A stretch of DNA of 64,000 bases from Acidobacteriota bacterium. GTDB taxonomy: Bacteria > Acidobacteriota > Terriglobia > Terriglobales > Acidobacteriaceae. The notes beneath the pieces were generated by a model that ran no database searches, was not told the origin of the DNA, and saw nothing but the letters and a program-made list of their open reading frames with translations. The position numbers and the translations under genes were made by a program. The stretch lies in the NCBI GenBank assembly GCA_021792135.1, contig JAJYVF010000003.1, forward strand, positions 62,001 through 126,000, written 5' to 3'. Positions 1 to 64,000 of this stretch are shown here, piece by piece (position 1 is the stretch's first letter; every line of letters starts with the position of its first letter).

Positions 1-586
1 TTTGCTTCTGGTAAAGACTGCAGAGAAGCTCCGACACCCGTTTCCCTTCCGCGTACACGCTGGCGGGATCTAAAGGATCGGGCGCCCCGGCGTAGCTCTC
101 CGGGACGTGCGTAAGCTCCGGGGGCTGTTTTCCATAGACTGCGCCCGAGCTGGTCAGGAGGAACTTCTTTGCCCCGCAGGCAGCGGCGAATTCGAGAGTC
201 CGCTCCGTTCCCGCGATGATGGTGGAGAGCATCTCGAGAGGAGCTTCCGCAGCCTGCCTGGCACTGGCTTCGGTCGCTGCGTGAATTACGAAGCCGTAGG
301 ATCCGCCGGGAAAGGAGAAACTGCGCGCATCGCCGAAGAGCAGATGCAGGGCGGGATCGTAGGCAAGGTGGGGGCACTTCTTCGCAAACGATTCGGGGTT
401 GCGCGTCAAAACCGTGACTTCTGCTCCCAGGCTTAGTTCGCGATTGATGTGGCAAAAGCTTTCCAGTAACCAGCAGCCAAAGAAGCCTGTTCCGCCGGTG
501 ATAAAGAGCCGCTCGCCGCGCATTTCCTGCCATAACTCCCGGGTCTTCGCAGCGATCAGCTCCAAATCCGGGGCAAGCTTGTTCAT
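1..586 (-). CDS. NAD-dependent epimerase/dehydratase, 3' end cut by window edge
   Basis: Extended-SDR sugar-nucleotide enzyme; the first 195 residues are visible and the C-terminus lies beyond position 1. Seen: the nucleotide-binding glycine motif TGGTGFFG near residues 30-37, an HAATEAS segment, the SSGAVYG strand, and the active-site YAEGK (YxxxK) motif near the end. The start ATG (584-586) is the only suitable Met before the Rossmann motif. It is the last visible gene of the minus-strand operon rfbH / TPP enzyme / HAD / NeuB-like, 68 bp downstream of the NeuB-like gene. By family it could reduce or epimerise the keto group of the CDP-sugar made by its neighbours (the role of a final reductase in dideoxyhexose pathways); the exact substrate is inference. 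Confidence 0.85.
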   Translation of the reverse strand, partial: MNKLAPDLELIAAKTRELWQEMRGERLFITGGTGFFGCWLLESFCHINRELSLGAEVTVLTRNPESFAKKCPHLAYDPALHLLFGDARSFSFPGGSYGFVIHAATEASARQAAEAPLEMLSTIIAGTERTLEFAAACGAKKFLLTSSGAVYGKQPPELTHVPESYAGAPDPLDPASVYAEGKRVSELLCSLYQKQ

Positions 587-654
587 GGTGATGGGTCCGT
601 CGTCACGACACAGAGTTGGGTGCTTCGCAGCAGAACATTCTGTCTCCGTCCTGA

Positions 655-1749
655 TCAGCTCTCGACGTCGAGGCCGCGCTGATAAATGATTTTCCGCAGG
701 GAAGGAATCTGCGAGTAGGGGCTTTCGATATCGTCGATCCTGACAGGATCATCCTTCCTAATCGGCTTCAGCAGCATCTCCCCTCGCATCAGTTCCCGAC
801 AGGAAAGCTGTCCTTTCTGCAGCGGAATCGCCAGGTAGACATCGTCATCCATCAGGCAATGCCCTTCGGGCAGGTCGGTCTTTGCATAGACACCGCGGAC
901 CAGCGCATCGAGATATTCGATCTCCTTCCTGGGCGGAATGCGCTTCTGTGTTCCCGGGGCTCCGCACATTTCCTTCGCTTTATGGAAGGCCTTGAACCAT
1001 TCATCGAGCTGATGGGGAAGACTGCAGTAAGACGAAACCTTCATGCCGTCGGTCTGGATGTCGATGTGGCGTTCGAACATTCGGGCTCCCTTGGCATAGG
1101 CGATCAGCATCGAACTGGTCCAGTCTCTGTACTCGTGCGTGGAGAAGCCGATGGTGTTGCGCGGATAACGGTTGCGGAGAAAATCGATCTGGTTCAACTC
1201 CAGCTCCGCGTCTTCCGATGGGTAGATGGACACGCAGTGATTGATTCCCAGGGGAATGTTCCGGTTCGAGAAGAACGTTACGATGTCGTCCATATCCTTC
1301 AGAGACGAGCCGCCCGTGGAAACAATGACCGGCTTCTTGGTCCTGGCAATCTTTTCGATCAGAGCCCAGTCGTTGAGATCGGAGCTGGCGATCTTGATGA
1401 TCGGAATCCCCAGCTCCATGCACAGGTCAACAGAACTCTCGTCAAAAGGAGTAGCGGTCGCAGTGAATCCTGCCTGGCGGATTGCCCTTACGAGAACGGC
1501 ATATTCTTCGTGGCTCAGACGCGTATCCAGCGTCTTCCTGACATAGCGAAGGTCTTTGCGGTCAATGAAATGTTTATGAATGAACGAATCGACGTCGCGA
1601 AACTGGAGCTTGATCGTGGCTCTGACGTTGTTGAACCGAACCACCTGCGAATACGCGGCGACGATCTTCAGGCCACGCTCGAGATTGCCGAGATGATTAT
1701 TGGCCATCTCCAGCACAAAAAGGTCTTCGAAGATATCCTTGTCAATCAC
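655..1749 (-). CDS. N-acetylneuraminate synthase (NeuB/SpsE) family protein
   Basis: 364 aa. The family condenses phosphoenolpyruvate with an aldose to form nonulosonic (sialic-type) acids. Seen: a NeuB TIM-barrel opening (VLEMANNHLGN, residues about 13-23), the TPFDESSVD strand, IKIASSDLND, VSTGGSSLKD, INHCVSIYPS, IGFSTHEYRD, a FERHID metal-site segment, and a C-terminal SAF-like antifreeze domain (about 295-350) typical of full-length NeuB proteins. The start is GTG at 1747-1749, overlapping the HAD gene stop by 4 bp (translational coupling). It lacks companion genes for CMP-sialic acid synthesis (no neuA, neuC or pseudaminic genes in view), so its acceptor is likely an unusual aldose from the same operon. 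The specific product is inference. Confidence 0.85.
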   Translation of the reverse strand: MIDKDIFEDLFVLEMANNHLGNLERGLKIVAAYSQVVRFNNVRATIKLQFRDVDSFIHKHFIDRKDLRYVRKTLDTRLSHEEYAVLVRAIRQAGFTATATPFDESSVDLCMELGIPIIKIASSDLNDWALIEKIARTKKPVIVSTGGSSLKDMDDIVTFFSNRNIPLGINHCVSIYPSEDAELELNQIDFLRNRYPRNTIGFSTHEYRDWTSSMLIAYAKGARMFERHIDIQTDGMKVSSYCSLPHQLDEWFKAFHKAKEMCGAPGTQKRIPPRKEIEYLDALVRGVYAKTDLPEGHCLMDDDVYLAIPLQKGQLSCRELMRGEMLLKPIRKDDPVRIDDIESPYSQIPSLRKIIYQRGLDVES

Positions 1750-2408
1750 ACGAGCTCCTCTGCCGCCAATGGCATGAATTGTAAGAAATCCTCCAGCCTG
1801 CAGGATACGGGCACAGAGGCGACGTCGACCGTCCCGTACCCATGAGCCATATGGATAAATGGAATGCCGACTGCGGCCGCTGCTTCGGCGTCATCGATTG
1901 TATCGCCCACCATCGCGCAGTCCTCCGGACCCATGCCGCGGCCGGTCAGAACATCTCTGATCATTTCTTCCTTCCCGGAATAAGCCGGAAGCCGCGAGTC
2001 ACGGGTGACAATCGCCTCAAAGATATCGAGAATCTCTTCCCTCTCCAGAATTCGCACGGAGATCTGACTGGGCTTGTTGGAGATTACAAAGAGCCGAAAT
2101 CCCCGCTCGCGCATTTCCCGGAGGACGCGGACAGCCCCGGGGAAGCAGGCCGTCTGTTGCCAGCCTTCGCTGTCGTAGTCCCTGCGAAAAGCAAGCTCGA
2201 GAGCGTCCAGAATGGATTCATCCTGAACGCTCCCGACTCTGGCGAGGATGGTCCGGATGGGCGGACCGACGATCTCCCGCAGACTGCCCTGCGGCACCGG
2301 AAGATCACAACCGGCAAAGGCCGCGCGGACCGAACTCTCAATCCCGGGAAGTGAATCCAGAATGGTGCCGTCCAGATCGAACAGCACGCAGCGGGGCAGC
2401 CGAACCAT
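1746..2408 (-). CDS. HAD-superfamily phosphatase (Gph-like)
   Basis: 220 aa. Haloacid-dehalogenase-fold hydrolase of the phosphoglycolate phosphatase/beta-phosphoglucomutase type. Motif I FDLDGTILDS (residues 10-19), helical cap after residue 20, motif II FVISNKPS, motif III lysine in the SGKEEM segment and motif IV MVGDTIDDAEAA are all present, so it should be active. The ATG lies immediately after the TPP-enzyme stop (TGA-ATG) and its own stop overlaps the NeuB-like start. In nonulosonic-acid pathways a phosphatase follows the PEP condensation to remove a phosphate; the same role here is inferred from operon position. Confidence 0.85.
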   Translation of the reverse strand: MVRLPRCVLFDLDGTILDSLPGIESSVRAAFAGCDLPVPQGSLREIVGPPIRTILARVGSVQDESILDALELAFRRDYDSEGWQQTACFPGAVRVLREMRERGFRLFVISNKPSQISVRILEREEILDIFEAIVTRDSRLPAYSGKEEMIRDVLTGRGMGPEDCAMVGDTIDDAEAAAAVGIPFIHMAHGYGTVDVASVPVSCRLEDFLQFMPLAAEELV

Positions 2409-4208
2409 TCACTTCCCGTCCTTAACCAACATGTTCATGGCCAGCTCCTCGGGCGGAAGGAACGGATACATATCTTCAAGGCTGGGCGTGAGGATTTTGC
2501 CGTCGGGCAGGATCCGCGAGCGGAGGCGCGGCTCGAATTCCTGCGCCTGGTCCAGATGGACGTCAAACAGGGCAGGCCCCGGCTGGTCCAGTTCGCGCCG
2601 AACAATTTCAAGATCGGCAACCTTCTCGATCGTGAAGGACGGGATGCCGTAGGCGTCGCCGACCCGGATCATCTGAGGAAAAGTAACTCCGCTTGCGGGA
2701 CCTTCGCCAATCCTGCGGCCATGGAAGAATCCGGTTTGCGTCTGCCGGATGGATAGGTATCCGCCGTTGTTCAGCACGAAGAGCTTCACCGGCAGGTTAT
2801 AACCAACCACCGTCTGAAGCTCCTGCACGTTCATCTGCAGGGAACCGTCTCCGGCGATGCAAATCGTGCGTCCTCCCCTCGCGACCGCGACCCCGATCGC
2901 CGCGGGGAGGTCATAGCCCATCGAAGCCGACCCTGAGTTGGAGATCAGCCGCTGACCCATCTTCAATTGCGCAGCCTGGTAGGGGACGATGCAGGCCGTC
3001 GCGTTTCCACAGACCACGGCGTCATCGGCCGCAAGCAGGTCAAAGAGCCGGTCGATGAAGTCGTAGGGGTTCAGGGGTGGTCCGGGTACCCGCTGCCGGG
3101 GCTGCACGACCGGATATCTCTCTCTCCAGAGGCGCGCGTGACACAGCCATTCCTTATGGGTCGACCTGGCAGTCCCCGAGGATCCAAGCTGCCGCGCCAT
3201 CTCCGCCAGGAAGATCTTCAGATCGCAGTGAATCGGGATATCCGGCTGGTGCAGCGGCTTTCGCAGCTCTGCGGCATCCACGTCGACCTGGATCTTCGTG
3301 GCAAACCGGGCAAAGGAATCCCAGTTATAGCTGGTCTGGCGAATGTTGAGACGCGAACCAAGAACCAGCAGAAGATCGGAGTTCTGGACGGTGAAGTTAC
3401 CGGCGCGCTCGCCAATGGTCCCCGGCCGCCCGCAAAACAGCTCGTCATTGCTGCCGATCAGATCGTGCGTCCACGCCGTAACGACGGGAATGCGCAAGGC
3501 GCGGATCACCTGCTCAAATTCGGGCAGAGCGCCGGAGAGCCGGACCCCGCTGCCCGCGAAGATAACTGGGCGTTCCGCGCCGCCAATCCGTGCCAGGACA
3601 TCCGCAACCTGCGCTTTCACGGCTGCCGGGTCGAACGCCAGCTCATCTTCGGAAGGATCGTAATGGCGAAGTTTTTCCGGATCGATCTGTGCCGACTGCA
3701 CGTCCACCGGAATATCGAGCCAGCAGGGGCCGGGACGCCCCGACTGCGCAAGATGCCAGGCGCGTTCGAGGTGATACGCGATCGACTCCGGCTCATTCAC
3801 AAACACGGCATACTTTACGATGCCCCGGACCATGCGAATAATATCGACTTCCTGATCGCCTAACTGGCGAAGATCGGTGAGCCCATAGGTGGCCATGCAG
3901 GTTTCGCGCTTGACCTGCCCGGAAAGGATGAGCATCGGGATCGAATCCGTCCACGCGCCGAAGACGCCATTGAGCGCGTTGATGCCTCCCGGTCCTGTGG
4001 TCACATTGAGAACGCCGGGGGTGCGCGTGATGCGGGCATACCCTTCGGCAGCCATGGCAGCAGCCTGCTCATGGTGCGTGCAGACATAACGGAGTCCGCT
4101 CGTCGCGACGGAGTCGTTCAGATGCATCGCGCCGCCACCGGTAATGAGGAACACGTGGCGCGCGCCCCAATCCCGCAGCCGGCCAAAAATGTAATCGGAA
4201 AGCTTCAT
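2409..4208 (-). CDS. TPP-dependent acetolactate-synthase-like enzyme
   Basis: 599 aa thiamine-diphosphate enzyme with the three domains of the acetohydroxyacid synthase family: N-terminal PYR domain (about 1-165) with the cofactor-activating Glu47 in THHEQAA, a central domain (about 190-330), and a C-terminal PP domain with the GDGSLQ...NNGG metal/diphosphate motif near residues 450-480. The ATG overlaps the rfbH stop by 4 bp. Biosynthetic AHAS would sit with ilv genes; here it is inside a CDP-sugar operon. In Yersinia, the related YerE transfers a two-carbon acetyl unit from pyruvate to C4 of CDP-3,6-dideoxy-4-ketoglucose, and that is the best model for this gene. Function as a YerE-like branching enzyme is inference. 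Confidence 0.85.
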
Positions 4209-5557
4209 AGGGTCTGAGGCGTGGGAAGCAGCGAAAGGGATCGGGCGGAAGCCGCAAATTCAGCCACTGCGCCGGCCATATAATCGAGCATCGGCCTGGT
4301 CAGCCCCGGATAGACGCCGAGCCACAAAACCTGGTTCATCACGAAATCGCTGTTGGGAAGATCGCCGACCACGCGATACGGCCAGCCTTGGTAGGCGGGC
4401 TGACGGATCAGATTGCCGCCGAAGAGCAGGCGTGTGGCGATCTTTTTGTCCTCGAGACAGCGCGTGAACTCCTCACGGCTGAAGGGCGCATCCTCGCGAA
4501 CCGCAAGGGGAAATCCGAACCAGGAGGGATCCGAGCCCGGGGTTGCCTCGGGCAGCAGGAAGTACTCCTCCAGCGGCTTCAGCGCATGGCAGAGGTACTG
4601 GAAATTCTCCTTGCGGCGAGCGATGAAGTCCGGCAATTTCGCGAGCTGCGAGAGGCCGAGCGCCGCCTGCATGTCGGTCGCCTTCAGGTTGTAGCCGACA
4701 TGGGAATACGTGTATTTGTGGTCGTATCCGCAGGGCAGGTTGCCCAGTTGCCAGTCGAAGCGCTTGCCGCAGGTGTTCTCCTTACCCGGAGCGCACCAGC
4801 AGTCGCGGCCCCAGTCGCGGAAGGACTCGATCAGAACCTGAAGGTTCGGCTTGTCGGTCAGCACGGCGCCGCCTTCTCCCATGGTGATGTGGTGGGCGGG
4901 GTAGAAGCTGACGGTGGCGATATCGCCGAAGGTGCCGACCCTGCGTCCTTTCCAGGTCGATCCGAGCGCGTCGCAGCAGTCTTCGATCAGCCACAGATTA
5001 TGTTTTCCGACGAATGCCATGACGGCATCCAGATCGAAGACGTTTCCCAGCGTGTGGGCCACCATCACGGCCTTCGTCTTCTCGCTGCGCGCTGCTTCGA
5101 GCTGGCTGACGTCGATCTCGTAGCCCGGTATGGTGACGTCCACGAAAACGGGAACCAGGCGGTTCTGGAAAATCGGATTTACCGTTGTGGGAAATCCCGC
5201 GGCGACGGTGATCACCTCATCGCCGGGCATCAGGCGCCGATCTCCCAGCCTGGGCGAGGTCAGCGCGCTGAGGGCGACCAGGTTGGCAGACGATCCTGAG
5301 TTGACGAGCGAGGCCGAGCGCACACCGACAAAGCGCGCCAGCCGGCGTTCAAACTCCCCTGCGAAGCGCCCGGTCGTGAACCAACAGTCGAGAGCCGCAT
5401 CGACAACCGAGGCGAGATCCTGGTCATTGATCACCTTGCCAGAAACCGGAACCGGCGACTCACCCGGATGAAAGTCCCGTGCGGGGAAGGCCTCGGCAAA
5501 GTACTCGGCAGACAGGTTCAGTATTTGCTGCCGAAGCTGTGCGGCTCTGCTGGTCAT
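4205..5557 (-). CDS. rfbH: CDP-4-keto-6-deoxy-D-glucose 3-dehydrase (E1)
   Basis: 450 aa DegT/DnrJ/EryC1/StrS aminotransferase-fold enzyme of the E1 type, which uses PMP and a [2Fe-2S] cluster to remove the C3 hydroxyl. Diagnostic residues are seen: the PLP lysine is replaced by His in [15 protein letters not shown] (His222/223), and cluster cysteines occur at C194/195, C253, C255 and C263 ([14 protein letters not shown]). The start at 5557 is preferred over an in-frame upstream Met at 5656 because family homology begins with [12 protein letters not shown] and the longer form would run toward the divergent rfbF start. No E3 (AscD/RfbI-type) reductase is in the window, so the electron donor must be encoded elsewhere. 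Confidence 0.95.
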
Positions 5558-5684
5558 CGGGGTCCTGGTCAAAGGATACACAATCGGAAACCGGCAGTGT
5601 ACTGTATTGATTTGGAGACAGTTCCGGTCTGATTCGCTGCTCCGGGGCCGGAGCATCCTCTGGCGGTTTCAGCAAAGGAATGGA

Positions 5685-6455
5685 ATGAAAGCGGTTATTC
5701 TGGCGGGAGGTCTGGGAACCCGCCTCAGCGAGGAGACAGGGGTTCGCCCCAAGCCGATGGTGGAGATCGGCGGGCGGCCGATCCTCTGGCACATTCTTAA
5801 GATCTATTCGCAGCATGGAATCAATGATTTCATCGTTTGCTGCGGATATAAGGGCTATCTCATCAAGGAGTACTTTGCTAACTACTTCCTGCACATGTCC
5901 GACGTTACTTTCGACATGAAGGAGAACCGAATGCAGGTCCATCAGAGCGTTGCCGAGCCCTGGCACGTGACGCTGGTGGACACCGGAGATAACGCCGGGA
6001 CGGGCGGGCGGCTCAAGCGGGTAGGTTCGTATCTTGACGGCGAAGAGGCCTTCTGTATGACGTATGGGGATGGGGTCGGCGATGTGGACATTTCGGCAAC
6101 CATCGCCTTTCACCGCCGGCACGGAAAACAGGTGACACTGACCGCCGTACAACCGCCGGCGCGTTTTGGCGCACTGGAAATCGAGGGAACGTCGATCACG
6201 TCGTTCCAGGAGAAACCCCAGGGAGAGGGCGGATGGATCAATGGCGGCTTTTTCGTCCTGTGTCCCAATGTTCTGAGCGAAATCCACCACGAGGCATGGA
6301 TGTTTGAACGGCAGCCACTCGAGAGTCTTTCCTCCCAGGGTCAGGTGGAGGCGTATCTGCACCGCGGATTCTGGCAGGCCATGGATACCCTGCGCGACAA
6401 ACAACGGCTGGAGGACCTGTGGGCCAGCGGGAGGGCGCCATGGAAGACATGGTGA
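5685..6455 (+). CDS. rfbF: Glucose-1-phosphate cytidylyltransferase
   Basis: 256 aa. Forms CDP-glucose from CTP and glucose 1-phosphate, the first step of all CDP-dideoxyhexose pathways. Seen: nucleotidyltransferase signature MKAVILAGGLGTRLSEET at the N-terminus, KPMVEIGGRPILWHI, the characteristic FIVCCGYKGYLIKEYF, and YGDGVGDVDI with the metal-binding Asp. The ATG at 5685 has an AAAGGA ribosome site about 5 bp upstream; an earlier in-frame Met at 5607 would add unmatched residues. It is divergent from rfbH across a 127 bp intergenic region, and its 3' end overlaps the start of rfbG. Confidence 0.96.
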   Translation: MKAVILAGGLGTRLSEETGVRPKPMVEIGGRPILWHILKIYSQHGINDFIVCCGYKGYLIKEYFANYFLHMSDVTFDMKENRMQVHQSVAEPWHVTLVDTGDNAGTGGRLKRVGSYLDGEEAFCMTYGDGVGDVDISATIAFHRRHGKQVTLTAVQPPARFGALEIEGTSITSFQEKPQGEGGWINGGFFVLCPNVLSEIHHEAWMFERQPLESLSSQGQVEAYLHRGFWQAMDTLRDKQRLEDLWASGRAPWKTW

Positions 6456-7513
6456 ATCCGTGGCAGGGGCGGCGCGTCTTCCTCACCGGGCACACCGGCT
6501 TTAAGGGCGGCTGGCTGTCGCTGTGGCTGGCCAGCCGGGGGGCGCAGATTCGCGGATATGCGCTGGAGCCCTCCACCGAGCCGAACATGTTCACCGTGGC
6601 CTCGGTTGGCCGGGTCATCGAGGATTTGCGCGGAGACACCCGCGACCTTCCGAAGCTGCAGGCCTCGATGGTCGAATTCGCGCCTGAGGTCGTGTTCCAT
6701 CTGGCGGCCCAGCCGCTGGTGCGGCACTCCTATATCGATCCGCTGGGCACCTATTCGACCAATGTGATGGGCACCGCGCACGTGATGGAGGCGATCCGCA
6801 ACACGCCCAGCGTGCGCGCCGTGGTCTGCATCACGACGGACAAGTGCTATCACAATCAGGAGTGGGTCTGGGCGTACCGCGAGACGGATGCGCTGGGCGG
6901 TCATGATCCGTATTCCTCGAGCAAAGCCTGCGCGGAGATGGTGGCTGCGGCGTATCGCAGCTCCTTTTTCCCGGTTGACCGGCTGAGTGAACACCAGGTG
7001 CTGCTGGCGACGGTGCGGGCCGGAAACGTGATCGGCGGCGGAGACTGGTCGGGGTACCGGCTCATTCCAGATCTGATCCGCGGATTCGAGGCTGGCGAGC
7101 CGGTTCTGATCCGGCGCCCGGGGGCGGTTCGGCCCTGGCAGCATGTCCTGGAGCCGCTCAGCGGCTATATCCTGCTCGCCGAGAAGCTGCTTGCCAGAAA
7201 TGCCGGTCTGGCATCGGCCTTTAACTTCGGCCCGCAAGACGAAGATACATGGCCTGTGGAACGCATCGCCGACGAGGTGGCAGGGCTTTGGGGCGAAGGC
7301 GCATCGTGGGTGCGGGATTCAGCTCCCACTCCGCACGAGGATCATCTCCTGCGGCTGGATGCGAGCCGGGCCCGGTTCGAGCTTGGCTGGCGACCGCGGC
7401 TGAGGATCGAGACCGCGCTCGAGTGGAGCGTGGCCTGGTACCGCGCGCGCAAGCAGGGCAGGAACATGACCGAATTCACATGGAAGCAGATCGCCGATTA
7501 CGAGAAGCTCTGA
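6440..7513 (+). CDS. rfbG: CDP-glucose 4,6-dehydratase
   Basis: 357 aa extended SDR enzyme making CDP-4-keto-6-deoxy-D-glucose. Seen: NAD-binding VFLTGHTGFKGGWLS near residues 13-27 (the GHTGFKG form is typical of RfbG), HLAAQPLVR, TTDKCYHN and the catalytic YSSSKACAE motif (YxxxK), RAGNVIGGGDWS, and RPWQHVLEPLSGY. The ATG at 6440 is preceded by GGAGGGCGCC; starts at 6419 and 6449 are also possible. It overlaps rfbF by 16 bp, so the two are co-translated. It ends convergently 13 bp from the FkbM methyltransferase. Confidence 0.96.
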   Translation: MEDMVNPWQGRRVFLTGHTGFKGGWLSLWLASRGAQIRGYALEPSTEPNMFTVASVGRVIEDLRGDTRDLPKLQASMVEFAPEVVFHLAAQPLVRHSYIDPLGTYSTNVMGTAHVMEAIRNTPSVRAVVCITTDKCYHNQEWVWAYRETDALGGHDPYSSSKACAEMVAAAYRSSFFPVDRLSEHQVLLATVRAGNVIGGGDWSGYRLIPDLIRGFEAGEPVLIRRPGAVRPWQHVLEPLSGYILLAEKLLARNAGLASAFNFGPQDEDTWPVERIADEVAGLWGEGASWVRDSAPTPHEDHLLRLDASRARFELGWRPRLRIETALEWSVAWYRARKQGRNMTEFTWKQIADYEKL

Positions 7514-7526
7514 ACCTGCGAACGGT

Positions 7527-8555
7527 TCAGTCCGGAAGGCAATAGCAGACGCAGTCCAGGCCATCGGCGTTGTAGGTACGCAATGTGAGGCGGGAGTCAG
7601 GCAACATTTCGTGGAGCTGAAGCGGCAGGCGCCACAGATGGTTGGGAGCGTGATACACGCAGACTGCCAGCTTCGGACGATGGCGGGTAATCGTCCTGCG
7701 TCCGCCTTCGAGGGCATCCGGTTCACTCCCTTCGATGTCGAGCTTGATGTAGGTCGGTGCGATATCTCCGAGCGCCTCATCCAGCGTAATGGTCTCAATG
7801 ACGCAGGTTCCAGTCTCCGAGATTCTCGATCCCGTGCCATCGATAAGCAGGCGAAGAGTCTCCCGTCGCGCGGCGGTGGCATAGGGCCGCAATGAGATTC
7901 GCTGGTCGCCGGCCACTACCCTCTGAAGAGAGGGGAAGTTTGCCGGATCCGGTTCGAAGGCGATGATCCGCGCGAACCGATCATGGCTGGCACGCCGGAA
8001 ATCCTCGATCGTATCGCCGTTGTAAGCCCCGCAATCCACAAAGACCTCATCTTCTTTGATCCGGAACAGATCGTCCGGAAAATACTGGACTCCGGGATCG
8101 ATCACCTGGCCGGACAAGTCGCCCTGCCGCAGCCGTACCTGCCTGTCAAATTCCTCGCGCCCCTGCGGATCGAGCAGTTCGCGGGCCCGCTCGATTTCTT
8201 TATGGTGCCCTGCATAATACTCGGGCTGTTCCCAGAGCAGATGGGGCAAGAGGGTATCTCTGTGCTCACGCAGAAGGGCAAAGAAGGGGATCACGCGCGG
8301 AGCCCCGAACGACCTGAGCTGCGCAATGCGATCCAGCATGCCTTCGGTGCGGCTGGGGTGCCAGATCGCGACAACAAAAGTTGCACGCGGATAGCACTGC
8401 ACGGCCGACTGCGGGGACTCCACCGGGATTCCCTCGACGCGGGAACCCCAGAGGGAGCGATTGTTGTCACAGAACAAGACCGGATGGACCGCCCTCGCAA
8501 CCCGCCGGCCGAGATTGCCGGCGCCGAAGACGACGAACTGATCAGACGAGGTCAT
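7527..8555 (-). CDS. FkbM-family methyltransferase with N-terminal Rossmann-like segment
   Basis: 342 aa. The C-terminal half is an FkbM SAM-dependent methyltransferase: VFVDCGAYNGDT SAM motif, FEPDPANFP, YIKLDIEGSE and the conserved tail AVCVYHAPNHLWRLP. The first 120 residues start FVVFGAGNLGRRVARAV, a nucleotide-binding-like loop also found in other sugar-modifying FkbM proteins. The start at 8555 is chosen because of the GGAGAAG ribosome site just upstream; an in-frame extension to 8687 is unlikely because it would overlap the upstream gene. It probably O-methylates a sugar of the surface polysaccharide. The target is unknown. Confidence 0.85.
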   Translation of the reverse strand: MTSSDQFVVFGAGNLGRRVARAVHPVLFCDNNRSLWGSRVEGIPVESPQSAVQCYPRATFVVAIWHPSRTEGMLDRIAQLRSFGAPRVIPFFALLREHRDTLLPHLLWEQPEYYAGHHKEIERARELLDPQGREEFDRQVRLRQGDLSGQVIDPGVQYFPDDLFRIKEDEVFVDCGAYNGDTIEDFRRASHDRFARIIAFEPDPANFPSLQRVVAGDQRISLRPYATAARRETLRLLIDGTGSRISETGTCVIETITLDEALGDIAPTYIKLDIEGSEPDALEGGRRTITRHRPKLAVCVYHAPNHLWRLPLQLHEMLPDSRLTLRTYNADGLDCVCYCLPD

Positions 8556-8589
8556 TGAATTCTTCTCCTCTCTGCGATGCAGAGGCGGG

Positions 8590-8615
8590 CCGCAGATATC
8601 CGCGGATATCTGCGG
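8590..8615. repeat. 26-bp perfect palindrome between two minus-strand genes
   Basis: Two contiguous 13-bp arms (CCGCAGATATCCG and its exact reverse complement) with no spacer, in the 128 bp between the GH28-like gene and the FkbM gene. There is no T-run on either side, so it is not a simple intrinsic terminator. It could be an operator, a cruciform or a processing hairpin that protects the downstream mRNA. Confidence 0.8.
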
Positions 8616-8683
8616 GAGGAGTACGGCTTGTCGGAAAGGGATTCTTCGGTCATGTAGTCGCCCGTTCAGGAAGCGGGAATTGC

Positions 8684-10300
8684 TCATGACTGAGGGTAAG
8701 GTTCCACCACACCGTTGACTTTAATCGAAGGCAAGCCAGACTCTGCTGAGATGTAGGGTACCCCGTTTGCCATCACCGGGTTCGGGAACCTCCATCCTGT
8801 CGCCAGTACGCCCGTCCCGGAGACGGATGCGATCCTGCGATACCGCTGCACTTCCATGAGCGACCGGATATTTTGCGGGTTTACAGAGTTCAGGGCCAGT
8901 TGTCCCACGGTTCCTCCACCGAGATTCAGCAGTTCCTGCACCGGGAAGTAACGAACCGGGTCCTGCACTGCGAACCCGTTGAACGAGAGGTTCTCTATCA
9001 CTGAGCCGTTTTCCAGAATGACCGCCGTCGCATCCATGTTTCCGTTCCGGGAGATGATGCAGTTTTCGAATGAGAGGTTCGACCCGGCACATGGATCGCT
9101 GCCGTAGAGAGGGGACGGACGCATGAAAGCGCTGATGTGATTCGGCTGGGAACTCCAGACAACATTTACCTCAGACGGATGAAAGATTACGTTCCTGAGC
9201 GTAATACTCCCGAAATTTTCGGCCATCGCGAGCACAACGGGGGCTGTCAGGCTGCAATCGGAGACAGTCAGCGAAGCGATGGAATGCGGGAGGCTGCCAT
9301 TGGCCATGCCAATCAGGAAGGCGGCCTCGACGAGTGTGCCCGTACAATTGCTCACGCTGACATTATCAATTGTGAATGCCGCGCCATTGCCGGTAGTTGT
9401 ATAAAGCCGCATCAGTGACCAGCTGTTGAAAGTGCAGTTGCTGACCGCAACGCGAGAGATATTCCCTGAATAGCCCTCGGGGCAGTTCAGCGCGATGGAA
9501 TCGTCCCCCGTGGCGAACTGGCAATCTGAGATGGCTATGTCGTTGGCAGGACCGTCAAAATGCACTCCATCCGTGCTCGGGCCATGGCTCTTCATCACGC
9601 AGCCGGATACCGTGACATTCCCGACGTTCGAAAGCCGGATATGGTAGGCGGGCGTATTCACCACCACCACATTCTCGATCACGATGTTGTCGAGGTTCAT
9701 CAGATCGATGCCGAAATACCAGCGTGTCTTGCTCCCCTGTGTCATCCCCTTCGTCGAATCTCCGTCATGGCCGTTCCCCTGGTTTCCATTGAGCGTGAAA
9801 TTGCTGAGGAAGACGTTCTTGCCTCTCGGCGGAGCAGGCGGCCCGGGATCGGATGGACGAGCAGCATCGGGCGGTCCATTGTGGATGCCGTCGTTATTCG
9901 TGCCCGACTTGACGAAGAATCCTGTGCCGCAGCCGAGCCCCGCGATGCCCCAGTATCCGCCGGTCGGGAGGAACAGGCCCGAGATCAGCGCGCTTCCGTC
10001 AATGATCAGTGTGATCGGATTACCCGCCATCGCCCCAGCCATCGCTGCGTTGATCCGCGGACCGTCGTCCGTAGCCGCACCGCCCGTATGTTTGTTGCGC
10101 CCGGTTTCCAGATCGCAGTCCAGAGCACAGCCGATCTCCGATGCCCGGATGTAGGTCATTCCCGGTACATGTTCTGGCGCTGCAGCCGGTCCCAGACAGG
10201 GTATCTCCAGCCCGGAACTGCCGCAGCCCATCAGCGGCCGGGAAAATGCCGAGCCCGCCAGCAATATGCCGGCCGTCCGAACAAAACGCCGTCTGTTCAT
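8684..10300 (-). CDS. Tat-exported GH28-like right-handed beta-helix lipoprotein
   Basis: 538 aa. The N-terminus has a twin-arginine motif (MNRRRFVRTAG), a hydrophobic stretch and a lipobox LMGC (Cys at about 27), so it looks like a folded, Tat-exported lipoprotein. The body is a pectin-lyase-like beta-helix with many N-[VIL]-x-[VI] turns; the segments STDGVHFDG and ATGDDSIALN correspond to the first two catalytic motifs of GH28 polygalacturonases, but the later GHG and RIK motifs are not apparent. The start at 10300 is set by the signal peptide; a longer in-frame form to 10474 adds no recognisable sequence. It lies next to the assembly genes, so it may trim or modify the organism's own polysaccharide (inference). 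Confidence 0.75.
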   Translation of the reverse strand: MNRRRFVRTAGILLAGSAFSRPLMGCGSSGLEIPCLGPAAAPEHVPGMTYIRASEIGCALDCDLETGRNKHTGGAATDDGPRINAAMAGAMAGNPITLIIDGSALISGLFLPTGGYWGIAGLGCGTGFFVKSGTNNDGIHNGPPDAARPSDPGPPAPPRGKNVFLSNFTLNGNQGNGHDGDSTKGMTQGSKTRWYFGIDLMNLDNIVIENVVVVNTPAYHIRLSNVGNVTVSGCVMKSHGPSTDGVHFDGPANDIAISDCQFATGDDSIALNCPEGYSGNISRVAVSNCTFNSWSLMRLYTTTGNGAAFTIDNVSVSNCTGTLVEAAFLIGMANGSLPHSIASLTVSDCSLTAPVVLAMAENFGSITLRNVIFHPSEVNVVWSSQPNHISAFMRPSPLYGSDPCAGSNLSFENCIISRNGNMDATAVILENGSVIENLSFNGFAVQDPVRYFPVQELLNLGGGTVGQLALNSVNPQNIRSLMEVQRYRRIASVSGTGVLATGWRFPNPVMANGVPYISAESGLPSIKVNGVVEPYPQS

Positions 10301-10737
10301 CGGATTCTGGCCAGCATGACCGTCGATTGCCACAGTGCCTGCTCTGCCCGACAGTGCGAACCGGTCCGCATCAACCGCGGCGAGGACCGTGCCTGCGCCC
10401 TTCAAATGGCTGGATTTGCCCGTTGAGAGGCAGCATATCCCGTAGCTGGCCCGACCGCAACCGGGATTACGCATCTGCCTGACAAATCAGCAGCTTTACT
10501 CCTTTTCGGGGCTGCTCCGTGACGCTATAATTTTGGAAGGGCTGTTGAGAGCTGGAACGACCTGGCTTCGCCTCATCATCTGGTCAGCGGAGATCTCGAA
10601 CATGTACTCATTGCAGTCCGGGGCCGGGGTGGATCGGGCTCATTCCCTGTCCGAGCGACGCCGGAGCCGTTGATTGCCTGATTTCGCAGCGCAACTTCGG
10701 TTATGCGGTTCGCAGTCTCAGGTGCGGGGGTTACCGA
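10301..10737. other. Divergent intergenic region, no gene seen
   Basis: 437 bp between the GH28-like lipoprotein (minus) and the Wzx-like flippase (plus). No convincing coding sequence or RNA gene. The only notable site is a consensus -10 hexamer on the plus strand, listed separately. Confidence 0.6.
10503..10531 (+). promoter_or_regulatory. Candidate sigma-70 promoter for the wzx-like gene
   Basis: Perfect -10 TATAAT at 10526-10531 preceded at 17 bp by TTTTCG, a poor -35. It is about 207 bp upstream of the GTG start. Only the -10 is strong, so this is tentative. Confidence 0.35.
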
Positions 10738-12129
10738 GTGTCTGAGCTGGCTTCACTCCCGGTAGGCGCATCCAGATTGCAGCGTATTCGTCACTGGATC
10801 AGGCATGTCCTGGGAATCGATCGGGCGATCGGCTTTACGGTGCTCGCAAGAATTTGGGCCAGCACTGCCGGCCTGGTCACCATCGCCCTGATCGCGAGAT
10901 TTCTCTCTCCCGCCGAGCAGGGCTACTACTATACCTTCGGCAGTCTTGTCGCCCTGCAAATCGTCTTTGAGCTGGGCTTTTCCTTTGTGATCCTGCAGAT
11001 GGCGAGCCATGAGCGGGCGCATCTGACGATTTCGCCCCGCCAAACGATCGACGGCGATCCTGTTGCGCATGCCCGCCTCGCCTCCGTCCTTCAGAAGTCT
11101 GCGCGCTGGTATTCCGCTGCCGCCGCGCTGCTCGCCGCGTTTCTCATCGTTGCCGGATCGCGCTTCTTTGCTGCTCATCCACAACCCGGCGCCATCGTGC
11201 ACTGGAGAATTGCCTGGGCCACGACCGCGCTGGCGGCTGCAGTCACGTTTCAGCTCGATCCCGTGCTCTCCTTTATGGAAGGGTGCGGATTCGTCGCCAA
11301 TGTCGCCAGGGTCCGGTTCGCCCAGGCAGCCATCGGAAGTCTCTTCGCCTGGAGCGCGCTGCTTTCGCACCACGGCCTTTTCGCCCCCGCCATGGTCATC
11401 GCCGGCAACGCATTCGTCTCATCCACATGGCTGTTCCGGTACCGCCGGCTCATCGTTGGCCTGCTGCGGCATGATCCTCATTCTCACCGGATTCACTGGA
11501 TGCGCGAGGTATGGCCTTTCCAGTGGCGGATCGCAGTGAGCTGGTTGTGTGGCTATTTCATTTTTCAGCTTTTTAACCCGGTCCTGTTTGCGTTCCGGGG
11601 AGCCGTGGCCGCCGGCCAAATGGGCATGTCTCTCAGTCTCACCAATGCTCTGCAGGCCGTGGCGATCTCGTGGCTCAATACCAAGGCGGCGCCGTTTGGC
11701 GCGATGGTAGCGCGCAGAGAATACGCGCAGATGGACCAGGTCTTCTTTCCCGCCCTCAGACAATCCGTCGCCGTGTTCTTCCTGGGAGCAGCCCTTGTCG
11801 TTATCGGCGCATTCTGCCTGAACGCCGTGCATCTTCGCTTCGCTCAGAGGCTTCTCAGCCCAGCCTGCCTCGCGGGCCTCCTTCTCGCGGCCGCTGTCAA
11901 CGTTGTCGTCTTTGGCCAGGCCCTCTATCTGCGAGCGCATAAGCAGGAGAAGTTCCTGCTCAATTCCATTCTTGGTGCCATTCTGATATCGGCATCCACT
12001 TATTTTCTCGGCAGATACTACGGCGCTCCCGGGATCGTTCTTGGCAACCTGGCCATTGCCGTTCTGATCGGCCTTCCCCTGGGTACCTTCGTCTTCCTCA
12101 AATATCGGAGAGCCTGGCATGCAATCTGA
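10738..12129 (+). CDS. Polysaccharide flippase (Wzx-like)
   Basis: 463 aa integral membrane protein with about 12 predicted hydrophobic segments, of the oligosaccharide flippase (MOP) superfamily. The region LARIWASTAGLVTIALIARFLSP (about 37-59), followed by EQGYYYTFGSLVALQ, is the usual opening of these proteins. It would flip undecaprenyl-linked repeat units across the inner membrane for Wzy-dependent polymerisation. The start is GTG at 10738. The last 11 bp overlap the following GT2 gene. The assignment rests on topology, N-terminal similarity and context. Confidence 0.8.
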   Translation: MSELASLPVGASRLQRIRHWIRHVLGIDRAIGFTVLARIWASTAGLVTIALIARFLSPAEQGYYYTFGSLVALQIVFELGFSFVILQMASHERAHLTISPRQTIDGDPVAHARLASVLQKSARWYSAAAALLAAFLIVAGSRFFAAHPQPGAIVHWRIAWATTALAAAVTFQLDPVLSFMEGCGFVANVARVRFAQAAIGSLFAWSALLSHHGLFAPAMVIAGNAFVSSTWLFRYRRLIVGLLRHDPHSHRIHWMREVWPFQWRIAVSWLCGYFIFQLFNPVLFAFRGAVAAGQMGMSLSLTNALQAVAISWLNTKAAPFGAMVARREYAQMDQVFFPALRQSVAVFFLGAALVVIGAFCLNAVHLRFAQRLLSPACLAGLLLAAAVNVVVFGQALYLRAHKQEKFLLNSILGAILISASTYFLGRYYGAPGIVLGNLAIAVLIGLPLGTFVFLKYRRAWHAI

Positions 12130-13174
12130 TGACCGGCCCCTGCTGACAATCGCTGTTCCTACCTTCAATCGAAGCCAGTACCTGTCTGTGCTCCTGTCTT
12201 TCCTCGCTCCTCAATTGAAGGATGAATCACGGGTGGAGCTGCTGATCTCCGATAACGCATCGACAGACGACACCCAGGCCACCGTCCGCCGATTTGCCGC
12301 AGAAGGGCTCCCCCTGCGCTATATCCGTAACGGCACCAACGCAGGTCCGGACTGGAATTTTCTCCAGTGCTATGAGCAGGCTGCAGGCAGATATGTCTGG
12401 ATCGTCGGAGATGACGATGTTATTGAGCCCTTTGGTTTGAAGAAGGTCCTCTCTTATCTTTCATCCGGAGAGGAATACGACCTCCTCTTTCTTCGCTCGA
12501 GAGGATTTACCGGTGCGTACGAACCGCAGGTGCAGCCATCCTCCGATAAGAGCATTCTCTTCACCCGGGCAGAAGTCCTGGCATGTCATGTCCACGTGTT
12601 CTTCACGTTCATCAGTGGAATCATCGTGAACAAGAAACGAATTTCCTCGCTCCCCCATCGTCCGTTCACTGACCTGATAGGTACGGGACTCGTGCAGCTT
12701 GGCTGGACCTACACTGCTCTGGAACACCACCGCCGCAGTATCGCTATCGAGACCCCGGTTATTGCTACATTGACGAACAATACGGGAGGATATTCGCTGT
12801 TTAGGGTCTTTGGCGCGAATCTCGGCAGGATTACCGGGGAATGGCTGACATCGGAACAGGTCAAAGGGAGAATCATTCGGGGGACACTTCTGTCTTTCTT
12901 CCCATATTATTTGCTAACCCGCGAGACAGACTCTGCCGGATTCATCAGGGATGATCCTCACAAGGTACTGGGGCCTGTATTTGGAGGCTATATGCATTAT
13001 TGGCTGTTCGATTTTCCGCTGATCGAACTGCCTTTCAAACTCGGAGCGATCTGGTTCCTGATGATCAGGATTGTTAACAAGATAGATAAGTTACTGGGCC
13101 GCCCGATGCTTAGGATATCGGTCTTCGATAAAGCTCCAGCCCGCAAATCTTTAGCCCCTGCGGGTGAAGGATAG
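12119..13174 (+). CDS. Family 2 glycosyltransferase, abequosyltransferase (RfbV)-like
   Basis: 351 aa GT-A enzyme. Seen: LTIAVPTFNRSQYL, ISDNASTDDT, IRNGTNAGPDWNFLQC and the metal-binding IVGDDDV. The combination of NxGPDxNFL with WIxGxDD resembles Salmonella RfbV, which transfers abequose from CDP-abequose. That agrees with the CDP-dideoxysugar genes at 4.2-7.5 kb, so this is the best candidate to transfer the CDP-linked sugar (inference). It overlaps the flippase by 11 bp. Confidence 0.85.
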   Translation: MQSDDRPLLTIAVPTFNRSQYLSVLLSFLAPQLKDESRVELLISDNASTDDTQATVRRFAAEGLPLRYIRNGTNAGPDWNFLQCYEQAAGRYVWIVGDDDVIEPFGLKKVLSYLSSGEEYDLLFLRSRGFTGAYEPQVQPSSDKSILFTRAEVLACHVHVFFTFISGIIVNKKRISSLPHRPFTDLIGTGLVQLGWTYTALEHHRRSIAIETPVIATLTNNTGGYSLFRVFGANLGRITGEWLTSEQVKGRIIRGTLLSFFPYYLLTRETDSAGFIRDDPHKVLGPVFGGYMHYWLFDFPLIELPFKLGAIWFLMIRIVNKIDKLLGRPMLRISVFDKAPARKSLAPAGEG

Positions 13175-13256
13175 CCAAGTGGCCACTGGAAAACGAAGTT
13201 CTGAAAAGGGGCGCGTTCGGCGAGCCGAATCGGGAAACGCCGGGAGCCCCGCGGCG

Positions 13257-13285
13257 GCCGGCTCCTGCCACAGGCAGGAGCCGGC
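13257..13285. repeat. Perfect 13-bp inverted repeat with 3-nt loop
   Basis: Arms GCCGGCTCCTGCC and its complement around ACA, in the gap between the GT2 and the acyltransferase. It is very GC-rich with no following T-run. It shares the CCTGCC/GGCAGG core with hairpins before the next two genes (14019-14050 and 15139-15158), suggesting a REP-like element. Confidence 0.75.
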
Positions 13286-13309
13286 AACTGGTTCTCGAGG
13301 GAGTGGGGC

Positions 13310-13969
13310 GTGCTGAGGATCTCAAGGCTCGTGAGAGACAATGGCCTTTACCTCTCGCTCTCACGTCTCCTGCGCTTCCCGGCCGAATTCCTGCGCAACC
13401 GCCTCCTGGCCCGGAAACTGGGTGTCGCTCGAATTCAAATTGGAGCGGGGGCTCTGATACGCGGTTTGTCATTCATGGAGATTGGAGAAGACTTCGTGGC
13501 GGGCCCGGATCTGTGGCTGGAAGCTGTCTCGCGATTCAATGACGAAACTTTTGCCCCGCGGCTCGTTATAGGCGAACATGTCCGTGCGAGTCGCTGGGTT
13601 CACATCGCTGTAACCAACAGAGTGGAAATCGGCGACCATGTGCTCATTGGAAGCAAAGTCCTCATTACGGACCATGACCACGGCTCCTACTCCTCTCCAT
13701 CGACGCCACCTTCCGTTCCGCCGGTGCTTCGACCGCTGAGCCGGGATCTCAGCACCGTTGTGGGGTCGAATGTCTGGCTGGGCGACGGCGTTGTGGTCAC
13801 TGCCGGTTCTGTTATCGGAGACGGATGCGTCATCGGCGCTAATGCGGTTGTAATTGGTTCGATTCCGCCGTTCACCATAGCGGTTGGCTCGCCTGCAAAG
13901 GCGATCAGGGAGTTCGATTTTGAAAGGCAGCAATGGCTGGATTGCAGGAAAGATAATGCTGTTCCCTGA
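13310..13969 (+). CDS. Left-handed beta-helix (hexapeptide) acyltransferase
   Basis: 219 aa. The hexapeptide repeat region (about 40-195) shows the repeating [LIV]-G-x(4) pattern (LVIGEHVRAS, VEIGDHVLIGSKVLITDHDHGSYS, VWLGDGVVVTAGSVIGDGCVIGANAVV) and the proposed catalytic His in the DHDHG loop, as in WbbJ/maltose O-acetyltransferase-type enzymes. It likely O-acetylates the repeat unit. The start is GTG at 13310 with a GAGGGAG ribosome site a few bases upstream. Confidence 0.88.
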   Translation: MLRISRLVRDNGLYLSLSRLLRFPAEFLRNRLLARKLGVARIQIGAGALIRGLSFMEIGEDFVAGPDLWLEAVSRFNDETFAPRLVIGEHVRASRWVHIAVTNRVEIGDHVLIGSKVLITDHDHGSYSSPSTPPSVPPVLRPLSRDLSTVVGSNVWLGDGVVVTAGSVIGDGCVIGANAVVIGSIPPFTIAVGSPAKAIREFDFERQQWLDCRKDNAVP

Positions 13970-14018
13970 AGATGTACGCTTTGGCTTTGATGATTTGAGG
14001 TGCGCGGAAAGGTGCAGT

Positions 14019-14050
14019 CCCCGTCCGAAAGAGGCCTGCCGCAGGACGGG
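14019..14050. repeat. GC-rich hairpin sharing the CCTGCC core
   Basis: CCCGTCC (14020-14026) pairs with GGACGGG (14044-14050), and an alternative inner stem CCTGC/GCAGG sits around 14035-14045. It lies in the 129 bp upstream of the second GT2 gene. Confidence 0.5.
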
Positions 14051-14098
14051 AGTCGGCAAAGAGAATTACGCCAGCCTGCATCACGGGACGGAGGACGC

Positions 14099-15070
14099 AT
14101 GTCGCCGAAGGTATTTGTGATCGTCATCAACTGGAATCGAGAGCGGGACACGGTCGCCTGTCTCGACTCCATGCTCCTGCTCGATTACCAGAACTGCCAT
14201 GTTCTCCTTTCTGACAACGGATCGCGGCCGGAATCGCTCGAGGTGCTCAGGCGATGGAAGGCTGACCGGCTGGCGGCGGGGCAGAGCAGCGGCATCGCTT
14301 CACTGGAAATCCTGGAAAATGGCAGGAACCTGGGATTTACCGGAGCAAACACCGTCGGCATCAAATACGCTCTGGAGCACGGAGCAGACTATGTCCTGTT
14401 TCTCAACAACGATACGCTCGTTACTCCCGGCTTTTTGACAAAGATGGTTGCCGCTGCGGAGGCTGATTCCACAGTGGGCATTGTCGGGTGCAAAATCTTT
14501 CATACCGATCCTGATCAACAAGGCCGCCGGACAATTTGGTCGCTCGGCGGTTACTCCTTCGTGAGAGGGATGCCACTCAACATTGGAGCGGGCTGTTATG
14601 ACAAAAGCGAATGGACCGGAGTGAGGGAACAGCCCCTTATCAACGGTTGCTGTATGCTCATCAGGCGTGGCGTCATTGAAACGGTGGGCGTTCAGGATGA
14701 TGAGCTGTTCTTTGGTATGGACGACGTGGACTATTCCCTGCGTGCCAGCCGGTACGGCTGGAAAAATATTGCCGTTCTCGATGCTGTCATCTATCACGCA
14801 AGCGCGCAGTCTGTGGTTCCAAGGTCAGGGCTACAGGTGTATTACTTGTTCAGGAATGTACTGCAGCTACGAACCAGAAACTTTCCGTGGTACAGAAATC
14901 TTGCTTTCTTCTCCTTCTTCTCTATCCGATACGTCGCAGCCGGATCATTCTATCGGTGGGTGACTGGAAGAGGCAGGGTTAATCGAGGGGTTTATTTCGC
15001 AATCGTCGATTTCCTTCGCGGCAGGACGGGTGAGTGTCCTCATCTTCAAACGCTTGCCGGAAAGCGGTAA
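14099..15070 (+). CDS. Family 2 glycosyltransferase (rhamnosyltransferase-like)
   Basis: 323 aa GT-A enzyme. Seen: VFVIVINWNRERDTVACLDS, LLSDNGSRPES, LENGRNLGFTGANTVGI, LFLNNDTLVTPGF (metal-binding NND) and a GMDDVDYSLRA acceptor motif. This set is typical of the WbbL/rhamnosyltransferase branch, and dTDP-rhamnose genes occur at 41.8-45.3 kb. The ATG at 14099 follows GGAGGACGC; in-frame upstream sequence to 14000 has no family similarity. Confidence 0.88.
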   Translation: MSPKVFVIVINWNRERDTVACLDSMLLLDYQNCHVLLSDNGSRPESLEVLRRWKADRLAAGQSSGIASLEILENGRNLGFTGANTVGIKYALEHGADYVLFLNNDTLVTPGFLTKMVAAAEADSTVGIVGCKIFHTDPDQQGRRTIWSLGGYSFVRGMPLNIGAGCYDKSEWTGVREQPLINGCCMLIRRGVIETVGVQDDELFFGMDDVDYSLRASRYGWKNIAVLDAVIYHASAQSVVPRSGLQVYYLFRNVLQLRTRNFPWYRNLAFFSFFSIRYVAAGSFYRWVTGRGRVNRGVYFAIVDFLRGRTGECPHLQTLAGKR

Positions 15071-15138
15071 CCATGGTATGGATGGAGACCAGCAACTGCC
15101 AGTTTCCGCAGTAAGCGTACCTGAGTAGCAGCCTGCAT

Positions 15139-15158
15139 AGCAGGCAGGCCTGCCTGCT
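15139..15158. repeat. 20-bp perfect palindrome
   Basis: Perfect palindrome built from GCAGGCAGG and its complement, in the 237 bp between the second GT2 and the methyltransferase. It is the third palindrome in the cluster with a CCTGCC/GGCAGG core. Confidence 0.75.
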
Positions 15159-15307
15159 TCGTGGAGGGCCGATGTGGGGACCATGCGCACCCATCAAGAC
15201 ACACACGTGATCATTCCTGCGCAGACCTCCTATCTCCCCTTCCATGCGTCAGCCCCTGCTTATTCATCTTGACCTCAGAGGTTCTTTTGCGAAACACTTT
15301 TACTGCT

Positions 15308-16084
15308 ATGGACAGGTCATTTTTCTATTCCAGGATATTGACCCGAGTCAGACTGCCGCACGATGCAACGATCCTCGTCGTTTGCGGTGGAGATCTGGAC
15401 CGCGAAATGCTGCTTAAGTGCGGCTACACGCATGTCACGATTTCGAATCTCGACGAGCGATTGCAGGGCAATGAGTTCGCTCCCTTTGCCTGGAGCTTCC
15501 AGGATGCAGAAAGTCTGTCGTTCCCGGATAGCAGTTTTGACTATGTCATCGTGCACGCCGGACTGCATCACTGTGCGTCGCCTCATCGCGGACTCCTTGA
15601 AATGTATCGAGTGGCTCGCAAAGGCGCCCTTGTTTTTGAGGCCCGGGATAGCCTGTTGATGAAGTTCGGTATTGCCCTGAAACGGGTCCCCAGTTATGAA
15701 CTCCATGCTGTTCGTGACAACAGTTTTCGCTGGGGCGGGGTTCGAAACTCCTGCGTGCCCAATTTCGTCTATCGGTGGACCGAACGCGAGGTAATGAAAG
15801 CGATAGCCAGTTACGCCCCTGAGGCGCCGCATCGAATCGAATTTTTTTACGGAATCTCAGTACCCGATGAGCGGATCCCGTTCAGCTCCACCCAGGGCCT
15901 GCGATGGCTGTCCACTCTGATGCGGGGAATGATTGTGCTGATTGGCAAGGCGCTGCCGAAACAGGGGAATCAGTTTGCCTTCTACATTCCTAAACCGGGT
16001 GAAGACGGTTTGTTTCCCTGGCTCAGGAGCCGCACGGAAATCAATATGGAGTACACGGCTACCAAAACCCTGGGCGGTTGGTAG
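15308..16084 (+). CDS. SAM-dependent class I methyltransferase
   Basis: 258 aa. The fold is recognised from ILVVCGGDLDREML (motif I-like, VxCGGD), the acidic strand end ISNLDE, LSFPDSSFDYVIVHAGLHHC (motif IV of the Methyltransf_11/UbiE group) and a following LLEMYRVARKGALVFEARD helix. It probably methylates a sugar in the polysaccharide; the substrate cannot be told. The start is uncertain: ATG at 15308 lacks a good ribosome site, and a TTG about 7 codons upstream follows an AGAGG. Confidence 0.8.
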   Translation: MDRSFFYSRILTRVRLPHDATILVVCGGDLDREMLLKCGYTHVTISNLDERLQGNEFAPFAWSFQDAESLSFPDSSFDYVIVHAGLHHCASPHRGLLEMYRVARKGALVFEARDSLLMKFGIALKRVPSYELHAVRDNSFRWGGVRNSCVPNFVYRWTEREVMKAIASYAPEAPHRIEFFYGISVPDERIPFSSTQGLRWLSTLMRGMIVLIGKALPKQGNQFAFYIPKPGEDGLFPWLRSRTEINMEYTATKTLGGW

Positions 16085-16211
16085 CGGCAGCCAGAGGCGA
16101 CCAGCGTTTTTTCCTGTTGTCCGAACTCGGGGCGCTTCGGCTTCATCGCGGTGAGTCATGGCAGACCGGGATCGGACGCTGAATCCATGTCCGCAGCTTG
16201 AGATTCGCTCT

Positions 16212-17429
16212 TCAGAGTGAGCCCAGCAACGAATGCCACTCTTCCAACTGGGCGTGTTTCGAGAACTGTTGCTGGTACACGCGAAAACATCGTTCGCGCA
16301 TTGCGGCTTGTTCCTGTGGAGAAGAAGCATATCGAGAGAGATTCGCCGCAGTCTCTGCAAGGTTCTCGGAATTCAATACCCAGCCCAGGTGAAAAGTCTC
16401 GATCCATCGCGCCACGGACGACTCCCGGTTGCCGGAAAACAGGACTGGTCTGCCAGCAGAGAGCGCGCCGAAGAATTTGGAAGGAACAACCATCCCCGTC
16501 CACTCCGGTCGCAGGCTTACTACGTGCACATCGGCGCAGGCAAGCCGTGCAGCGAGCTTATCCGCATTTGCGAATGGAACAAAGCGAACTCCAAGGTCGC
16601 GCTCCGACGCGGCCTTACGCAGCTCTGACTCGCGATTTCCTCGCACGCTGAATGCAAGTTTCACACCCAGGGGGGTCAGCTTCTCCATAAGATCCAGAAT
16701 TTCCTGATAACTATGGGCTCGTCCGAAGTTACCGGAGTAAAGGAGCGCTAACTCCGCCTCACCGAATACTGCTTCCCGTTCGGCTGAGGCAGTCGCCAAA
16801 GGGCCGTCAGGTTCTTCAAGCGCCCACGGCACGCGCGTGACGCACTGCGCGTTGGAGTTGTACCTGGCCAGGAGGCGGCGCATGCACGGACCAAGATCGG
16901 CAATAACGCTGCAGCAGCGATATGCGGGGCGAAGAATGCGATACAGAAAGCGAGTGAGCAGCCCGTCCGAAGGAAGAACACCGTCGGCCACCGCGGCTTC
17001 CGGATAAAGATCGAAGCACCAGTGCACCACCTTCGTTCTGGGTCGTATCCTCTTCCAGAATCGCGCCGCCAGGACGCTGAGGATGGGATCGGTTCCGACA
17101 ATGACGATATCGGGAGTGTTGTTCCTGCCCAGGGCGAGGAGGCTCCAGGATGCAATCATCCATACGGCATTTAGCAGTCTTCCGGAAGCCGAAGCCTGGC
17201 GGAAGCGAGGCCGCCACAGGCGGCGGATATGAACCCCCTTCCACTCCTCAGCGCGTGCATAGCGGATCCGCTCGTTCCGGCAGCCCCAAATCGCGGGAAA
17301 CGCGCTGACATCCCAGCCGCGTTCCGCCAGGCCGGCGCACAGATCGCCAAAGTGTACTGCGCTGACAACATCGTCGGGCGGAAGATAATGGTAGAAGACA
17401 AAGATGGAAGGCTTCGGCGCGTCTCTCAT
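16212..17429 (-). CDS. Family 4 glycosyltransferase (WbuB/WcaI-like)
   Basis: 405 aa GT-B enzyme. Seen: IFVFYHYLPPDDVVSAVHFGDLCAGLAERGWDV at the acceptor-domain start, VIVGTDPILSVLAARFW in the middle, and the donor-domain segments LLYSGNFGRAHSY, SLRPEWTGMVVPSKFFGALSAGRPVLF with the conserved proline-SKF and Glu-equivalent region. This pattern is typical of WbuB/WcaI-type transferases. Start 17429 is preferred to the in-frame 17576 because family similarity begins there. It is the only minus-strand transferase in this cluster and is divergent from the GT9 gene. Confidence 0.88.
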   Translation of the reverse strand: MRDAPKPSIFVFYHYLPPDDVVSAVHFGDLCAGLAERGWDVSAFPAIWGCRNERIRYARAEEWKGVHIRRLWRPRFRQASASGRLLNAVWMIASWSLLALGRNNTPDIVIVGTDPILSVLAARFWKRIRPRTKVVHWCFDLYPEAAVADGVLPSDGLLTRFLYRILRPAYRCCSVIADLGPCMRRLLARYNSNAQCVTRVPWALEEPDGPLATASAEREAVFGEAELALLYSGNFGRAHSYQEILDLMEKLTPLGVKLAFSVRGNRESELRKAASERDLGVRFVPFANADKLAARLACADVHVVSLRPEWTGMVVPSKFFGALSAGRPVLFSGNRESSVARWIETFHLGWVLNSENLAETAANLSRYASSPQEQAAMRERCFRVYQQQFSKHAQLEEWHSLLGSL

Positions 17430-17563
17430 TTTGAGGCAGACCAAACGAGAGCGTAACAAAAATGGCGGCTCTGCTGAAGAGGGGGTGTTTGCGAGTGGCC
17501 AGTGAAGGTGAACTGAAGGCGTCGAGCGAATACTCGGCGCCCCGCCGCCAGCTTCGAGGCACA

Positions 17564-18775
17564 ATGCGGGGCGCATTTCTCAGCGCAATCGGGTGGGCGC
17601 TGTCCGTTGTTGCTGTGACTCAGACGATCCTGACGCGAGCTCTGGTGAAGATCCCGCGCCGCGTCGCCGTTGGGCGAATCGAGCGCATTCTGGTCGTGAG
17701 GCTGGACGAACTGGGCGATCTGGTAATGACCTGGCCGCTCATTCATGCGCTCAGATCCTGCCTTCCGGAAGCTGAGTTGACGCTGCTCGTCAACCAGTCT
17801 GTGCTGGGAATTACGGAGGGAATGGCCGGCATTCGGGTTATCGGCGTGAATGTGAGGTGCAGCAAGCTGCTCCGCCAATTTGTCCTGCCAGTTCGCCATT
17901 ATCGTTTTGTGCGAAAGTATCTCCGGAACGAACAATTCGACGTCTGTCTGCTGCCACGACGGGATTCCGATGATGTAGCTGCCACAATGCTTGCATACTT
18001 TACACGTGCCACGCGGCGGATTTCATTTTCCGAAAAGAGCACCCCCCGAAAGGCCATTACGAACCGATCGTTTGATTCCCTCCTGACAGACGTCCTTTCC
18101 GCACCGCCCGTCCAGCACGAAACCAGGACCAACCTGAGCCTTCTGGCCGCCATTGGCGTCCACCCAATCGCCCGTTCCTGCCCTCTTCCGCTGACCGACG
18201 CCACCGTCCGTTTTGCGGAAAATTCTCTTCCCCTGGCCGACGCGACCTACGTTGCCATTTGTCCAACTTCCGGGCATTCCAGGCTCAAGCAGTGGGGGGC
18301 GGAAAGGTTTGCTGAAGTCGCCTCTCGTCTGACGGCGTCCGGGATTTCGGTGGTCCTCATTGGAGGACCGGCAGATTCGCCGCTGGGGTCTGTGATTCAA
18401 GATGCATGTGAGGGAAATTGTCTGAATTTCATCGGCAGGACTTCTCTCCTCGAAATGGCAGCGCTGCTGGCAAGATGCGCCGCGTTTCTCGGAAACGATG
18501 CCGGCCCCACGCACGTTGCCTCCGCGCTTGGAATTGGCACAGTTGGAGTCTTCGGTTCGAGCTGCTGGCATCAGTTCGGGCCATGGACCGGCAGGCAATC
18601 GGTGATTGTCCGCGAAATCAGCTGCTCACCATGCATCGGCCATTCGAAGAACCGCTGTGATGTCTGCCTGTACAGCAAACCGATTTGCCTTGAACAAATC
18701 ACGACGGCTGAGGTCCTGGAGGCCGTCACGGCGATTGCCGGGGCGAAACCGAGGCCAGCTAAGTTGCGCAACTAG
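17564..18775 (+). CDS. Family 9 glycosyltransferase (heptosyltransferase-like)
   Basis: 403 aa GT-B enzyme. Diagnostic parts: ILVVRLDELGDLVMTWPLIHALR near the N-terminus, VAICPTSGHSRLKQWGAERF, VLIGGPADSP, and FLGNDAGPTHVASALGIGTVGVFGSS, the ADP-heptose-binding loop. A Cys-rich tail (SCSPCIGHSKNRCDVC) resembles the CxxC region found in many GT9 proteins. Its presence with gmhA and hddC-type genes at 20.3-22.1 kb supports a heptosyl donor. ATG 17564 has GAGG nearby; 17462 is an alternative upstream start. Confidence 0.88.
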   Translation: MRGAFLSAIGWALSVVAVTQTILTRALVKIPRRVAVGRIERILVVRLDELGDLVMTWPLIHALRSCLPEAELTLLVNQSVLGITEGMAGIRVIGVNVRCSKLLRQFVLPVRHYRFVRKYLRNEQFDVCLLPRRDSDDVAATMLAYFTRATRRISFSEKSTPRKAITNRSFDSLLTDVLSAPPVQHETRTNLSLLAAIGVHPIARSCPLPLTDATVRFAENSLPLADATYVAICPTSGHSRLKQWGAERFAEVASRLTASGISVVLIGGPADSPLGSVIQDACEGNCLNFIGRTSLLEMAALLARCAAFLGNDAGPTHVASALGIGTVGVFGSSCWHQFGPWTGRQSVIVREISCSPCIGHSKNRCDVCLYSKPICLEQITTAEVLEAVTAIAGAKPRPAKLRN

Positions 18776-18797
18776 AGAATTGATACCTGTACCAGAC

Positions 18798-20036
18798 TTA
18801 TGGGGATAGCGGGCGGTCTTTCGCCGCCAAATTCCCGAGCGCCTTCGCCGGATGGCGTACTGTCCCGCCGACCCAGGTATTCAGCGACTCCAGAAAAAGC
18901 GGAATCAGGAGAGAGAACTCCAGCATGTTTTTTACCAGGGAAACCGAGAAAGGATCGCGGAAGAATGTGAAAGCGATAAATCCGGTCAGCATCAGGTAAG
19001 GTACGGTCAGTTTTTCGTGTCGCCGCATCAGGTATCCAAACAAGAACAGAAATACAACAGTTCCGACAAGGCCGAAATTGACGTTAAAGGAGACCCATGA
19101 GTTCATCGCCCCTACCGGGCTGCTTATTTCGTAGTGTGAGTCTGCCAGGGTTTGGAGGTTCTGTTTATTTACCAGCGCCGATGGGATGAGATTGTACAGA
19201 TCACCAAGCAGAAAGGCAGGGGCCTTGATCCAGGCAATTGGATTGGCATGAAGATAAGAGAAAAGAGAGAACGAAGTGAAGAGCGATTCCGTTGCAACAT
19301 TCAGAAAAATGAGAAGAATCGACGCCGGGGTATGCATGCGCAGCACCCCGATGATTCCCATGAGGCAAATGGCAGCGACTCCACCAATCAGCAGCACTTT
19401 GGTTCGGATCGGTTTGCGGTGTGAGAAATAAATCAGAAGTGTCAGGATGCTGCTTACGAAGTAGAGCCTGCCGCCAATCGTGAGCAAAACCACGGCACAG
19501 ATAAAATAGCCCACCATAAATCCCCAGCGATCTTCGAGCCCGAACCTCAGTGAGACGGAGAACAATACGAGCGAGATGGCGACCAGCGTGCCGACAACAA
19601 GGAGATTGTTCTCGGAGTAGGCCTGAAAAAATACATCGTAGTCTTTGAGACAGGCGCCCAGAAAGATCAGGAGGACGATGATCCATTCGGCTCGCCAGAG
19701 CTTTGACTCAAACGTTCGTGGTCGCCGGGAGGAGCGCCTCGCCCGAATGATCGGGTGGGTACCCAGCAGATCACCGGACGCGAATGCAAGATAACAGGCG
19801 AGAATCGAGGCACCATAGCCGAAGATTCGCGATGTCGGAATCTGGTTGAGGTAACTGGTCAGTCCTGATGCGACATCCGGGATGGGGATTATCCCCAGAA
19901 GGCTGGGAAGCCACCAGTAGAAGAGATAACCGGCGGTAAATGTCGTGACATGATTAATCTCGATGCCGCCCGGACGCCGAGATCTGGCGAACGCATACGC
20001 GACAGCGACAATCGCAGTGAGCCAGGGAAGCCACAC
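18798..20036 (-). CDS. Wzy-like O-antigen/exopolysaccharide polymerase
   Basis: 412 aa polytopic membrane protein with about ten hydrophobic segments and a large extracytoplasmic loop in the C-terminal half (roughly 260-330, containing WIKAPAFLLGDLYNLIPSALVN). The layout, length and location in a flippase/transferase cluster match Wzy polymerases, whose sequences are poorly conserved. The start is GTG at 20036; no clear ribosome site. It is convergent with the GT9 gene (22 bp gap). Confidence 0.7.
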   Translation of the reverse strand: MWLPWLTAIVAVAYAFARSRRPGGIEINHVTTFTAGYLFYWWLPSLLGIIPIPDVASGLTSYLNQIPTSRIFGYGASILACYLAFASGDLLGTHPIIRARRSSRRPRTFESKLWRAEWIIVLLIFLGACLKDYDVFFQAYSENNLLVVGTLVAISLVLFSVSLRFGLEDRWGFMVGYFICAVVLLTIGGRLYFVSSILTLLIYFSHRKPIRTKVLLIGGVAAICLMGIIGVLRMHTPASILLIFLNVATESLFTSFSLFSYLHANPIAWIKAPAFLLGDLYNLIPSALVNKQNLQTLADSHYEISSPVGAMNSWVSFNVNFGLVGTVVFLFLFGYLMRRHEKLTVPYLMLTGFIAFTFFRDPFSVSLVKNMLEFSLLIPLFLESLNTWVGGTVRHPAKALGNLAAKDRPLSP

Positions 20037-20272
20037 GGGCAGATTATTTCATTTGGCGGCATCCCATGACTACACCTTCGAAACTGCGCAAATCCCCGGG
20101 GCCGTGATTTCAGGATGTACGGTGACCTGCTCCCCGGAAGATGGTTCAGTGAAAATGTGACTTCTTCGACAAGCTGGCCCGGCAGGGCCGAGTGGAGAGA
20201 CCGTCATCGTTCATCGCGGGTGGCGCACCCCCTTGCGCAGAGTGTTCGTTCACTCAGCTCCACGCAGCGAGG

Positions 20273-21523
20273 TCAGCGGGAGGACCCTGCTTGCCGAAGC
20301 TCATCGGTGCGCTGCCTGTCCAGCTCGAAAATCAGCGGTCGCGCCAAATCCAGGATGTTGCCTCCCTCCGAGAAATGCGCCGGAGCACCGAGGTTGGCCC
20401 CATTCGCCATGGTTCTTTCCCCGATTAGCACGCGGCATTTCGGATCAACGCCCCACCTCCTGGCGAGGTCGAGCAGCATATCAATAGTGGGCTCCGGTCG
20501 AGCCGATGCTTCGCTGAAGCATTCCGGGATTCTGTCCGGTGCCGCGACGATATGCATTTCGTCGATGGTTGCTCCGTACGCGAGCAGGTCATTGTTCACC
20601 CGGCTGGAAAGCTCCTTCAGATCTTCTCCGGAGATTTCCGCGCATGAATCGCCGGTCCGTGCTGCCACCAGGAATGCATGGATACCGGAATCATTGGCCA
20701 TGCGAATGGCGTCCACTGCGCCCGGTTTCCAGGGAATGCGATCCTGCCCTTCGGCCAGGCTGTCGGGCTGATCGAGCAGCACGCCCGCCTCGAAAACGAT
20801 GGCCGGTCGCAGGAGCCGTCTGGGCAGCTCCACGCCGGCGCGCTCGTAGTCCGACGGAATGCCGATGTCGATGAAGTAGCCGTCGAGAACGCACCCGGAG
20901 AGCCGGCCTTCTCTGGCCAGAGCCGGCAAAATTTCCCGCTCGAGCGAGCAGAGGGGAGACAGCTGCGCCAGCACGGAGCGATCGAAAATGTAGAGCCCGC
21001 CGTTGATCAGGCCCGGCCCGCTGAGCGGCGATTTCTCGTGGAGAGCGACAATGCGCTCGCCCTCCAGTTCCACTCGTCCGTAGCGGCTGCAGTCCGGCAT
21101 GGAGCGAAGCAGAACCGAGCCGGCCATTTCCGGCGGGGCCGCGGCGCGGGCAAAGAACCGCGCCAGATTCACATCGATCCACGAATCGCCGTTGATGACC
21201 AGGAAGGTATCTTCCAGCAGGTGGCGCGCATGCCAAAGGGCGCCACCGGTACCTGCAGGCGAAGGCTCCACGGATACGCTGATGGACAGGGGTTTGGGAA
21301 GCCAGGATGCGGCGGCGCGGCAGAAGCTCTCGGTTCGTTCAGATTTGTAGCCGGCCAGCAGCACGATGTCCGTGATGCCGAAGCGCGAAAGCTCGCGCAG
21401 GACCCAGGCGAGGAAGGGGCGGCCACCGCAGTCGAGAAGAGGTTTGGGTGTGTCCGCCGTTAACGAGCCCAGCCGCGTGCCCAGCCCGCCGACCAGGATC
21501 GCGCACTGGCGGGGAATCTTCAC
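20273..21523 (-). CDS. HddC-like nucleotidyltransferase fused to a degenerate GmhB-like HAD domain
   Basis: 416 aa. Residues 6-235 are a sugar-nucleotidyltransferase ([56 protein letters not shown]) close to the D-glycero-D-manno-heptose-1-phosphate guanylyltransferase group. Residues 240-395 align end to end with histidinol-phosphatase/GmhB HAD-IIIA proteins but every catalytic element is altered: the DxDG loop is VFEAGVLLD (Glu245 for the nucleophile, second Asp missing), TNQSG is AARTG, the Cys/His zinc site is absent (SEASARPEP), and GDxxxD is GERTMAN. The phosphatase half is therefore predicted to be inactive. GTG start overlaps the gmhA stop by 4 bp. No hddA-type kinase is in view. Confidence 0.85.
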
Positions 21524-22134
21524 CCGGCGGCCTGCAGTTCGGCTCTGCGGCTGAAGACCCGCTTCTCCACCAGGCCGCAGACCAGATGGGCGGCAGTGAT
21601 ATGAATCTGCTGGATCACGGAAGTCTTCGCAGAGGGTGCGCAGAAAATCTGATCACAGAGCGCTGCCATCGGTCCTGCCGCCGCACCGGTGAACCCAAGG
21701 GTCACAATCCCGCGGGAGCGGGCCGCCTCCAGCGCGCGCAGCACGTTGGGTGATTTCCCCGAAGTGGAGATGGCCAGGAAAACATCGCCGGGGACGCCCA
21801 AACCGAGAACCTGGCGTTCGAAGACCTTCTCGTACCCGTAATCGTTGCCGATGGCCGTCAGCACCGAGGTGTCGGTGGTCAGCGCGACAGCCGGAAGCGG
21901 GGCGCGATCGAAGAAGAGCCTGGAGACGAACTCGCCCGCGATGTGCTGCGCATCACCCGCGCTGCCTCCGTTTCCGGCCACCAGCAATTTGTGGCCCCCG
22001 GCCAGCGCGCCCGTAATCGCATCCGCAAATCCCAGAATGGTTCGGTGCGCCGCTGTGTCGGCAGCAAACTCCTCGACAGCCCGCAGCGACTCGTCGAGAT
22101 ACCGGGCGACAAATTCCCGCTCTGAAGACTCCAT
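21520..22134 (-). CDS. gmhA: Sedoheptulose-7-phosphate isomerase
   Basis: 204 aa SIS-domain isomerase converting sedoheptulose 7-phosphate to D-glycero-D-manno-heptose 7-phosphate, the first step of ADP- and GDP-heptose synthesis. Seen: [52 protein letters not shown] and the C-terminal [16 protein letters not shown], all GmhA hallmarks including the catalytic Glu/His regions. It is the promoter-proximal gene of a two-gene operon with the hddC-like fusion. Confidence 0.93.
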
Positions 22135-22304
22135 GGCTCGGCTCCCGTGCGCCCTCAGCTCCGGCGCACATCGTTCAGAACACTATATCAACCGCCCTTG
22201 ACGGACCGGTAAACCGACCTGCTCCGCCCATCGGCGGGATTCGGCGCGCAGGGGAAGCCCGAGATTCGTCAACGCCGGCGCGCTAATCCGCGTCTCTTTA
22301 TGCG

Positions 22305-22869
22305 ATGACCGGGATTTCTGCGCGATGCCGTATGCGTTCGCCGCTCTTTGCGATCTGCGCGCTGATTTTTATCTGCTCTCTCGGTGCCGAGTCTCGGCCG
22401 CCTTTCGCTCAACCTCATCGCGCCTCCCCCGGCACGCTCCTGGCTGGCTACCTCCCGCAGTGGGTGTTACCGAAAAGCCCCCCGTGAAGGATCTAATCAC
22501 CAACGGCGGGGCCCGGCTGCTCAATCAGGTCAACTACTCCCAGGTTGCCGTTACTCATGGCCGATGTTCCATCGCAGATCCCGATGCCGATCTGGGCACA
22601 AGCTACACAGCGTCAGCGGAAGAGCGGACAATCCGCATTCTCTCTTTCGTGGCTACTCCCACCAGCTCCGGGAGCTGAAGAGGCGCTATCCAGGCCTAAA
22701 GATTCTCATCTCGCCGGAGGGCCAGGCCCCGGACTTTGCAGCCGATGCGAGACCCGAAAGCCGGCGTGCCTTTGTGGCCTTATGCGTCGACCTGTTCCTG
22801 CGGGGGAATTTCGCACCTGGAACCCATGAGCCCCGCCTCTTCCACGGCTGCCGTGGTCGACCATTGATA
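22305..22869 (+). pseudogene. GH18 chitinase remnant, frameshifted and truncated
   Basis: Three plus-strand frames together read as the N-terminal third of a secreted GH18 protein: a signal peptide and AGYLPQWVLPKSPP (frame from 22305), then VKDLITNGGARLLNQVNYSQ and CSIADPDADLGTSY (frame from 22325, ending 22678), then HQLRELKRRYPGLKILISPEG and AFVALCVDLFLRGNFAPGT (third frame). At least two frameshifts are needed. The gene breaks off at the place where the catalytic DxxDxDxE strand should be (remnant GCVVDH near 22850) and runs directly into the SDR start. An intact GH18 gene remains at 33231-34430. Confidence 0.7.
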
Positions 22870-23655
22870 ATGGAATCCATGCGGAAAAACCGCTTCGAAC
22901 TGAGCGGGCGCACGGCGCTCGTGATCGGAGGCACCTCCGGAATCGGCCGCGCGATGGCGCTGGGTCTCGCTGAAGCCGGGGCAGATGTGGTCGCTGCTTC
23001 AAGAAGACAAACCCAGGTCGACGAGGTGGCGGCCGAGATCCGGGCGCGAGGCAGAGAGACTCTGGCCGATTCTGCTGACGTACTTGACCGGGATTCTCTC
23101 AGCAAACTGTACGAGGCGGTCATCGCCAAATTCGGCAGGATCGACATTCTGGTAAACGCAGCGGGAACGACCCGTCGGGTTCCCACGCTCACCGCCGCCG
23201 AAGAGGACTGGCAGAGCATTCTGGAAACGAATCTGACGGGCACGCTGCGCGCATGCCAGATCGTTGCGCCCGGCATGGTGCGCCAGGGCTGGGGAAGGAT
23301 CATCAACGTGGCCTCGCTGGCGACCTTCCTTGCCTTCCACGAGGTGGCCGCCTATGGCGCGAGCAAGGCCGGTGTGGGAGCGCTGACCAAATCGCTGGCG
23401 GTGGAACTCGCCCGAAGCGGTGTCTGTGTTAATGCCATCGCACCGGGATTCTTTCCCACCGCCCTCAACCGTGAGCTGCTGGACAGAACGCCGCGAGGGC
23501 GCGAAGCTCTGACGCGCACTCCCATGGGCCGTTATGGACAACTGGCGGAACTCGCCGGCGCGGCGGTCTTCCTGGCTTCGAAGAGCGCTTCCTTCATCAC
23601 CGGCCAGATTCTGGCCGTGGACGGCGGTTACCTTGCCAGCGGCGTGAATCAGTAA
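22870..23655 (+). CDS. Short-chain dehydrogenase/reductase
   Basis: 261 aa classical SDR. Seen: cofactor loop VIGGTSGIGRAMA (TGxxxGxG form GGTSGIG), an Arg pair after beta2 (AASRRQTQ) suggesting NADP(H), VNAAGTT, the catalytic Ser region NVASLATF and YGASKAGV (YxxxK), and the C-terminal VDGGYLASG. It is most like the gluconate-5-dehydrogenase/3-oxoacyl-ACP reductase group. The in-frame sequence upstream of 22870 belongs to the broken chitinase and is not part of this protein; 22879 is an alternative start. It stands alone between two pseudogenes. Confidence 0.9.
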   Translation: MESMRKNRFELSGRTALVIGGTSGIGRAMALGLAEAGADVVAASRRQTQVDEVAAEIRARGRETLADSADVLDRDSLSKLYEAVIAKFGRIDILVNAAGTTRRVPTLTAAEEDWQSILETNLTGTLRACQIVAPGMVRQGWGRIINVASLATFLAFHEVAAYGASKAGVGALTKSLAVELARSGVCVNAIAPGFFPTALNRELLDRTPRGREALTRTPMGRYGQLAELAGAAVFLASKSASFITGQILAVDGGYLASGVNQ

Positions 23656-23662
23656 TGCTTCC

Positions 23663-24262
23663 TCAGAGCGGTTCTTCCGACTGCACTTCCACGCGGTCGA
23701 ACGATTTCGGAAAAATATGCTTATTGCTCTCTGCATAAAGAATCTGACGGGCTAGCGCAAAAATGAAGGCAGGTCGGACTGCAGGATGCAGCCGCGAAGT
23801 TTCTGCGGCGAAGAACGAATACGGTCGATTGGAGCGGAGGATATCTTCCATCTTTTCGTTCACATCCCTGGGGCAACTGTCGGCCAGTTCTCGTTTGGCC
23901 TGCGCCCGGACTCCCTCGTCGGGATTCAGTTCGGGCACGTAAGAACGAAAGTACTCGATCTGCAGGCGGCGATGCTGCCGCTGCAGCTGTTCGATGCGGC
24001 CTCCTTCCTGGGTGGAGGAATTGTTCAGCAGGACAATGAGCGGACCGCCCAGGCGATGCAGCAATTCGTGCACAAAGCGCAGACCTCTTCCTGGCCGATG
24101 TTGTCGAAGAAGAGCAGGTAACGGAGGCTCAGCCGATGCCGGTGCGGGCTGAGCGAAATCCCGGAGATGACGCTGATCTTGTCCCGCCGCCCCTGGCGAC
24201 GGCAATGGATGGGTGTCTGTCCCGCAGGGGCCCAGGTGGGGCCATTTTGGGGGTCAGCAGTA
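23663..24262 (-). pseudogene. IS630-family transposase remnant
   Basis: Minus-strand reading in two frames recovers about 190 residues of a DDE transposase. Upstream frame: NGPTWAPAGQTPIHC, DKISVISGISLSPHRHRLSL (about 24262-24090). After a single-base shift near 24080: FVHELLHRLGGPLIVLLNNSS and YVPELNPDEGVRAQAKREL with SCPRDV. The second catalytic Asp of VLLWDN is Asn here. The N-terminal helix-turn-helix and first Asp are missing and no terminal inverted repeats were seen. It is an old, inactive copy. Confidence 0.7.
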
Positions 24263-24284
24263 CTTCTGTCATCTATATGACCGA

Positions 24285-24313
24285 TTGACAGGATAACCTC
24301 TAAGGACTACAAA
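24285..24313 (+). promoter_or_regulatory. Candidate sigma-70 promoter of the amino-sugar operon
   Basis: Consensus -35 TTGACA (24285-24290), a 17-bp spacer and -10 TACAAA (24308-24313, four of six). It lies 176 bp upstream of the PIG-L start and is the only good promoter-like match in the 226 bp between the IS630 remnant and this gene. Confidence 0.45.
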
Positions 24314-24488
24314 GGTGTCCTGCGTCGGAGAGGGCGAACGCGTGAATGCCCGTAGACGGGACACAACGCCCTGGGGAACTCTCTGTAGGATTTGCCCGCT
24401 GTTCGTGGTTGCCCCAACTGCCGGGGCACTGAGACAGGCCGGAAGCAGCGGTATCCGCGGCCTCGCTACCGATACTCCGGGAGCCAGG

Positions 24489-25337
24489 ATGAAAGGGATT
24501 ATGTCAGCAGCGACAACACGGCGCGAAATGATCAGGCTCAGCGGTGCGACTCTCGCGGCTTTCTACGCCGGTGGCGCGGGACCTTCCGGTCAGCTGCCTG
24601 GCCAGCCTGCCGGTGAGATATCCCCGTCTGTCCCGGCAACACCGCCCAGCGTCATGGCTATCGCGGCGCATCCGGGCGATTCGTTCTTTGCCATGGGTGG
24701 CCCGGTGGCCCTCGCGACTCACCAGGGCGGAGGAGGTACTCTCCTCAGCCTCACCCTGGGTGAACGGGGCTCCTCGACCATTGCGGCGGCGCAGTACGGT
24801 TCGATGCAGCGGGAGGCGTCTCGCAAAGCAGCGAGCCTCATTACCGCCGAAGCGCAATTCCTCGAATACCCCGATGGCGAACTTCCGGTGAACGATGAGG
24901 CAAGTCTTGCGGTTTGCGATCTGATTCGCCGATACCGGCCTTCGATCATTGTCACGCACTGGAAGGGAAGCTGGCATAAGGACCATCGCGCGTGCTATGA
25001 GATCGTGCAGAATGCCATATTCTATGCAGGCCTCCCCGCTCTCACACGGGGAGAACCTGCCCACGAAGTGAGGGCGCTTTTCTTTGCCGATAACTGGGAA
25101 GATGCGGACAACTTTGTTGCGGATACTTATCTGGATATCACGCCGGTCTTTCAGCAGTATCTTGGTGCGTGCAGCATCTTCCCCATGTGGCGCGGAGAAA
25201 CCGGATTTCGGTACAACGACTATTATTCCAGCCGCGCTGTCGAATGCGGCTGTCTGAGCCGCTGCCGGCAGGCTGTTGCGCTGATGTCGCCGGCCGGACA
25301 GCGTGTTCGGTATCTCCACGCGCTCCAGGAGATATGA
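24489..25337 (+). CDS. PIG-L family deacetylase with altered AHPDD motif, Tat signal
   Basis: 282 aa. The N-terminus carries TTRREMIRLSGATLAAFYAGG, a probable twin-arginine signal. The LmbE/PIG-L fold is seen from AIAAHPGDSFFAMGG (about 58-71), LTLGERGS, FLEYPDGEL and THWKGSWHKDHRAC. Zinc ligands His61, Asp64 and His166 are retained, but the residue normally serving as general base in AHPDD is Gly63. Members deacetylate N-acetyl sugars; the change could mean altered catalysis or another reaction, as in some PIG-L homologues. Start 24489 or 24501 is preferred because of the signal; an in-frame extension to 24315 is unlikely. First gene of the amino-sugar block. Confidence 0.85.
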   Translation: MKGIMSAATTRREMIRLSGATLAAFYAGGAGPSGQLPGQPAGEISPSVPATPPSVMAIAAHPGDSFFAMGGPVALATHQGGGGTLLSLTLGERGSSTIAAAQYGSMQREASRKAASLITAEAQFLEYPDGELPVNDEASLAVCDLIRRYRPSIIVTHWKGSWHKDHRACYEIVQNAIFYAGLPALTRGEPAHEVRALFFADNWEDADNFVADTYLDITPVFQQYLGACSIFPMWRGETGFRYNDYYSSRAVECGCLSRCRQAVALMSPAGQRVRYLHALQEI

Positions 25338-25403
25338 AGAGTCTTATCTGCCGAAGCTGCTCCGGAGATGCCGTCACGGGACCGCTCGAAGGGAGTGGGA
25401 AAT

Positions 25404-26180
25404 ATGAAGAGACTTCAACAGCTCGATCGAAACAGCATCGTGCCGCTTTACTATCAGATCCAGCAGCGGCTGCTGGAACAGATCGAGTCTGGAGAACTGG
25501 CCCCTGGTCAGTGCTTACCTGCCCTGCAGGAACTGGCCGCGGCGCTCGGTGTAAGCCCCATGACGGCGCGGCAGGCGATCAAATCGCTCTGCAGTCTCGG
25601 GGTGCTCTATAGCAGACAGGGCAGAGGCACGTTCATCTCTGAATTTAAGCTCGAGAAGGACTTTCGTCAGGTGCTGTCTTTCACGGAGGAGATGAAAGCT
25701 CGGGGTTCCCGGCCCGGAGCTCGTGTGCTGTCATTTGAAATTCGGGTTGGAAGCCCCGAGGTTCTAAGGGCGCTGCGGCTGTCTGCAGGCGAGCAGCTCA
25801 TTGAACTGCGTCGCGTTCGCCGGGCGGATACAGTACCGATGGGAATTGAGTCCAGCTCTCTGCCATTGCACCTGTGCCCGGACCTTCTCGAGACATATGA
25901 TCCGCGAACGTCGCTTTACAAGATTCTGGCGGAACGCTACGGGGTCGACATGATCGTTGCCGACGAAGTGGTCGAGGCCGGCCTGGCCAGCCGGGAAGAG
26001 GCCCGGCTGCTGAGGATCAGCGAAAAGAGCCCGGTTTTCATGTTTACGAGAACCTCTTATATCCAGAGCGGTCAGCCGGTGGAGTATGTAAAGGCTACTT
26101 ATCGCGGAGACCGATATAAGATTGTAAATCGGCTGACACGCATGAATCGGGGGCTGCTAACCTCTGCCAGACCGATGTAA
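25404..26180 (+). CDS. GntR-family regulator with UTRA domain
   Basis: 258 aa. N-terminal winged helix (about 10-75: VPLYYQIQQRLLEQIESGELAPGQ, LAAALGVSPMTARQAIKSL, GVLYSRQGRGTFIS) followed by a UTRA effector domain (about 90-245) with the usual ELRRVRRAD and PVFMFTRTSY strands. This HutC/NagR subgroup commonly senses sugar phosphates, including glucosamine 6-phosphate. It probably controls the surrounding operon. The ATG at 25404 follows GGAGTGGGAAAT; the longer in-frame start at 25368 is less likely. Confidence 0.92.
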   Translation: MKRLQQLDRNSIVPLYYQIQQRLLEQIESGELAPGQCLPALQELAAALGVSPMTARQAIKSLCSLGVLYSRQGRGTFISEFKLEKDFRQVLSFTEEMKARGSRPGARVLSFEIRVGSPEVLRALRLSAGEQLIELRRVRRADTVPMGIESSSLPLHLCPDLLETYDPRTSLYKILAERYGVDMIVADEVVEAGLASREEARLLRISEKSPVFMFTRTSYIQSGQPVEYVKATYRGDRYKIVNRLTRMNRGLLTSARPM

Positions 26181-26222
26181 CAGAGTCGAATTGCTTATGA
26201 CACTATCGAAAGGAACCTTATC

Positions 26223-26996
26223 GTGGCTGAATTAGAGTATCTGACTCGCATTACCGAAATTCTTGCGCAGATTCGCGACACCCAGAGGGACAATATCGAA
26301 AAGGCAGCAACACAGTTCGCGGAATCGATCGCCTCCGGGGGGCGAGTGTACACGTTCGGCAGCGGCCATTCAGTGATCCCTGTGCTGGACATCTTCCCGC
26401 GATATGGAAGCTTCGTCGGCTTCTATCCGATTTACGATCCACGGCTGATGTGGTTTAACGTTGTTGGGCCGGGTGGAGCGCGGGAATTGCTCTGGCTGGA
26501 GCAGCGCGAGGGCTATGCCAGGATTGTGCTTTCGAGCTATAACCTCACACCCCAGGATTCACTGCTGCTCTTTTCGCACGGAGGTTTGAACGCAGCTGCG
26601 ATCGAGATGGGGATCGAGGCGGCAAGGAGCGGTGTCAGAATCGTCTCTGTGTCTTCTCTCAGCAATTACCGTCAGGCTGCGGCGAAGCATTCGAGCGGAA
26701 AGAAGCTCGCCGATGTATCGGACATCGCCATCGACAACTGCGTTCCGCCGGAAGACGCGTTAGTGGCTGCCCAGGGTATTCCGGAGAAGTTCGCGGCAGG
26801 ATCGACCGTCGCTTCGGTTTCCATCGCGATGACGCTGGTCGCTGAGACGGGACGAATCCTGGTCGCGCAGGGAAACCACCCCGCCACCTTTGTGTCGCCG
26901 AATGTGGGCCTGCCGCCGAATCACAATGAACAGGTCTTCAGCCAATATATGCGGAACGTCCTGCGGGGCTTCGAGGAGAAGGTGGCTTCCGAATAG
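26223..26996 (+). CDS. SIS-domain sugar isomerase-like protein
   Basis: 257 aa. Belongs to the group of SIS proteins with an N-terminal helical segment followed by a phosphosugar-binding domain: RVYTFGSGHSVIPVLDIFPR, SLLLFSHGGLNAAAIEMGIEAARSGVRIVSVSS, and a C-terminal helical half. The SIS phosphosugar loop (usually S-x-S-G-x-T) is FSHGGLNAA here. The GTG start has an AAAGGAAC site upstream. Position between a UTRA regulator and a ROK kinase suggests isomerisation or deamination of an amino-sugar phosphate; this is inference. Confidence 0.8.
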   Translation: MAELEYLTRITEILAQIRDTQRDNIEKAATQFAESIASGGRVYTFGSGHSVIPVLDIFPRYGSFVGFYPIYDPRLMWFNVVGPGGARELLWLEQREGYARIVLSSYNLTPQDSLLLFSHGGLNAAAIEMGIEAARSGVRIVSVSSLSNYRQAAAKHSSGKKLADVSDIAIDNCVPPEDALVAAQGIPEKFAAGSTVASVSIAMTLVAETGRILVAQGNHPATFVSPNVGLPPNHNEQVFSQYMRNVLRGFEEKVASE

Positions 26997-27058
26997 TAGC
27001 CTTGGTTTCGAAACAAAGGCTCTCCGCGTAACCACTCCATTGCAGTGGAGGCTCCGAC

Positions 27059-29347
27059 GTGAAGGTTTCTCGTTCTTTCCCTGCGGCTCGCATAGCACTT
27101 CTTGTGGTTCTGACGGTCTGTTCAACGGTCTTCGGACAGACGGTCACGGACGGCGGAAACTCTTTCTATCCGGCAGCTGTTTGGTACGGAGGTGGAAAGG
27201 CCCGCGCTCCGATGCTCGAGCGGATGGATGCCACCAGCGCTCAGCGGTGGGGCGCGGATCTGGATCAGATCAGGGCGGACGGGTTTAACACCGTCAAGGC
27301 CTGGATCGACTGGCAGACCGGTGAGCCGAGCCGCGGACAGTTCAACTTCGACGATCTGAATCTGCTCATGCGCCTGGCCCAGGAGCGAGGCCTGCGCGTG
27401 ATCATTCAGATTTATCTGGACTCCGCGCCCGACTGGATCGGGCGGCTGTACCCGGAAGGCAGGTTTGTCGACAGCAGCGGCGCTGTGATCACTTCCCAGT
27501 CGGCGCCCGGATATTCCATCGACGATCCAGGAGTTCAGAGGGAAGCCGTCGCTTTCCTGAAGGCTCTTGCGCAGGACGCCAATCAGTTTTCCGCCCTCTA
27601 CGGCTGGGATGTCTGGAGCGAACCGCACATCATCAACTGGGCAGAGTTTCCATATCTGAGCCATCCCGAATTCGGATTCAACCCCTCTACCCAGGCCAGG
27701 TTTCGGGAATGGCTGAAGAGTAAGTACAAGACGCTGGCCGCACTAAATGCTGCCTGGTACCGAACCTACACCGGCTGGGATCAGGTGGAAGCTCCGCGTT
27801 TCCCAACCATCCTTTCTTACACCGACTATATCGACTGGCGCATGTTCATCGACGACAAGCTCGCCGGCGACCTTGCCCTGCGGGCTCGTGCAATCCGCAG
27901 TGTTGACAAGATTCATCCCATCGCCAGCCATTCCGATTCGCCCAGCCTCTTTACTTCTCCCACCGACGGCTACGGAGAGCCGGACGACTTCAGGATGTCG
28001 GCGAGTGCCGATTTCTATGGCACCTCGATGTACCCAATGCATTCTGAGTCCACTCACCCCTGGTCGAATGCTATGCTGGACACGGCGCTTGACTTTTCCC
28101 GATCGGCGGGGCACAGCTCTCATAAGGCGTTCTGGATCGGAGAACTGCAGGCGGGCCAGGGCGCCACGGCCATGCGTATCGCGGCTCCGGTAACGCCCGC
28201 AGACGAGACCTTCTGGATCTGGCAGGCAGTCGCACACGGGGCGCGGGAGTTTGCCGTTTACTCCTGGTACCCCATGAGCTCGGGCTTCGAGTCCAATGGT
28301 TATGGCCTGATTAATCTCGACGGAACGATCACCGATCGGGCTCGCGCGGCCGGGAAAGCCGCGGCAGTCATCAGCCGGCACGCCTCCAGCCTCCTGAATG
28401 CAACACCAGCTCCGGCCCAGGTCGCCATTCTCTATAACCGTCTGGCGTACATGGTCGGCGGCTCGCAGCCCTCGCTTTCCAGACTCGGTCGTGCTCCCAT
28501 CGACTCCGCCATTGGACTGCATCGTGCCTTTGCGGAACAGCAGATCCCGGTCGATTTCGTATCGACGGAGGATGTGGCCGCCGAAAGACTCGGTCAGTAC
28601 AAGGTCCTCTTTGTTCCCTTCCCCGTCATGCTTTCCGGCAACGTGGCCGAAGGAGTTCAGCGTTACATCCAGGGCGGCGGAGTGGCTGTGGCGGAAGCCC
28701 GTCTGGCGTGGAACGACGAACGTGGATTCGCCAGCGCCGTCATTCCCGGTGCCGGGCTCGACAAGGTATTCGGAGGCAGAGAGAAGCTCATCAAGCCCGC
28801 GGATGATCCGCGGATCACCATCGATGCCTCCGCCGGCCTGCCCGGGTTAACCGGGCCGATTACGGTGCCCGGTGCTGCATTCGAGGAAGACCTCCAGCCG
28901 TACCCCGGCTCGCAAGTGCTGGGACGTTTCGAGGATGGGCAGCCCGCAGCGATTGAAGACTCGTTTGGCAGCGGAAAGGCCATTCTCATAGGTTCCTTTG
29001 CTGCGCTTGGTTACGCGGAACATCCGGACCCCTCGGCGCAGCAATTTCTTGTGTCACTCGCCAGGCTTGCAGGTGTTTCGACCCCTGTGACTATCTCCGG
29101 AACGGCAGATTTCAACATCGAGGTGCGACGTCTGGACAGCAAGGGCGAGCAAATCGTTTTTGCATTCAACGAGTCGGACAGAAGCGTCGATGCCGCTCTG
29201 TCGCTGGACGTGCCTCGTCCCATCCGGCGAGTAGTTGACTGGTCGAGCGACCTTGACGTTCCGTTCCGGACGGATCAGAACAGAGTAGTACTTCACAAGG
29301 CGTTTGCACCGAGAGAGGTTTGGATTGTCGCTCTTCAGGCTCAGTAA
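27059..29347 (+). CDS. Secreted GH42-type beta-galactosidase
   Basis: 762 aa. N-terminal signal peptide (MKVSRSFPAARIALLVVLTVCSTVFGQ, predicted cleavage after about residue 26). The TIM barrel (about 35-400) has the GH-A acid/base Glu188 in GWDVWSEPH and a nucleophile candidate Glu362 in WIGELQAGQG, followed by the trimerisation/beta-galactosidase-like domain (about 450-650) and a beta-sandwich tail. The start is GTG at 27059. It is exported, so it would act on glycans outside the cytoplasm and supply sugars to the carrier downstream. The exact linkage specificity cannot be read from sequence. Confidence 0.82.
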   Translation: MKVSRSFPAARIALLVVLTVCSTVFGQTVTDGGNSFYPAAVWYGGGKARAPMLERMDATSAQRWGADLDQIRADGFNTVKAWIDWQTGEPSRGQFNFDDLNLLMRLAQERGLRVIIQIYLDSAPDWIGRLYPEGRFVDSSGAVITSQSAPGYSIDDPGVQREAVAFLKALAQDANQFSALYGWDVWSEPHIINWAEFPYLSHPEFGFNPSTQARFREWLKSKYKTLAALNAAWYRTYTGWDQVEAPRFPTILSYTDYIDWRMFIDDKLAGDLALRARAIRSVDKIHPIASHSDSPSLFTSPTDGYGEPDDFRMSASADFYGTSMYPMHSESTHPWSNAMLDTALDFSRSAGHSSHKAFWIGELQAGQGATAMRIAAPVTPADETFWIWQAVAHGAREFAVYSWYPMSSGFESNGYGLINLDGTITDRARAAGKAAAVISRHASSLLNATPAPAQVAILYNRLAYMVGGSQPSLSRLGRAPIDSAIGLHRAFAEQQIPVDFVSTEDVAAERLGQYKVLFVPFPVMLSGNVAEGVQRYIQGGGVAVAEARLAWNDERGFASAVIPGAGLDKVFGGREKLIKPADDPRITIDASAGLPGLTGPITVPGAAFEEDLQPYPGSQVLGRFEDGQPAAIEDSFGSGKAILIGSFAALGYAEHPDPSAQQFLVSLARLAGVSTPVTISGTADFNIEVRRLDSKGEQIVFAFNESDRSVDAALSLDVPRPIRRVVDWSSDLDVPFRTDQNRVVLHKAFAPREVWIVALQAQ

Positions 29348-29421
29348 TCCGTGGCGTCTGATACTCCATGAGCGAGCCGCCGCACGTCATCGCAGACCAC
29401 GTCTCCGGAGGCGGCGCGTCC

Positions 29422-30333
29422 ATGCCTGATTACGTTCTGGCTGCCGATATAGGGGGCACAAACATCAGAGTTGCGAGGGTCAGCGAAGGTGGGCGCGTGA
29501 CCCATCGCAGGCGGGCTCCAACCCCTCCGGCCGGCGGAAAGGCGGTCGTGGATGCGCTTGTGAGATTGCTGGAGGAAGTTCCCTGCAGCGGTGTGCGGGC
29601 GCTTGGCGTCGATGTTCCCGGCCTGGCTTACAGCGACGGCCGTGTGTGGGCGCCTAATATTGCCGGATGGCAGCGGATGCCGCTCGGAAGCCGGCTGCGG
29701 AAGCGGCTCCAGATGCCGGTGATCGTGGAGAGCGATCGCAACGCATTCGTCGTTGGAGAAGTCTGGAAGGGCGCCGGCCGCAGGTGTAAAGATGTGGTGT
29801 TTCTCGCGGTAGGTACCGGCATCGGCGCCGGAATCCTGACCGGCGGACGCCTGCTTCGAGGACACGGAGAACTGGCCGGATGCGTGGGCTGGATGGCCGT
29901 TCGCGATAAGTACTTTCCGCAATACAGGAGCGCCGGGTGTCTGGAGAGCCATGCCGCCGGCCTGGGCATAGGCACTGCGGCCCGCCGCCTGCTCAAACGC
30001 AATGTTTCTGCCGCGGAGGTTGCGCATCTCGCAGCCCAGGGAGATCAGCGCATGCGGCAAATACTCGAGCGGGCAGGTTATTATCTCGGGCTTGGTCTCG
30101 CAAACCTTGTGAGCACGCTTAATCCCGAGATGATTGTGCTGGGCGGCGGCGTAGCGGAGGCTGGAGATCTTGTGCTGAAAACCGCGCGCACGACGATGCT
30201 GCGCTGGGCACAACCGATTGCTGCGCGCCAGGTACGTCTCGTGCGAAGCCAGCTGGGCGACGCAGCAAGCCTGCTGGGCGTTGCGAAACTGGCATTGGAT
30301 GCCACCCGCGAGACTCGGACTCAGGCGCTTTGA
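29422..30333 (+). CDS. ROK-family sugar kinase lacking the canonical zinc motif
   Basis: 303 aa. ATP-binding ADIGGTNIRVARV at the N-terminus, LGVDVPG, ESDRNAFVVGE with the catalytic Asp equivalent, and VGTGIGAGILTGGRLLRGH. The ROK signature continues, but the ExGH...CxCGxxGCxE zinc site is degenerate: GELAGCVGW and QYRSAGCLES keep only part of it. Family members phosphorylate glucose, N-acetylglucosamine, N-acetylmannosamine or allose. ATG 29422 has GGAGGCGG upstream. It probably phosphorylates the sugar released by the operon's hydrolase or deacetylase. Confidence 0.88.
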   Translation: MPDYVLAADIGGTNIRVARVSEGGRVTHRRRAPTPPAGGKAVVDALVRLLEEVPCSGVRALGVDVPGLAYSDGRVWAPNIAGWQRMPLGSRLRKRLQMPVIVESDRNAFVVGEVWKGAGRRCKDVVFLAVGTGIGAGILTGGRLLRGHGELAGCVGWMAVRDKYFPQYRSAGCLESHAAGLGIGTAARRLLKRNVSAAEVAHLAAQGDQRMRQILERAGYYLGLGLANLVSTLNPEMIVLGGGVAEAGDLVLKTARTTMLRWAQPIAARQVRLVRSQLGDAASLLGVAKLALDATRETRTQAL

Positions 30334-30406
30334 GTTTTCTGAAGTTTCGTTGCGACCGGCCGATTCCCCGCGTCACGAGGAAGGGAGCACCGAGAGAGCC
30401 CGCCGC

Positions 30407-31585
30407 ATGACTGCACGAACCACAGCTCTGCCTCTCAAAACGGACCGTAATCGTGCAGGCCTGAGTTTCACGATCAATGGCTGCATGTTCATCTTTGGGA
30501 TCGTCCTGTTCCTGGTGGGGACTCTGCTGCCGAGGCTTCACGTCGGCTATGCCCACGCCGGCAGCCTCGGCTCAATTCCGCTCATCGGAATCTTGGCAGC
30601 AACTGTGGTGGCAGGCCCGATTCTCGACATCCGCGGAGCCAGGCAGATGCTGATCGTGGCACTGAGCCTGATCGCCGGCTCCCTGGTCCTGATACCCTCG
30701 GCGAGCGCCTTCTGGCAGCTGGGACTTTGCTGTCTGGCCTATGGCTTCGGAGGCGGTGTCCTCAATACCGCCACGAACGTGCTGATTGCAGATCTGCATG
30801 CGGAGAGCCGCGCACGCGCCCTCAATCTGCTGGGTTTCTCTTTCAGCGCGGGAGCGGTTGCCGCTCCGTTATTGATGTCGCTGGCTGGCGGCGCCATCTC
30901 TCCATCTTTCGTGCTGCGTCTGCTTGCCGCGTTCACTGCGCTGATTCTGGTTCCCGTGCTCTCTCTCCAGTTCCCGCCCCCGCTCCAGGCCGGAGTCCGG
31001 ATTCTCAATCTGCTGACTGTGCTCGATCAGCCGCTGGTATGGCTCTTTGGACTGATCCTTTTTTTTGAATCAGGAAGCGAGAACTGCATGTTCGTTTGGG
31101 CAGGCAAACTGGTCACCGGGGCGTTGCATGCCCCTGCGACGCAAGGCAGTCTGGCGCTCGTCGCCCTGGGCGCGGCACTTGGGGTGGGCCGCCTCGCCGC
31201 CGTGGGGTGGCTGCGGTGGCTCGGCAATCGCGGCACTATCTGGCTCTCGGTTTGCCTGGTACTTGCAGGTGTGCTTATCGCTTCAGCCGCGCGGGGCCCG
31301 GCCTTGATGATGCTGGCGATCACGGTAATCGGCCTTGGAATCTCGGCGATCTTCCCCACGGTTCTGGGGATTGCGGGAGAATACTTTCCGGGAGAAACAG
31401 GGACGGCCTTTGGCGCCATCATTGCTCTGGCGCTGGTCGGCGGCGTGTCTGGACCGAAGCTGGGAGGCTATGCCATGAGCCATGGTCCCCTGCAGGTACT
31501 TTGGATTCCCGCTGTTTCAGCTGCTGCCGTCGGTCTTCTGATCGCGGTCGCCACCGCAACCAGGAAGCCTGTGGAATCCGCCTGA
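30407..31585 (+). CDS. MFS sugar transporter
   Basis: 392 aa, 12 predicted membrane segments. Major facilitator features: LSFTINGCMFIFGIVLFLVGTLLPRL in TM1, GPILDIRGARQMLI in the loop 2-3 region, and FFESGSENCMFVWAGKL at TM7, similar to the fucose/sugar permease (FHS) subgroup. The in-frame start at 30218 would overlap the kinase by more than 100 bp, so 30407 is chosen. Likely imports the sugar handled by the upstream kinase and isomerase. Confidence 0.86.
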   Translation: MTARTTALPLKTDRNRAGLSFTINGCMFIFGIVLFLVGTLLPRLHVGYAHAGSLGSIPLIGILAATVVAGPILDIRGARQMLIVALSLIAGSLVLIPSASAFWQLGLCCLAYGFGGGVLNTATNVLIADLHAESRARALNLLGFSFSAGAVAAPLLMSLAGGAISPSFVLRLLAAFTALILVPVLSLQFPPPLQAGVRILNLLTVLDQPLVWLFGLILFFESGSENCMFVWAGKLVTGALHAPATQGSLALVALGAALGVGRLAAVGWLRWLGNRGTIWLSVCLVLAGVLIASAARGPALMMLAITVIGLGISAIFPTVLGIAGEYFPGETGTAFGAIIALALVGGVSGPKLGGYAMSHGPLQVLWIPAVSAAAVGLLIAVATATRKPVESA

Positions 31586-31687
31586 GATGCTTCGGCAACC
31601 CGCTACCTGAACGACCTGGAATCGAAAAGGGTCCGCGAAATACACAGGCTGGAATAGGCGATGCGGCTGGCCGAGACACGTATGCCG

Positions 31688-31834
31688 CGACGTCGTACGC
31701 GCCCTCTCACGCGGCATTCTGCGCCGCTCGCATTCTTCTTCCAGCAGCGCGAGGTGCGCGGCGATCTCCCGCTCCAGCTCTTCGTCTGCGCGCCGGGAAT
31801 ACCAGAGGTTCTGAACCTTCGTGATGGTTCGCAT
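31688..31834 (-). pseudogene. N-terminal fragment of an acidobacterial duplicated orphan permease
   Basis: Minus-strand peptide beginning MRTITKVQNLWYSRRADEEL and ending near RRMPRERAR is the charged cytoplasmic N-terminus common to acidobacterial MacB-type permeases (ADOP). The rest of the gene, about 800 residues of transmembrane and periplasmic domains, is missing. It confirms lineage and marks a deletion. Confidence 0.55.
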
Positions 31835-31843
31835 CAGGAAGAC

Positions 31844-32014
31844 GCGCATCAGGATCCCTCGGTCAAAAGCTTGTCGACCACGCCGGCGATATGCCGCCAG
31901 CGCTGCCGTCATCGTCACAAGCAACCGAAGCGCCGGTGAACCAAAAACCGGCCCCTTCAGCGGAACCATCAGAGTGTCGCCTCCGGTTCCCGACTCCACA
32001 AGATTCTTTATAAC
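31844..32014 (-). pseudogene. Possible C-terminal fragment of a second orphan permease
   Basis: In the same frame directly upstream of the N-terminal fragment, [14 protein letters not shown] and ALRLLVTMTAALAAYRRRGRQ followed by a DxxLxR-like end resemble the last transmembrane helix and the DPxxALR tail of these permeases. It overlaps the nagX-like 3' end by a few bases. Weak; the resemblance is by eye only. Together with the previous fragment it occupies the 422-bp gap between the MFS and nagX-like genes. Confidence 0.3.
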
Positions 32015-33234
32015 TGCATCCGCAGACGCGCCCGGGTTGCGCCACGAGCGATCAGGAGCATGGCCACGGTAAATGCGGCGGCGCGGATGACCCCCGGCCA
32101 GCCCCGATTCCAGTGCTCCTCCAGATATGCCGTTCCTGTCAGTGAAACCAGCAAGTAACAGATATCCGGGATGAGATAGGTGAGCAGCGTATTCGACCCC
32201 GCTGGTCGCACCAGCCACGCCCACTTCGTGCGCTTTTTCACATCGCACAGCCAGTACAGAGCCGTGAAAAGCAGACAGCTTGCGGCGACGGTCCACAGCG
32301 CCCAGGTGGGCGTAGCCCGAATCTTCGAGATCCCCAGCGGCCGGAGAAACCACCCGGCCCCGAAAGCCAGAATCGCCATCAGAAGCCCGAGCTGCATCTT
32401 CCGCGCTGTTCCGCCGATCTGCCCTTCATCCAGAAAGATGAGCGACGTCACGACCCCCGCCATCACCAGGCTTGCCATGGCCCCGTTGCCAAACGGCCAG
32501 ACATAGAGAGGCACGTGGCCGATTCGGATCCACTGCGCGCGGCAGGCGGAGTTATAGGCCACCAGAACGATCAGCCACACAAGTGGCGCGAGGCGCCACC
32601 GCCGCGTCGGGATGTAAAGCAGGCAGACCGCAAAGTAGGTCAGCCCGATCAGGCCAAGAATCTCCGGATAGGAGAAGTTGATCCAGACTTCCCCTCCCGG
32701 CACTGCCCGGCGGAAAACGGCGAAGACGAAAGCGAGAAGGGCGGCGCCCGCCAGGCGGAGGATCAGCACCACTTTGCTGCTGAGTCCTGTGTAGACGTTC
32801 CAGAGCAGGATAGCCCCGCCCAGCCCGAGCAGAGCCCAGATCGACGGAGAGAGGCGCATCCTCGCCTGATCGCAGTGGTCAACATTGGCCAGGATCAGTC
32901 CGAGAGCGAGCAGCGCCGCCGCCCGCAGCACGATGTGCAGCCAGAGTCCTGGCATCGAGGGCCTCCGCCGCAGTCTTTGCCGCACCGCCAATGGCAGCGA
33001 CATCCCCACAATGAAGAGAAACGCGGGAAACACCATGTCCACATAGGTCATCGCGTCCACGTTCGCGGGCATATGGTAGGTCCATTTGCTCAGGCCGTGC
33101 ACGCTCGCCAGATCGTTGACGAAGATCATCACCGCCATGGTGAGGCCGCGGAAGATATCGATGGAGACAACGCGCGCAGAGGCCATTTGTCCGGCAATGC
33201 CCGTCGATGGAGCCACCGGGACCGTTGAAATCAT
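32008..33234 (-). CDS. NagX/HGSNAT-like transmembrane acyltransferase (DUF5009)
   Basis: 408 aa with about 10-11 membrane segments. The N-terminal [23 protein letters not shown] with the conserved DxFRG motif, [23 protein letters not shown], and a late [18 protein letters not shown] segment are the signature of the heparan-alpha-glucosaminide N-acetyltransferase-like family. These proteins transfer acetyl groups across the membrane to glucosamine residues. The ATG overlaps the GH18 chitinase stop by 4 bp, so the two form a coupled chitin/amino-sugar operon. Confidence 0.88.
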
Positions 33235-34430
33235 TGTCCGCCCTCGCCGCTTTTCCGGTTCCTGCCGTAGAACGCGCGATCAATCGTATCCAGCAACGCT
33301 CCCGAGGCATCCGCGCCGTACTCCCAGAACATGATTCCGCCCAGATGCATGCGCTGAACATAAGCGCACTTCAGAGCCAGAGATTCGGGGTCCTCGTAGG
33401 AGACGAACTGCTCTTTCTGCGCGTTATAGAGATAGGGAGCCGAGGCCGAGGCATCCCAATAGCGCATGAAGCCCTCGTGCAGCAGACTGCCTTCAATATC
33501 GCTGTAGCGGGCATATACGTTGGGCACCGGCGACCCAGCCTGGAAGAGCCCATGGTTGGTCGGCGCCACCTTCCCCCAAATGTGCCCATAGAACGGCACG
33601 CCCAAAACAATCTTGTGCGCCGGCACGCCCGCGTGCTCCAAATGCCGGACCGATTCGTCAGCCGAGATATGCTTCGGGTCGGCCGGATCGGCATACAGCG
33701 GCGCGTGATTCCCGGTAATCCCCCCATCGCCCGGCTCGTAGTAGTCATAGGCCATCAGGTTCACCGTATCGACAGAACGAGCGACCTGGCGCATATTCGT
33801 ATGTTCGAGAAAATCGTCGGATGCCCCGGCTGCGACCGACAGCAGCAGAGGCCGCCCCAGCTTCCGTTCCTCGCCTCGGAATCGCTTCCGTAGCTCTGCC
33901 AGGAGCAGAGTGTAATCTCTTCCGTCTTCAGGGCGAAACCGATTGCCGGCACCGATCTGGCCCGGATACTCCCAGTCAATGTCCAGACCGTCCAGGTTAT
34001 AGCGCCCCACCAGGGCCACCACGCTGTCAATGAAGCGCGACCGGCTCTCCGGGGTGAGTGCCGCATCGGAGAAGTTTCCTGACCACAGCCATCCCCCCAC
34101 GGAGATCAGCACCTGCAGCGACGGATTCTCCTTCTTCAGTGCGACCAGAGCGGCCAGATTGGGGGCATCAGACGGGTTGACGATGACAATTTTGCCGTCC
34201 TGGATATTCGCGAAGGCGTAGTTGATCCGTGTCAGCTTCCGCGCTGCGATTTCCCCTGGCTGAATCACGTGATCCCGGGGGAAGACGTACGCAATCACCT
34301 CCGGACCGGGTCGCCGGTGTGCGTTGTGCCCCCGCCGCGACGCAGCAGCGGGCAGGGCAAAAGCAATCAGTGCGGCTGTGAGCAGCATCGGCCGAAACGC
34401 AGCGGCTCGGGATCGCCGGGATGTTCGCAC
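33231..34430 (-). CDS. Secreted GH18 chitinase-like hydrolase
   Basis: 399 aa. Signal sequence (basic n-region then [15 protein letters not shown]), then a GH18 barrel: [39 protein letters not shown], the catalytic strand [15 protein letters not shown] (DxxDxDxE), [11 protein letters not shown] and [14 protein letters not shown]. All key residues are intact. The start is uncertain: GTG 34430 gives a proper basic n-region, ATG 34388 is the alternative; the reading frame continues upstream to 34661 but that part is a transposase remnant. It would release chito-oligosaccharides outside the cell. Confidence 0.88.
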
Positions 34431-34520
34431 TCTCTCTCTCGACCCCGGCGGCCGGATGCTGGCCGGTACGCAACAGAAATCTGCTGGGCCGGCGCCGAGC
34501 CCGCAACTGATCCTGTTTTC

Positions 34521-34710
34521 GCCGCCTCCGCGATGGCAGCGCGTCAGCTTCACCGCATCCCGCCGGTCTGTCTTCACCCGATCCCCGGCCTTCACCGGAT
34601 CCAGTGCCGGCGCCACTACCGCGCACTCCACGCCCGGCTCCGCCAGCTGCCAATACAGCACGCAGCCCGTCGACCCCGCCTCGCAGCAATCGTTTCCACG
34701 TGGACATCCA
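34521..34710 (-). pseudogene. IS110-family transposase fragment
   Basis: Minus-strand reading gives [39 protein letters not shown] and [14 protein letters not shown], which match the conserved RuvC-like DEDD core of IS110 transposases (V-A-P[17 protein letters not shown]). About 60 residues remain of a protein of roughly 330-400. It is in the same frame as the chitinase, so an automatic call may fuse them. Confidence 0.75.
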
Positions 34711-34714
34711 AAGA

Positions 34715-34993
34715 ATGAAGAGATTTCTTCATCCTGCTGTCAGCCCTATCAATCATACATCCCGAGAGTTGATTGAGAGAGCTGAAGAAGGCTGCGGACT
34801 GGCTGCGCTACCTGCCAGATTGTTGGCTCATCTATACGGGGCAAAGGTTTGGTATTACAGATTGACTGAGACCACAGAGGAGATAGAAGACTGTAGCCTT
34901 TTCATCGCGGAAGTGAAACTCGAAAACCGCGCTGGCCGGATTGAGACATCCGCCCGGGACTGGATCGACAAAGATCGAAAAGATGGGGGATAG
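34715..34993 (+). CDS. Small hypothetical protein
   Basis: 92 aa, not recognised. It starts next to the IS110 fragment and contains a charged, helix-rich body ([36 protein letters not shown]). No clear ribosome site and no signal peptide. It may be a chance frame or a remnant. Confidence 0.25.
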
Positions 34994-35226
34994 GCCTGAA
35001 TAGACTGGCTTGCCCGGCTCCTCCCCCATCAACGCAGATTTCGGACACTACCTAATTTCATAATGAGCAGCTTGTCATCGTGTCCACTTTCAAACTACGA
35101 AGTTAGCTCCATTACTTTTCCCCGGAGGTAGGCAGAGAGACCCGGATCACCTCGTGCCGAGCATGACACGGGCAATATGGGTGTGCCAGGTATATTCGTC
35201 CCACGATTTCCGCTGCTTCTGCGAAA

Positions 35227-37818
35227 ATGATGTCTTCAGTGGCCTGCCGGTTCATGAGCACTCCAATGTCCTGCCGTTCCCGCTGCGCTCTGCTTCACTG
35301 GGTCCTCGCTGCCATGCTTCTCCTGCCGTCGGCGCTGTGTGCTGAAGACGGCTCCCAGGCATGGCTTCGCTATGCGCCCCCCCCGCACGCCGAGGCTGCC
35401 GCTGCCTATCGGGTCATGCCTGCCGCCGTTGAGGACCTTGATTCGTCCCCACCGGGAAAAAGCGCGGAGAATGAGCTTCTCCGGGGAGTGCGTTCGATGC
35501 TCTCCCGCACTCTGCGTATCGGTTCGCAGCTTCCCGATAGCGATGCGTGGGTTCTGGGCACAACCGAAGAATTGCACCGCGCCATCCCCGCTTATCGAGC
35601 CCCTTTGCTCGACCCGGGCGGATTCGCCGTCAGTCAGATCGCCGTGCGGGGGCGCAGGGACTGGGTTATTGCCGGCGCCGACGGACGCGGGATCCTTTAC
35701 GGCGTATTTCACCTGCTCTCGCGGATAGCCCGCGGTGAGGCTTTCTCAGCAATGGAGGGCGCGGAGTCGCCCGCTGCCCCGGTGCGGTGGGTGAACCAGT
35801 GGGACAACCTCAACGGTACCATCGAGCGCGGCTACGGCGGGCGGTCCATCTTCTTCGATAACGGTGCGGTCCGCACCGACCTGACGCGCGCTGCTGAGTA
35901 CGCTCGGCTGCTGGCGTCCATCGGCATCAACGGCTGCACGATTAACAACGTCAACGCCGACCCGCGCATCCTCGCGCCGGAGATGATCCGCCAGGTCGCC
36001 CGCATCGCCGCCGCTTTCCGCCCGTGGGGCGTGCGCCTCTCCATCTCTGTCCCCATCAACAGCCCGCAGACCATCGGCGGCCTCAGTACCTTCGACCCCG
36101 GCAACCCGCAGGTCGCCGCGTGGTGGCGCGCCAAAGTCGATGAGATCTACGCGGCGATCCCGGACTTCGCGGGCTTTGTCGTGAAGGCCGATTCCGAAGG
36201 GCAGCCCGGACCGTCGCGCTACGGACGCAGCCCTGCCGATGCGGCCGACATGCTGGCGGCCGCGCTGAAGCCGCACGGCGGCATTGTGCTGTATCGCGCC
36301 TTCGTTTACAACCACCATCTGAACTGGAACGATCCGAAGGCCGATCGGGCGCGCGCTGCGTACGACATCTTTCAGCCCCTCGACGGACAATTTGCCGACA
36401 ACGTCATCGTGCAGATCAAGAATGGCCCCATCGATTTTCAGGTGCGCGAACCCGTTTCGCCGCTCTTCGCCGGACTGCGCAGGACCAACGAGGCGATTGA
36501 GCTGGAAATCACGCAGGAATACCTGGGCCAGCAGCGGCAACTGGTGTATCTGCCCACCATGTGGCAGACGTATCTCGACTTCAACCTGCATGCGGAGAAT
36601 CGAGACACGCCCCTCAAAGATATCGTCGGCGGCCTTACCTTCCATCGCCCGCTGGACGGATATGTTGGGGTCGCCAACGTGGGCCTCGACGCCAACTGGC
36701 TGGGGAGCACGCTGGCCATGGCGAATCTCTATGGCTTTGGCCGCCTGGCCTGGGATCCGAACACGACCGCGGAGGCCATCGCCGCCGACTGGACGCGCCT
36801 GACCTTCGGCAACGATGAGAAGGTCGTCGGCACCATCACGCAGATGCTGCTCGCCTCCTGGCACATCTACGAAGACTACACCGGGCCGCTGGGTCTGCAG
36901 ACGCTCACCAACATTCTCGGCCCGCACTACGGTCCGGCGCCCCAGTCGCAGGAGAACAATGGCTGGGGTCAGTGGTTCCGCGCCACGCACGGCGGGGTGG
37001 GCATGGATCGCACCACGGCGACGGGCACCGGATTCATCGGGCAGTATCCGCCGCTGGTAGCAGCGATGTACGAGTCGCTGCAGACCTGTCCTGATAACCT
37101 GCTGCTCTTCATGCATCACGTTCCCTGGACCTGGCGTCTGCACGCCGGCAAAACCGTGATCCAGACGATCTACGACCTGCACTATACGGCTGCGGAGGAA
37201 GCCGCGGATCTGGTGCGCCAATGGAAGACACTCGACGGCATGGTCGATCCGGAACGCTACGCGAATACTCTGGCTATGCTGCAATACCAGGCCGGCGCGG
37301 CCATCGTGTGGCGCGACGCCGTGACGCGATGGTTCCTGAAGGTCTCCGAGATTCCCGATGCGCTGGGCCGGGTCGGACATTATCCGAACCGCATTACGGC
37401 CTCGGAGATGCAGCTCGACGGCTATACGCCGGTCGAAGTGCAGCCGTGGGAGACCGCTTCCGGCGGCAAAGCATACGTATGCCGCGGTCGCCAGGTCTGC
37501 ACGGCGGCGGCGCATTGCAACCGCCCGGCTGGCTGGTACACGGTTGCGGTGCAGTACTTCGATTACCGCCTGGGCGTATCCACCTTCGACCTCCTCCTGA
37601 ACCGCCAGACCATCGCCACCTGGAAAGCCGACAGCACGCTGCCCGGCGAAGCGCCGAACGGCGACACCTCCACGCGCTACACTCTCCGTGGGGTTCCGCT
37701 TGAACCGGGAGACGTGCTCACCATCGAGGGGCATCCCGACGACGGAGAGCCCGCGCCCATCGACTACATGAGCATTACGCCCGAACCTCTCCGAGAGACG
37801 GTAAATACCCGACCATGA
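35227..37818 (+). CDS. GH67 alpha-glucuronidase, secreted
   Basis: 863 aa. Removes (4-O-methyl)-glucuronic acid from xylo-oligosaccharides. Signal peptide with hydrophobic core [17 protein letters not shown]. Three-domain GH67 order: N-terminal beta domain (about 40-170), TIM barrel with the acid Glu in [13 protein letters not shown], the base region [24 protein letters not shown] containing the Asp/Glu pair, [13 protein letters not shown], and a helical C-terminal domain. Met1, Met10 or Met14 could start; none has a strong ribosome site. Its stop overlaps the next start (ATGA), giving an operon with the ManD-type enzyme. Confidence 0.93.
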
Positions 37819-39023
37819 AGATCATCAGCGCCTCCGTCAACGTCTGCTCGCCCGGCCGCAATTTTGTCACCCTGAAGATCGAGACCGATGAGGGTATCTA
37901 TGGTCTCGGCGACGCCACCCTGAACGGGCGCGAGCTGGCGGTCGCCAGCTATCTCAGCGATCATGTGACCCCCTGTATCCTCGGGCGGGATCCTTTTCAG
38001 ACCGAAGACATCTGGCAGTATCTCTATCGCGGAGCTTACTGGCGCCGCGGCCCGGTCACGATGGCCGCCGTCGGCGCCGTCGATATGGCTCTGTGGGACA
38101 TTAAAGGCAAGGCGCTCAACACACCGATCTACAACCTGCTCGGCGGCAGGAGCCGCGAGGGCGTGCTGGTCTATGCGCACGCGCACGGCAGAGATATTGA
38201 AGAGGCCGTTGACGATGTAGCCCGTCACCGGGAGATGGGCTACCGAGCCATCCGTGTGCAAAGCGGCATCCCGGGCCTCGATGCCACCTACGGCGTCCCC
38301 CAAGGCAGCCAGCCTTACGAGCCCGCCGAGCGCGGCCTGCCTTCCGAGAGCCGCTGGTCAACAGAGAAGTATCTGAACCACGTGCCCAGACTCTTTGCCC
38401 GCGTGCGCGAACGGTTTGGGGAAGACCTGCAGCTGCTCCACGACTGCCATCATCGGCTCGCGCCCATTGAGGCCGCACGGCTCGGGAAGGAACTGGAGCC
38501 CTTTCATCTTTTCTGGCTCGAAGATCCGGTTCCGGCGGAATTCCAGGAGGGCTTTCGCGTCATTCGCGAGCACTCCACCACGCCCATCGCCACCGGTGAG
38601 GTGATGAACTCCGTCTGGGACGTGCACGAATTGATCCGTAACCAGTGGATCGACTACGCGCGTCTGACTCTGACGCATGCCGGCGGCTTCACCCCGATGA
38701 AGAAGATCGCTGACTTTGCCGCGCTCTATCACGTGAAAACCGGATGCCACGGGCCTACCGATCTGTCGCCCGTATGCCTGGCCGCGGCGCTGCATTTCGA
38801 TTTGGCCATTCACAACTTCGGCATCCAGGAACATATGCCCCACTGCGCCGAAACCGACGAAGTCTTCCCGCACGCTTATCGCTTCCAGGACGGCTATATG
38901 GTTCCCGGCGATGTTCCCGGTCTCGGTGTCGATCTGGATGAGAAGCTCGCCGCGCAATATCCTTATCAGCGGGCTTATCTGCCTGTCCTGCGCAAGCTGG
39001 ACGGGACCTTGTGGGATTGGTAG
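37815..39023 (+). CDS. manD: Enolase-superfamily D-mannonate dehydratase (ManD family)
   Basis: 402 aa. Dehydrates D-mannonate (or gluconate in low-activity relatives) to 2-keto-3-deoxygluconate, feeding the hexuronate pathway. Seen: N-terminal capping domain, [45 protein letters not shown] (catalytic Arg position) with a following Tyr, [11 protein letters not shown] (metal Asp and catalytic His), [12 protein letters not shown] and ATGEVMNS (metal Glu residues), and [10 protein letters not shown]. Pairing with a glucuronidase supports the mannonate role. The other steps (UxaC, UxuB) are not in the window. Confidence 0.9.
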
Positions 39024-39106
39024 CAACAATGGATTTCCGGCGGCCCGATGAGCAGGGACGCCGATCGATAACGCAGGCGCGAACTTCTGCCGGAAGGAGT
39101 TGTACA

Positions 39107-41806
39107 TTGTCCGTTCCACACTCTGCTCGCTGGATCGCCCTCCTCTGCGCCGGCCTCATGCCGGCAGTCCCTGCTCGGCCATCTTCGGCCGGATCACGCG
39201 CGGGGCAAATCTGGTTCGACTCGTCGCTGCCCATCGACAAGCGCGTCGATGCGCTCGTTTCGGCGATGACCCTCCAGGAAAAAGTCTCGCAGATGGTGAA
39301 CCATGCCGCTGGCATTCCCCGTCTGGGCGTCCCCGAATACGACTACTGGAGCGAAGGTCTGCACGGCATTGCCCGCTCGGGCTACGCGACGCACTTTCCG
39401 CAGGCCATCGGCCTGGCCGCGACCTGGGATACAAGCCTGCAGCACCAGATCGCGACGGTTATTTCGACCGAAGCCCGTGCCAAATACAACCAGGCGATCC
39501 GCGACAACCTGCACAGCATCTACTTCGGCCTCACCATCTGGTCGCCCAACATCAACATCTTCCGCGACCCGCGCTGGGGACGAGGTCAGGAAACCTACGG
39601 CGAAGATCCATTCCTGACCGGCCGCATGGGGCTGGCCTTCGTGACCGGCCTCCAGGGCAATGATCCGAAGTATTTGCGCGCCATCTCGACGCCCAAGCAC
39701 TTCGCCGTACACAGCGGGCCGGAGCCGCTGCGGCACAGGTTCAATGTCGATGTCTCGCCGCAGGATCTGGGAGCCACTTATCTGCCGGCTTTTCGCACCA
39801 CCATCCTGGAGGGCCATGCCGACTCGCTGATGTGCGCCTATAACGCCATCGACGGCGTGCCCGCCTGCGCCAACACCATGCTTCTCCAGCAACATCTGCG
39901 AGACGACTGGCACTTCCAGGGATTCGTGACCTCCGACTGCGGCGCCATCGACGACTTCTACTCCCCCGACGGCCACCATTATTCGCCGGATGCCGCTCAC
40001 GCCAGCGCGGCCGCCGTGAAAGCCGGTACCGATACGAACTGCGGGGACACCTATCTGGCGCTGGTGCAGGCCGTGCAGGAAAGGCTGATTCCGGAGTCGG
40101 ACATCGATCGGGCGGTGCGGCGCCTCTTTACCGCGCGCATGCGGCTGGGCCTGTTCGATCCGCCGTCGGAAGTGCCGTACGCCAGGATCCCCTACTCGGT
40201 CGTCGACTCACCCGAGCATCGTGCCCTCGCGCTGAAGACAGCTGAAGAAGCCATCGTGCTGCTGAAGAATGACGGCACGTTACCGCTCAAACCGGACCTG
40301 AAGCGCATCGCGGTAGTCGGTCCCAATGCTGCTTCGCTCCCGGCCATTGAAGGCAATTACAACGCGATCCCGTCCCATCCTTCGCTGCCCGTGGACGGCA
40401 TCGAGCAGGCGCTGCGCGGCAGGGCCACCGTCGCCTATGCCCAGGGATCAGCCTACGTCGAGGGCTTGCCGATCGTGGTTCCGCGCACCGTGCTGCATCC
40501 GGCCAGGGGATCGCGCGAGGACGGGCTCAAAGGCGAATACTTCGCCAACCCGCGCTTCTCCGGAACGCCCGCGGTAACCCGGGTCGACAAACAGATCGAA
40601 TTTGACTGGGATGCCGCGAAGCCAGTCCCCAGTCTTCCCCGCACGGGTTTCAGCGTACGCTGGACCGGGACCTTCACGCCGCCGGCATCCGGCCGGTACA
40701 GCTTTTCCATTCGCCGCCCCGGCGAATGTGATCGCTGCGAGGATCGGGTCTCGTACGTTCTCTGGTTCGACGGCAAGGAAGTCTATAACAGCGCAATCCA
40801 GCAGACGCAGAAACGCGGCCGCGCCACTCCCCCGGTCCAGGTGAACCTGACCGACACCTCCGAGCACGCTATCCGCATCGACTATGTCTTCAAGGCTCCG
40901 CTCTTCGGCGCCGGGATCGCGCTGCAGTGGGAGGCACCCGCGGAGGCTCTGCGGGCTGAGGCGGTTCGCGCGGCGCAGAATTCCGCCGTGATCCTGGCAT
41001 TTGTCGGCCTCTCGCCGAATCTCGAGGGCGAAGAGATGCCCGTGCACGTCGAAGGTTTCGACGGCGGCGACCGCACCGATATCGACCTGCCGAAGACGCA
41101 GCAGGAGCTGCTCGATGCCCTCGCGGCCACGGGCAGACCTGTCGTGGTGGTGCTGATGAGCGGCAGCGCCGTCGCCATGAACTGGGCTCAGCAGCACGCT
41201 GCTGCGCTGGTCGAGGCCTGGTATCCCGGCGAGGCCGGAGGCGAAGCCATCGCGGATATCCTCACCGGCAAAGTAAATCCGTCAGGCCGCCTGCCCATCA
41301 CCTTCTACGCCTCCGATCAGCAGCTGCCGCCCTTTGCCGACTACAGCATGAAGGGCCGCACCTATCGCTACCTCGAGGGCGACCCTCTGTATCGGTTCGG
41401 GTACGGCCTCAGTTACACCACCTTCCGCTACTCCGATCTGAAGCTGTCGGCCAAATCCCTCGAAGCCGGTGAGCCGCTCACCGCCGACGTGACCGTGACC
41501 AATACTGGTGATCGTGCTGGAGACGAAGTAGCTGAGCTTTACCTCGTCCCTCCCCACGGCGACGGCTATCCGCTGCGCAGCCTCGAGGGCTTCCATCGCG
41601 TTTACCTTGAGCAGCACGCCAGCGCGACTGTCCACTTCGATCTGGATCCGCGCGAGCTGAGCGAGGTTGATCCGAATGGACACCGCGCCGTTCCCGCGGG
41701 AGATTATCAGCTCTTTGTCGGGGGCAGCTCGCCCGGCGGCGAAACCGGCTCAAACGGCGTGCAGGCCCGATTCACCATCGCCGGAGAGAAGAGCCTGCCG
41801 GAATAG
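39107..41806 (+). CDS. Secreted GH3 beta-glycosidase with PA14 domain (xylosidase-like)
   Basis: 899 aa. Start TTG 39107 is preferred: AAGGAG lies 7 bp upstream, and it gives a signal peptide (ARWIALLCAGLMPAVPA); the in-frame ATG at 39011 overlaps manD. GH3 N-terminal barrel with the nucleophile Asp in FVTSDCGAIDDFY, PKHFAVHSGPE, then the (alpha/beta)6 domain split by a PA14 insert (about residues 465-615: DGLKGEYFANPRFSG...YVLWFDGKEVYN), and a C-terminal fibronectin III-like domain. The architecture is that of beta-xylosidase/beta-glucosidase family members, fitting xylan breakdown with GH67. Confidence 0.92.
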   Translation: MSVPHSARWIALLCAGLMPAVPARPSSAGSRAGQIWFDSSLPIDKRVDALVSAMTLQEKVSQMVNHAAGIPRLGVPEYDYWSEGLHGIARSGYATHFPQAIGLAATWDTSLQHQIATVISTEARAKYNQAIRDNLHSIYFGLTIWSPNINIFRDPRWGRGQETYGEDPFLTGRMGLAFVTGLQGNDPKYLRAISTPKHFAVHSGPEPLRHRFNVDVSPQDLGATYLPAFRTTILEGHADSLMCAYNAIDGVPACANTMLLQQHLRDDWHFQGFVTSDCGAIDDFYSPDGHHYSPDAAHASAAAVKAGTDTNCGDTYLALVQAVQERLIPESDIDRAVRRLFTARMRLGLFDPPSEVPYARIPYSVVDSPEHRALALKTAEEAIVLLKNDGTLPLKPDLKRIAVVGPNAASLPAIEGNYNAIPSHPSLPVDGIEQALRGRATVAYAQGSAYVEGLPIVVPRTVLHPARGSREDGLKGEYFANPRFSGTPAVTRVDKQIEFDWDAAKPVPSLPRTGFSVRWTGTFTPPASGRYSFSIRRPGECDRCEDRVSYVLWFDGKEVYNSAIQQTQKRGRATPPVQVNLTDTSEHAIRIDYVFKAPLFGAGIALQWEAPAEALRAEAVRAAQNSAVILAFVGLSPNLEGEEMPVHVEGFDGGDRTDIDLPKTQQELLDALAATGRPVVVVLMSGSAVAMNWAQQHAAALVEAWYPGEAGGEAIADILTGKVNPSGRLPITFYASDQQLPPFADYSMKGRTYRYLEGDPLYRFGYGLSYTTFRYSDLKLSAKSLEAGEPLTADVTVTNTGDRAGDEVAELYLVPPHGDGYPLRSLEGFHRVYLEQHASATVHFDLDPRELSEVDPNGHRAVPAGDYQLFVGGSSPGGETGSNGVQARFTIAGEKSLPE

Positions 41807-41835
41807 GATCAGGTTCGAGGCGGTAACGGGTTTGC

Positions 41836-42744
41836 TCAGGCAGAGGCCGGACGCGCCGCAAACCGGCCTATCACGGTATCAAGCGCCTGTTCCCACGCTG
41901 GCAGTTGCACGCCGAAGCGCGTCCGCAGCTTCTCGCAGGAGAGCACCGAGTTGTGCGGCCTGCGTGCCGGTGTGGGATATTCGCTCGATGCGATGGGCAA
42001 TACGCGAGGAGCCCTTCCGTCGAGCAGCGCCTGCGCCCGCGCAAAGATCGCCTGAGCAAAGCCGCACCACGAAACCGCCCCCGAGCAGGTCATGTGATAC
42101 ACCCCGGCCCACTCCTGTTCGCCGGCCTTTCCGCTCAGAACAGCATCGACCACCGCGCGCGTGGCATCGGCGATGGCGATGGATGTCGTGGGCGCGCCGC
42201 GCTGATCGTCCACGATTTTCAGCTCGTCGCGCTGCCGCCCCAGACGCAGCATCGTGAAGAGGAAGTTATGCCCGTGCGGCCCGTAGACCCAGCTGGTGCG
42301 AAAAATCAGAGTTCGCCCGCCAGCGCCCCGGATCGCCTCTTCGCCCGCCAGCTTGCTCGCGCCATAGAGATTCAGCGGATTGGTGGGATCCTCTTCGGCC
42401 CATGCCCCCGACTTCGATCCATCGAAGACATAATCGGTCGAATAATGCACCAGCAGGGCGTTCCGTCGCAGCGCCTCTTCGGCCATCACGCCGGGCGCAC
42501 GCCCATTGATGGCCATTGCCAGATCCCGTTCGGATTCCGCCTTATCGACCGCCGTGTAGGCAGCAGCATTGAGGATCACATCCGGCGCAACACGCTGAAT
42601 CGTGGCGCGAATCTGCTCTTCGGCCGTGAGGTCGACCTCCGTGCGCGCGCAGATGACAGTCTCACCCAGCCCGGAAAAGCTTCGCTGCAGCTCCGTGCCC
42701 ACCTGGCCTGATGAGCCGAAGATCAGAATTCTGGGCCCGTTCAA
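41836..42744 (-). CDS. rfbD: dTDP-4-dehydrorhamnose reductase
   Basis: 302 aa. Last enzyme of dTDP-L-rhamnose synthesis. Seen: ILIFGSSGQVGTELQRSF, DVILNAAAYTAVDKAESE, VHYSTDYVFDGSKSG and YGASKLAGEEAI (YxxxK), VYGPHGHNF. The order rfbB-rfbA-rfbC-rfbD runs on the minus strand with ATGA overlaps. It is convergent with the GH3 gene (29 bp gap). Confidence 0.96.
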   Translation of the reverse strand: MNGPRILIFGSSGQVGTELQRSFSGLGETVICARTEVDLTAEEQIRATIQRVAPDVILNAAAYTAVDKAESERDLAMAINGRAPGVMAEEALRRNALLVHYSTDYVFDGSKSGAWAEEDPTNPLNLYGASKLAGEEAIRGAGGRTLIFRTSWVYGPHGHNFLFTMLRLGRQRDELKIVDDQRGAPTTSIAIADATRAVVDAVLSGKAGEQEWAGVYHMTCSGAVSWCGFAQAIFARAQALLDGRAPRVLPIASSEYPTPARRPHNSVLSCEKLRTRFGVQLPAWEQALDTVIGRFAARPASA

Positions 42745-43286
42745 GGAAAGATCTCCGCATTCCGCAGCAGGGCGCCTTTGCGGTCTTTTTCCGAGACGAT
42801 CGCGTCATCGCCCGAGACCGGCCACGGAATGGCCAGGTCCGGATCGTTCCAGACAATGGTTCGCTCGCCCACCGGCGAATAGTAATCCGTCACTTTATAA
42901 GCAAAGCCGACAACATCGCTGAGAGCAACAAAGGCGTGCCCGAACCCCACAGGGATCCAGAGCATCACGCCATTGTCGCCTGTGATCTCCACGGCAACGT
43001 GCCTGCCGAGGGTCGGCGAGTTGCGGCGCAAATCGACCGCCACATCGAGGACCGCGCCGTGCGTTACCCGCACCAGCTTTCCCTGCGGCTGCACCGTCTG
43101 GTAATGAATGCCGCGAACCACATCCTTCCTGGAAAGAGAGAAATTATCCTGCGCCCAGGACGAAGGCAATCCGGCTTCGGCCATGGCGCGCGCGTTCCAG
43201 GTCTCCCAGAAGGCGCCGCGATCGTCGCGATAGATGGCCGGGGTGAGGATCAGAACCCCATTCAGCGAGGTCTCTTCGATCTTCAT
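42741..43286 (-). CDS. rfbC: dTDP-4-dehydrorhamnose 3,5-epimerase
   Basis: 181 aa cupin-fold epimerase. Seen: [37 protein letters not shown] with the catalytic His, [25 protein letters not shown] and [13 protein letters not shown]. The ATG at 43286 overlaps the rfbA stop by 4 bp; the in-frame extension to 43433 has no family similarity. Confidence 0.96.
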
Positions 43287-44179
43287 AACTGAGTGGCTCC
43301 GGAGGCGAAGTGCGGCTCGCCCAGCAGGCCGAGCAGGTACTGGCCGTACCCGCTCCTGGCAACGTCCCTGGCCAGCGCGGCCATCTGTTCGGAGTCGATA
43401 TAGCCGAGCCGCCACGCGATCTCCTCGGGACACGCGATCTTCAGCCCCTGGCGGCGCTCAATGGTCTGGATAAACAGCCCCGCTTCGAAGAGGGAATCGT
43501 GCGTGCCGGTATCGAGCCACGCCATGCCGCGGCTCATCACCTGCACGTTGAGGCGTCCGGCTTCGAGATAGCGGCGGTTCAGGTCCGTGATCTCCAGCTC
43601 GCCGCGCGCCGAAGGCTCCAGCGAGGAAGCAATGCTCACTACATCGCGGTCGTAAAAATAGAGCCCGGTCACCGCGTAGCGGGAACGCGGCTTCTCCGGC
43701 TTCTCTTCAAGGCTGATGGCCTGTCCCGCGGCGTCGAATTCCACCACGCCGTAGCGCTCCGGGTCATGTACCGGATAGGCAAAGACGGTCGCGCCCTGCT
43801 GCAGGCCGGCTGCCTGCCGCAGTTGCTGCGAGAAGGACTGACCGTAGAAGATGTTGTCGCCCAGGATCAGCGCGCTGGTATCGCCGCCGATAAAATCCCG
43901 GCCGATCAGGAAGGCCTGCGCCAGCCCGTCGGGGTTGGGCTGGACGGCATACTGAATATCGATGCCCCACCGATGACCGTCGCCCAGCAGATCCGAAAAG
44001 CGCGCCGTATCCTGCGGTGTGGAGATGATCAGGATGTCGCGCAGCCCCGCCAGCATCAGCGTGCTCAGCGGGTAATAGATCATCGGCTTGTCGTAGACCG
44101 GCAGCAGCTGCTTGGAGATGACATGCGTCACCGGATAGAGGCGAGTGCCTGACCCGCCCGCGAGGATAATTCCCTTCAT
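43283..44179 (-). CDS. rfbA: Glucose-1-phosphate thymidylyltransferase
   Basis: 298 aa. Forms dTDP-glucose. Seen: [76 protein letters not shown] and [14 protein letters not shown]. The ATG at 44179 overlaps the rfbB stop by 4 bp. This gives a second nucleotide-sugar branch from glucose 1-phosphate beside the CDP branch. Confidence 0.97.
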
Positions 44180-45261
44180 AGTGCCAGGCGCTCCGCGTAG
44201 TTGCGCTCCATCCAGTCCAGATACGCGCCGCTGCGGACATTCTCTGTCCATGCGCGATGATCCAGATACCAGCGCACCGTCTTGCGCAGACCGCTCTCGA
44301 ATCGTTCCAGGGGCGACCACCCCAGCTCGTCTGCAATCTTCGACGCGTTGATCGCGTAGCGGCGGTCATGTCCTGGCCGATCCTGCACAAAGCTGATCAG
44401 CCTTCGCCGCGGGCCGGCCGCGCTGTCCGGTGACATCTCGTCGACGAGGTCGCAGATGGTGCTGACTACGTCGATGTTCTTCCGCTCGCTGTTGCCCCCG
44501 ATGTTGTAGGTCTCGCCCACACGCCCCCGCTCCAGCGCCGCGCGAATAGCCGAGCAGTGGTCCTCGACAAAGAGCCAGTCGCGCACGTTGCCGCCATCGC
44601 CGTAGACGGGGAGCGGCTTGCCTTCAAGCGCGTTCAGAATCATCAGAGGGATCAGCTTCTCGGGAAACTGAAACGGCCCATAGTTGTTGGAGCAGTTGGT
44701 GGTCAGCACCGGCATTCGCCACGTGTGGTGGTAGGCGCGCGCCAGGTGATCCGAGGCAGCCTTGGATGCTGCATAAGGACTGTTCGGCGCATATGGCGTC
44801 GTTTCGCAGAAGGCCGGATCGCCCGCGCCCAGAGTGCCGTAAACCTCATCTGTCGAAACGTGCAGAAAACGGAATGCCTTCTTGTCTCGCTCCTCCAGCG
44901 TTGCCCAGTAGAGCTTCGCCTGTTCAAGAAGATTGAACGTGCCCTGCACGTTGGTGCGGATGAAGGCGTCCGGAGCGACAATCGAGCGGTCCACATGGCT
45001 CTCGGCTGCGAAGTGCACAATCGCCCGCGGCCGGTGCTCCCGCAGCAGGGAACCGATCAGCTCCGCGTCGCAGATGTCTCCGCGCACCAGCAGATGCCGC
45101 GCGTCATCCTTTACTGAGTCCAGGTTTGCAGGGTTCCCCGCATAGGTCAGAAGATCGAGGTTGACGACTGGCGTCCCCACCCGCTCGATCCACTGAAGGA
45201 CGAAGTTGGAGCCGATGAAGCCGGCTCCGCCGGTGACAAGAATGGTGTCGCGAAGATTCAT
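44176..45261 (-). CDS. rfbB: dTDP-glucose 4,6-dehydratase
   Basis: 361 aa extended SDR. Seen: [54 protein letters not shown] (YxxxK), [20 protein letters not shown] and [10 protein letters not shown]. First gene of the rfbBACD operon; its start lies 6 bp from the end of the Wzz gene, so all export and rhamnose genes are probably one transcript. Confidence 0.97.
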
Positions 45262-45267
45262 GAATTC

Positions 45268-46542
45268 TCAGGGGGTCAACCGGCTGCCTGGGGCGAGCGT
45301 ACGCTTCAGCAGGGCCAGTTTAGCATTCGAATCGGGATCGGCCTTCAGCCGAGCCCACCATGCCTTTGTCAGCGCCGCGAAAACTCCCAGGATGAACCCG
45401 ACAAACGTAGCACCAATCACGATCAGCGCTCGCTGCGGGAAGGATCGCCGGTCCGGTTTGATGGCCGGATCGACGATCTGAATGACCGACCCTTCCTTCG
45501 CCTCGTCCAGCTTCGCGATCTCGAATTGCTTTGCCAGGATCTCGAAGATCGTCTCGTAGTATCTTACGTCGCGCAGTTTCCTGAGGTACTCGAGGCCGGC
45601 TTGGGGCACCAGGCCTTTCGGAACGATCAGCGAATCGGGATTCTCCTCCGATCCGCCGAGCTTCGCCAGCTCCGCTCGCAGCCCGTCGAGCTCCTGCTGC
45701 GCCTGCATCAGCTGCGCGTTTTGTCCCGTAGCAAAGGTCTCGAGACCCGCGATCTGCACTTCCTTCCCGGTGATCTGAGCGCGAAGGTTCGCTGCCGACT
45801 CGACCAGCGCGGTGGCCTGGCTGTTGAGCTGGATCAGTCCGGTCGTCTGCTGCGTCCGTTTCAGCGCCTCCTCGGCATTGGTCAGGTTATCCTTGGCTTC
45901 TTCCAGCTGCTGCTGGAAGAAGAGGCGCCGCTGTCCCGCCTCGGTGATGGCGAGATGCTCGGTCAGGTGGTGGAATGCCTCCAGGTAAGCATTTGTCAGA
46001 TCTGCTGCCCGCTGCGGATCGTGGTCCTCGACCGAAACGTGGATCAGGTTATCCTTGCCATTGCCTTCCACTTTTGAGTGGTGCTCAAAAGCCTTGCGGG
46101 CGTCGGAAAGGTATTTGCACTTGTACTCCTTCATCAGGCCGAATTTCCTGATCACGGCGTCTTCAACGGTCTGGCTCCGGAACATGGCAACGTACATGTC
46201 ATTCGGGTTCCTGATGCCGAGGCTGCTGCCGGCGAGGGCTGCCATGGACCCGAGGCTGCCAAGCTGGGACGTAAGAATCGAGCCAAGGGAAGACTCCTGC
46301 CGCGGTGGCATCAGCACGGCCTTTGCGGTATAGGACTTGGGCAGGATCAGCGAAGCCACCACCGACACAACCGCAAATGTTGCCGTCACCGCAGCGATCA
46401 TCCGTTTGTGTTCGGCCAGAACGATGAGCAGGTCCAGCAGCGATATCTCATCGTCATCCGCGGGCTGCCCGGGCGGCCTGTGCGGAGGCCCTGGAGTCCC
46501 TGCCGATTCCGCGATCTCCGAAAACTGTGTATCTGTTGCCAT
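45268..46542 (-). CDS. Wzz-type polysaccharide chain-length/co-polymerase protein
   Basis: 424 aa. Two membrane helices flank a long periplasmic coiled-coil region: TM1 in MIAAVTATFAVVSVVASLILP (about 52-72) with the LLDLLIVLAEHKR lead, the proline-rich PxxP-like region and TM2 in ALIVIGATFVGFILGVFAAL (about 375-394). A DPAIKPDRRSFPQR motif precedes TM2 as in Wzz/Wzc N-terminal domains. There is no C-terminal tyrosine kinase. It controls chain length in Wzy-dependent systems. Confidence 0.88.
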   Translation of the reverse strand: MATDTQFSEIAESAGTPGPPHRPPGQPADDDEISLLDLLIVLAEHKRMIAAVTATFAVVSVVASLILPKSYTAKAVLMPPRQESSLGSILTSQLGSLGSMAALAGSSLGIRNPNDMYVAMFRSQTVEDAVIRKFGLMKEYKCKYLSDARKAFEHHSKVEGNGKDNLIHVSVEDHDPQRAADLTNAYLEAFHHLTEHLAITEAGQRRLFFQQQLEEAKDNLTNAEEALKRTQQTTGLIQLNSQATALVESAANLRAQITGKEVQIAGLETFATGQNAQLMQAQQELDGLRAELAKLGGSEENPDSLIVPKGLVPQAGLEYLRKLRDVRYYETIFEILAKQFEIAKLDEAKEGSVIQIVDPAIKPDRRSFPQRALIVIGATFVGFILGVFAALTKAWWARLKADPDSNAKLALLKRTLAPGSRLTP

Positions 46543-46579
46543 CAGACTCCAGGGGACCCATATCCCGGCGCGGACCTCT

Positions 46580-46596
46580 GACTGTATGTTACAGTC
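46580..46596. promoter_or_regulatory. Inverted repeat between the export genes
   Basis: 7-bp arms GACTGTA / TACAGTC around TGT, in the 74 bp between the Wza-like stop and the Wzz start. It is the only symmetric site in this junction; an operator or mRNA hairpin is possible, unproven. Confidence 0.35.
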
Positions 46597-46616
46597 TGAT
46601 CGCTGGCCATTGCCCC

Positions 46617-49400
46617 TTAATAGATGAAGCTGAGCGCCGCTGCGCCGAAAGCGAACTGCGAGAACAACTGCGAATACTCCAGGAAACCCCGCATAGCCGA
46701 CGGCTTGAAGATCTTTTGCGGCACCACGATCGTGTCCCCCGGGTTCATCCGCAGACCAGCGAACTCGTTGCCCCAGATTCCGCTCTCGGCCTCCCGGCTG
46801 ATGACCGAGCCATCCGCCCGAATGACGAAAATGTGCTTTGCGTCGGCGTCCCGATTGGGTCCGCCCGCCAGCCGCAGGTAACTGCCCGCACGGCGCGAAG
46901 ATGTATACAGGAAGGAATTCTGGTCATAGACGGCGCCCACCACATTCACACTGGCTGGCAGGGTAGGAACCATGAAGCGGTCTCCGTCCTCCAGTGCAAT
47001 GTCCGGAAGGGAATCCACGGCGGTCGTGCCTGGCCGGAATTCCAGCACAATCCGGCCAGTAGCCCGCATTCGACTGAGCTGAGTAAGCATGGCCTGCTCG
47101 CTCGCCTGCGCGGCGCTTCCGGTCGCCAAATCCTGGGGCGAGCTGACGGGAGAAGATATGATCGCCAGATTGCCCTGCTGGATCTGTAAAGAGAGAGTCT
47201 CTATGTACTCATTCAGCCTGCGCTGCTGCGCAGTTCGCGTCGATTCACGGGTGAACTCGGACCCGTAGAGATATGCATTGGGGCTGAACCCGCCGGCTCG
47301 CTTCACCAGCTCGCGCAGCGTCTCTCCCGGGCGGACGGTGTAGATGCCGGAATGGACAAACTCGCCCTCCAGCCGTACGAACTTCGTCTGTTCGTTCACC
47401 GGAACCCGGATATCCGCCTGCGAAAGGATCGAGACTACATCGCCGGGCTCGAGCGTCAGGTTCTGCGATTCGTCATGGTGCAATACCAGGCGTCCCAGAT
47501 CGAACGGAATGAGCGTGGTCTTCAGCGTCTTCGGATCCAGCCGCTCGATGACCGCATAATTCCAGTCGATATCGGGGGCGATGGGGCCGACCCGGGTGCG
47601 TGTCGGAGAAAGCACGCGAGGCCCGAGCTCCGACTGTTCCTCGGCCAGACTTGCGCTGCTGGCGCTGGGAGCCCGCTGCCCACCCACACCCTGTGTGGAC
47701 CCGGTCGGGCCGCCGGTCGCAGTCTGGTCCGGGGGGACCCCCGTGGTGTCGTAATTCTGGCCCGCGTAGCCCTGATCGGTCGAATACCCTGCTGCCGCAT
47801 TTCCGTACTGGTCCGTCGGATTTCCATATTGATCCGTCGGAGTTGCACCCGTGCCATACTGGTCCGTGGCATACTGATCCACGGTGGATTGGTTGCTGCC
47901 AGCCAGCCCCAGGCTGTTCTGCTGGCCGGCCGCCCCGCCCTGCCCGATCTGGTTCCCGGCCATGCCCGGGCGTGGCAAGGGAGGGTGCCCAAGAAGCTGG
48001 CTCCGCGGCAAATTAGCCGGATACGTTGGCTGACGCAGGTTGGGGAAATAGCGGAGCGGCTCGAACTCCGGTCCCGGAAGTCCCAGCTGCGCGCGCCTCC
48101 ACCAGTAGTTGCGGGTAATCAGGGAGTCCCTGTCCGGGATCAGCTCGCTTACTTTCATTCCCGGATGCCACGCGAACCTGCCGGGATTAGCGGTGTTCCC
48201 GCGCAGCGTCACCGTCTTCTGATACTGGGGAAGAATGGAATAAAGCAGGACCAGATCGCCGTCGTCCAGCGTGGTTGTCAGGCCCTGCTTGTCGTACGCG
48301 ACTTCCATCGCCAGCCGGTTGCGATGTTCGTCGATTCGCTCGATCGAGATCTGCGTCCGGGCGGCAATGGCGGTTGCTCCTCCGGCATCCGCGATCAGGC
48401 TGCCCAGCGACTCTCCCGGACGGAGTTCGTACACAGCCGGATTTCGGATGCTGCCCGTGACAGCCACCTCGGGTCCCGCCGCCGGGATGAAGATCACATC
48501 GCCCGACTGCAGCGGCACGTCCTTCGACTTGTCACCATGGATCAGCAGGTCATACAGATCAAAGGTCGCGACGACCTTTCCGCTGCGCCGCAGTTCAATC
48601 TTTCGCAGCGATCCCGTCGCCGACGGGCCGCCTCCGGCGAAAAGAGCATCCACCAGGGTGCTGAGGGAGCTGACAGTGTAGACACCCGGCCGCCGCGCCT
48701 CACCTGTCAGGTAGACCTGAATCGCCCGAATCTCACCGACGTCCGCCGTCAGGTCGAAATTGTGGAAGACCCTGCCGACTGCTGAGCGCAAGTGCTCATC
48801 CAGCCCGGAAAACGGAATTCCAGCGACGTGCACCTCGCCCACCTGCGGCAGGTAGATCTCACCCGAACGGTCCACCCGCACATCAGCGTGGAAATTTACC
48901 TGCCCCCATACCCGAATGCGCAACTCATCTCCGGGGCCGATTGCGTAGTCGGGGGGGACCGGTGTCAGGTCCAGCGGAGCGAATGTGGACGGCACATACC
49001 GGAACAGGTTCGCCCCAAATATCGGAAGAACTTCTCCGGTTGTGGATGCCACGAACTTCTGAAATTCAGTCAGCGGTTCGGGAGGAAGCGGTCTCCGCGG
49101 CTGATAATAGCCGAGGCCCCGGCCTGGGGGTCCGTAATCCATATAATTCAAATTCTGTGACTGCCCCGGAGTCATCGTTCGCGGCATCATCATGCCCGAG
49201 ACCCCCGGTGAATACGGATTGACTCCCGTATATTGCCCTGAACATTCTGGTGCCGATGCCATCAGCGGATCCGTACAGTCGGGAGTACCGGTTTGGCCGG
49301 AAACACTGCCTGGGTACGGTTGTTGCTGTAACGGTTCCTGGGCGCGCACAGAAAGGGCAACCAGCGGGATCACAGCAAGGAGAGCCAGCTTCTTCGTCAT
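46617..49400 (-). CDS. Wza-like outer-membrane polysaccharide export protein with SLBB repeats
   Basis: 927 aa. Signal peptide from MTKKLALLAVIPLVALSVRAQ; start 49400 chosen because of it, the in-frame ORF extending to 50075 crosses the opposing sugar-transferase gene. A Poly_export domain (about 170-240: YAIGPGDELRIRVWGQVNFHADVRVDRSGEIYLPQVG) is followed by several SLBB domains (AIQVYLTGEARRPGVYTV; VAVTGSIRNPAVYELRPGES; VTLRGNTANPG; VRLEGEFVHSGIYTVRPGET; VNVVGAVYDQNSF). A long low-complexity linker with repeated TDQYG units lies in the middle. No lipobox was seen, unlike E. coli Wza. It would form the outer-membrane exit pore for the polymer. Confidence 0.9.
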   Translation of the reverse strand: MTKKLALLAVIPLVALSVRAQEPLQQQPYPGSVSGQTGTPDCTDPLMASAPECSGQYTGVNPYSPGVSGMMMPRTMTPGQSQNLNYMDYGPPGRGLGYYQPRRPLPPEPLTEFQKFVASTTGEVLPIFGANLFRYVPSTFAPLDLTPVPPDYAIGPGDELRIRVWGQVNFHADVRVDRSGEIYLPQVGEVHVAGIPFSGLDEHLRSAVGRVFHNFDLTADVGEIRAIQVYLTGEARRPGVYTVSSLSTLVDALFAGGGPSATGSLRKIELRRSGKVVATFDLYDLLIHGDKSKDVPLQSGDVIFIPAAGPEVAVTGSIRNPAVYELRPGESLGSLIADAGGATAIAARTQISIERIDEHRNRLAMEVAYDKQGLTTTLDDGDLVLLYSILPQYQKTVTLRGNTANPGRFAWHPGMKVSELIPDRDSLITRNYWWRRAQLGLPGPEFEPLRYFPNLRQPTYPANLPRSQLLGHPPLPRPGMAGNQIGQGGAAGQQNSLGLAGSNQSTVDQYATDQYGTGATPTDQYGNPTDQYGNAAAGYSTDQGYAGQNYDTTGVPPDQTATGGPTGSTQGVGGQRAPSASSASLAEEQSELGPRVLSPTRTRVGPIAPDIDWNYAVIERLDPKTLKTTLIPFDLGRLVLHHDESQNLTLEPGDVVSILSQADIRVPVNEQTKFVRLEGEFVHSGIYTVRPGETLRELVKRAGGFSPNAYLYGSEFTRESTRTAQQRRLNEYIETLSLQIQQGNLAIISSPVSSPQDLATGSAAQASEQAMLTQLSRMRATGRIVLEFRPGTTAVDSLPDIALEDGDRFMVPTLPASVNVVGAVYDQNSFLYTSSRRAGSYLRLAGGPNRDADAKHIFVIRADGSVISREAESGIWGNEFAGLRMNPGDTIVVPQKIFKPSAMRGFLEYSQLFSQFAFGAAALSFIY
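47745..47900 (-). repeat. Imperfect tandem repeat encoding DQYG units
   Basis: Within the Wza-like gene, the encoded segment repeats TDQYG about four times (DQYATDQYG, PTDQYGNPTDQYG) in a Gln/Tyr/Gly/Asn-rich linker. The DNA has near-identical units around ACTGGTCCGT/ATTGATCCGT. It may be prone to slippage and length variation. Confidence 0.7.
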
Positions 49401-49779
49401 ACCCGGGCACCGCACAGACACGCTGCCGGTCGCGGTCGGCGGCTGATCGTCTTCTGTTCCTGCAACGGACGGGAACCTTTCGAGGCACCGCCAGTTTAGC
49501 ATGCGCGCTCCTGCCAGGGTCCGCGCCCTCTCGTGAATTGTGTTTTGTTCCATTTCCGGGCGGTCGTGGGGCGTGTCAACCAGGGTACGACGGTGTCCCC
49601 AAAGCCATATTTTATTCAAACTACCAACCCCGGCAGCGTATACTGCCTCCCAGAAACACAGGACTCGATTGGTTGCAGCTCTGTAATTCTGTGGCCAGCC
49701 AGGAACTCCCGCCGGAAGACCGAAGCTCGTTTTTTGGATCTGCGCGTACGAATACCAAAATCGTAATTGGTGGGTGGAG
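49401..49779. other. Divergent intergenic region
   Basis: 379 bp between the Wza-like gene (minus) and the sugar transferase (plus). Coding potential is poor; it probably holds both promoters, though no strong -35/-10 pair was found. Confidence 0.5.
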
Positions 49780-50658
49780 ATGGGGTCGCTTTCATTCGAA
49801 AACATTTTTCCTTCGGAGCCCGGAGATCGGTCGGAACGTGCAGGGTGGCCACCCAGGAAGGTGCCGGTTAGCTGGAGCAATCCGTCCCTTGCCGCTCTCC
49901 CTGCCGCTCGCACGCTGAGCGAGGCAAGCCCCTGGGCGATTTCCGCTATGCGCCGTGTTCTGGATTTCAGCCTCGCAGGCACCGCGCTGATTGCCCTTTC
50001 ACCGGTGATGGCATTCGCTGCCGCGCTGGTCCGCTTCGGTTCCCCCGGACCGATCCTGTTCCGCCAGCGGCGCATGGGGCGAAACGGAAAAGAATTTACG
50101 CTCTACAAATTCCGCTCCATGCGGGAAGAGTACGGGACCAGCACCTGTATCACCGTCAGCGGCGATTCCAGAATTACCCCGGTGGGGGCGTTTCTGCGCC
50201 GCTACAAGCTGGACGAACTCCCGCAGTTCTGGAATGTACTCCGCGGCGATATGGGCCTGGTCGGTCCGCGCCCCAAGCTGCCCCACCATGAAGCCCTGCA
50301 CATGACCTACAGGCCGGGCATTACTGGCGCTGCCACCCTGGCCTTTCGTAATGAGGAAGAGCTGCTCTCCCAGATCCCGGAGACCGAGCTGGAGATCTTC
50401 TACGAGAGCTTCGTGAAGCCTGCCAAGGCTCATCTTGATTCCGAGTACATGCGTGCCGCTTCGCCGGTCAGCGACCTGAAGATCCTCTGGCGCACTGGAA
50501 CCTCGTGCCTGTTTTCCCCGGCCAGGGTGCGGCCCGAGGCAGCCGAGGTCATGGCGCAGTTTGCCTGGGCTCGGGGGGGGGCTTCCAAAGTGGAACACAG
50601 CGCGGTTGCTGCCGGTGAGAAGCGGGCCTGTGTTGCCCGCTTCAACCCCGAGATGTAA
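49780..50658 (+). CDS. Initiating sugar-phosphate transferase (undecaprenyl-phosphate glycosyl-1-phosphate transferase)
   Basis: 292 aa. The bacterial sugar transferase domain: RRVLDFSLAGTALIALSPVMAFAAALVRFGSPGPILFRQRRMGRNGKEF (single membrane hairpin then catalytic part), TLYKFRSMRE, RRYKLDELPQFWNVLRGDMGLVGPRP with the conserved DELPQxxNVxxGxM. It is a short WbaP/PglC-type form without the four-helix N-terminal domain; about 55 unusual residues precede the domain. ATG 49780 has GGTGG just upstream. It loads the first sugar on undecaprenyl phosphate, starting repeat-unit assembly for the whole locus. Confidence 0.93.
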   Translation: MGSLSFENIFPSEPGDRSERAGWPPRKVPVSWSNPSLAALPAARTLSEASPWAISAMRRVLDFSLAGTALIALSPVMAFAAALVRFGSPGPILFRQRRMGRNGKEFTLYKFRSMREEYGTSTCITVSGDSRITPVGAFLRRYKLDELPQFWNVLRGDMGLVGPRPKLPHHEALHMTYRPGITGAATLAFRNEEELLSQIPETELEIFYESFVKPAKAHLDSEYMRAASPVSDLKILWRTGTSCLFSPARVRPEAAEVMAQFAWARGGASKVEHSAVAAGEKRACVARFNPEM

Positions 50659-50919
50659 CCCGAACCTGAAATCTGTCCACAAGGAGCAGCTCAGGGACTG
50701 TTCTTCTTCCGTTGGAGCGCGATCTCTGCCGATTGCCCACTGAAATGGGCCGTTCCGATTTGGTTCTGCCCTGCCGTCCTGTTACGTCAGGCACCCTGGT
50801 TCGACATCCGGCGCGCAGCATTTCCGCCATCCTGCTGAACAATCGAGACATCTCGCCCCTTCGTTCCGCTCACCCGTCTCCGGGCACGACGCCGATGCGG
50901 TGGCGAGAGGAACCCACTC

Positions 50920-53900
50920 GTGACCGCCCGCCCGCTCAACGCGTCTCATATCGACCCCGGCAAGAGGGCCGGACAAACTCCAGCCTCGGAGGGCCGGTGC
51001 AGGGGACTGCCGTCGCGGCAATGGCAGGACTCCGGGGTCTTGTTTGCCGGATTTCTCGCCTGTGCAGCCGCGTTGGCCAGCGTGTTCCTCGGGCCGGCAA
51101 CGGCCTGGTCCCAGCAACAGTCTCCGTCGCGCTCCTACGCGGTCCTGCCTGGCAAAACCGGGAAGGGCCGGTCGGCCCTGTTCCTGGCAAGACGTGGGCT
51201 GGGACGCCAGGGAGAACCCACCCCCGCCGGCATTCTGATCCAGGCGCGCGCCAGCCACGCCGCCCTGGTCCGCGCGCGTGCAGCCGCAGCCCAAATGCAA
51301 ACACCCGCTCCCGTCTGGCAGCCAATCGGCCCTGGTCAGGTCAGCACCTCTTCGTGGAACCTCGTCACAGGACGCGTGACCAGCATCGCCGCCGACCCGT
51401 CGGTCTCCTCCGGGAACACTGTCTATGTGGGAACCACCGGAGGGGGTGTGTGGAGGTCCACCAATGCCGCGGATGCCACCCTTGCGGATGTCAGCTTTGT
51501 CCCCCTCACGGATAACGTGAGCGCTTTCTCTTCCGCCGCGCTGACCTCTCTCAGCATCGGCGCGGTTTCCGTCCAGCCGGGCGGCACAGGAGTCATCCTG
51601 GCCGGAACTGGAGATCCCAACGATGCCACCGATTCCTGGTATGGCGCGGGCATCCTGCGCTCCGCGGATGGCGGCAACACCTGGAGCCTGATCAGCACCA
51701 CCAGCGGCTCCGGCTCCACCTACACCTTTCTCGGCAATGCCTTTGCCGGATTCGCCTGGAGTTCCGTCACTCCCAGCCTGGTCGTGGCCGCCGTCAGTCA
51801 GTCCGAATACGGCTCAATTCTCGGCGGCTCTGCCAGCCAGGCGATCCCAGGTGTCTACTACTCGGCCGACGCCGGGCTTAGCTGGCAGTTGGCCACCATC
51901 GAGGATGACACCACCGTCATCCAGTCCCCGCAAATGAGTGTCGCTCTCGGAAATGCCGCGACCGCCGTTGTCTGGAACCCGATCCGCCAGCGCTTCTATG
52001 CGGCCATCCGGCTCCACGGCTACTATGAGTCCGCCGACGGGATCACGTGGACCCGCCTTGCCAGCCAGCCGGGGGCGAACTTGAGTACTTTCAACTGCCC
52101 TTCCGACCCGGGTCAGCCGGGTGCGATTTCCTGCCCCATGTTCCGCGGAGCCCTGGCTGTCCAGCCGCTGACCGGCGACATGTTCGCTCTGACTGTCGAC
52201 CAGAACAATCTCGACCAGGGACTGTACCAGGATGTGTGCAGCCGAACTTCCGGCGCCTGCGCCTCCGGCTCGGTGCAGTTCGGCACGCAGATCGCCGATC
52301 GGCCGCTGGACTCGATCGGCGGCGATGGCACCATCCCGCAGGGAGGCTACAACCTGTGGCTGGCCGCGGTGCCCTCGCAGCAGGATACCCTGCTCTTCGC
52401 GGGTGCGACCGACATCTGGCGCTGCAGCCTGGCCAGCGGCTGCGCCTGGCGCAATACCACCAATGCCCAGACCTGCGCGGCGGCCCATGTGGCGCCGGCG
52501 CAGCACGCTGTCGACGCCACGTTCGGAGCAAGCGGGCTGCTCTACTTCGGCAATGACGGCGGGCTCTGGCGCTCGACCGACGCCGTCAGCCAGCAGGACT
52601 CGGTCTGCTCCCCCGACGACGCCGCTCACTTCGACAATCTCAACGGCGCCCTCGGGTCGCTGGCGGAGGTGGAAAGCTTCAGCGAGGACCCCACAGACTC
52701 TTCGGTCTGGCTGGCGGCGATGGGAGGCCTCGGCACTGCAGCCGCGCCGCAGAGCGGAACCGTCTGGAATCAGGTCCTGGACGGCGAAGGCAACATGGTC
52801 GCCGTCGATCCCGCCGACGCGCAGAACTGGTATGCCACCTCGGAATTCGGCGTGGGTGTCAACCGCTGCATCGAGGGTACAGCCTGCGATACGGCGGCCT
52901 TCGGCAACGTGGTCATTGGCGAAAGTCAGGTCGAGGACGACGTCCAGCTCATCCCTGCGCCCTGGATCCTCGATCCCCAGGACACAGCGAACCTCATCCT
53001 CGGTACCTGCCGCGTCTGGCGCGGTCCGGCCACAGGAGCCGGCTGGGGCCCGAGCAGCCTCCTCAGCACGATGCTCGACAGCGACCAGGGGACATTCTGC
53101 AATGGCAATGCTGAAATCCGCTCTCTCGCCGCCGCCATGAACACCTCCGGCGGCTCGCCGGGCTCTGAACATCTCTACGCGGGTATGGCAGGCACGCTCG
53201 ACGGCGGTGCCACTGTTCCCGGCCACGTCTTCACCGCCAGTGTCAATGTCGCATCCCAGGCATCGAACACCACCTGGATCGATCTCGCGGGTTCCCCAAT
53301 CGCTAACCAGGCGCGCCCAGGAGAGCAGTTCGATCCCGGAGGATTCGACATCTCCGACATCTACGCTGACCCGCACGACGCAACGGGCCGCACCATCTAC
53401 GTCACCGTGCAGGGGTATACCGGCAGTTCTGTGGCCGAACCGCTGGTGTATCGCTCCACGGATGCGGGCGCGCACTGGTACGACATCACCGCCAACCTGC
53501 CCAATGCTCCCGTGAACGCCGTGGCCGTCGATCCGAATGACGCGAATATCATCTACGTCGCTTCGGATACCGGCGTCTACATGACCCAGAACGTAGCCGG
53601 CTGCAGCCCCGCTGGCGCCATCTGCTGGAATGTCTTCGGCAGCGGTCTCCCCAATGCGCCGGCCATGGCGCTGATGACCTGGAATGAAGGCTCCGTTCAG
53701 GTGCTCCGCGTCGCCACCTACGGGCGCGGCATCTGGCAAACCACCCTCGCGACCGCCGGCATTGCTCCCACCACCGCAAACCTTTCGCCCGGCTCGCTGA
53801 CTTTCGCCGCACAGCAGGTTCAGACGGTCAGCGCCAGACAAACCCTCGCCGTCACTAATTCCGGCGCGCTCAACCTGAACATCAACAGCGTAACCATCAC

Positions 53901-55524
53901 CGGTGACTTCAGCGAAACAGACAACTGCAGCGGAGAATCTCTGGCGCCGGCTGCTTCCTGCCAGATCCTGGTCACCTTCGATCCCACAAAGACCGGCGCG
54001 AGGCAGGGCGGTCTCACCCTCTTCGCCAACGTCCCCGGAGGCCAGCTCACAGCTGCGCTTTCCGGCACGGGTCTGGCTCCTGCCGCGGTCCTGCTCAATC
54101 CCGGCTCGCTGAGCTTCGACCCAACCACAATCGGCTCGCCCTCCGCCGCTCAGTCCATTTCCATCTCGAATACCGGAGCGGACCCCGTCGCGCTCAACGG
54201 CGAGTCGGTCACCGGCGATTTCAGCATCGCTGCCAATACCTGCGGCAGTACCCTTGCGCCGCAGTCCGGCTGCACCGTCAGCATCGTTTTCAAGCCCGCC
54301 GCATCGGGTTTGCGAAGCGGCGTGCTGACCGTCCGCGATGCCCTCGGAAGCCAGGTGGCGCAACTCTCCGGCACGGGGCAAACCGCCGCGACCGATGCGC
54401 TCTCGCCGTTATCGCTGGCTTTTGCAGCCCAGCAGATCGGCACCACCAGCCCCAGCCAGCAGGTCACGCTCACCAATTCCGGCGACCAGGCGCTGACCGG
54501 CATTACCCTTTCGGTCACCGGTGACTTTACGGTCGTCAACAACTGCGGGTCCCTGCTCCAGGGCCACGGTACCTGCACCATTCCGGTCAGCTATGTCCCC
54601 GCCAGAGTAGGCGCCGTAACGGGCACGCTGACGGTCACTGACGAGTTCCGCAGCCAGACCGCCACGCTGGCCGGTACCGGTCTGGCCCCGCCGGGGATTT
54701 CTGCCACTCCGGTGTCCATCGGTTTTGGCGGGTACGCCGTCGGTTCGGCCAGCGGCGTCCAGACCGTCACCGTCACCAACAGCGGCGGCTATTCGCTCAC
54801 CGCCCTCAGCGCCACTATCAGTCCCGGATTCACCATCGCCGGCAACAATTGCCCCGCGACCCTGCCCATCCAGTCCGCCTGCCAGATCGACGTCACCTTC
54901 TCGCCGTCGGCCGCCGGCCCTGCGACGGGCATGCTGGCCATCTCGGCCGCGAACCTCACCCGCAGCCTGGTCGTCGCCCTTTCCGGCTCCGGCGAAGACT
55001 TCAGCCTCGTCGTGACCGGCTCGTCCTCCACCGTCATCACCAGCGGCCAGTCCGCCAATTTCTCTCTTCAGCTGACCGGATTAGCCGGAACCACAGGCAC
55101 CGTAGCCCTCGATTGCGGCCCGCTGCCGCAGAACGCCACCTGTTCTGTGAATCCGGCCAGCCTGACCCTGACCGGCTCGAATACATCCACGGTTTCGGTA
55201 TCGATCATGACCGGCGTCGCAGCCGCCTCCGCCCTTCGGCGCGACCGCTGGTCGACAACCAGGGCTGCGCTTCTCGCGCTGGTTGTGCCGGTATGCTTTG
55301 CGTTTCGCCGCAGAAGAGCTTTCGCAGCCACGCTGTTCTTTCTGCTGCTGGTCTTCCTTCCCGCGGGCTGCGGCGTCGGAGCCAGCTCAGGTTCCGCCGG
55401 CAGCGGAAGCGGCAGTTCGGGGGGAAGTCAGAATTCCACGCCTCCCAGCACCTACGACATCACCGTCCGGGGAACGATGTCCAACATCACGCACAGCGTC
55501 GTGTTCAAACTGACCGTCCAGTAG
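50920..55524 (+). CDS. Giant surface protein: sortilin-like beta-propeller, choice-of-anchor-D repeats, C-terminal anchor
   Basis: 1534 aa. N-terminal export region (hydrophobic LFAGFLACAAALASVFLGPATAWS near 44-67). Residues about 125-945 contain BNR/sortilin-like propeller blades (GVWRSTNAADAT, GILRSADGGNTWSL, GVYYSADAGLSW, LVYRSTDAGAHWYDI). Then four about 100-residue choice-of-anchor-D/ASPM-like Ig repeats (DNA about 53764-54066, 54070-54375, 54380-54680, 54685-54995), one further Ig-like unit, and a C-terminal pair of hydrophobic stretches with a basic RRRR loop and a LPAGCG segment before a short beta tail. Start GTG 50920 has GAGAGGAA upstream. Typical of acidobacterial cell-surface proteins; possibly a polymer- or adhesion-related structure. 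Function unknown. Confidence 0.82.
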   Translation: MTARPLNASHIDPGKRAGQTPASEGRCRGLPSRQWQDSGVLFAGFLACAAALASVFLGPATAWSQQQSPSRSYAVLPGKTGKGRSALFLARRGLGRQGEPTPAGILIQARASHAALVRARAAAAQMQTPAPVWQPIGPGQVSTSSWNLVTGRVTSIAADPSVSSGNTVYVGTTGGGVWRSTNAADATLADVSFVPLTDNVSAFSSAALTSLSIGAVSVQPGGTGVILAGTGDPNDATDSWYGAGILRSADGGNTWSLISTTSGSGSTYTFLGNAFAGFAWSSVTPSLVVAAVSQSEYGSILGGSASQAIPGVYYSADAGLSWQLATIEDDTTVIQSPQMSVALGNAATAVVWNPIRQRFYAAIRLHGYYESADGITWTRLASQPGANLSTFNCPSDPGQPGAISCPMFRGALAVQPLTGDMFALTVDQNNLDQGLYQDVCSRTSGACASGSVQFGTQIADRPLDSIGGDGTIPQGGYNLWLAAVPSQQDTLLFAGATDIWRCSLASGCAWRNTTNAQTCAAAHVAPAQHAVDATFGASGLLYFGNDGGLWRSTDAVSQQDSVCSPDDAAHFDNLNGALGSLAEVESFSEDPTDSSVWLAAMGGLGTAAAPQSGTVWNQVLDGEGNMVAVDPADAQNWYATSEFGVGVNRCIEGTACDTAAFGNVVIGESQVEDDVQLIPAPWILDPQDTANLILGTCRVWRGPATGAGWGPSSLLSTMLDSDQGTFCNGNAEIRSLAAAMNTSGGSPGSEHLYAGMAGTLDGGATVPGHVFTASVNVASQASNTTWIDLAGSPIANQARPGEQFDPGGFDISDIYADPHDATGRTIYVTVQGYTGSSVAEPLVYRSTDAGAHWYDITANLPNAPVNAVAVDPNDANIIYVASDTGVYMTQNVAGCSPAGAICWNVFGSGLPNAPAMALMTWNEGSVQVLRVATYGRGIWQTTLATAGIAPTTANLSPGSLTFAAQQVQTVSARQTLAVTNSGALNLNINSVTITGDFSETDNCSGESLAPAASCQILVTFDPTKTGARQGGLTLFANVPGGQLTAALSGTGLAPAAVLLNPGSLSFDPTTIGSPSAAQSISISNTGADPVALNGESVTGDFSIAANTCGSTLAPQSGCTVSIVFKPAASGLRSGVLTVRDALGSQVAQLSGTGQTAATDALSPLSLAFAAQQIGTTSPSQQVTLTNSGDQALTGITLSVTGDFTVVNNCGSLLQGHGTCTIPVSYVPARVGAVTGTLTVTDEFRSQTATLAGTGLAPPGISATPVSIGFGGYAVGSASGVQTVTVTNSGGYSLTALSATISPGFTIAGNNCPATLPIQSACQIDVTFSPSAAGPATGMLAISAANLTRSLVVALSGSGEDFSLVVTGSSSTVITSGQSANFSLQLTGLAGTTGTVALDCGPLPQNATCSVNPASLTLTGSNTSTVSVSIMTGVAAASALRRDRWSTTRAALLALVVPVCFAFRRRRAFAATLFFLLLVFLPAGCGVGASSGSAGSGSGSSGGSQNSTPPSTYDITVRGTMSNITHSVVFKLTVQ

Positions 55525-55549
55525 TTCCGACTCAGGCGGATACGGCCGC

Positions 55550-55765
55550 TCAGCCGTGCATCGCGCGCAGCAGGTGCACAACCCACCCGATCGTCAGCAA
55601 ACCGGCCCCTTCAATGAGAAATGCCCACAGAATCCCGCGAACGCAGCGGCCCGTGCATTCCACCTCTGCCACCTCGGTGGAACGCTCGGTCTCCCGCGAG
55701 AGCGACGATACCTGCGCAAATGACCTGGACCTCAAGGCAGAAAGACTCGACTCATAAGCAGACAT
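55550..55765 (-). CDS. Small single-pass membrane protein
   Basis: 71 aa. Strong ribosome site AAGGAG about 9 bp before the ATG, rare for a chance ORF in this region. A Ser/Glu-rich N-terminal half (AYESSLSALRSRSFAQVSSLS) is followed by one hydrophobic helix (ILWAFLIEGAGLLTIGWVVHLL). No known family. It may be regulated with the adjacent rpoD region or the surface protein (convergent with it); function unknown. Confidence 0.6.
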   Translation of the reverse strand: MSAYESSLSALRSRSFAQVSSLSRETERSTEVAEVECTGRCVRGILWAFLIEGAGLLTIGWVVHLLRAMHG

Positions 55766-55907
55766 CAGAAATTTCTCCTTGTTTTGACTAGTTTTCCCGG
55801 GGGGGCGGATCGATGCCGCTTACTGTTACATGCCCGTGGCGCAGTTCCAATCACACTTTGGTGGAACCCTGCTGCCCTCGGAGTTGGATGCCGTAACGGA
55901 AATGGGA

Positions 55908-55934
55908 AAGGCCGCCCCGTCCGGGAGCGGCCTT
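55908..55934 (-). terminator. Rho-independent terminator-like hairpin after rpoD
   Basis: AAGGCCGC pairs with GCGGCCTT, extended by CCC/GGG pairs and a short loop, 29 bp downstream of the rpoD stop. On the minus strand it continues into TTTCCC. It is symmetric enough to act in both directions. Confidence 0.7.
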
Positions 55935-55962
55935 CGTTGGTAAGTTGTTGTAAAAGCTACGG

Positions 55963-57651
<1,689 letters not shown>

Positions 57652-57981
57652 GCGGATTGGTCCCCCGCATTGAATTTTCGGATCTGTCTGCCTGAATGGG
57701 ACGAGGTGCGGTCAGGGCCATATGAGGCGGATCCCGAAGCGGCTCGGAGGCCGTCGGATCGTAGGCGCACGTCTGCCCAGGGACGTTCAGAATACCATAG
57801 AACCGGCTTAACTCCGGCAATTTCTGCCATTTCTGGGCCGTTCCGGCCTGAAAACGTCTGTATCTGGGGGCAAATCCTCAATCATTTAGATGTAGACGCG
57901 TCGAATTTGTTTCGTCATTGTCATCAATTTGCGCCGTTTTCGTTACGTCCGCCCCGCTGTACCCTGTATCCGGAACCCTCG
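57652..57981. other. Divergent rpoD/dnaG intergenic region
   Basis: 330 bp. No gene; the reading frame of dnaG is open through it and through antisense rpoD by chance. It must contain promoters for both genes, but no convincing consensus pair was seen. Confidence 0.5.
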
Positions 57982-59754
57982 ATGGCCGTCGATTTCGCCC
58001 AGAACGTCAAGGAACAGGCCGATATCGTCAAAGTCATCGGGGAGTACGTCCGTCTCCGCAGGGCCGGAGCCCAGAACTTCAGCGGCCTCTGCCCTTTCCA
58101 CAAGGAAAAAACGCCCTCCTTCAGCGTCCACGCCGGCCGCCAGTTCTACCACTGCTTCGGTTGCGGCCAGTCCGGCGACGTCTTCTCCTTCGTCCAGAAG
58201 ATCGAAAACATCCCCTTCCCTGAGGCTGTCCGCGCCGTTGCCCGGAAATGCGGAATCCCCCTGCCCAGGCGCGAATTCGCCTCGCCTGAAGAAGCCGCCG
58301 AGCACCGCCAGCGCGGCAAGCTGCTCGAATTGCATGAGGTTGCCACCGCCTGGTTCGAAGACCAGCTTCGTTCTCCTGAGGGCGCACTGGCCCGCGAATA
58401 CCTCGCCGGCCGCGGCCTCGGCTCCGAGGGCATCGCCAAGTTCCGCATCGGCTACGCCCCCGAGTCCTTCCACGCCCTCCGCGAACGCCTCCAGCCCCTC
58501 GCCGACGAGGCGACTCTCCGCCTCTCGGGTCTCTTTTCCTGGAAAGAGCAGGAAGACGGCTCCCCGGGTCCCATGTACGCCCGTTTCCGCAGGCGCGTCA
58601 TGTTCCCCATCGCCAATGAGGCCGGCCGCGTGATCGCCTTTACCGCCCGCACCCTCGACACCGGCGAGAAGTCCGGGCCCAAATACCTCAATTCGCCCGA
58701 GACGCCCCTCTACTCCAAGGGCCAGGTGCTCTTCAACCTCGACAAAGCCCGCCAGGCGATCCGCCAGGATGGCGGCGCTGTCCTCGTCGAAGGCCAGATG
58801 GACTGCATCTCCGTCTTCCTCGCCGGCATCCCCAATGTCATCGCCACCAGCGGCACGGCCTTCACCGAAATGCAGGTGCGGCTCCTGCGCCGCTACGCTG
58901 CCCGCGTCATCGTCAACTTCGACCCCGACACTGCCGGAGCCAACGCCGCCGAAAAATCCATCGCCCTGCTCACCGAAGAGGGCTTCGATGTCCGCGTCCT
59001 CACCCTCGAAGGCGGCCTCGATCCGGACCGCTTCGTCCGCGAGCGCGGAGCCCGCGCCTATGTCGAGGTCCTCCGCGCCGCTCCGTCCTTCCAGGACTAC
59101 CTGATCGAGCGCGCCCGCCGGCTCTATCCCGGCCGCGATCCCAAATCGAAAACCGATGCCCTCAACTACCTGCTTCCCCACATCCGCCGCATCCCCAGCC
59201 GCATCGCCCGCGATGCGTTTGCCAACGATGCCGCCCAGGCCCTCGGCATCGACTCCACGCTCGTTCGCGCCGAACTGAAGGAAGCGGCGGCCAAACGCCG
59301 CGAGACCATCGCGGCTCCGGAGCAGATCCTCAACCACTCCGAGCAGGTTCTGCTGCGCGCCTTTTCCGCGCCGCGTTCCAGCGAGGCTTATCTCGTCGCC
59401 GAGGGTGCCTGGCACGAACACGAGGCCGAGTTCGCCGCGATTCGCACCGATCTGCGCGAGGTCATCGAGCTTCTCCGTGGCCGTGCCAATGGGGCCGATC
59501 CGATCTCCGCCGTCGCCACCGAAGAGCAGCGCCGCCTCCTCGCCCAGGTCTTCCTCTCGATCCACGACACCGAGCCGCAGCCGGAGGAAGTCGATCAGGC
59601 CGTCCTCGCCATTCGCCGCGGCGCCCTCGAACAGGAGCAGCGCCGCCTGCGTGCCGCTATTGAGCAGGCCGAACGCGCCGGCAGGATGGACGAAGCCCTC
59701 CGCCTCACCCGCCAAAATCAGGACGTTACCCGCCGCCTGCGCGAGCTGGACTGA
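57982..59754 (+). CDS. dnaG: DNA primase
   Basis: 590 aa. Synthesises RNA primers at the replication fork. Seen: N-terminal zinc-binding domain (CPFHKEKTPSFSVHAGRQFYHCFGCGQSGD, about 38-67), the RNA-polymerase core, TOPRIM motifs VLVEGQMDCIS and NFDPDTAGANAAEKS, and a helical C-terminal helicase-interaction domain. Start ATG 57982 (MAVDFAQNVKEQADIVKVIGEYVRLRR) is the normal family start; the upstream open frame is antisense to rpoD. dnaG and rpoD are neighbours in many bacteria (macromolecular synthesis operon) but here are divergent. Confidence 0.97.
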   Translation: MAVDFAQNVKEQADIVKVIGEYVRLRRAGAQNFSGLCPFHKEKTPSFSVHAGRQFYHCFGCGQSGDVFSFVQKIENIPFPEAVRAVARKCGIPLPRREFASPEEAAEHRQRGKLLELHEVATAWFEDQLRSPEGALAREYLAGRGLGSEGIAKFRIGYAPESFHALRERLQPLADEATLRLSGLFSWKEQEDGSPGPMYARFRRRVMFPIANEAGRVIAFTARTLDTGEKSGPKYLNSPETPLYSKGQVLFNLDKARQAIRQDGGAVLVEGQMDCISVFLAGIPNVIATSGTAFTEMQVRLLRRYAARVIVNFDPDTAGANAAEKSIALLTEEGFDVRVLTLEGGLDPDRFVRERGARAYVEVLRAAPSFQDYLIERARRLYPGRDPKSKTDALNYLLPHIRRIPSRIARDAFANDAAQALGIDSTLVRAELKEAAAKRRETIAAPEQILNHSEQVLLRAFSAPRSSEAYLVAEGAWHEHEAEFAAIRTDLREVIELLRGRANGADPISAVATEEQRRLLAQVFLSIHDTEPQPEEVDQAVLAIRRGALEQEQRRLRAAIEQAERAGRMDEALRLTRQNQDVTRRLRELD

Positions 59755-59993
59755 GCGGAGGAGCGCGTCTGCCATGGGCTCGGCCGTGTGCGGGAATCGC
59801 GATCCGTCGAGGTACGAGCCCTGACCGAGCGCGCCGCTTCAATGCCGCGGAGTCGCGGTTGCAGAATCAGGCATCGCTTCCCCCTCTCCCGAAGGGGAAG
59901 CGCCGGTCGTCCGGACCACGCGGCTTCATGACGAAACAAACATGAGTCCACCATGCAGCCGGCTCCGCTCTCTGAGCGGGGAGTGGTACCTTT

Positions 59994-60722
59994 GTGTGTT
60001 GTCCCGGAATGCATCGGTTCAGGAGCCTGCCCGTGAGAGCCTGCTTTTCGCCCCGATGGCATGCGTTGCTTTTCCGCACGCTGTTCGTACTCTTCCTTCA
60101 GACGGTTCTCTTCGCCGGGGCATCACCCGCTGCCAGTTCCGCTTCGGTCCCTTACCTCGAAGTGAACCTCAAAAACTGGATCGACGTCAGCAGCGCAAGA
60201 CCCGGGCACACCTTCTCCGCGAACGCGCTCAATCCATGGACCGGCCCCGGCTGCACCCTCAGGACAGGCGCCAGGGTCTACGGACATATCGTCGCTGCCA
60301 CCAAAGGCGCGAAAGCCGTTAGCTCTTCCTCACTGGCTCTGGTCATCGACGCGGCGGACTGCGGGACACAGAAGAAGGTGCCGCTGCCCATGATCGTGGT
60401 GGAAGTCATCGGGCATCTCGAAACCGACAACTACCAGCAGAACGATCTTCCCGGCAGCCCCATGAATAACACGGATCAGCTCGGCTCGATGGGCGATGAC
60501 ATCCGCAGGCAGGGAGCGAATGTCAAAGCCGATCTCGCCAGCGTCCAGCCCGGCACCGTCCAGAACCTCTCCGATGTCAGCCTCGAACTGGGATCGGGAC
60601 CGGACGGTTCATCGCTGCTCACTGGAGCCCGCCAGAGCCTCCGCTTCATTCCCGGCACCCGGCTGATTCTTGCCCCTTCCAGTGACGCACCGGCTCTGAT
60701 CAAAATGCAGGGCGCTCGATAG
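59994..60722 (+). CDS. Hypothetical secreted protein
   Basis: 242 aa. A signal-peptide-like region (LLFRTLFVLFLQTVLFAGASPAAS) precedes a soluble domain with regular hydrophobic strands, for example TGARVYGHIVAAT and PLPMIVVEVIGHLE, and a hydrophilic middle (QNDLPGSPMNNTDQLGS). No recognised motif; similar-looking Terriglobia secreted beta-rich proteins are common. The GTG at 59994 or ATG at 60009 may start; a GGGGAG lies about 10 bp before the GTG. Confidence 0.6.
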   Translation: MCCPGMHRFRSLPVRACFSPRWHALLFRTLFVLFLQTVLFAGASPAASSASVPYLEVNLKNWIDVSSARPGHTFSANALNPWTGPGCTLRTGARVYGHIVAATKGAKAVSSSSLALVIDAADCGTQKKVPLPMIVVEVIGHLETDNYQQNDLPGSPMNNTDQLGSMGDDIRRQGANVKADLASVQPGTVQNLSDVSLELGSGPDGSSLLTGARQSLRFIPGTRLILAPSSDAPALIKMQGAR

Positions 60723-60929
60723 CCGGTTCTTCGGTGCGCGTTTCAGCCCTGGTCCGCTCTCCAACACCGCCTCTGGGTGACGGGTTTCCTGCCTGAAGAG
60801 CTCCTGCCGGCCTGCTCAGTCCTTCCGCTCGGTGGATTGCGGGCTCTGCTGGCCCGACTCCGGAGCCTCGGCCTGCTCGCGGCCGCCGGAGCCCACGTCC
60901 CCGTGACTATGGGACCGGGGATTGCGTGG

Positions 60930-61031
60930 GGCGCTTCCTCGACGGAGTGGACCTGCAAACCCTTCCTCCTCAACGGAAACCCCGTCGAGGTGACGACCGC
61001 CATCCGCGTCGTCTGCTCGTTCCGGAAGTAG
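60930..61031 (+). pseudogene. TonB C-terminal domain remnant
   Basis: The short frame ends with TEWTCKPFLLNGNPVEVTTAIRVVCSFRK, matching the last part of the TonB C-terminal domain (W-x-Y-K-P-x-L-L-N-G-x-P-V-E-V-x-T). The membrane anchor and proline-rich linker are absent. About 30 residues; sequence upstream to 60777 shows no similarity. A decayed energy-transducer gene is the simplest reading. Confidence 0.4.
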
Positions 61032-61125
61032 AGCACCGGCGGCGCCGACATGGCATCGTGGCCCACGCAGCTCCCTTCCACCACGGGCGAAGGTCTGCAA
61101 TTCCGGTCTTCGCCTCCGGATTCGC

Positions 61126-61374
61126 TCAGAGGCCCGGCTTAAACGGGGCCGAAACGCGGGGGAGGGCGGTTCCTGCCTGCGGCCAGACCACTCGGGCGTC
61201 CGGCACATTGCCGCCCTTCATTCCGGAAATCAGGGACATGACTCCGATCGCAATCAGGATCATCCCGACAAGGATGAGAATGGCAAAAAACAGCTGCAGG
61301 CCGCGCGGCCGCACCTCGGGCTCTGCAAGGCTGGCTGGGTTCCGGTGGGACACGACGCTCCTCGGCTCGTTCAT
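61126..61374 (-). CDS. Small single-pass membrane protein, hypothetical
   Basis: 82 aa. Basic N-terminal part, then one hydrophobic helix (LFFAILILVGMILIAIGVMSLISGM), then a Pro/Gly-rich tail. It lies 217 bp downstream of accD on the same strand, with only a weak GGGG ribosome site. No family assigned. Confidence 0.5.
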   Translation of the reverse strand: MNEPRSVVSHRNPASLAEPEVRPRGLQLFFAILILVGMILIAIGVMSLISGMKGGNVPDARVVWPQAGTALPRVSAPFKPGL

Positions 61375-61591
61375 GGCCGTAAACCCCAGTATTTCGAAGC
61401 GGGTCCGGTCAGGCAGTGACGCAGATCACGAAGATCTGGCGAAGGTCTGCGGGGGTATCTTGCGCGGCCGGCCGATGACCGGTTCAATCATGCTCGCAGC
61501 GCGACCTATGCCACGGAACTGCCCAACTGCTCTGTCCCGGCATCTCCGAAGGAAGTGGAGAGATCGCCCCGGGGGCCTGAGTCGCTGCGGG

Positions 61592-62437
61592 TCAGCTGGC
61601 CTGTACCTGCATAAAGGCCAGGGCTCGCACCAGGTAGGCTTTGAGTTCCTTTCGCGGAACCACTGCATCCAGAAAGCCGTGCTGCAGGAGAAACTCTGCC
61701 CGCTGAAAGCCCTCGGGCAGCTTTTGCCGGATGGTCTGCTCGATGACCCGGGGTCCGGCAAAGCCGATCAGCGCGCCCGGCTCGGCGATGTTCAGATCGC
61801 CCAGCATGGCGAAGCTGGCGGTCACGCCCCCGGTGGTCGGATCGGTGAGAACGGAGATGAAGGGAACGCCCGCCCCGTCCAGCCGCGCCAAGGCCGCCGA
61901 TACTTTGGCCAGCTGCATCAGGCTTACGATGCCTTCCATCATGCGTGCCCCACCGGAAGCTGCGACGGTAATCAGCGGCTGGCGCGTGTCGTGCGCCCGG
62001 TCAATGGCCCGGGCAATCGTCTCGCCGACGACCGCGCCCATGCTGCCGCCGATGAAGCTGTATTCCATGACGCTCAGCACCACGCGGTGCGGTCCCAGCA
62101 GGCCCTGGGCGTTGATGATGGCATCGTTCAGCCCGGTTTCCCTCTGTGCCCTCGCCAGCCTGTCCTTGTAGGGCCTGAGGTCGGCGAACTCGAGCGGATC
62201 GGTCGATTTCAGCTCGCCGTCGACCAGCTCACAGCCCGGTTCCAGCAGGCTTTCGATCCGCGCCCGCGCACCAATCCGCCCGTGCCTGCCGCACCTGGGA
62301 CAGACCTGCAGGTTGGCTTCGAGGTCGGCCTTCCAGATGGTCTGCTCGCACCCGTCGCACTTCGTCCAGAGCCCCTCGGTGCGCACCCGGTTCGCTCCCG
62401 ATTCGATCCTGTTGTCTTCGCGCCTGAACCAGGACAT
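61592..62437 (-). CDS. accD: Acetyl-CoA carboxylase carboxyltransferase subunit beta
   Basis: 281 aa. First committed step of fatty-acid synthesis with AccA. N-terminal zinc ribbon (CDGCEQTIWKADLEANLQVCPRCGRHGR, Cys positions 28, 31, 47 and 50) and the crotonase-fold core (VVLSVMEYSFIGGSMGAVVGETIARAIDRA, SGGARMMEGIVSLMQLAK, VLTDPTTGGVTASFAMLGD, IGFAGPRVIEQTI). Start ATG 62437 (MSWFRREDNRIES) is typical. Confidence 0.97.
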   Translation of the reverse strand: MSWFRREDNRIESGANRVRTEGLWTKCDGCEQTIWKADLEANLQVCPRCGRHGRIGARARIESLLEPGCELVDGELKSTDPLEFADLRPYKDRLARAQRETGLNDAIINAQGLLGPHRVVLSVMEYSFIGGSMGAVVGETIARAIDRAHDTRQPLITVAASGGARMMEGIVSLMQLAKVSAALARLDGAGVPFISVLTDPTTGGVTASFAMLGDLNIAEPGALIGFAGPRVIEQTIRQKLPEGFQRAEFLLQHGFLDAVVPRKELKAYLVRALAFMQVQAS

Positions 62438-62595
62438 GCAATCTCCACCGGGCTGGCAGCCCGCGACTCCAACCAGATTATCGCCTGGCGGGGGTTCTTA
62501 CATCCCCTTCGCAGGAGATTCGCAAATTGCCGGTCTGTCCGGAACCGGACGTGAGCGCCCCGCGTATGTGTTTCTTGTTGCGGGAGGTGACGAAC

Positions 62596-63120
62596 ATGTA
62601 CTGCAGCGCGTGCGGCCAGCCCATTGACGCCTATCAGCCGTTTTGCCCCCGATGCGGCAGGCAGGTAACCCCGATTACCACGCAGGCTCCGCCTCCCTGG
62701 GTCTGGACGCGGGTCCACCGCCATGGGCATACGGTTGCAATCCTCTGGATCGCCTATGCGGCATGGATCCTGCTGCACTGGCTGACCGTGATTCCCTTCC
62801 TGGCCGGGACGCTTCACGGCTGGGGCTTCCCCTTTGGCCACGGGTTTGACGGCTTTTACAGCTGGTACAGGTTTCCCTTTGGCCACATGCCCTGGTTCGT
62901 CCCCATGGTGACGGCCGTTCTGGCCGCGCGGGCGGTCCTGTGCGTCGTCACCGGGGTCGCGCTGCTGCGGCGTGCCCCCTGGGCGCGCGTGCTGGCCATC
63001 GTGACCGCATTCCTGACTCTGATCCGGCCCCTGACCGGCACCGCTCTGGCCATTTACACGCTCTGGGTGCTGCTGCCGAGCGCCTCCGGGCAGGAGTACG
63101 AACAGATCGCTGAGCCCTGA
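62596..63120 (+). CDS. Zinc-ribbon domain membrane protein
   Basis: 174 aa. An N-terminal zinc ribbon [24 protein letters not shown] (two CxxC pairs) is followed by about four hydrophobic segments. A loop rich in Gly, His, Phe and Pro ([25 protein letters not shown]) separates TM1 from TM2. ATG 62596 has GGGAGGTG upstream. Such proteins are common in Acidobacteriota; the function is unknown. Confidence 0.7.
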
Positions 63121-63142
63121 CCTGCGCCGTACAATGAGCAGC

Positions 63143-64000
63143 ATGGACTTCCCCGTAACCCGTCTGCGCCGTCTGCGCCGCACAGAGCCCATCCGTGCGC
63201 TGGTGCGCGAGACGCACCTCGAACCCGGCGCCCTGATTCTGCCGCTGTTTCTCTGCCCCGGAGAGGGCGTCCGCCGTGCAATTGGCTCCATGCCGGGGGT
63301 CTTCAACCTCTCGGTCGACGAGGCGGTGAAGGAGGCCGAAGCGGCGGCGGGACTGGGGATCGGCGGGCTGCTCCTGTTCGGGCTGCCGGAAGCCAAGGAT
63401 GAGCAGGCGACCGGGGCATGGAATGACAATGGGATTGTCCAGCAGGGGCTGCGGGCGCTGAAGCAGTCCGGCGCAGCCAAAAAGCTGGTGCTGATGGCCG
63501 ACCTCTGCCTGTGCGAATACACCTCCCATGGGCACTGCGGCATCGTGAAGAGGAATGGCGACGAATACGAGATCGAAAACGATTCGACTCTGGGGCTGCT
63601 GGCGAAGACCGGGGTTTCGCTGGCCCACGCCGGAGCCGATGTGGTGGCGCCCAGCGACATGATGGACGGCCGCGTGGCGGCGATCCGCGACGCCCTGGAC
63701 GAGGAGGGATTCGAGCAGACACCGATCCTCTCCTATGCTGCGAAATTTGCGTCGGCGTTCTACGGGCCCTTCCGCGAGGCCGCCGATTCGGCTCCGCAGT
63801 TCGGCGACCGCCGCAGCTACCAGATGGACGGCGCGAACCTGCGCGAGGCCATGCGGGAGATCGACCTCGATCTTGGCGAAGGCGCGGACATGGTGCTGAT
63901 GAAGCCGGCCATGCCCTATCTGGACGTCATCCGGGCAGCGCGGGAGCGCTTCGAGGTGCCGATCGGGGCCTATCAGGTCTCGGGGGAATATTCCATGCTG
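63143..64000 (+). CDS. hemB: Delta-aminolevulinic acid dehydratase (porphobilinogen synthase), 3' end cut
   Basis: 286 residues visible; the C-terminus lies past 64000. Second step of tetrapyrrole synthesis. Seen: [22 protein letters not shown] start, [60 protein letters not shown] (metal-binding Cys residues), [20 protein letters not shown] (substrate Lys) and [13 protein letters not shown] (Schiff-base Lys). ATG 63143 ([10 protein letters not shown]) is used; an in-frame ATG nine bases upstream is also possible. Confidence 0.95.

Follow-up and report, generated by a model that had tools for sequence, protein, structure and literature searches.

The window, by which we mean the whole stretch of 64,000 nucleotides that was analysed, carries on its minus strand a gene in which an HddC-type sugar-1-phosphate nucleotidyltransferase is fused to a degenerate GmhB/HAD-IIIA domain. 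The stop of the upstream GmhA gene and the GTG start of the fusion share four bases (GTGA). The genes of the locus and the two domains of the fusion are the following:

21520..22134, minus strand: GmhA-type sedoheptulose-7-phosphate isomerase (NF010546, 184 bits, cut-off 276)
20273..21523, minus strand: the fusion gene itself (416 aa from a GTG start), which encodes an HddC-type sugar-1-phosphate nucleotidyltransferase joined to a degenerate GmhB/HAD-IIIA domain
20816..21511, minus strand: N-terminal nucleotidyltransferase domain of the fusion, residues 5-236 (PF00483, NF049965, fold match to 5xhw, motif positions)
20318..20809, minus strand: degenerate GmhB-fold domain of the fusion, residues 239-402 (TIGR01656 below cut-off, alignments, predicted fold)
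18798..20036, minus strand: possible oligosaccharide repeat-unit polymerase, the next gene downstream (TIGR04370, 23.7 bits, below the cut-off of 40)
17462..18775, plus strand: GT9 heptosyltransferase-like gene, from its first possible start (PF01075, 117.9 bits; TIGR02201, 122 bits, below the cut-off of 170)

With a GmhA gene, a GT9 heptosyltransferase-like gene and a weakly matching polymerase gene as neighbours, the locus is likely to serve a heptose-containing surface polysaccharide. An open reading frame on the opposite strand at 20115-20771 was dismissed as a gene, as it had no Pfam match at E up to 1.

The N-terminal domain has the expected features of its family. Pfam NTP_transferase (PF00483) spans residues 9-230 with 91.4 bits (curated cut-off 21.2), and the signatures GGLGTRL at 12, PKPL at 26, NGDS at 111 and DIG at 219 lie in columns that are invariant or nearly so in an alignment of 15 fusions. 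The top solved fold match was HddC of Y. pseudotuberculosis (5xhw; Z 28.7, rmsd 2.0, 221 aligned), tied with human GMPPA/GMPPB entries (Z 28.4). The best NCBIfam model was likewise that of HddC (NF049965), at 132 bits and under its equivalog cut-off of 300, which the intact fusion of a genome of the same family, G017, also misses (141.8 bits). The protein is therefore named "HddC-type" and not HddC, and we infer its heptose specificity; on its sequence it is most likely a working sugar-1-phosphate nucleotidyltransferase of the HddC type that acts on heptose-1-phosphate.

Three genomes are compared throughout: the window's own genome (G000, 77 contigs); a second species of the genus (G203, about 500 contigs, 87% complete), whose fusion locus is called L055; and G017, which carries an intact orthologue of the fusion. 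Homology extends over both domains, with 52% identity to the G017 protein over residues 2-397 and 58% to that of G203 over residues 1-401.

The C-terminal domain scores far lower on the models of its family. TIGR01656 (histidinol-phosphatase/GmhB, HAD-IIIA) matched residues 247-382 with 31.5 bits, below its cut-off of 84.15, and no Pfam HAD model was found at E up to 1 when the C-terminal piece was searched alone. On TIGR01656 the intact G017 fusion reaches 109; its scores of 134 and 126 with two GmhB models lie under the cut-offs of those models (178 and 149.6). The G017 protein, with its motifs FFDRDGVLNED, TNQAG, RKP and GDKESD, served as the reference for residue loss. The nucleophile and acid motif of GmhB is given as DXDX(T/V) in PMC8204981. 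By alignment to G017, the catalytic positions in the window protein are:

20789..20791, minus strand: position of the nucleophile Asp, now Glu245 (the position of the acid Asp is Gly247)
20657..20665, minus strand: position of the Thr-Asn-Gln loop, now Ala287-Ala288-Arg289
20492..20494, minus strand: Lys of RKP, now Glu344, a K-to-E change also seen in L055
20417..20419, minus strand: position of the motif IV Asp (GDxxxD), now Glu369

In the same alignment, the Arg-Lys of RKP corresponds to P343-E344, and the last Asp of motif IV falls in a gap. The DXDX(T/V) motif of active GmhB is thus replaced (E245, G247), as are the S/T motif (A287), the Lys (E344) and (G/S)DXX(N/T)D (E369 and the gap). 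The full catalytic set is intact in 29 of the 32 fused proteins whose C-domain was covered, the exceptions being the window protein, L055 and L059. Phosphatase activity is probably absent from the C-domain of the window protein. In L059, from the Acetobacteraceae MAG palsa_911, the reading frame seems to be shifted within the phosphatase domain, which may reflect an error in assembly or a separate loss.

The zinc site has to be treated separately. The zinc-binding positions of E. coli GmhB form the motif C-x-H ... C-x-C. At the aligned positions the Cys/His site is absent from the window C-domain, but at least one ligand is also missing in 24 of the 29 catalytically intact fused relatives. Loss of the zinc site was therefore dismissed as a sign of a dead phosphatase, and an incomplete site does not indicate lost catalytic residues in HddC-GmhB fusions. 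Zinc binding may have been lost across much of this fusion family.

The fold of the degenerate half seems to be kept. In the model of the whole protein (mean pLDDT 86.2), the segments below 50 are residues 290-295 and 335-340, which are former active-site loops. As the fold matches listed for the whole protein were all nucleotidyltransferases, the C-domain was also modelled separately (pLDDT 80.5, pTM 0.82). Of the solved structures with which this model was compared, E. coli GmhB came closest (155 residues aligned, with Z 15.2 and rmsd 3.0 A). The alignments used for prediction, of 15 rows each, held intact homologues, so the model indicates compatibility with the GmhB fold and is not proof of it. 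Together with the Pfam match of the N-domain, this agrees with the earlier note, which had described 20273-21523 as a heptose nucleotidyltransferase fused to a domain of the GmhB fold in which the nucleophile, the acid Asp, the TNQSG loop and the GDxxxD acid are missing; each of these losses is found in the alignment. The note had also listed the Cys/His zinc site, which is indeed absent, although its absence does not mark the domain as dead.

The fusion was found in two of the 12 genomes of the genus that were examined, G000 and G203. L055 is also degenerate, by different changes: its nucleophile Asp is still present, as is the GD of motif IV, but the acid Asp, the Thr/Asn, the Lys and the final acid have gone, together with about 20 residues of the C-domain. 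Common to both proteins are the K-to-E change at RKP and the loss of the acid Asp, the Thr/Asn and the final acid. The C-domain of L055 still lies above the cut-off of the Pfam HAD model PF13242 (23.8 vs 22 bits), and with this margin of 1.8 bits, the nucleophile Asp and the GD kept, residual phosphatase activity in L055 is conceivable. Both frames are free of stops and frameshifts. In G017 the intact orthologue lies in an operon of HddA, GmhA and HddC/GmhB, whose GmhA is 69.5% identical to that of the window. The GmhA beside the L055 fusion (3492-4073 in L055) is of a different lineage, 50-52% identical to the GmhA of the window and of G017, and lies downstream rather than upstream of the fusion, which indicates that this locus has been rearranged.

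The wider search gave no close full-length orthologue beyond G000, G203 and G017 among 398 genomes of the family, 397 of the order, 399 of the class and 396 of the phylum, in draws that overlap and with the best four first-look candidates scored per genome. A draw of 200 genomes at a looser limit also gave distant fusions, among them the intact L039, L042 and L043. From the best 80 of 391 relatives, 39 open frames were picked by hand as long enough for a fusion or otherwise of interest; seven of them had no covered C-domain, which left the 32 counted above. The 39 did not include L072 and L098, in which the match extends into the C-part but the open frame is short. The earlier note had proposed to compare orthologues, with shared degenerate sites in its favour and an intact HAD site against it. 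Both were found, the former in L055 and the latter in G017, and because the intact orthologue belongs to the same family, the loss of the active site is specific to a lineage.

If the fused phosphatase is dead, the missing step would have to be provided from elsewhere. The earlier note had placed another phosphatase and an HddA kinase outside the window, and candidates for both are present in the genome. On contig C75 lies a second sugar-nucleotide module with heptose features (5481-12657 in L051, G000:C75:4000-22000), with counterparts in G017 and G203. It encodes a GmhA-like SIS protein (42 bits), an intact GmhB (107 bits on TIGR01656), a transaldolase (303 bits; 6848-7693, minus strand, in L051), an epimerase-like gene and an HddA-like kinase with 138 bits, against a cut-off of 600 that the HddA of the G017 operon also misses (351). 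Its nucleotidyltransferase scores higher on the MurU model (97 bits) than on the HddC model (58 bits), and being closer to MurU it makes C75 a GDP-heptose module only on a tentative assignment. On contig C39, HldE (541 bits, over its cut-off) is accompanied by a second intact GmhB, the usual ADP-heptose pair.

The genome has four GHMP kinase matches, none of them on the window's contig. A remnant of the operon HddA in the window was considered and dismissed, since tblastn with the G017 HddA gave no match there at E up to 1e-8. Its best counterpart in the G000 stretches compared is the C75 kinase (29% identity), and in G203 its counterparts reach 28% (C391) and 32% (C393). G203 has counterparts of both the C75 and the C39 loci, while G017 has a C75-type locus and, besides the fusion, one GmhB over the cut-off. 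HldE is over its cut-off in G000 and G203 and not in G017, in a comparison of three genomes of which G203 is 87% complete. With the same three genomes and the same completeness, it is suggestive that the two with a dead fusion own one more stand-alone GmhB than the one with a live fusion.

Two further frames touch on this inventory. At G000:C46:49487-49903 (L164), a frame of 170 aa matches the nucleotidyltransferase half of HldE alone (158 bits, model positions 333-472), in addition to the full HldE of C39. The window itself has, at about 1860-2520 on the minus strand, a phosphoglycolate-phosphatase-like HAD protein that retains its catalytic motifs (FDLDGT, ISNKP and GDTIDD) and is not a GmhB.

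There is precedent for a phosphatase acting from outside its cluster. According to PMC10680097, the GDP-heptose pathway of C. jejuni HS:2 uses a GmhB encoded elsewhere, and in PMC8204981 the core defect of E. coli without gmhB is partial, pointing to substitute phosphatases. The latter source also describes an anomeric preference of GmhB enzymes, and for this reason the ADP-heptose GmhB of C39 may substitute less well than the GmhB of C75.

The two halves of the fusion have evolved at very different rates. Between the window protein and L055, identity is 72% in the N-half and 36% in the C-half, and between the window protein and G017 it is 65% and 32%; in intact pairs the halves are about equal (51/51% for G017-L058, 66/64% for L056-L058). 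The fitted dN ratio of the C- to the N-domain is 3.2 for window-L055, 2.3 for window-G017 and 1.9 for L055-G017, compared with 0.83-0.93 in five intact pairs. In trees of 31 proteins, from which L059 and the seven without a covered C-domain were left out, the N/C distances are 0.43/1.68 for window-L055, 1.05/0.78 for L022-L056 and 0.60/0.52 for L056-L058. The branch that parts the window protein and L055 from the rest has a length of 0.47 with support 100 in the C tree, and of 0.05 with support 66 in the N tree. This long stem indicates that much of the change came before the two species parted, although fast-evolving lineages can be drawn together in trees. Along with the shared K-to-E change, it suggests that the active site was lost before the species split. 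As two degenerate sequences were found, both the age of the loss and the strength of selection rest on one pair.

Relative to the intact fusions, the dead half has changed about 3.5 times (dN) to 5 times (tree distances) too fast. This could be explained by passive decay, with the C-domain a functionless, eroding passenger that still looks foldable because misfolding would be harmful to the enzyme joined to it or because too little time has passed. The deletion of about 20 residues in L055 fits this as well. We regard such decay as a somewhat unlikely explanation.

A direct dN/dS of the dead domain (omega 0.03-0.04) was discarded because the fit was saturated (dS 16 and 23), and rates were instead set against the N-domain and other genes of the same genomes. 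Between G000 and G203, identity is 76% for the C39 GmhB, 62% for the C75 GmhB, 84% for the C75 HddA and 77% for HldE. The fitted dS, near saturation in all cases, is 2.1-3.7 for three C39 genes, 3.0 for the C75 HddA and 4.0 for the N-domain of the fusion; for the C39 GmhB pair, which saturates (dS 44), identity alone was used. Dividing the dead-domain dN of 0.64 by a dS of 2.1-4.0 gives a rough ratio of 0.16-0.30, with synonymous sites near saturation, compared with 0.048 for the N-domain. An omega of 1 was rejected for the dead domain on these saturated data (2 delta lnL 25.6), which speaks against passive decay. On the dN/dS check proposed in the earlier note, selection to keep the domain has some support, from near-saturated data of a single pair.

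Neutral simulations point the same way if the loss is old. At a divergence of 2, the mean identity was 0.09-0.11 with a maximum of 0.21 in 300 pairs, and at a divergence of 4 it was 0.06-0.10 with a maximum of 0.16, far below the observed 0.36. At most 1 of 300 simulated pairs was stop-free at either divergence, and in both real species the frame has no stop. At a divergence of 0.5, however, the mean identity (0.36-0.38) equalled the observed value, with 18 of 300 pairs stop-free under a GC-rich composition and 0 of 300 under a flat one. A late and independent loss in the two lineages therefore still fits the identity alone, and if the loss was recent and independent, the case against passive decay largely fades.

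The distribution of the changes is also informative. In three intact pairs the active-site loops are more conserved (0.59-0.70) than the helices and strands (0.42-0.55), and in window-L055 this is reversed, with 0.22 in the active-site loops (13 further positions being gapped), 0.40 in helices and strands and 0.44 in other loops, a contrast within the pair that is not significant alone (Fisher P 0.06). The codon-position GC pattern is kept but weaker, with a GC3 of 0.68 in the dead domain and 0.79 in the N-domain. Loops that drift more than the core, and a codon pattern that persists, speak against passive decay. On these comparisons, constraint on the dead half is clearly relaxed, although some would remain if the loss dates back to the species split. 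The earlier note had argued that the change is not decay since no frameshift occurs. The intact frame stands and is shared by a second species, but the argument was too strong in view of the low identity of the C-half and the deletion in L055.

Our preferred explanation, which we hold to be rather more probable than its alternatives taken together, is that the fused phosphatase half became a redundant pseudoenzyme, retained under weak constraint for a structural role in the nucleotidyltransferase. The ancestor would have held an operon of the G017 type, with HddA kinase, GmhA isomerase and HddC/GmhB fusion. On the line leading to the window's species, other GmhB enzymes, in the C75 heptose module and the C39 ADP-heptose locus, may have made the phosphatase step redundant; the operon HddA would have been lost, and the active site of the phosphatase would have gone, probably before that species and L055 split. 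GmhA would now make heptose-7-phosphate, which an HddA-like kinase and a stand-alone GmhB from other loci would turn into heptose-1-phosphate, and the N-domain of the window protein would activate the latter for use by the GT9 and other transferases. The supply of the kinase and phosphatase steps in trans is thus presumed from the genes found. The core of the dead domain would meanwhile be under weak purifying selection, while its catalytic loops drift. The domain may have escaped deletion because folding, stability or assembly of the nucleotidyltransferase still depends on it. This structural role is inferred; none of the computed results demonstrates a dependence of the N-domain on the C-domain.

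A new function of the remodelled domain is an improbable alternative, in which it would bind a ligand such as a heptose phosphate or a nucleotide, or dock a separate GmhB, and so regulate or channel the nucleotidyltransferase. Regulatory C-terminal domains are known in sugar nucleotidyltransferases, the fold is apparently kept with the catalytic groups replaced, and stretches like LLAYGATID are identical in both degenerate proteins. The ATID of that stretch, however, resembles the GGTIDD found in intact relatives. Conservation between the window protein and L055 is lowest in the loops of the former pocket (9 of 41 positions identical), the opposite of what a shared new binding site would give. 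Equally doubtful is the more specific proposal that the dead domain links the nucleotidyltransferase to the pathway encoded elsewhere, either by recruiting the GmhB of C75 or C39 or by sensing a heptose phosphate. Of the structural or regulatory role suggested in the earlier note, a plain structural role fits the same data, while docking and regulation have no direct support.

Leftover phosphatase activity by an unusual mechanism, with Glu245 as the nucleophile, is very improbable: the residue at the nucleophile position is acidic in the window protein and an Asp in L055, but the acid Asp, the Thr/Asn, the Lys and the motif IV Asp, conserved in nearly all fused relatives, have gone from the window protein. 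An artefact of sequencing, assembly or annotation, for which the many contigs of both genomes could be cited, was dismissed as next to impossible, since another genome of the same genus has its own, different degenerate sequence, no frameshift or stop interrupts the frame and the opposite-strand frame matches no Pfam family.

Taking the redundant pseudoenzyme as the preferred reading, the locus illustrates by comparison how a catalytic domain within a fusion can become a pseudoenzyme: the family still has an intact operon, two species have degenerate proteins, and candidates for replacement genes lie in the window's own genome. It is also a warning for annotation, as the name HddC/GmhB fusion does not guarantee that a protein has both functions. 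The result bears on the heptose route to surface polysaccharides in these bacteria and would surprise few specialists. No description of a dead or fused heptose nucleotidyltransferase-GmhB was found in the literature searched, which included the available parts of PMC10680097, PMC8204981 and PMC1963479. The fusion enzyme family itself is known, and the form with a dead phosphatase is a modest addition to it.

Compared with known systems, the window protein resembles HddC of Y. pseudotuberculosis (5xhw) in the fold, NCBIfam model and signatures of its N-domain and in having GmhA as an overlapping neighbour; it differs in its score under the equivalog cut-off (132 of 300 bits) and in bearing a C-terminal HAD domain. 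That domain resembles the GmhB phosphatases of the HAD-IIIA type (E. coli 2gmw/3l8e, B. bronchiseptica 3l8h) in its predicted fold and by homology through the intact fused orthologues, but every catalytic motif is replaced and the scores lie below the family cut-offs. The nearest relatives as a whole are the HddC-GmhB fusions of G017 and of Alphaproteobacteria, Bacteroidales and others (in L056-L123), which have the same domain order and a similar length and, apart from L059 and the degenerate pair of the window protein and L055, keep the catalytic set. Pseudoenzyme domains in fused enzymes form a general class in which a catalytic domain stays after its active site is lost, and in this respect the window fusion is like them.
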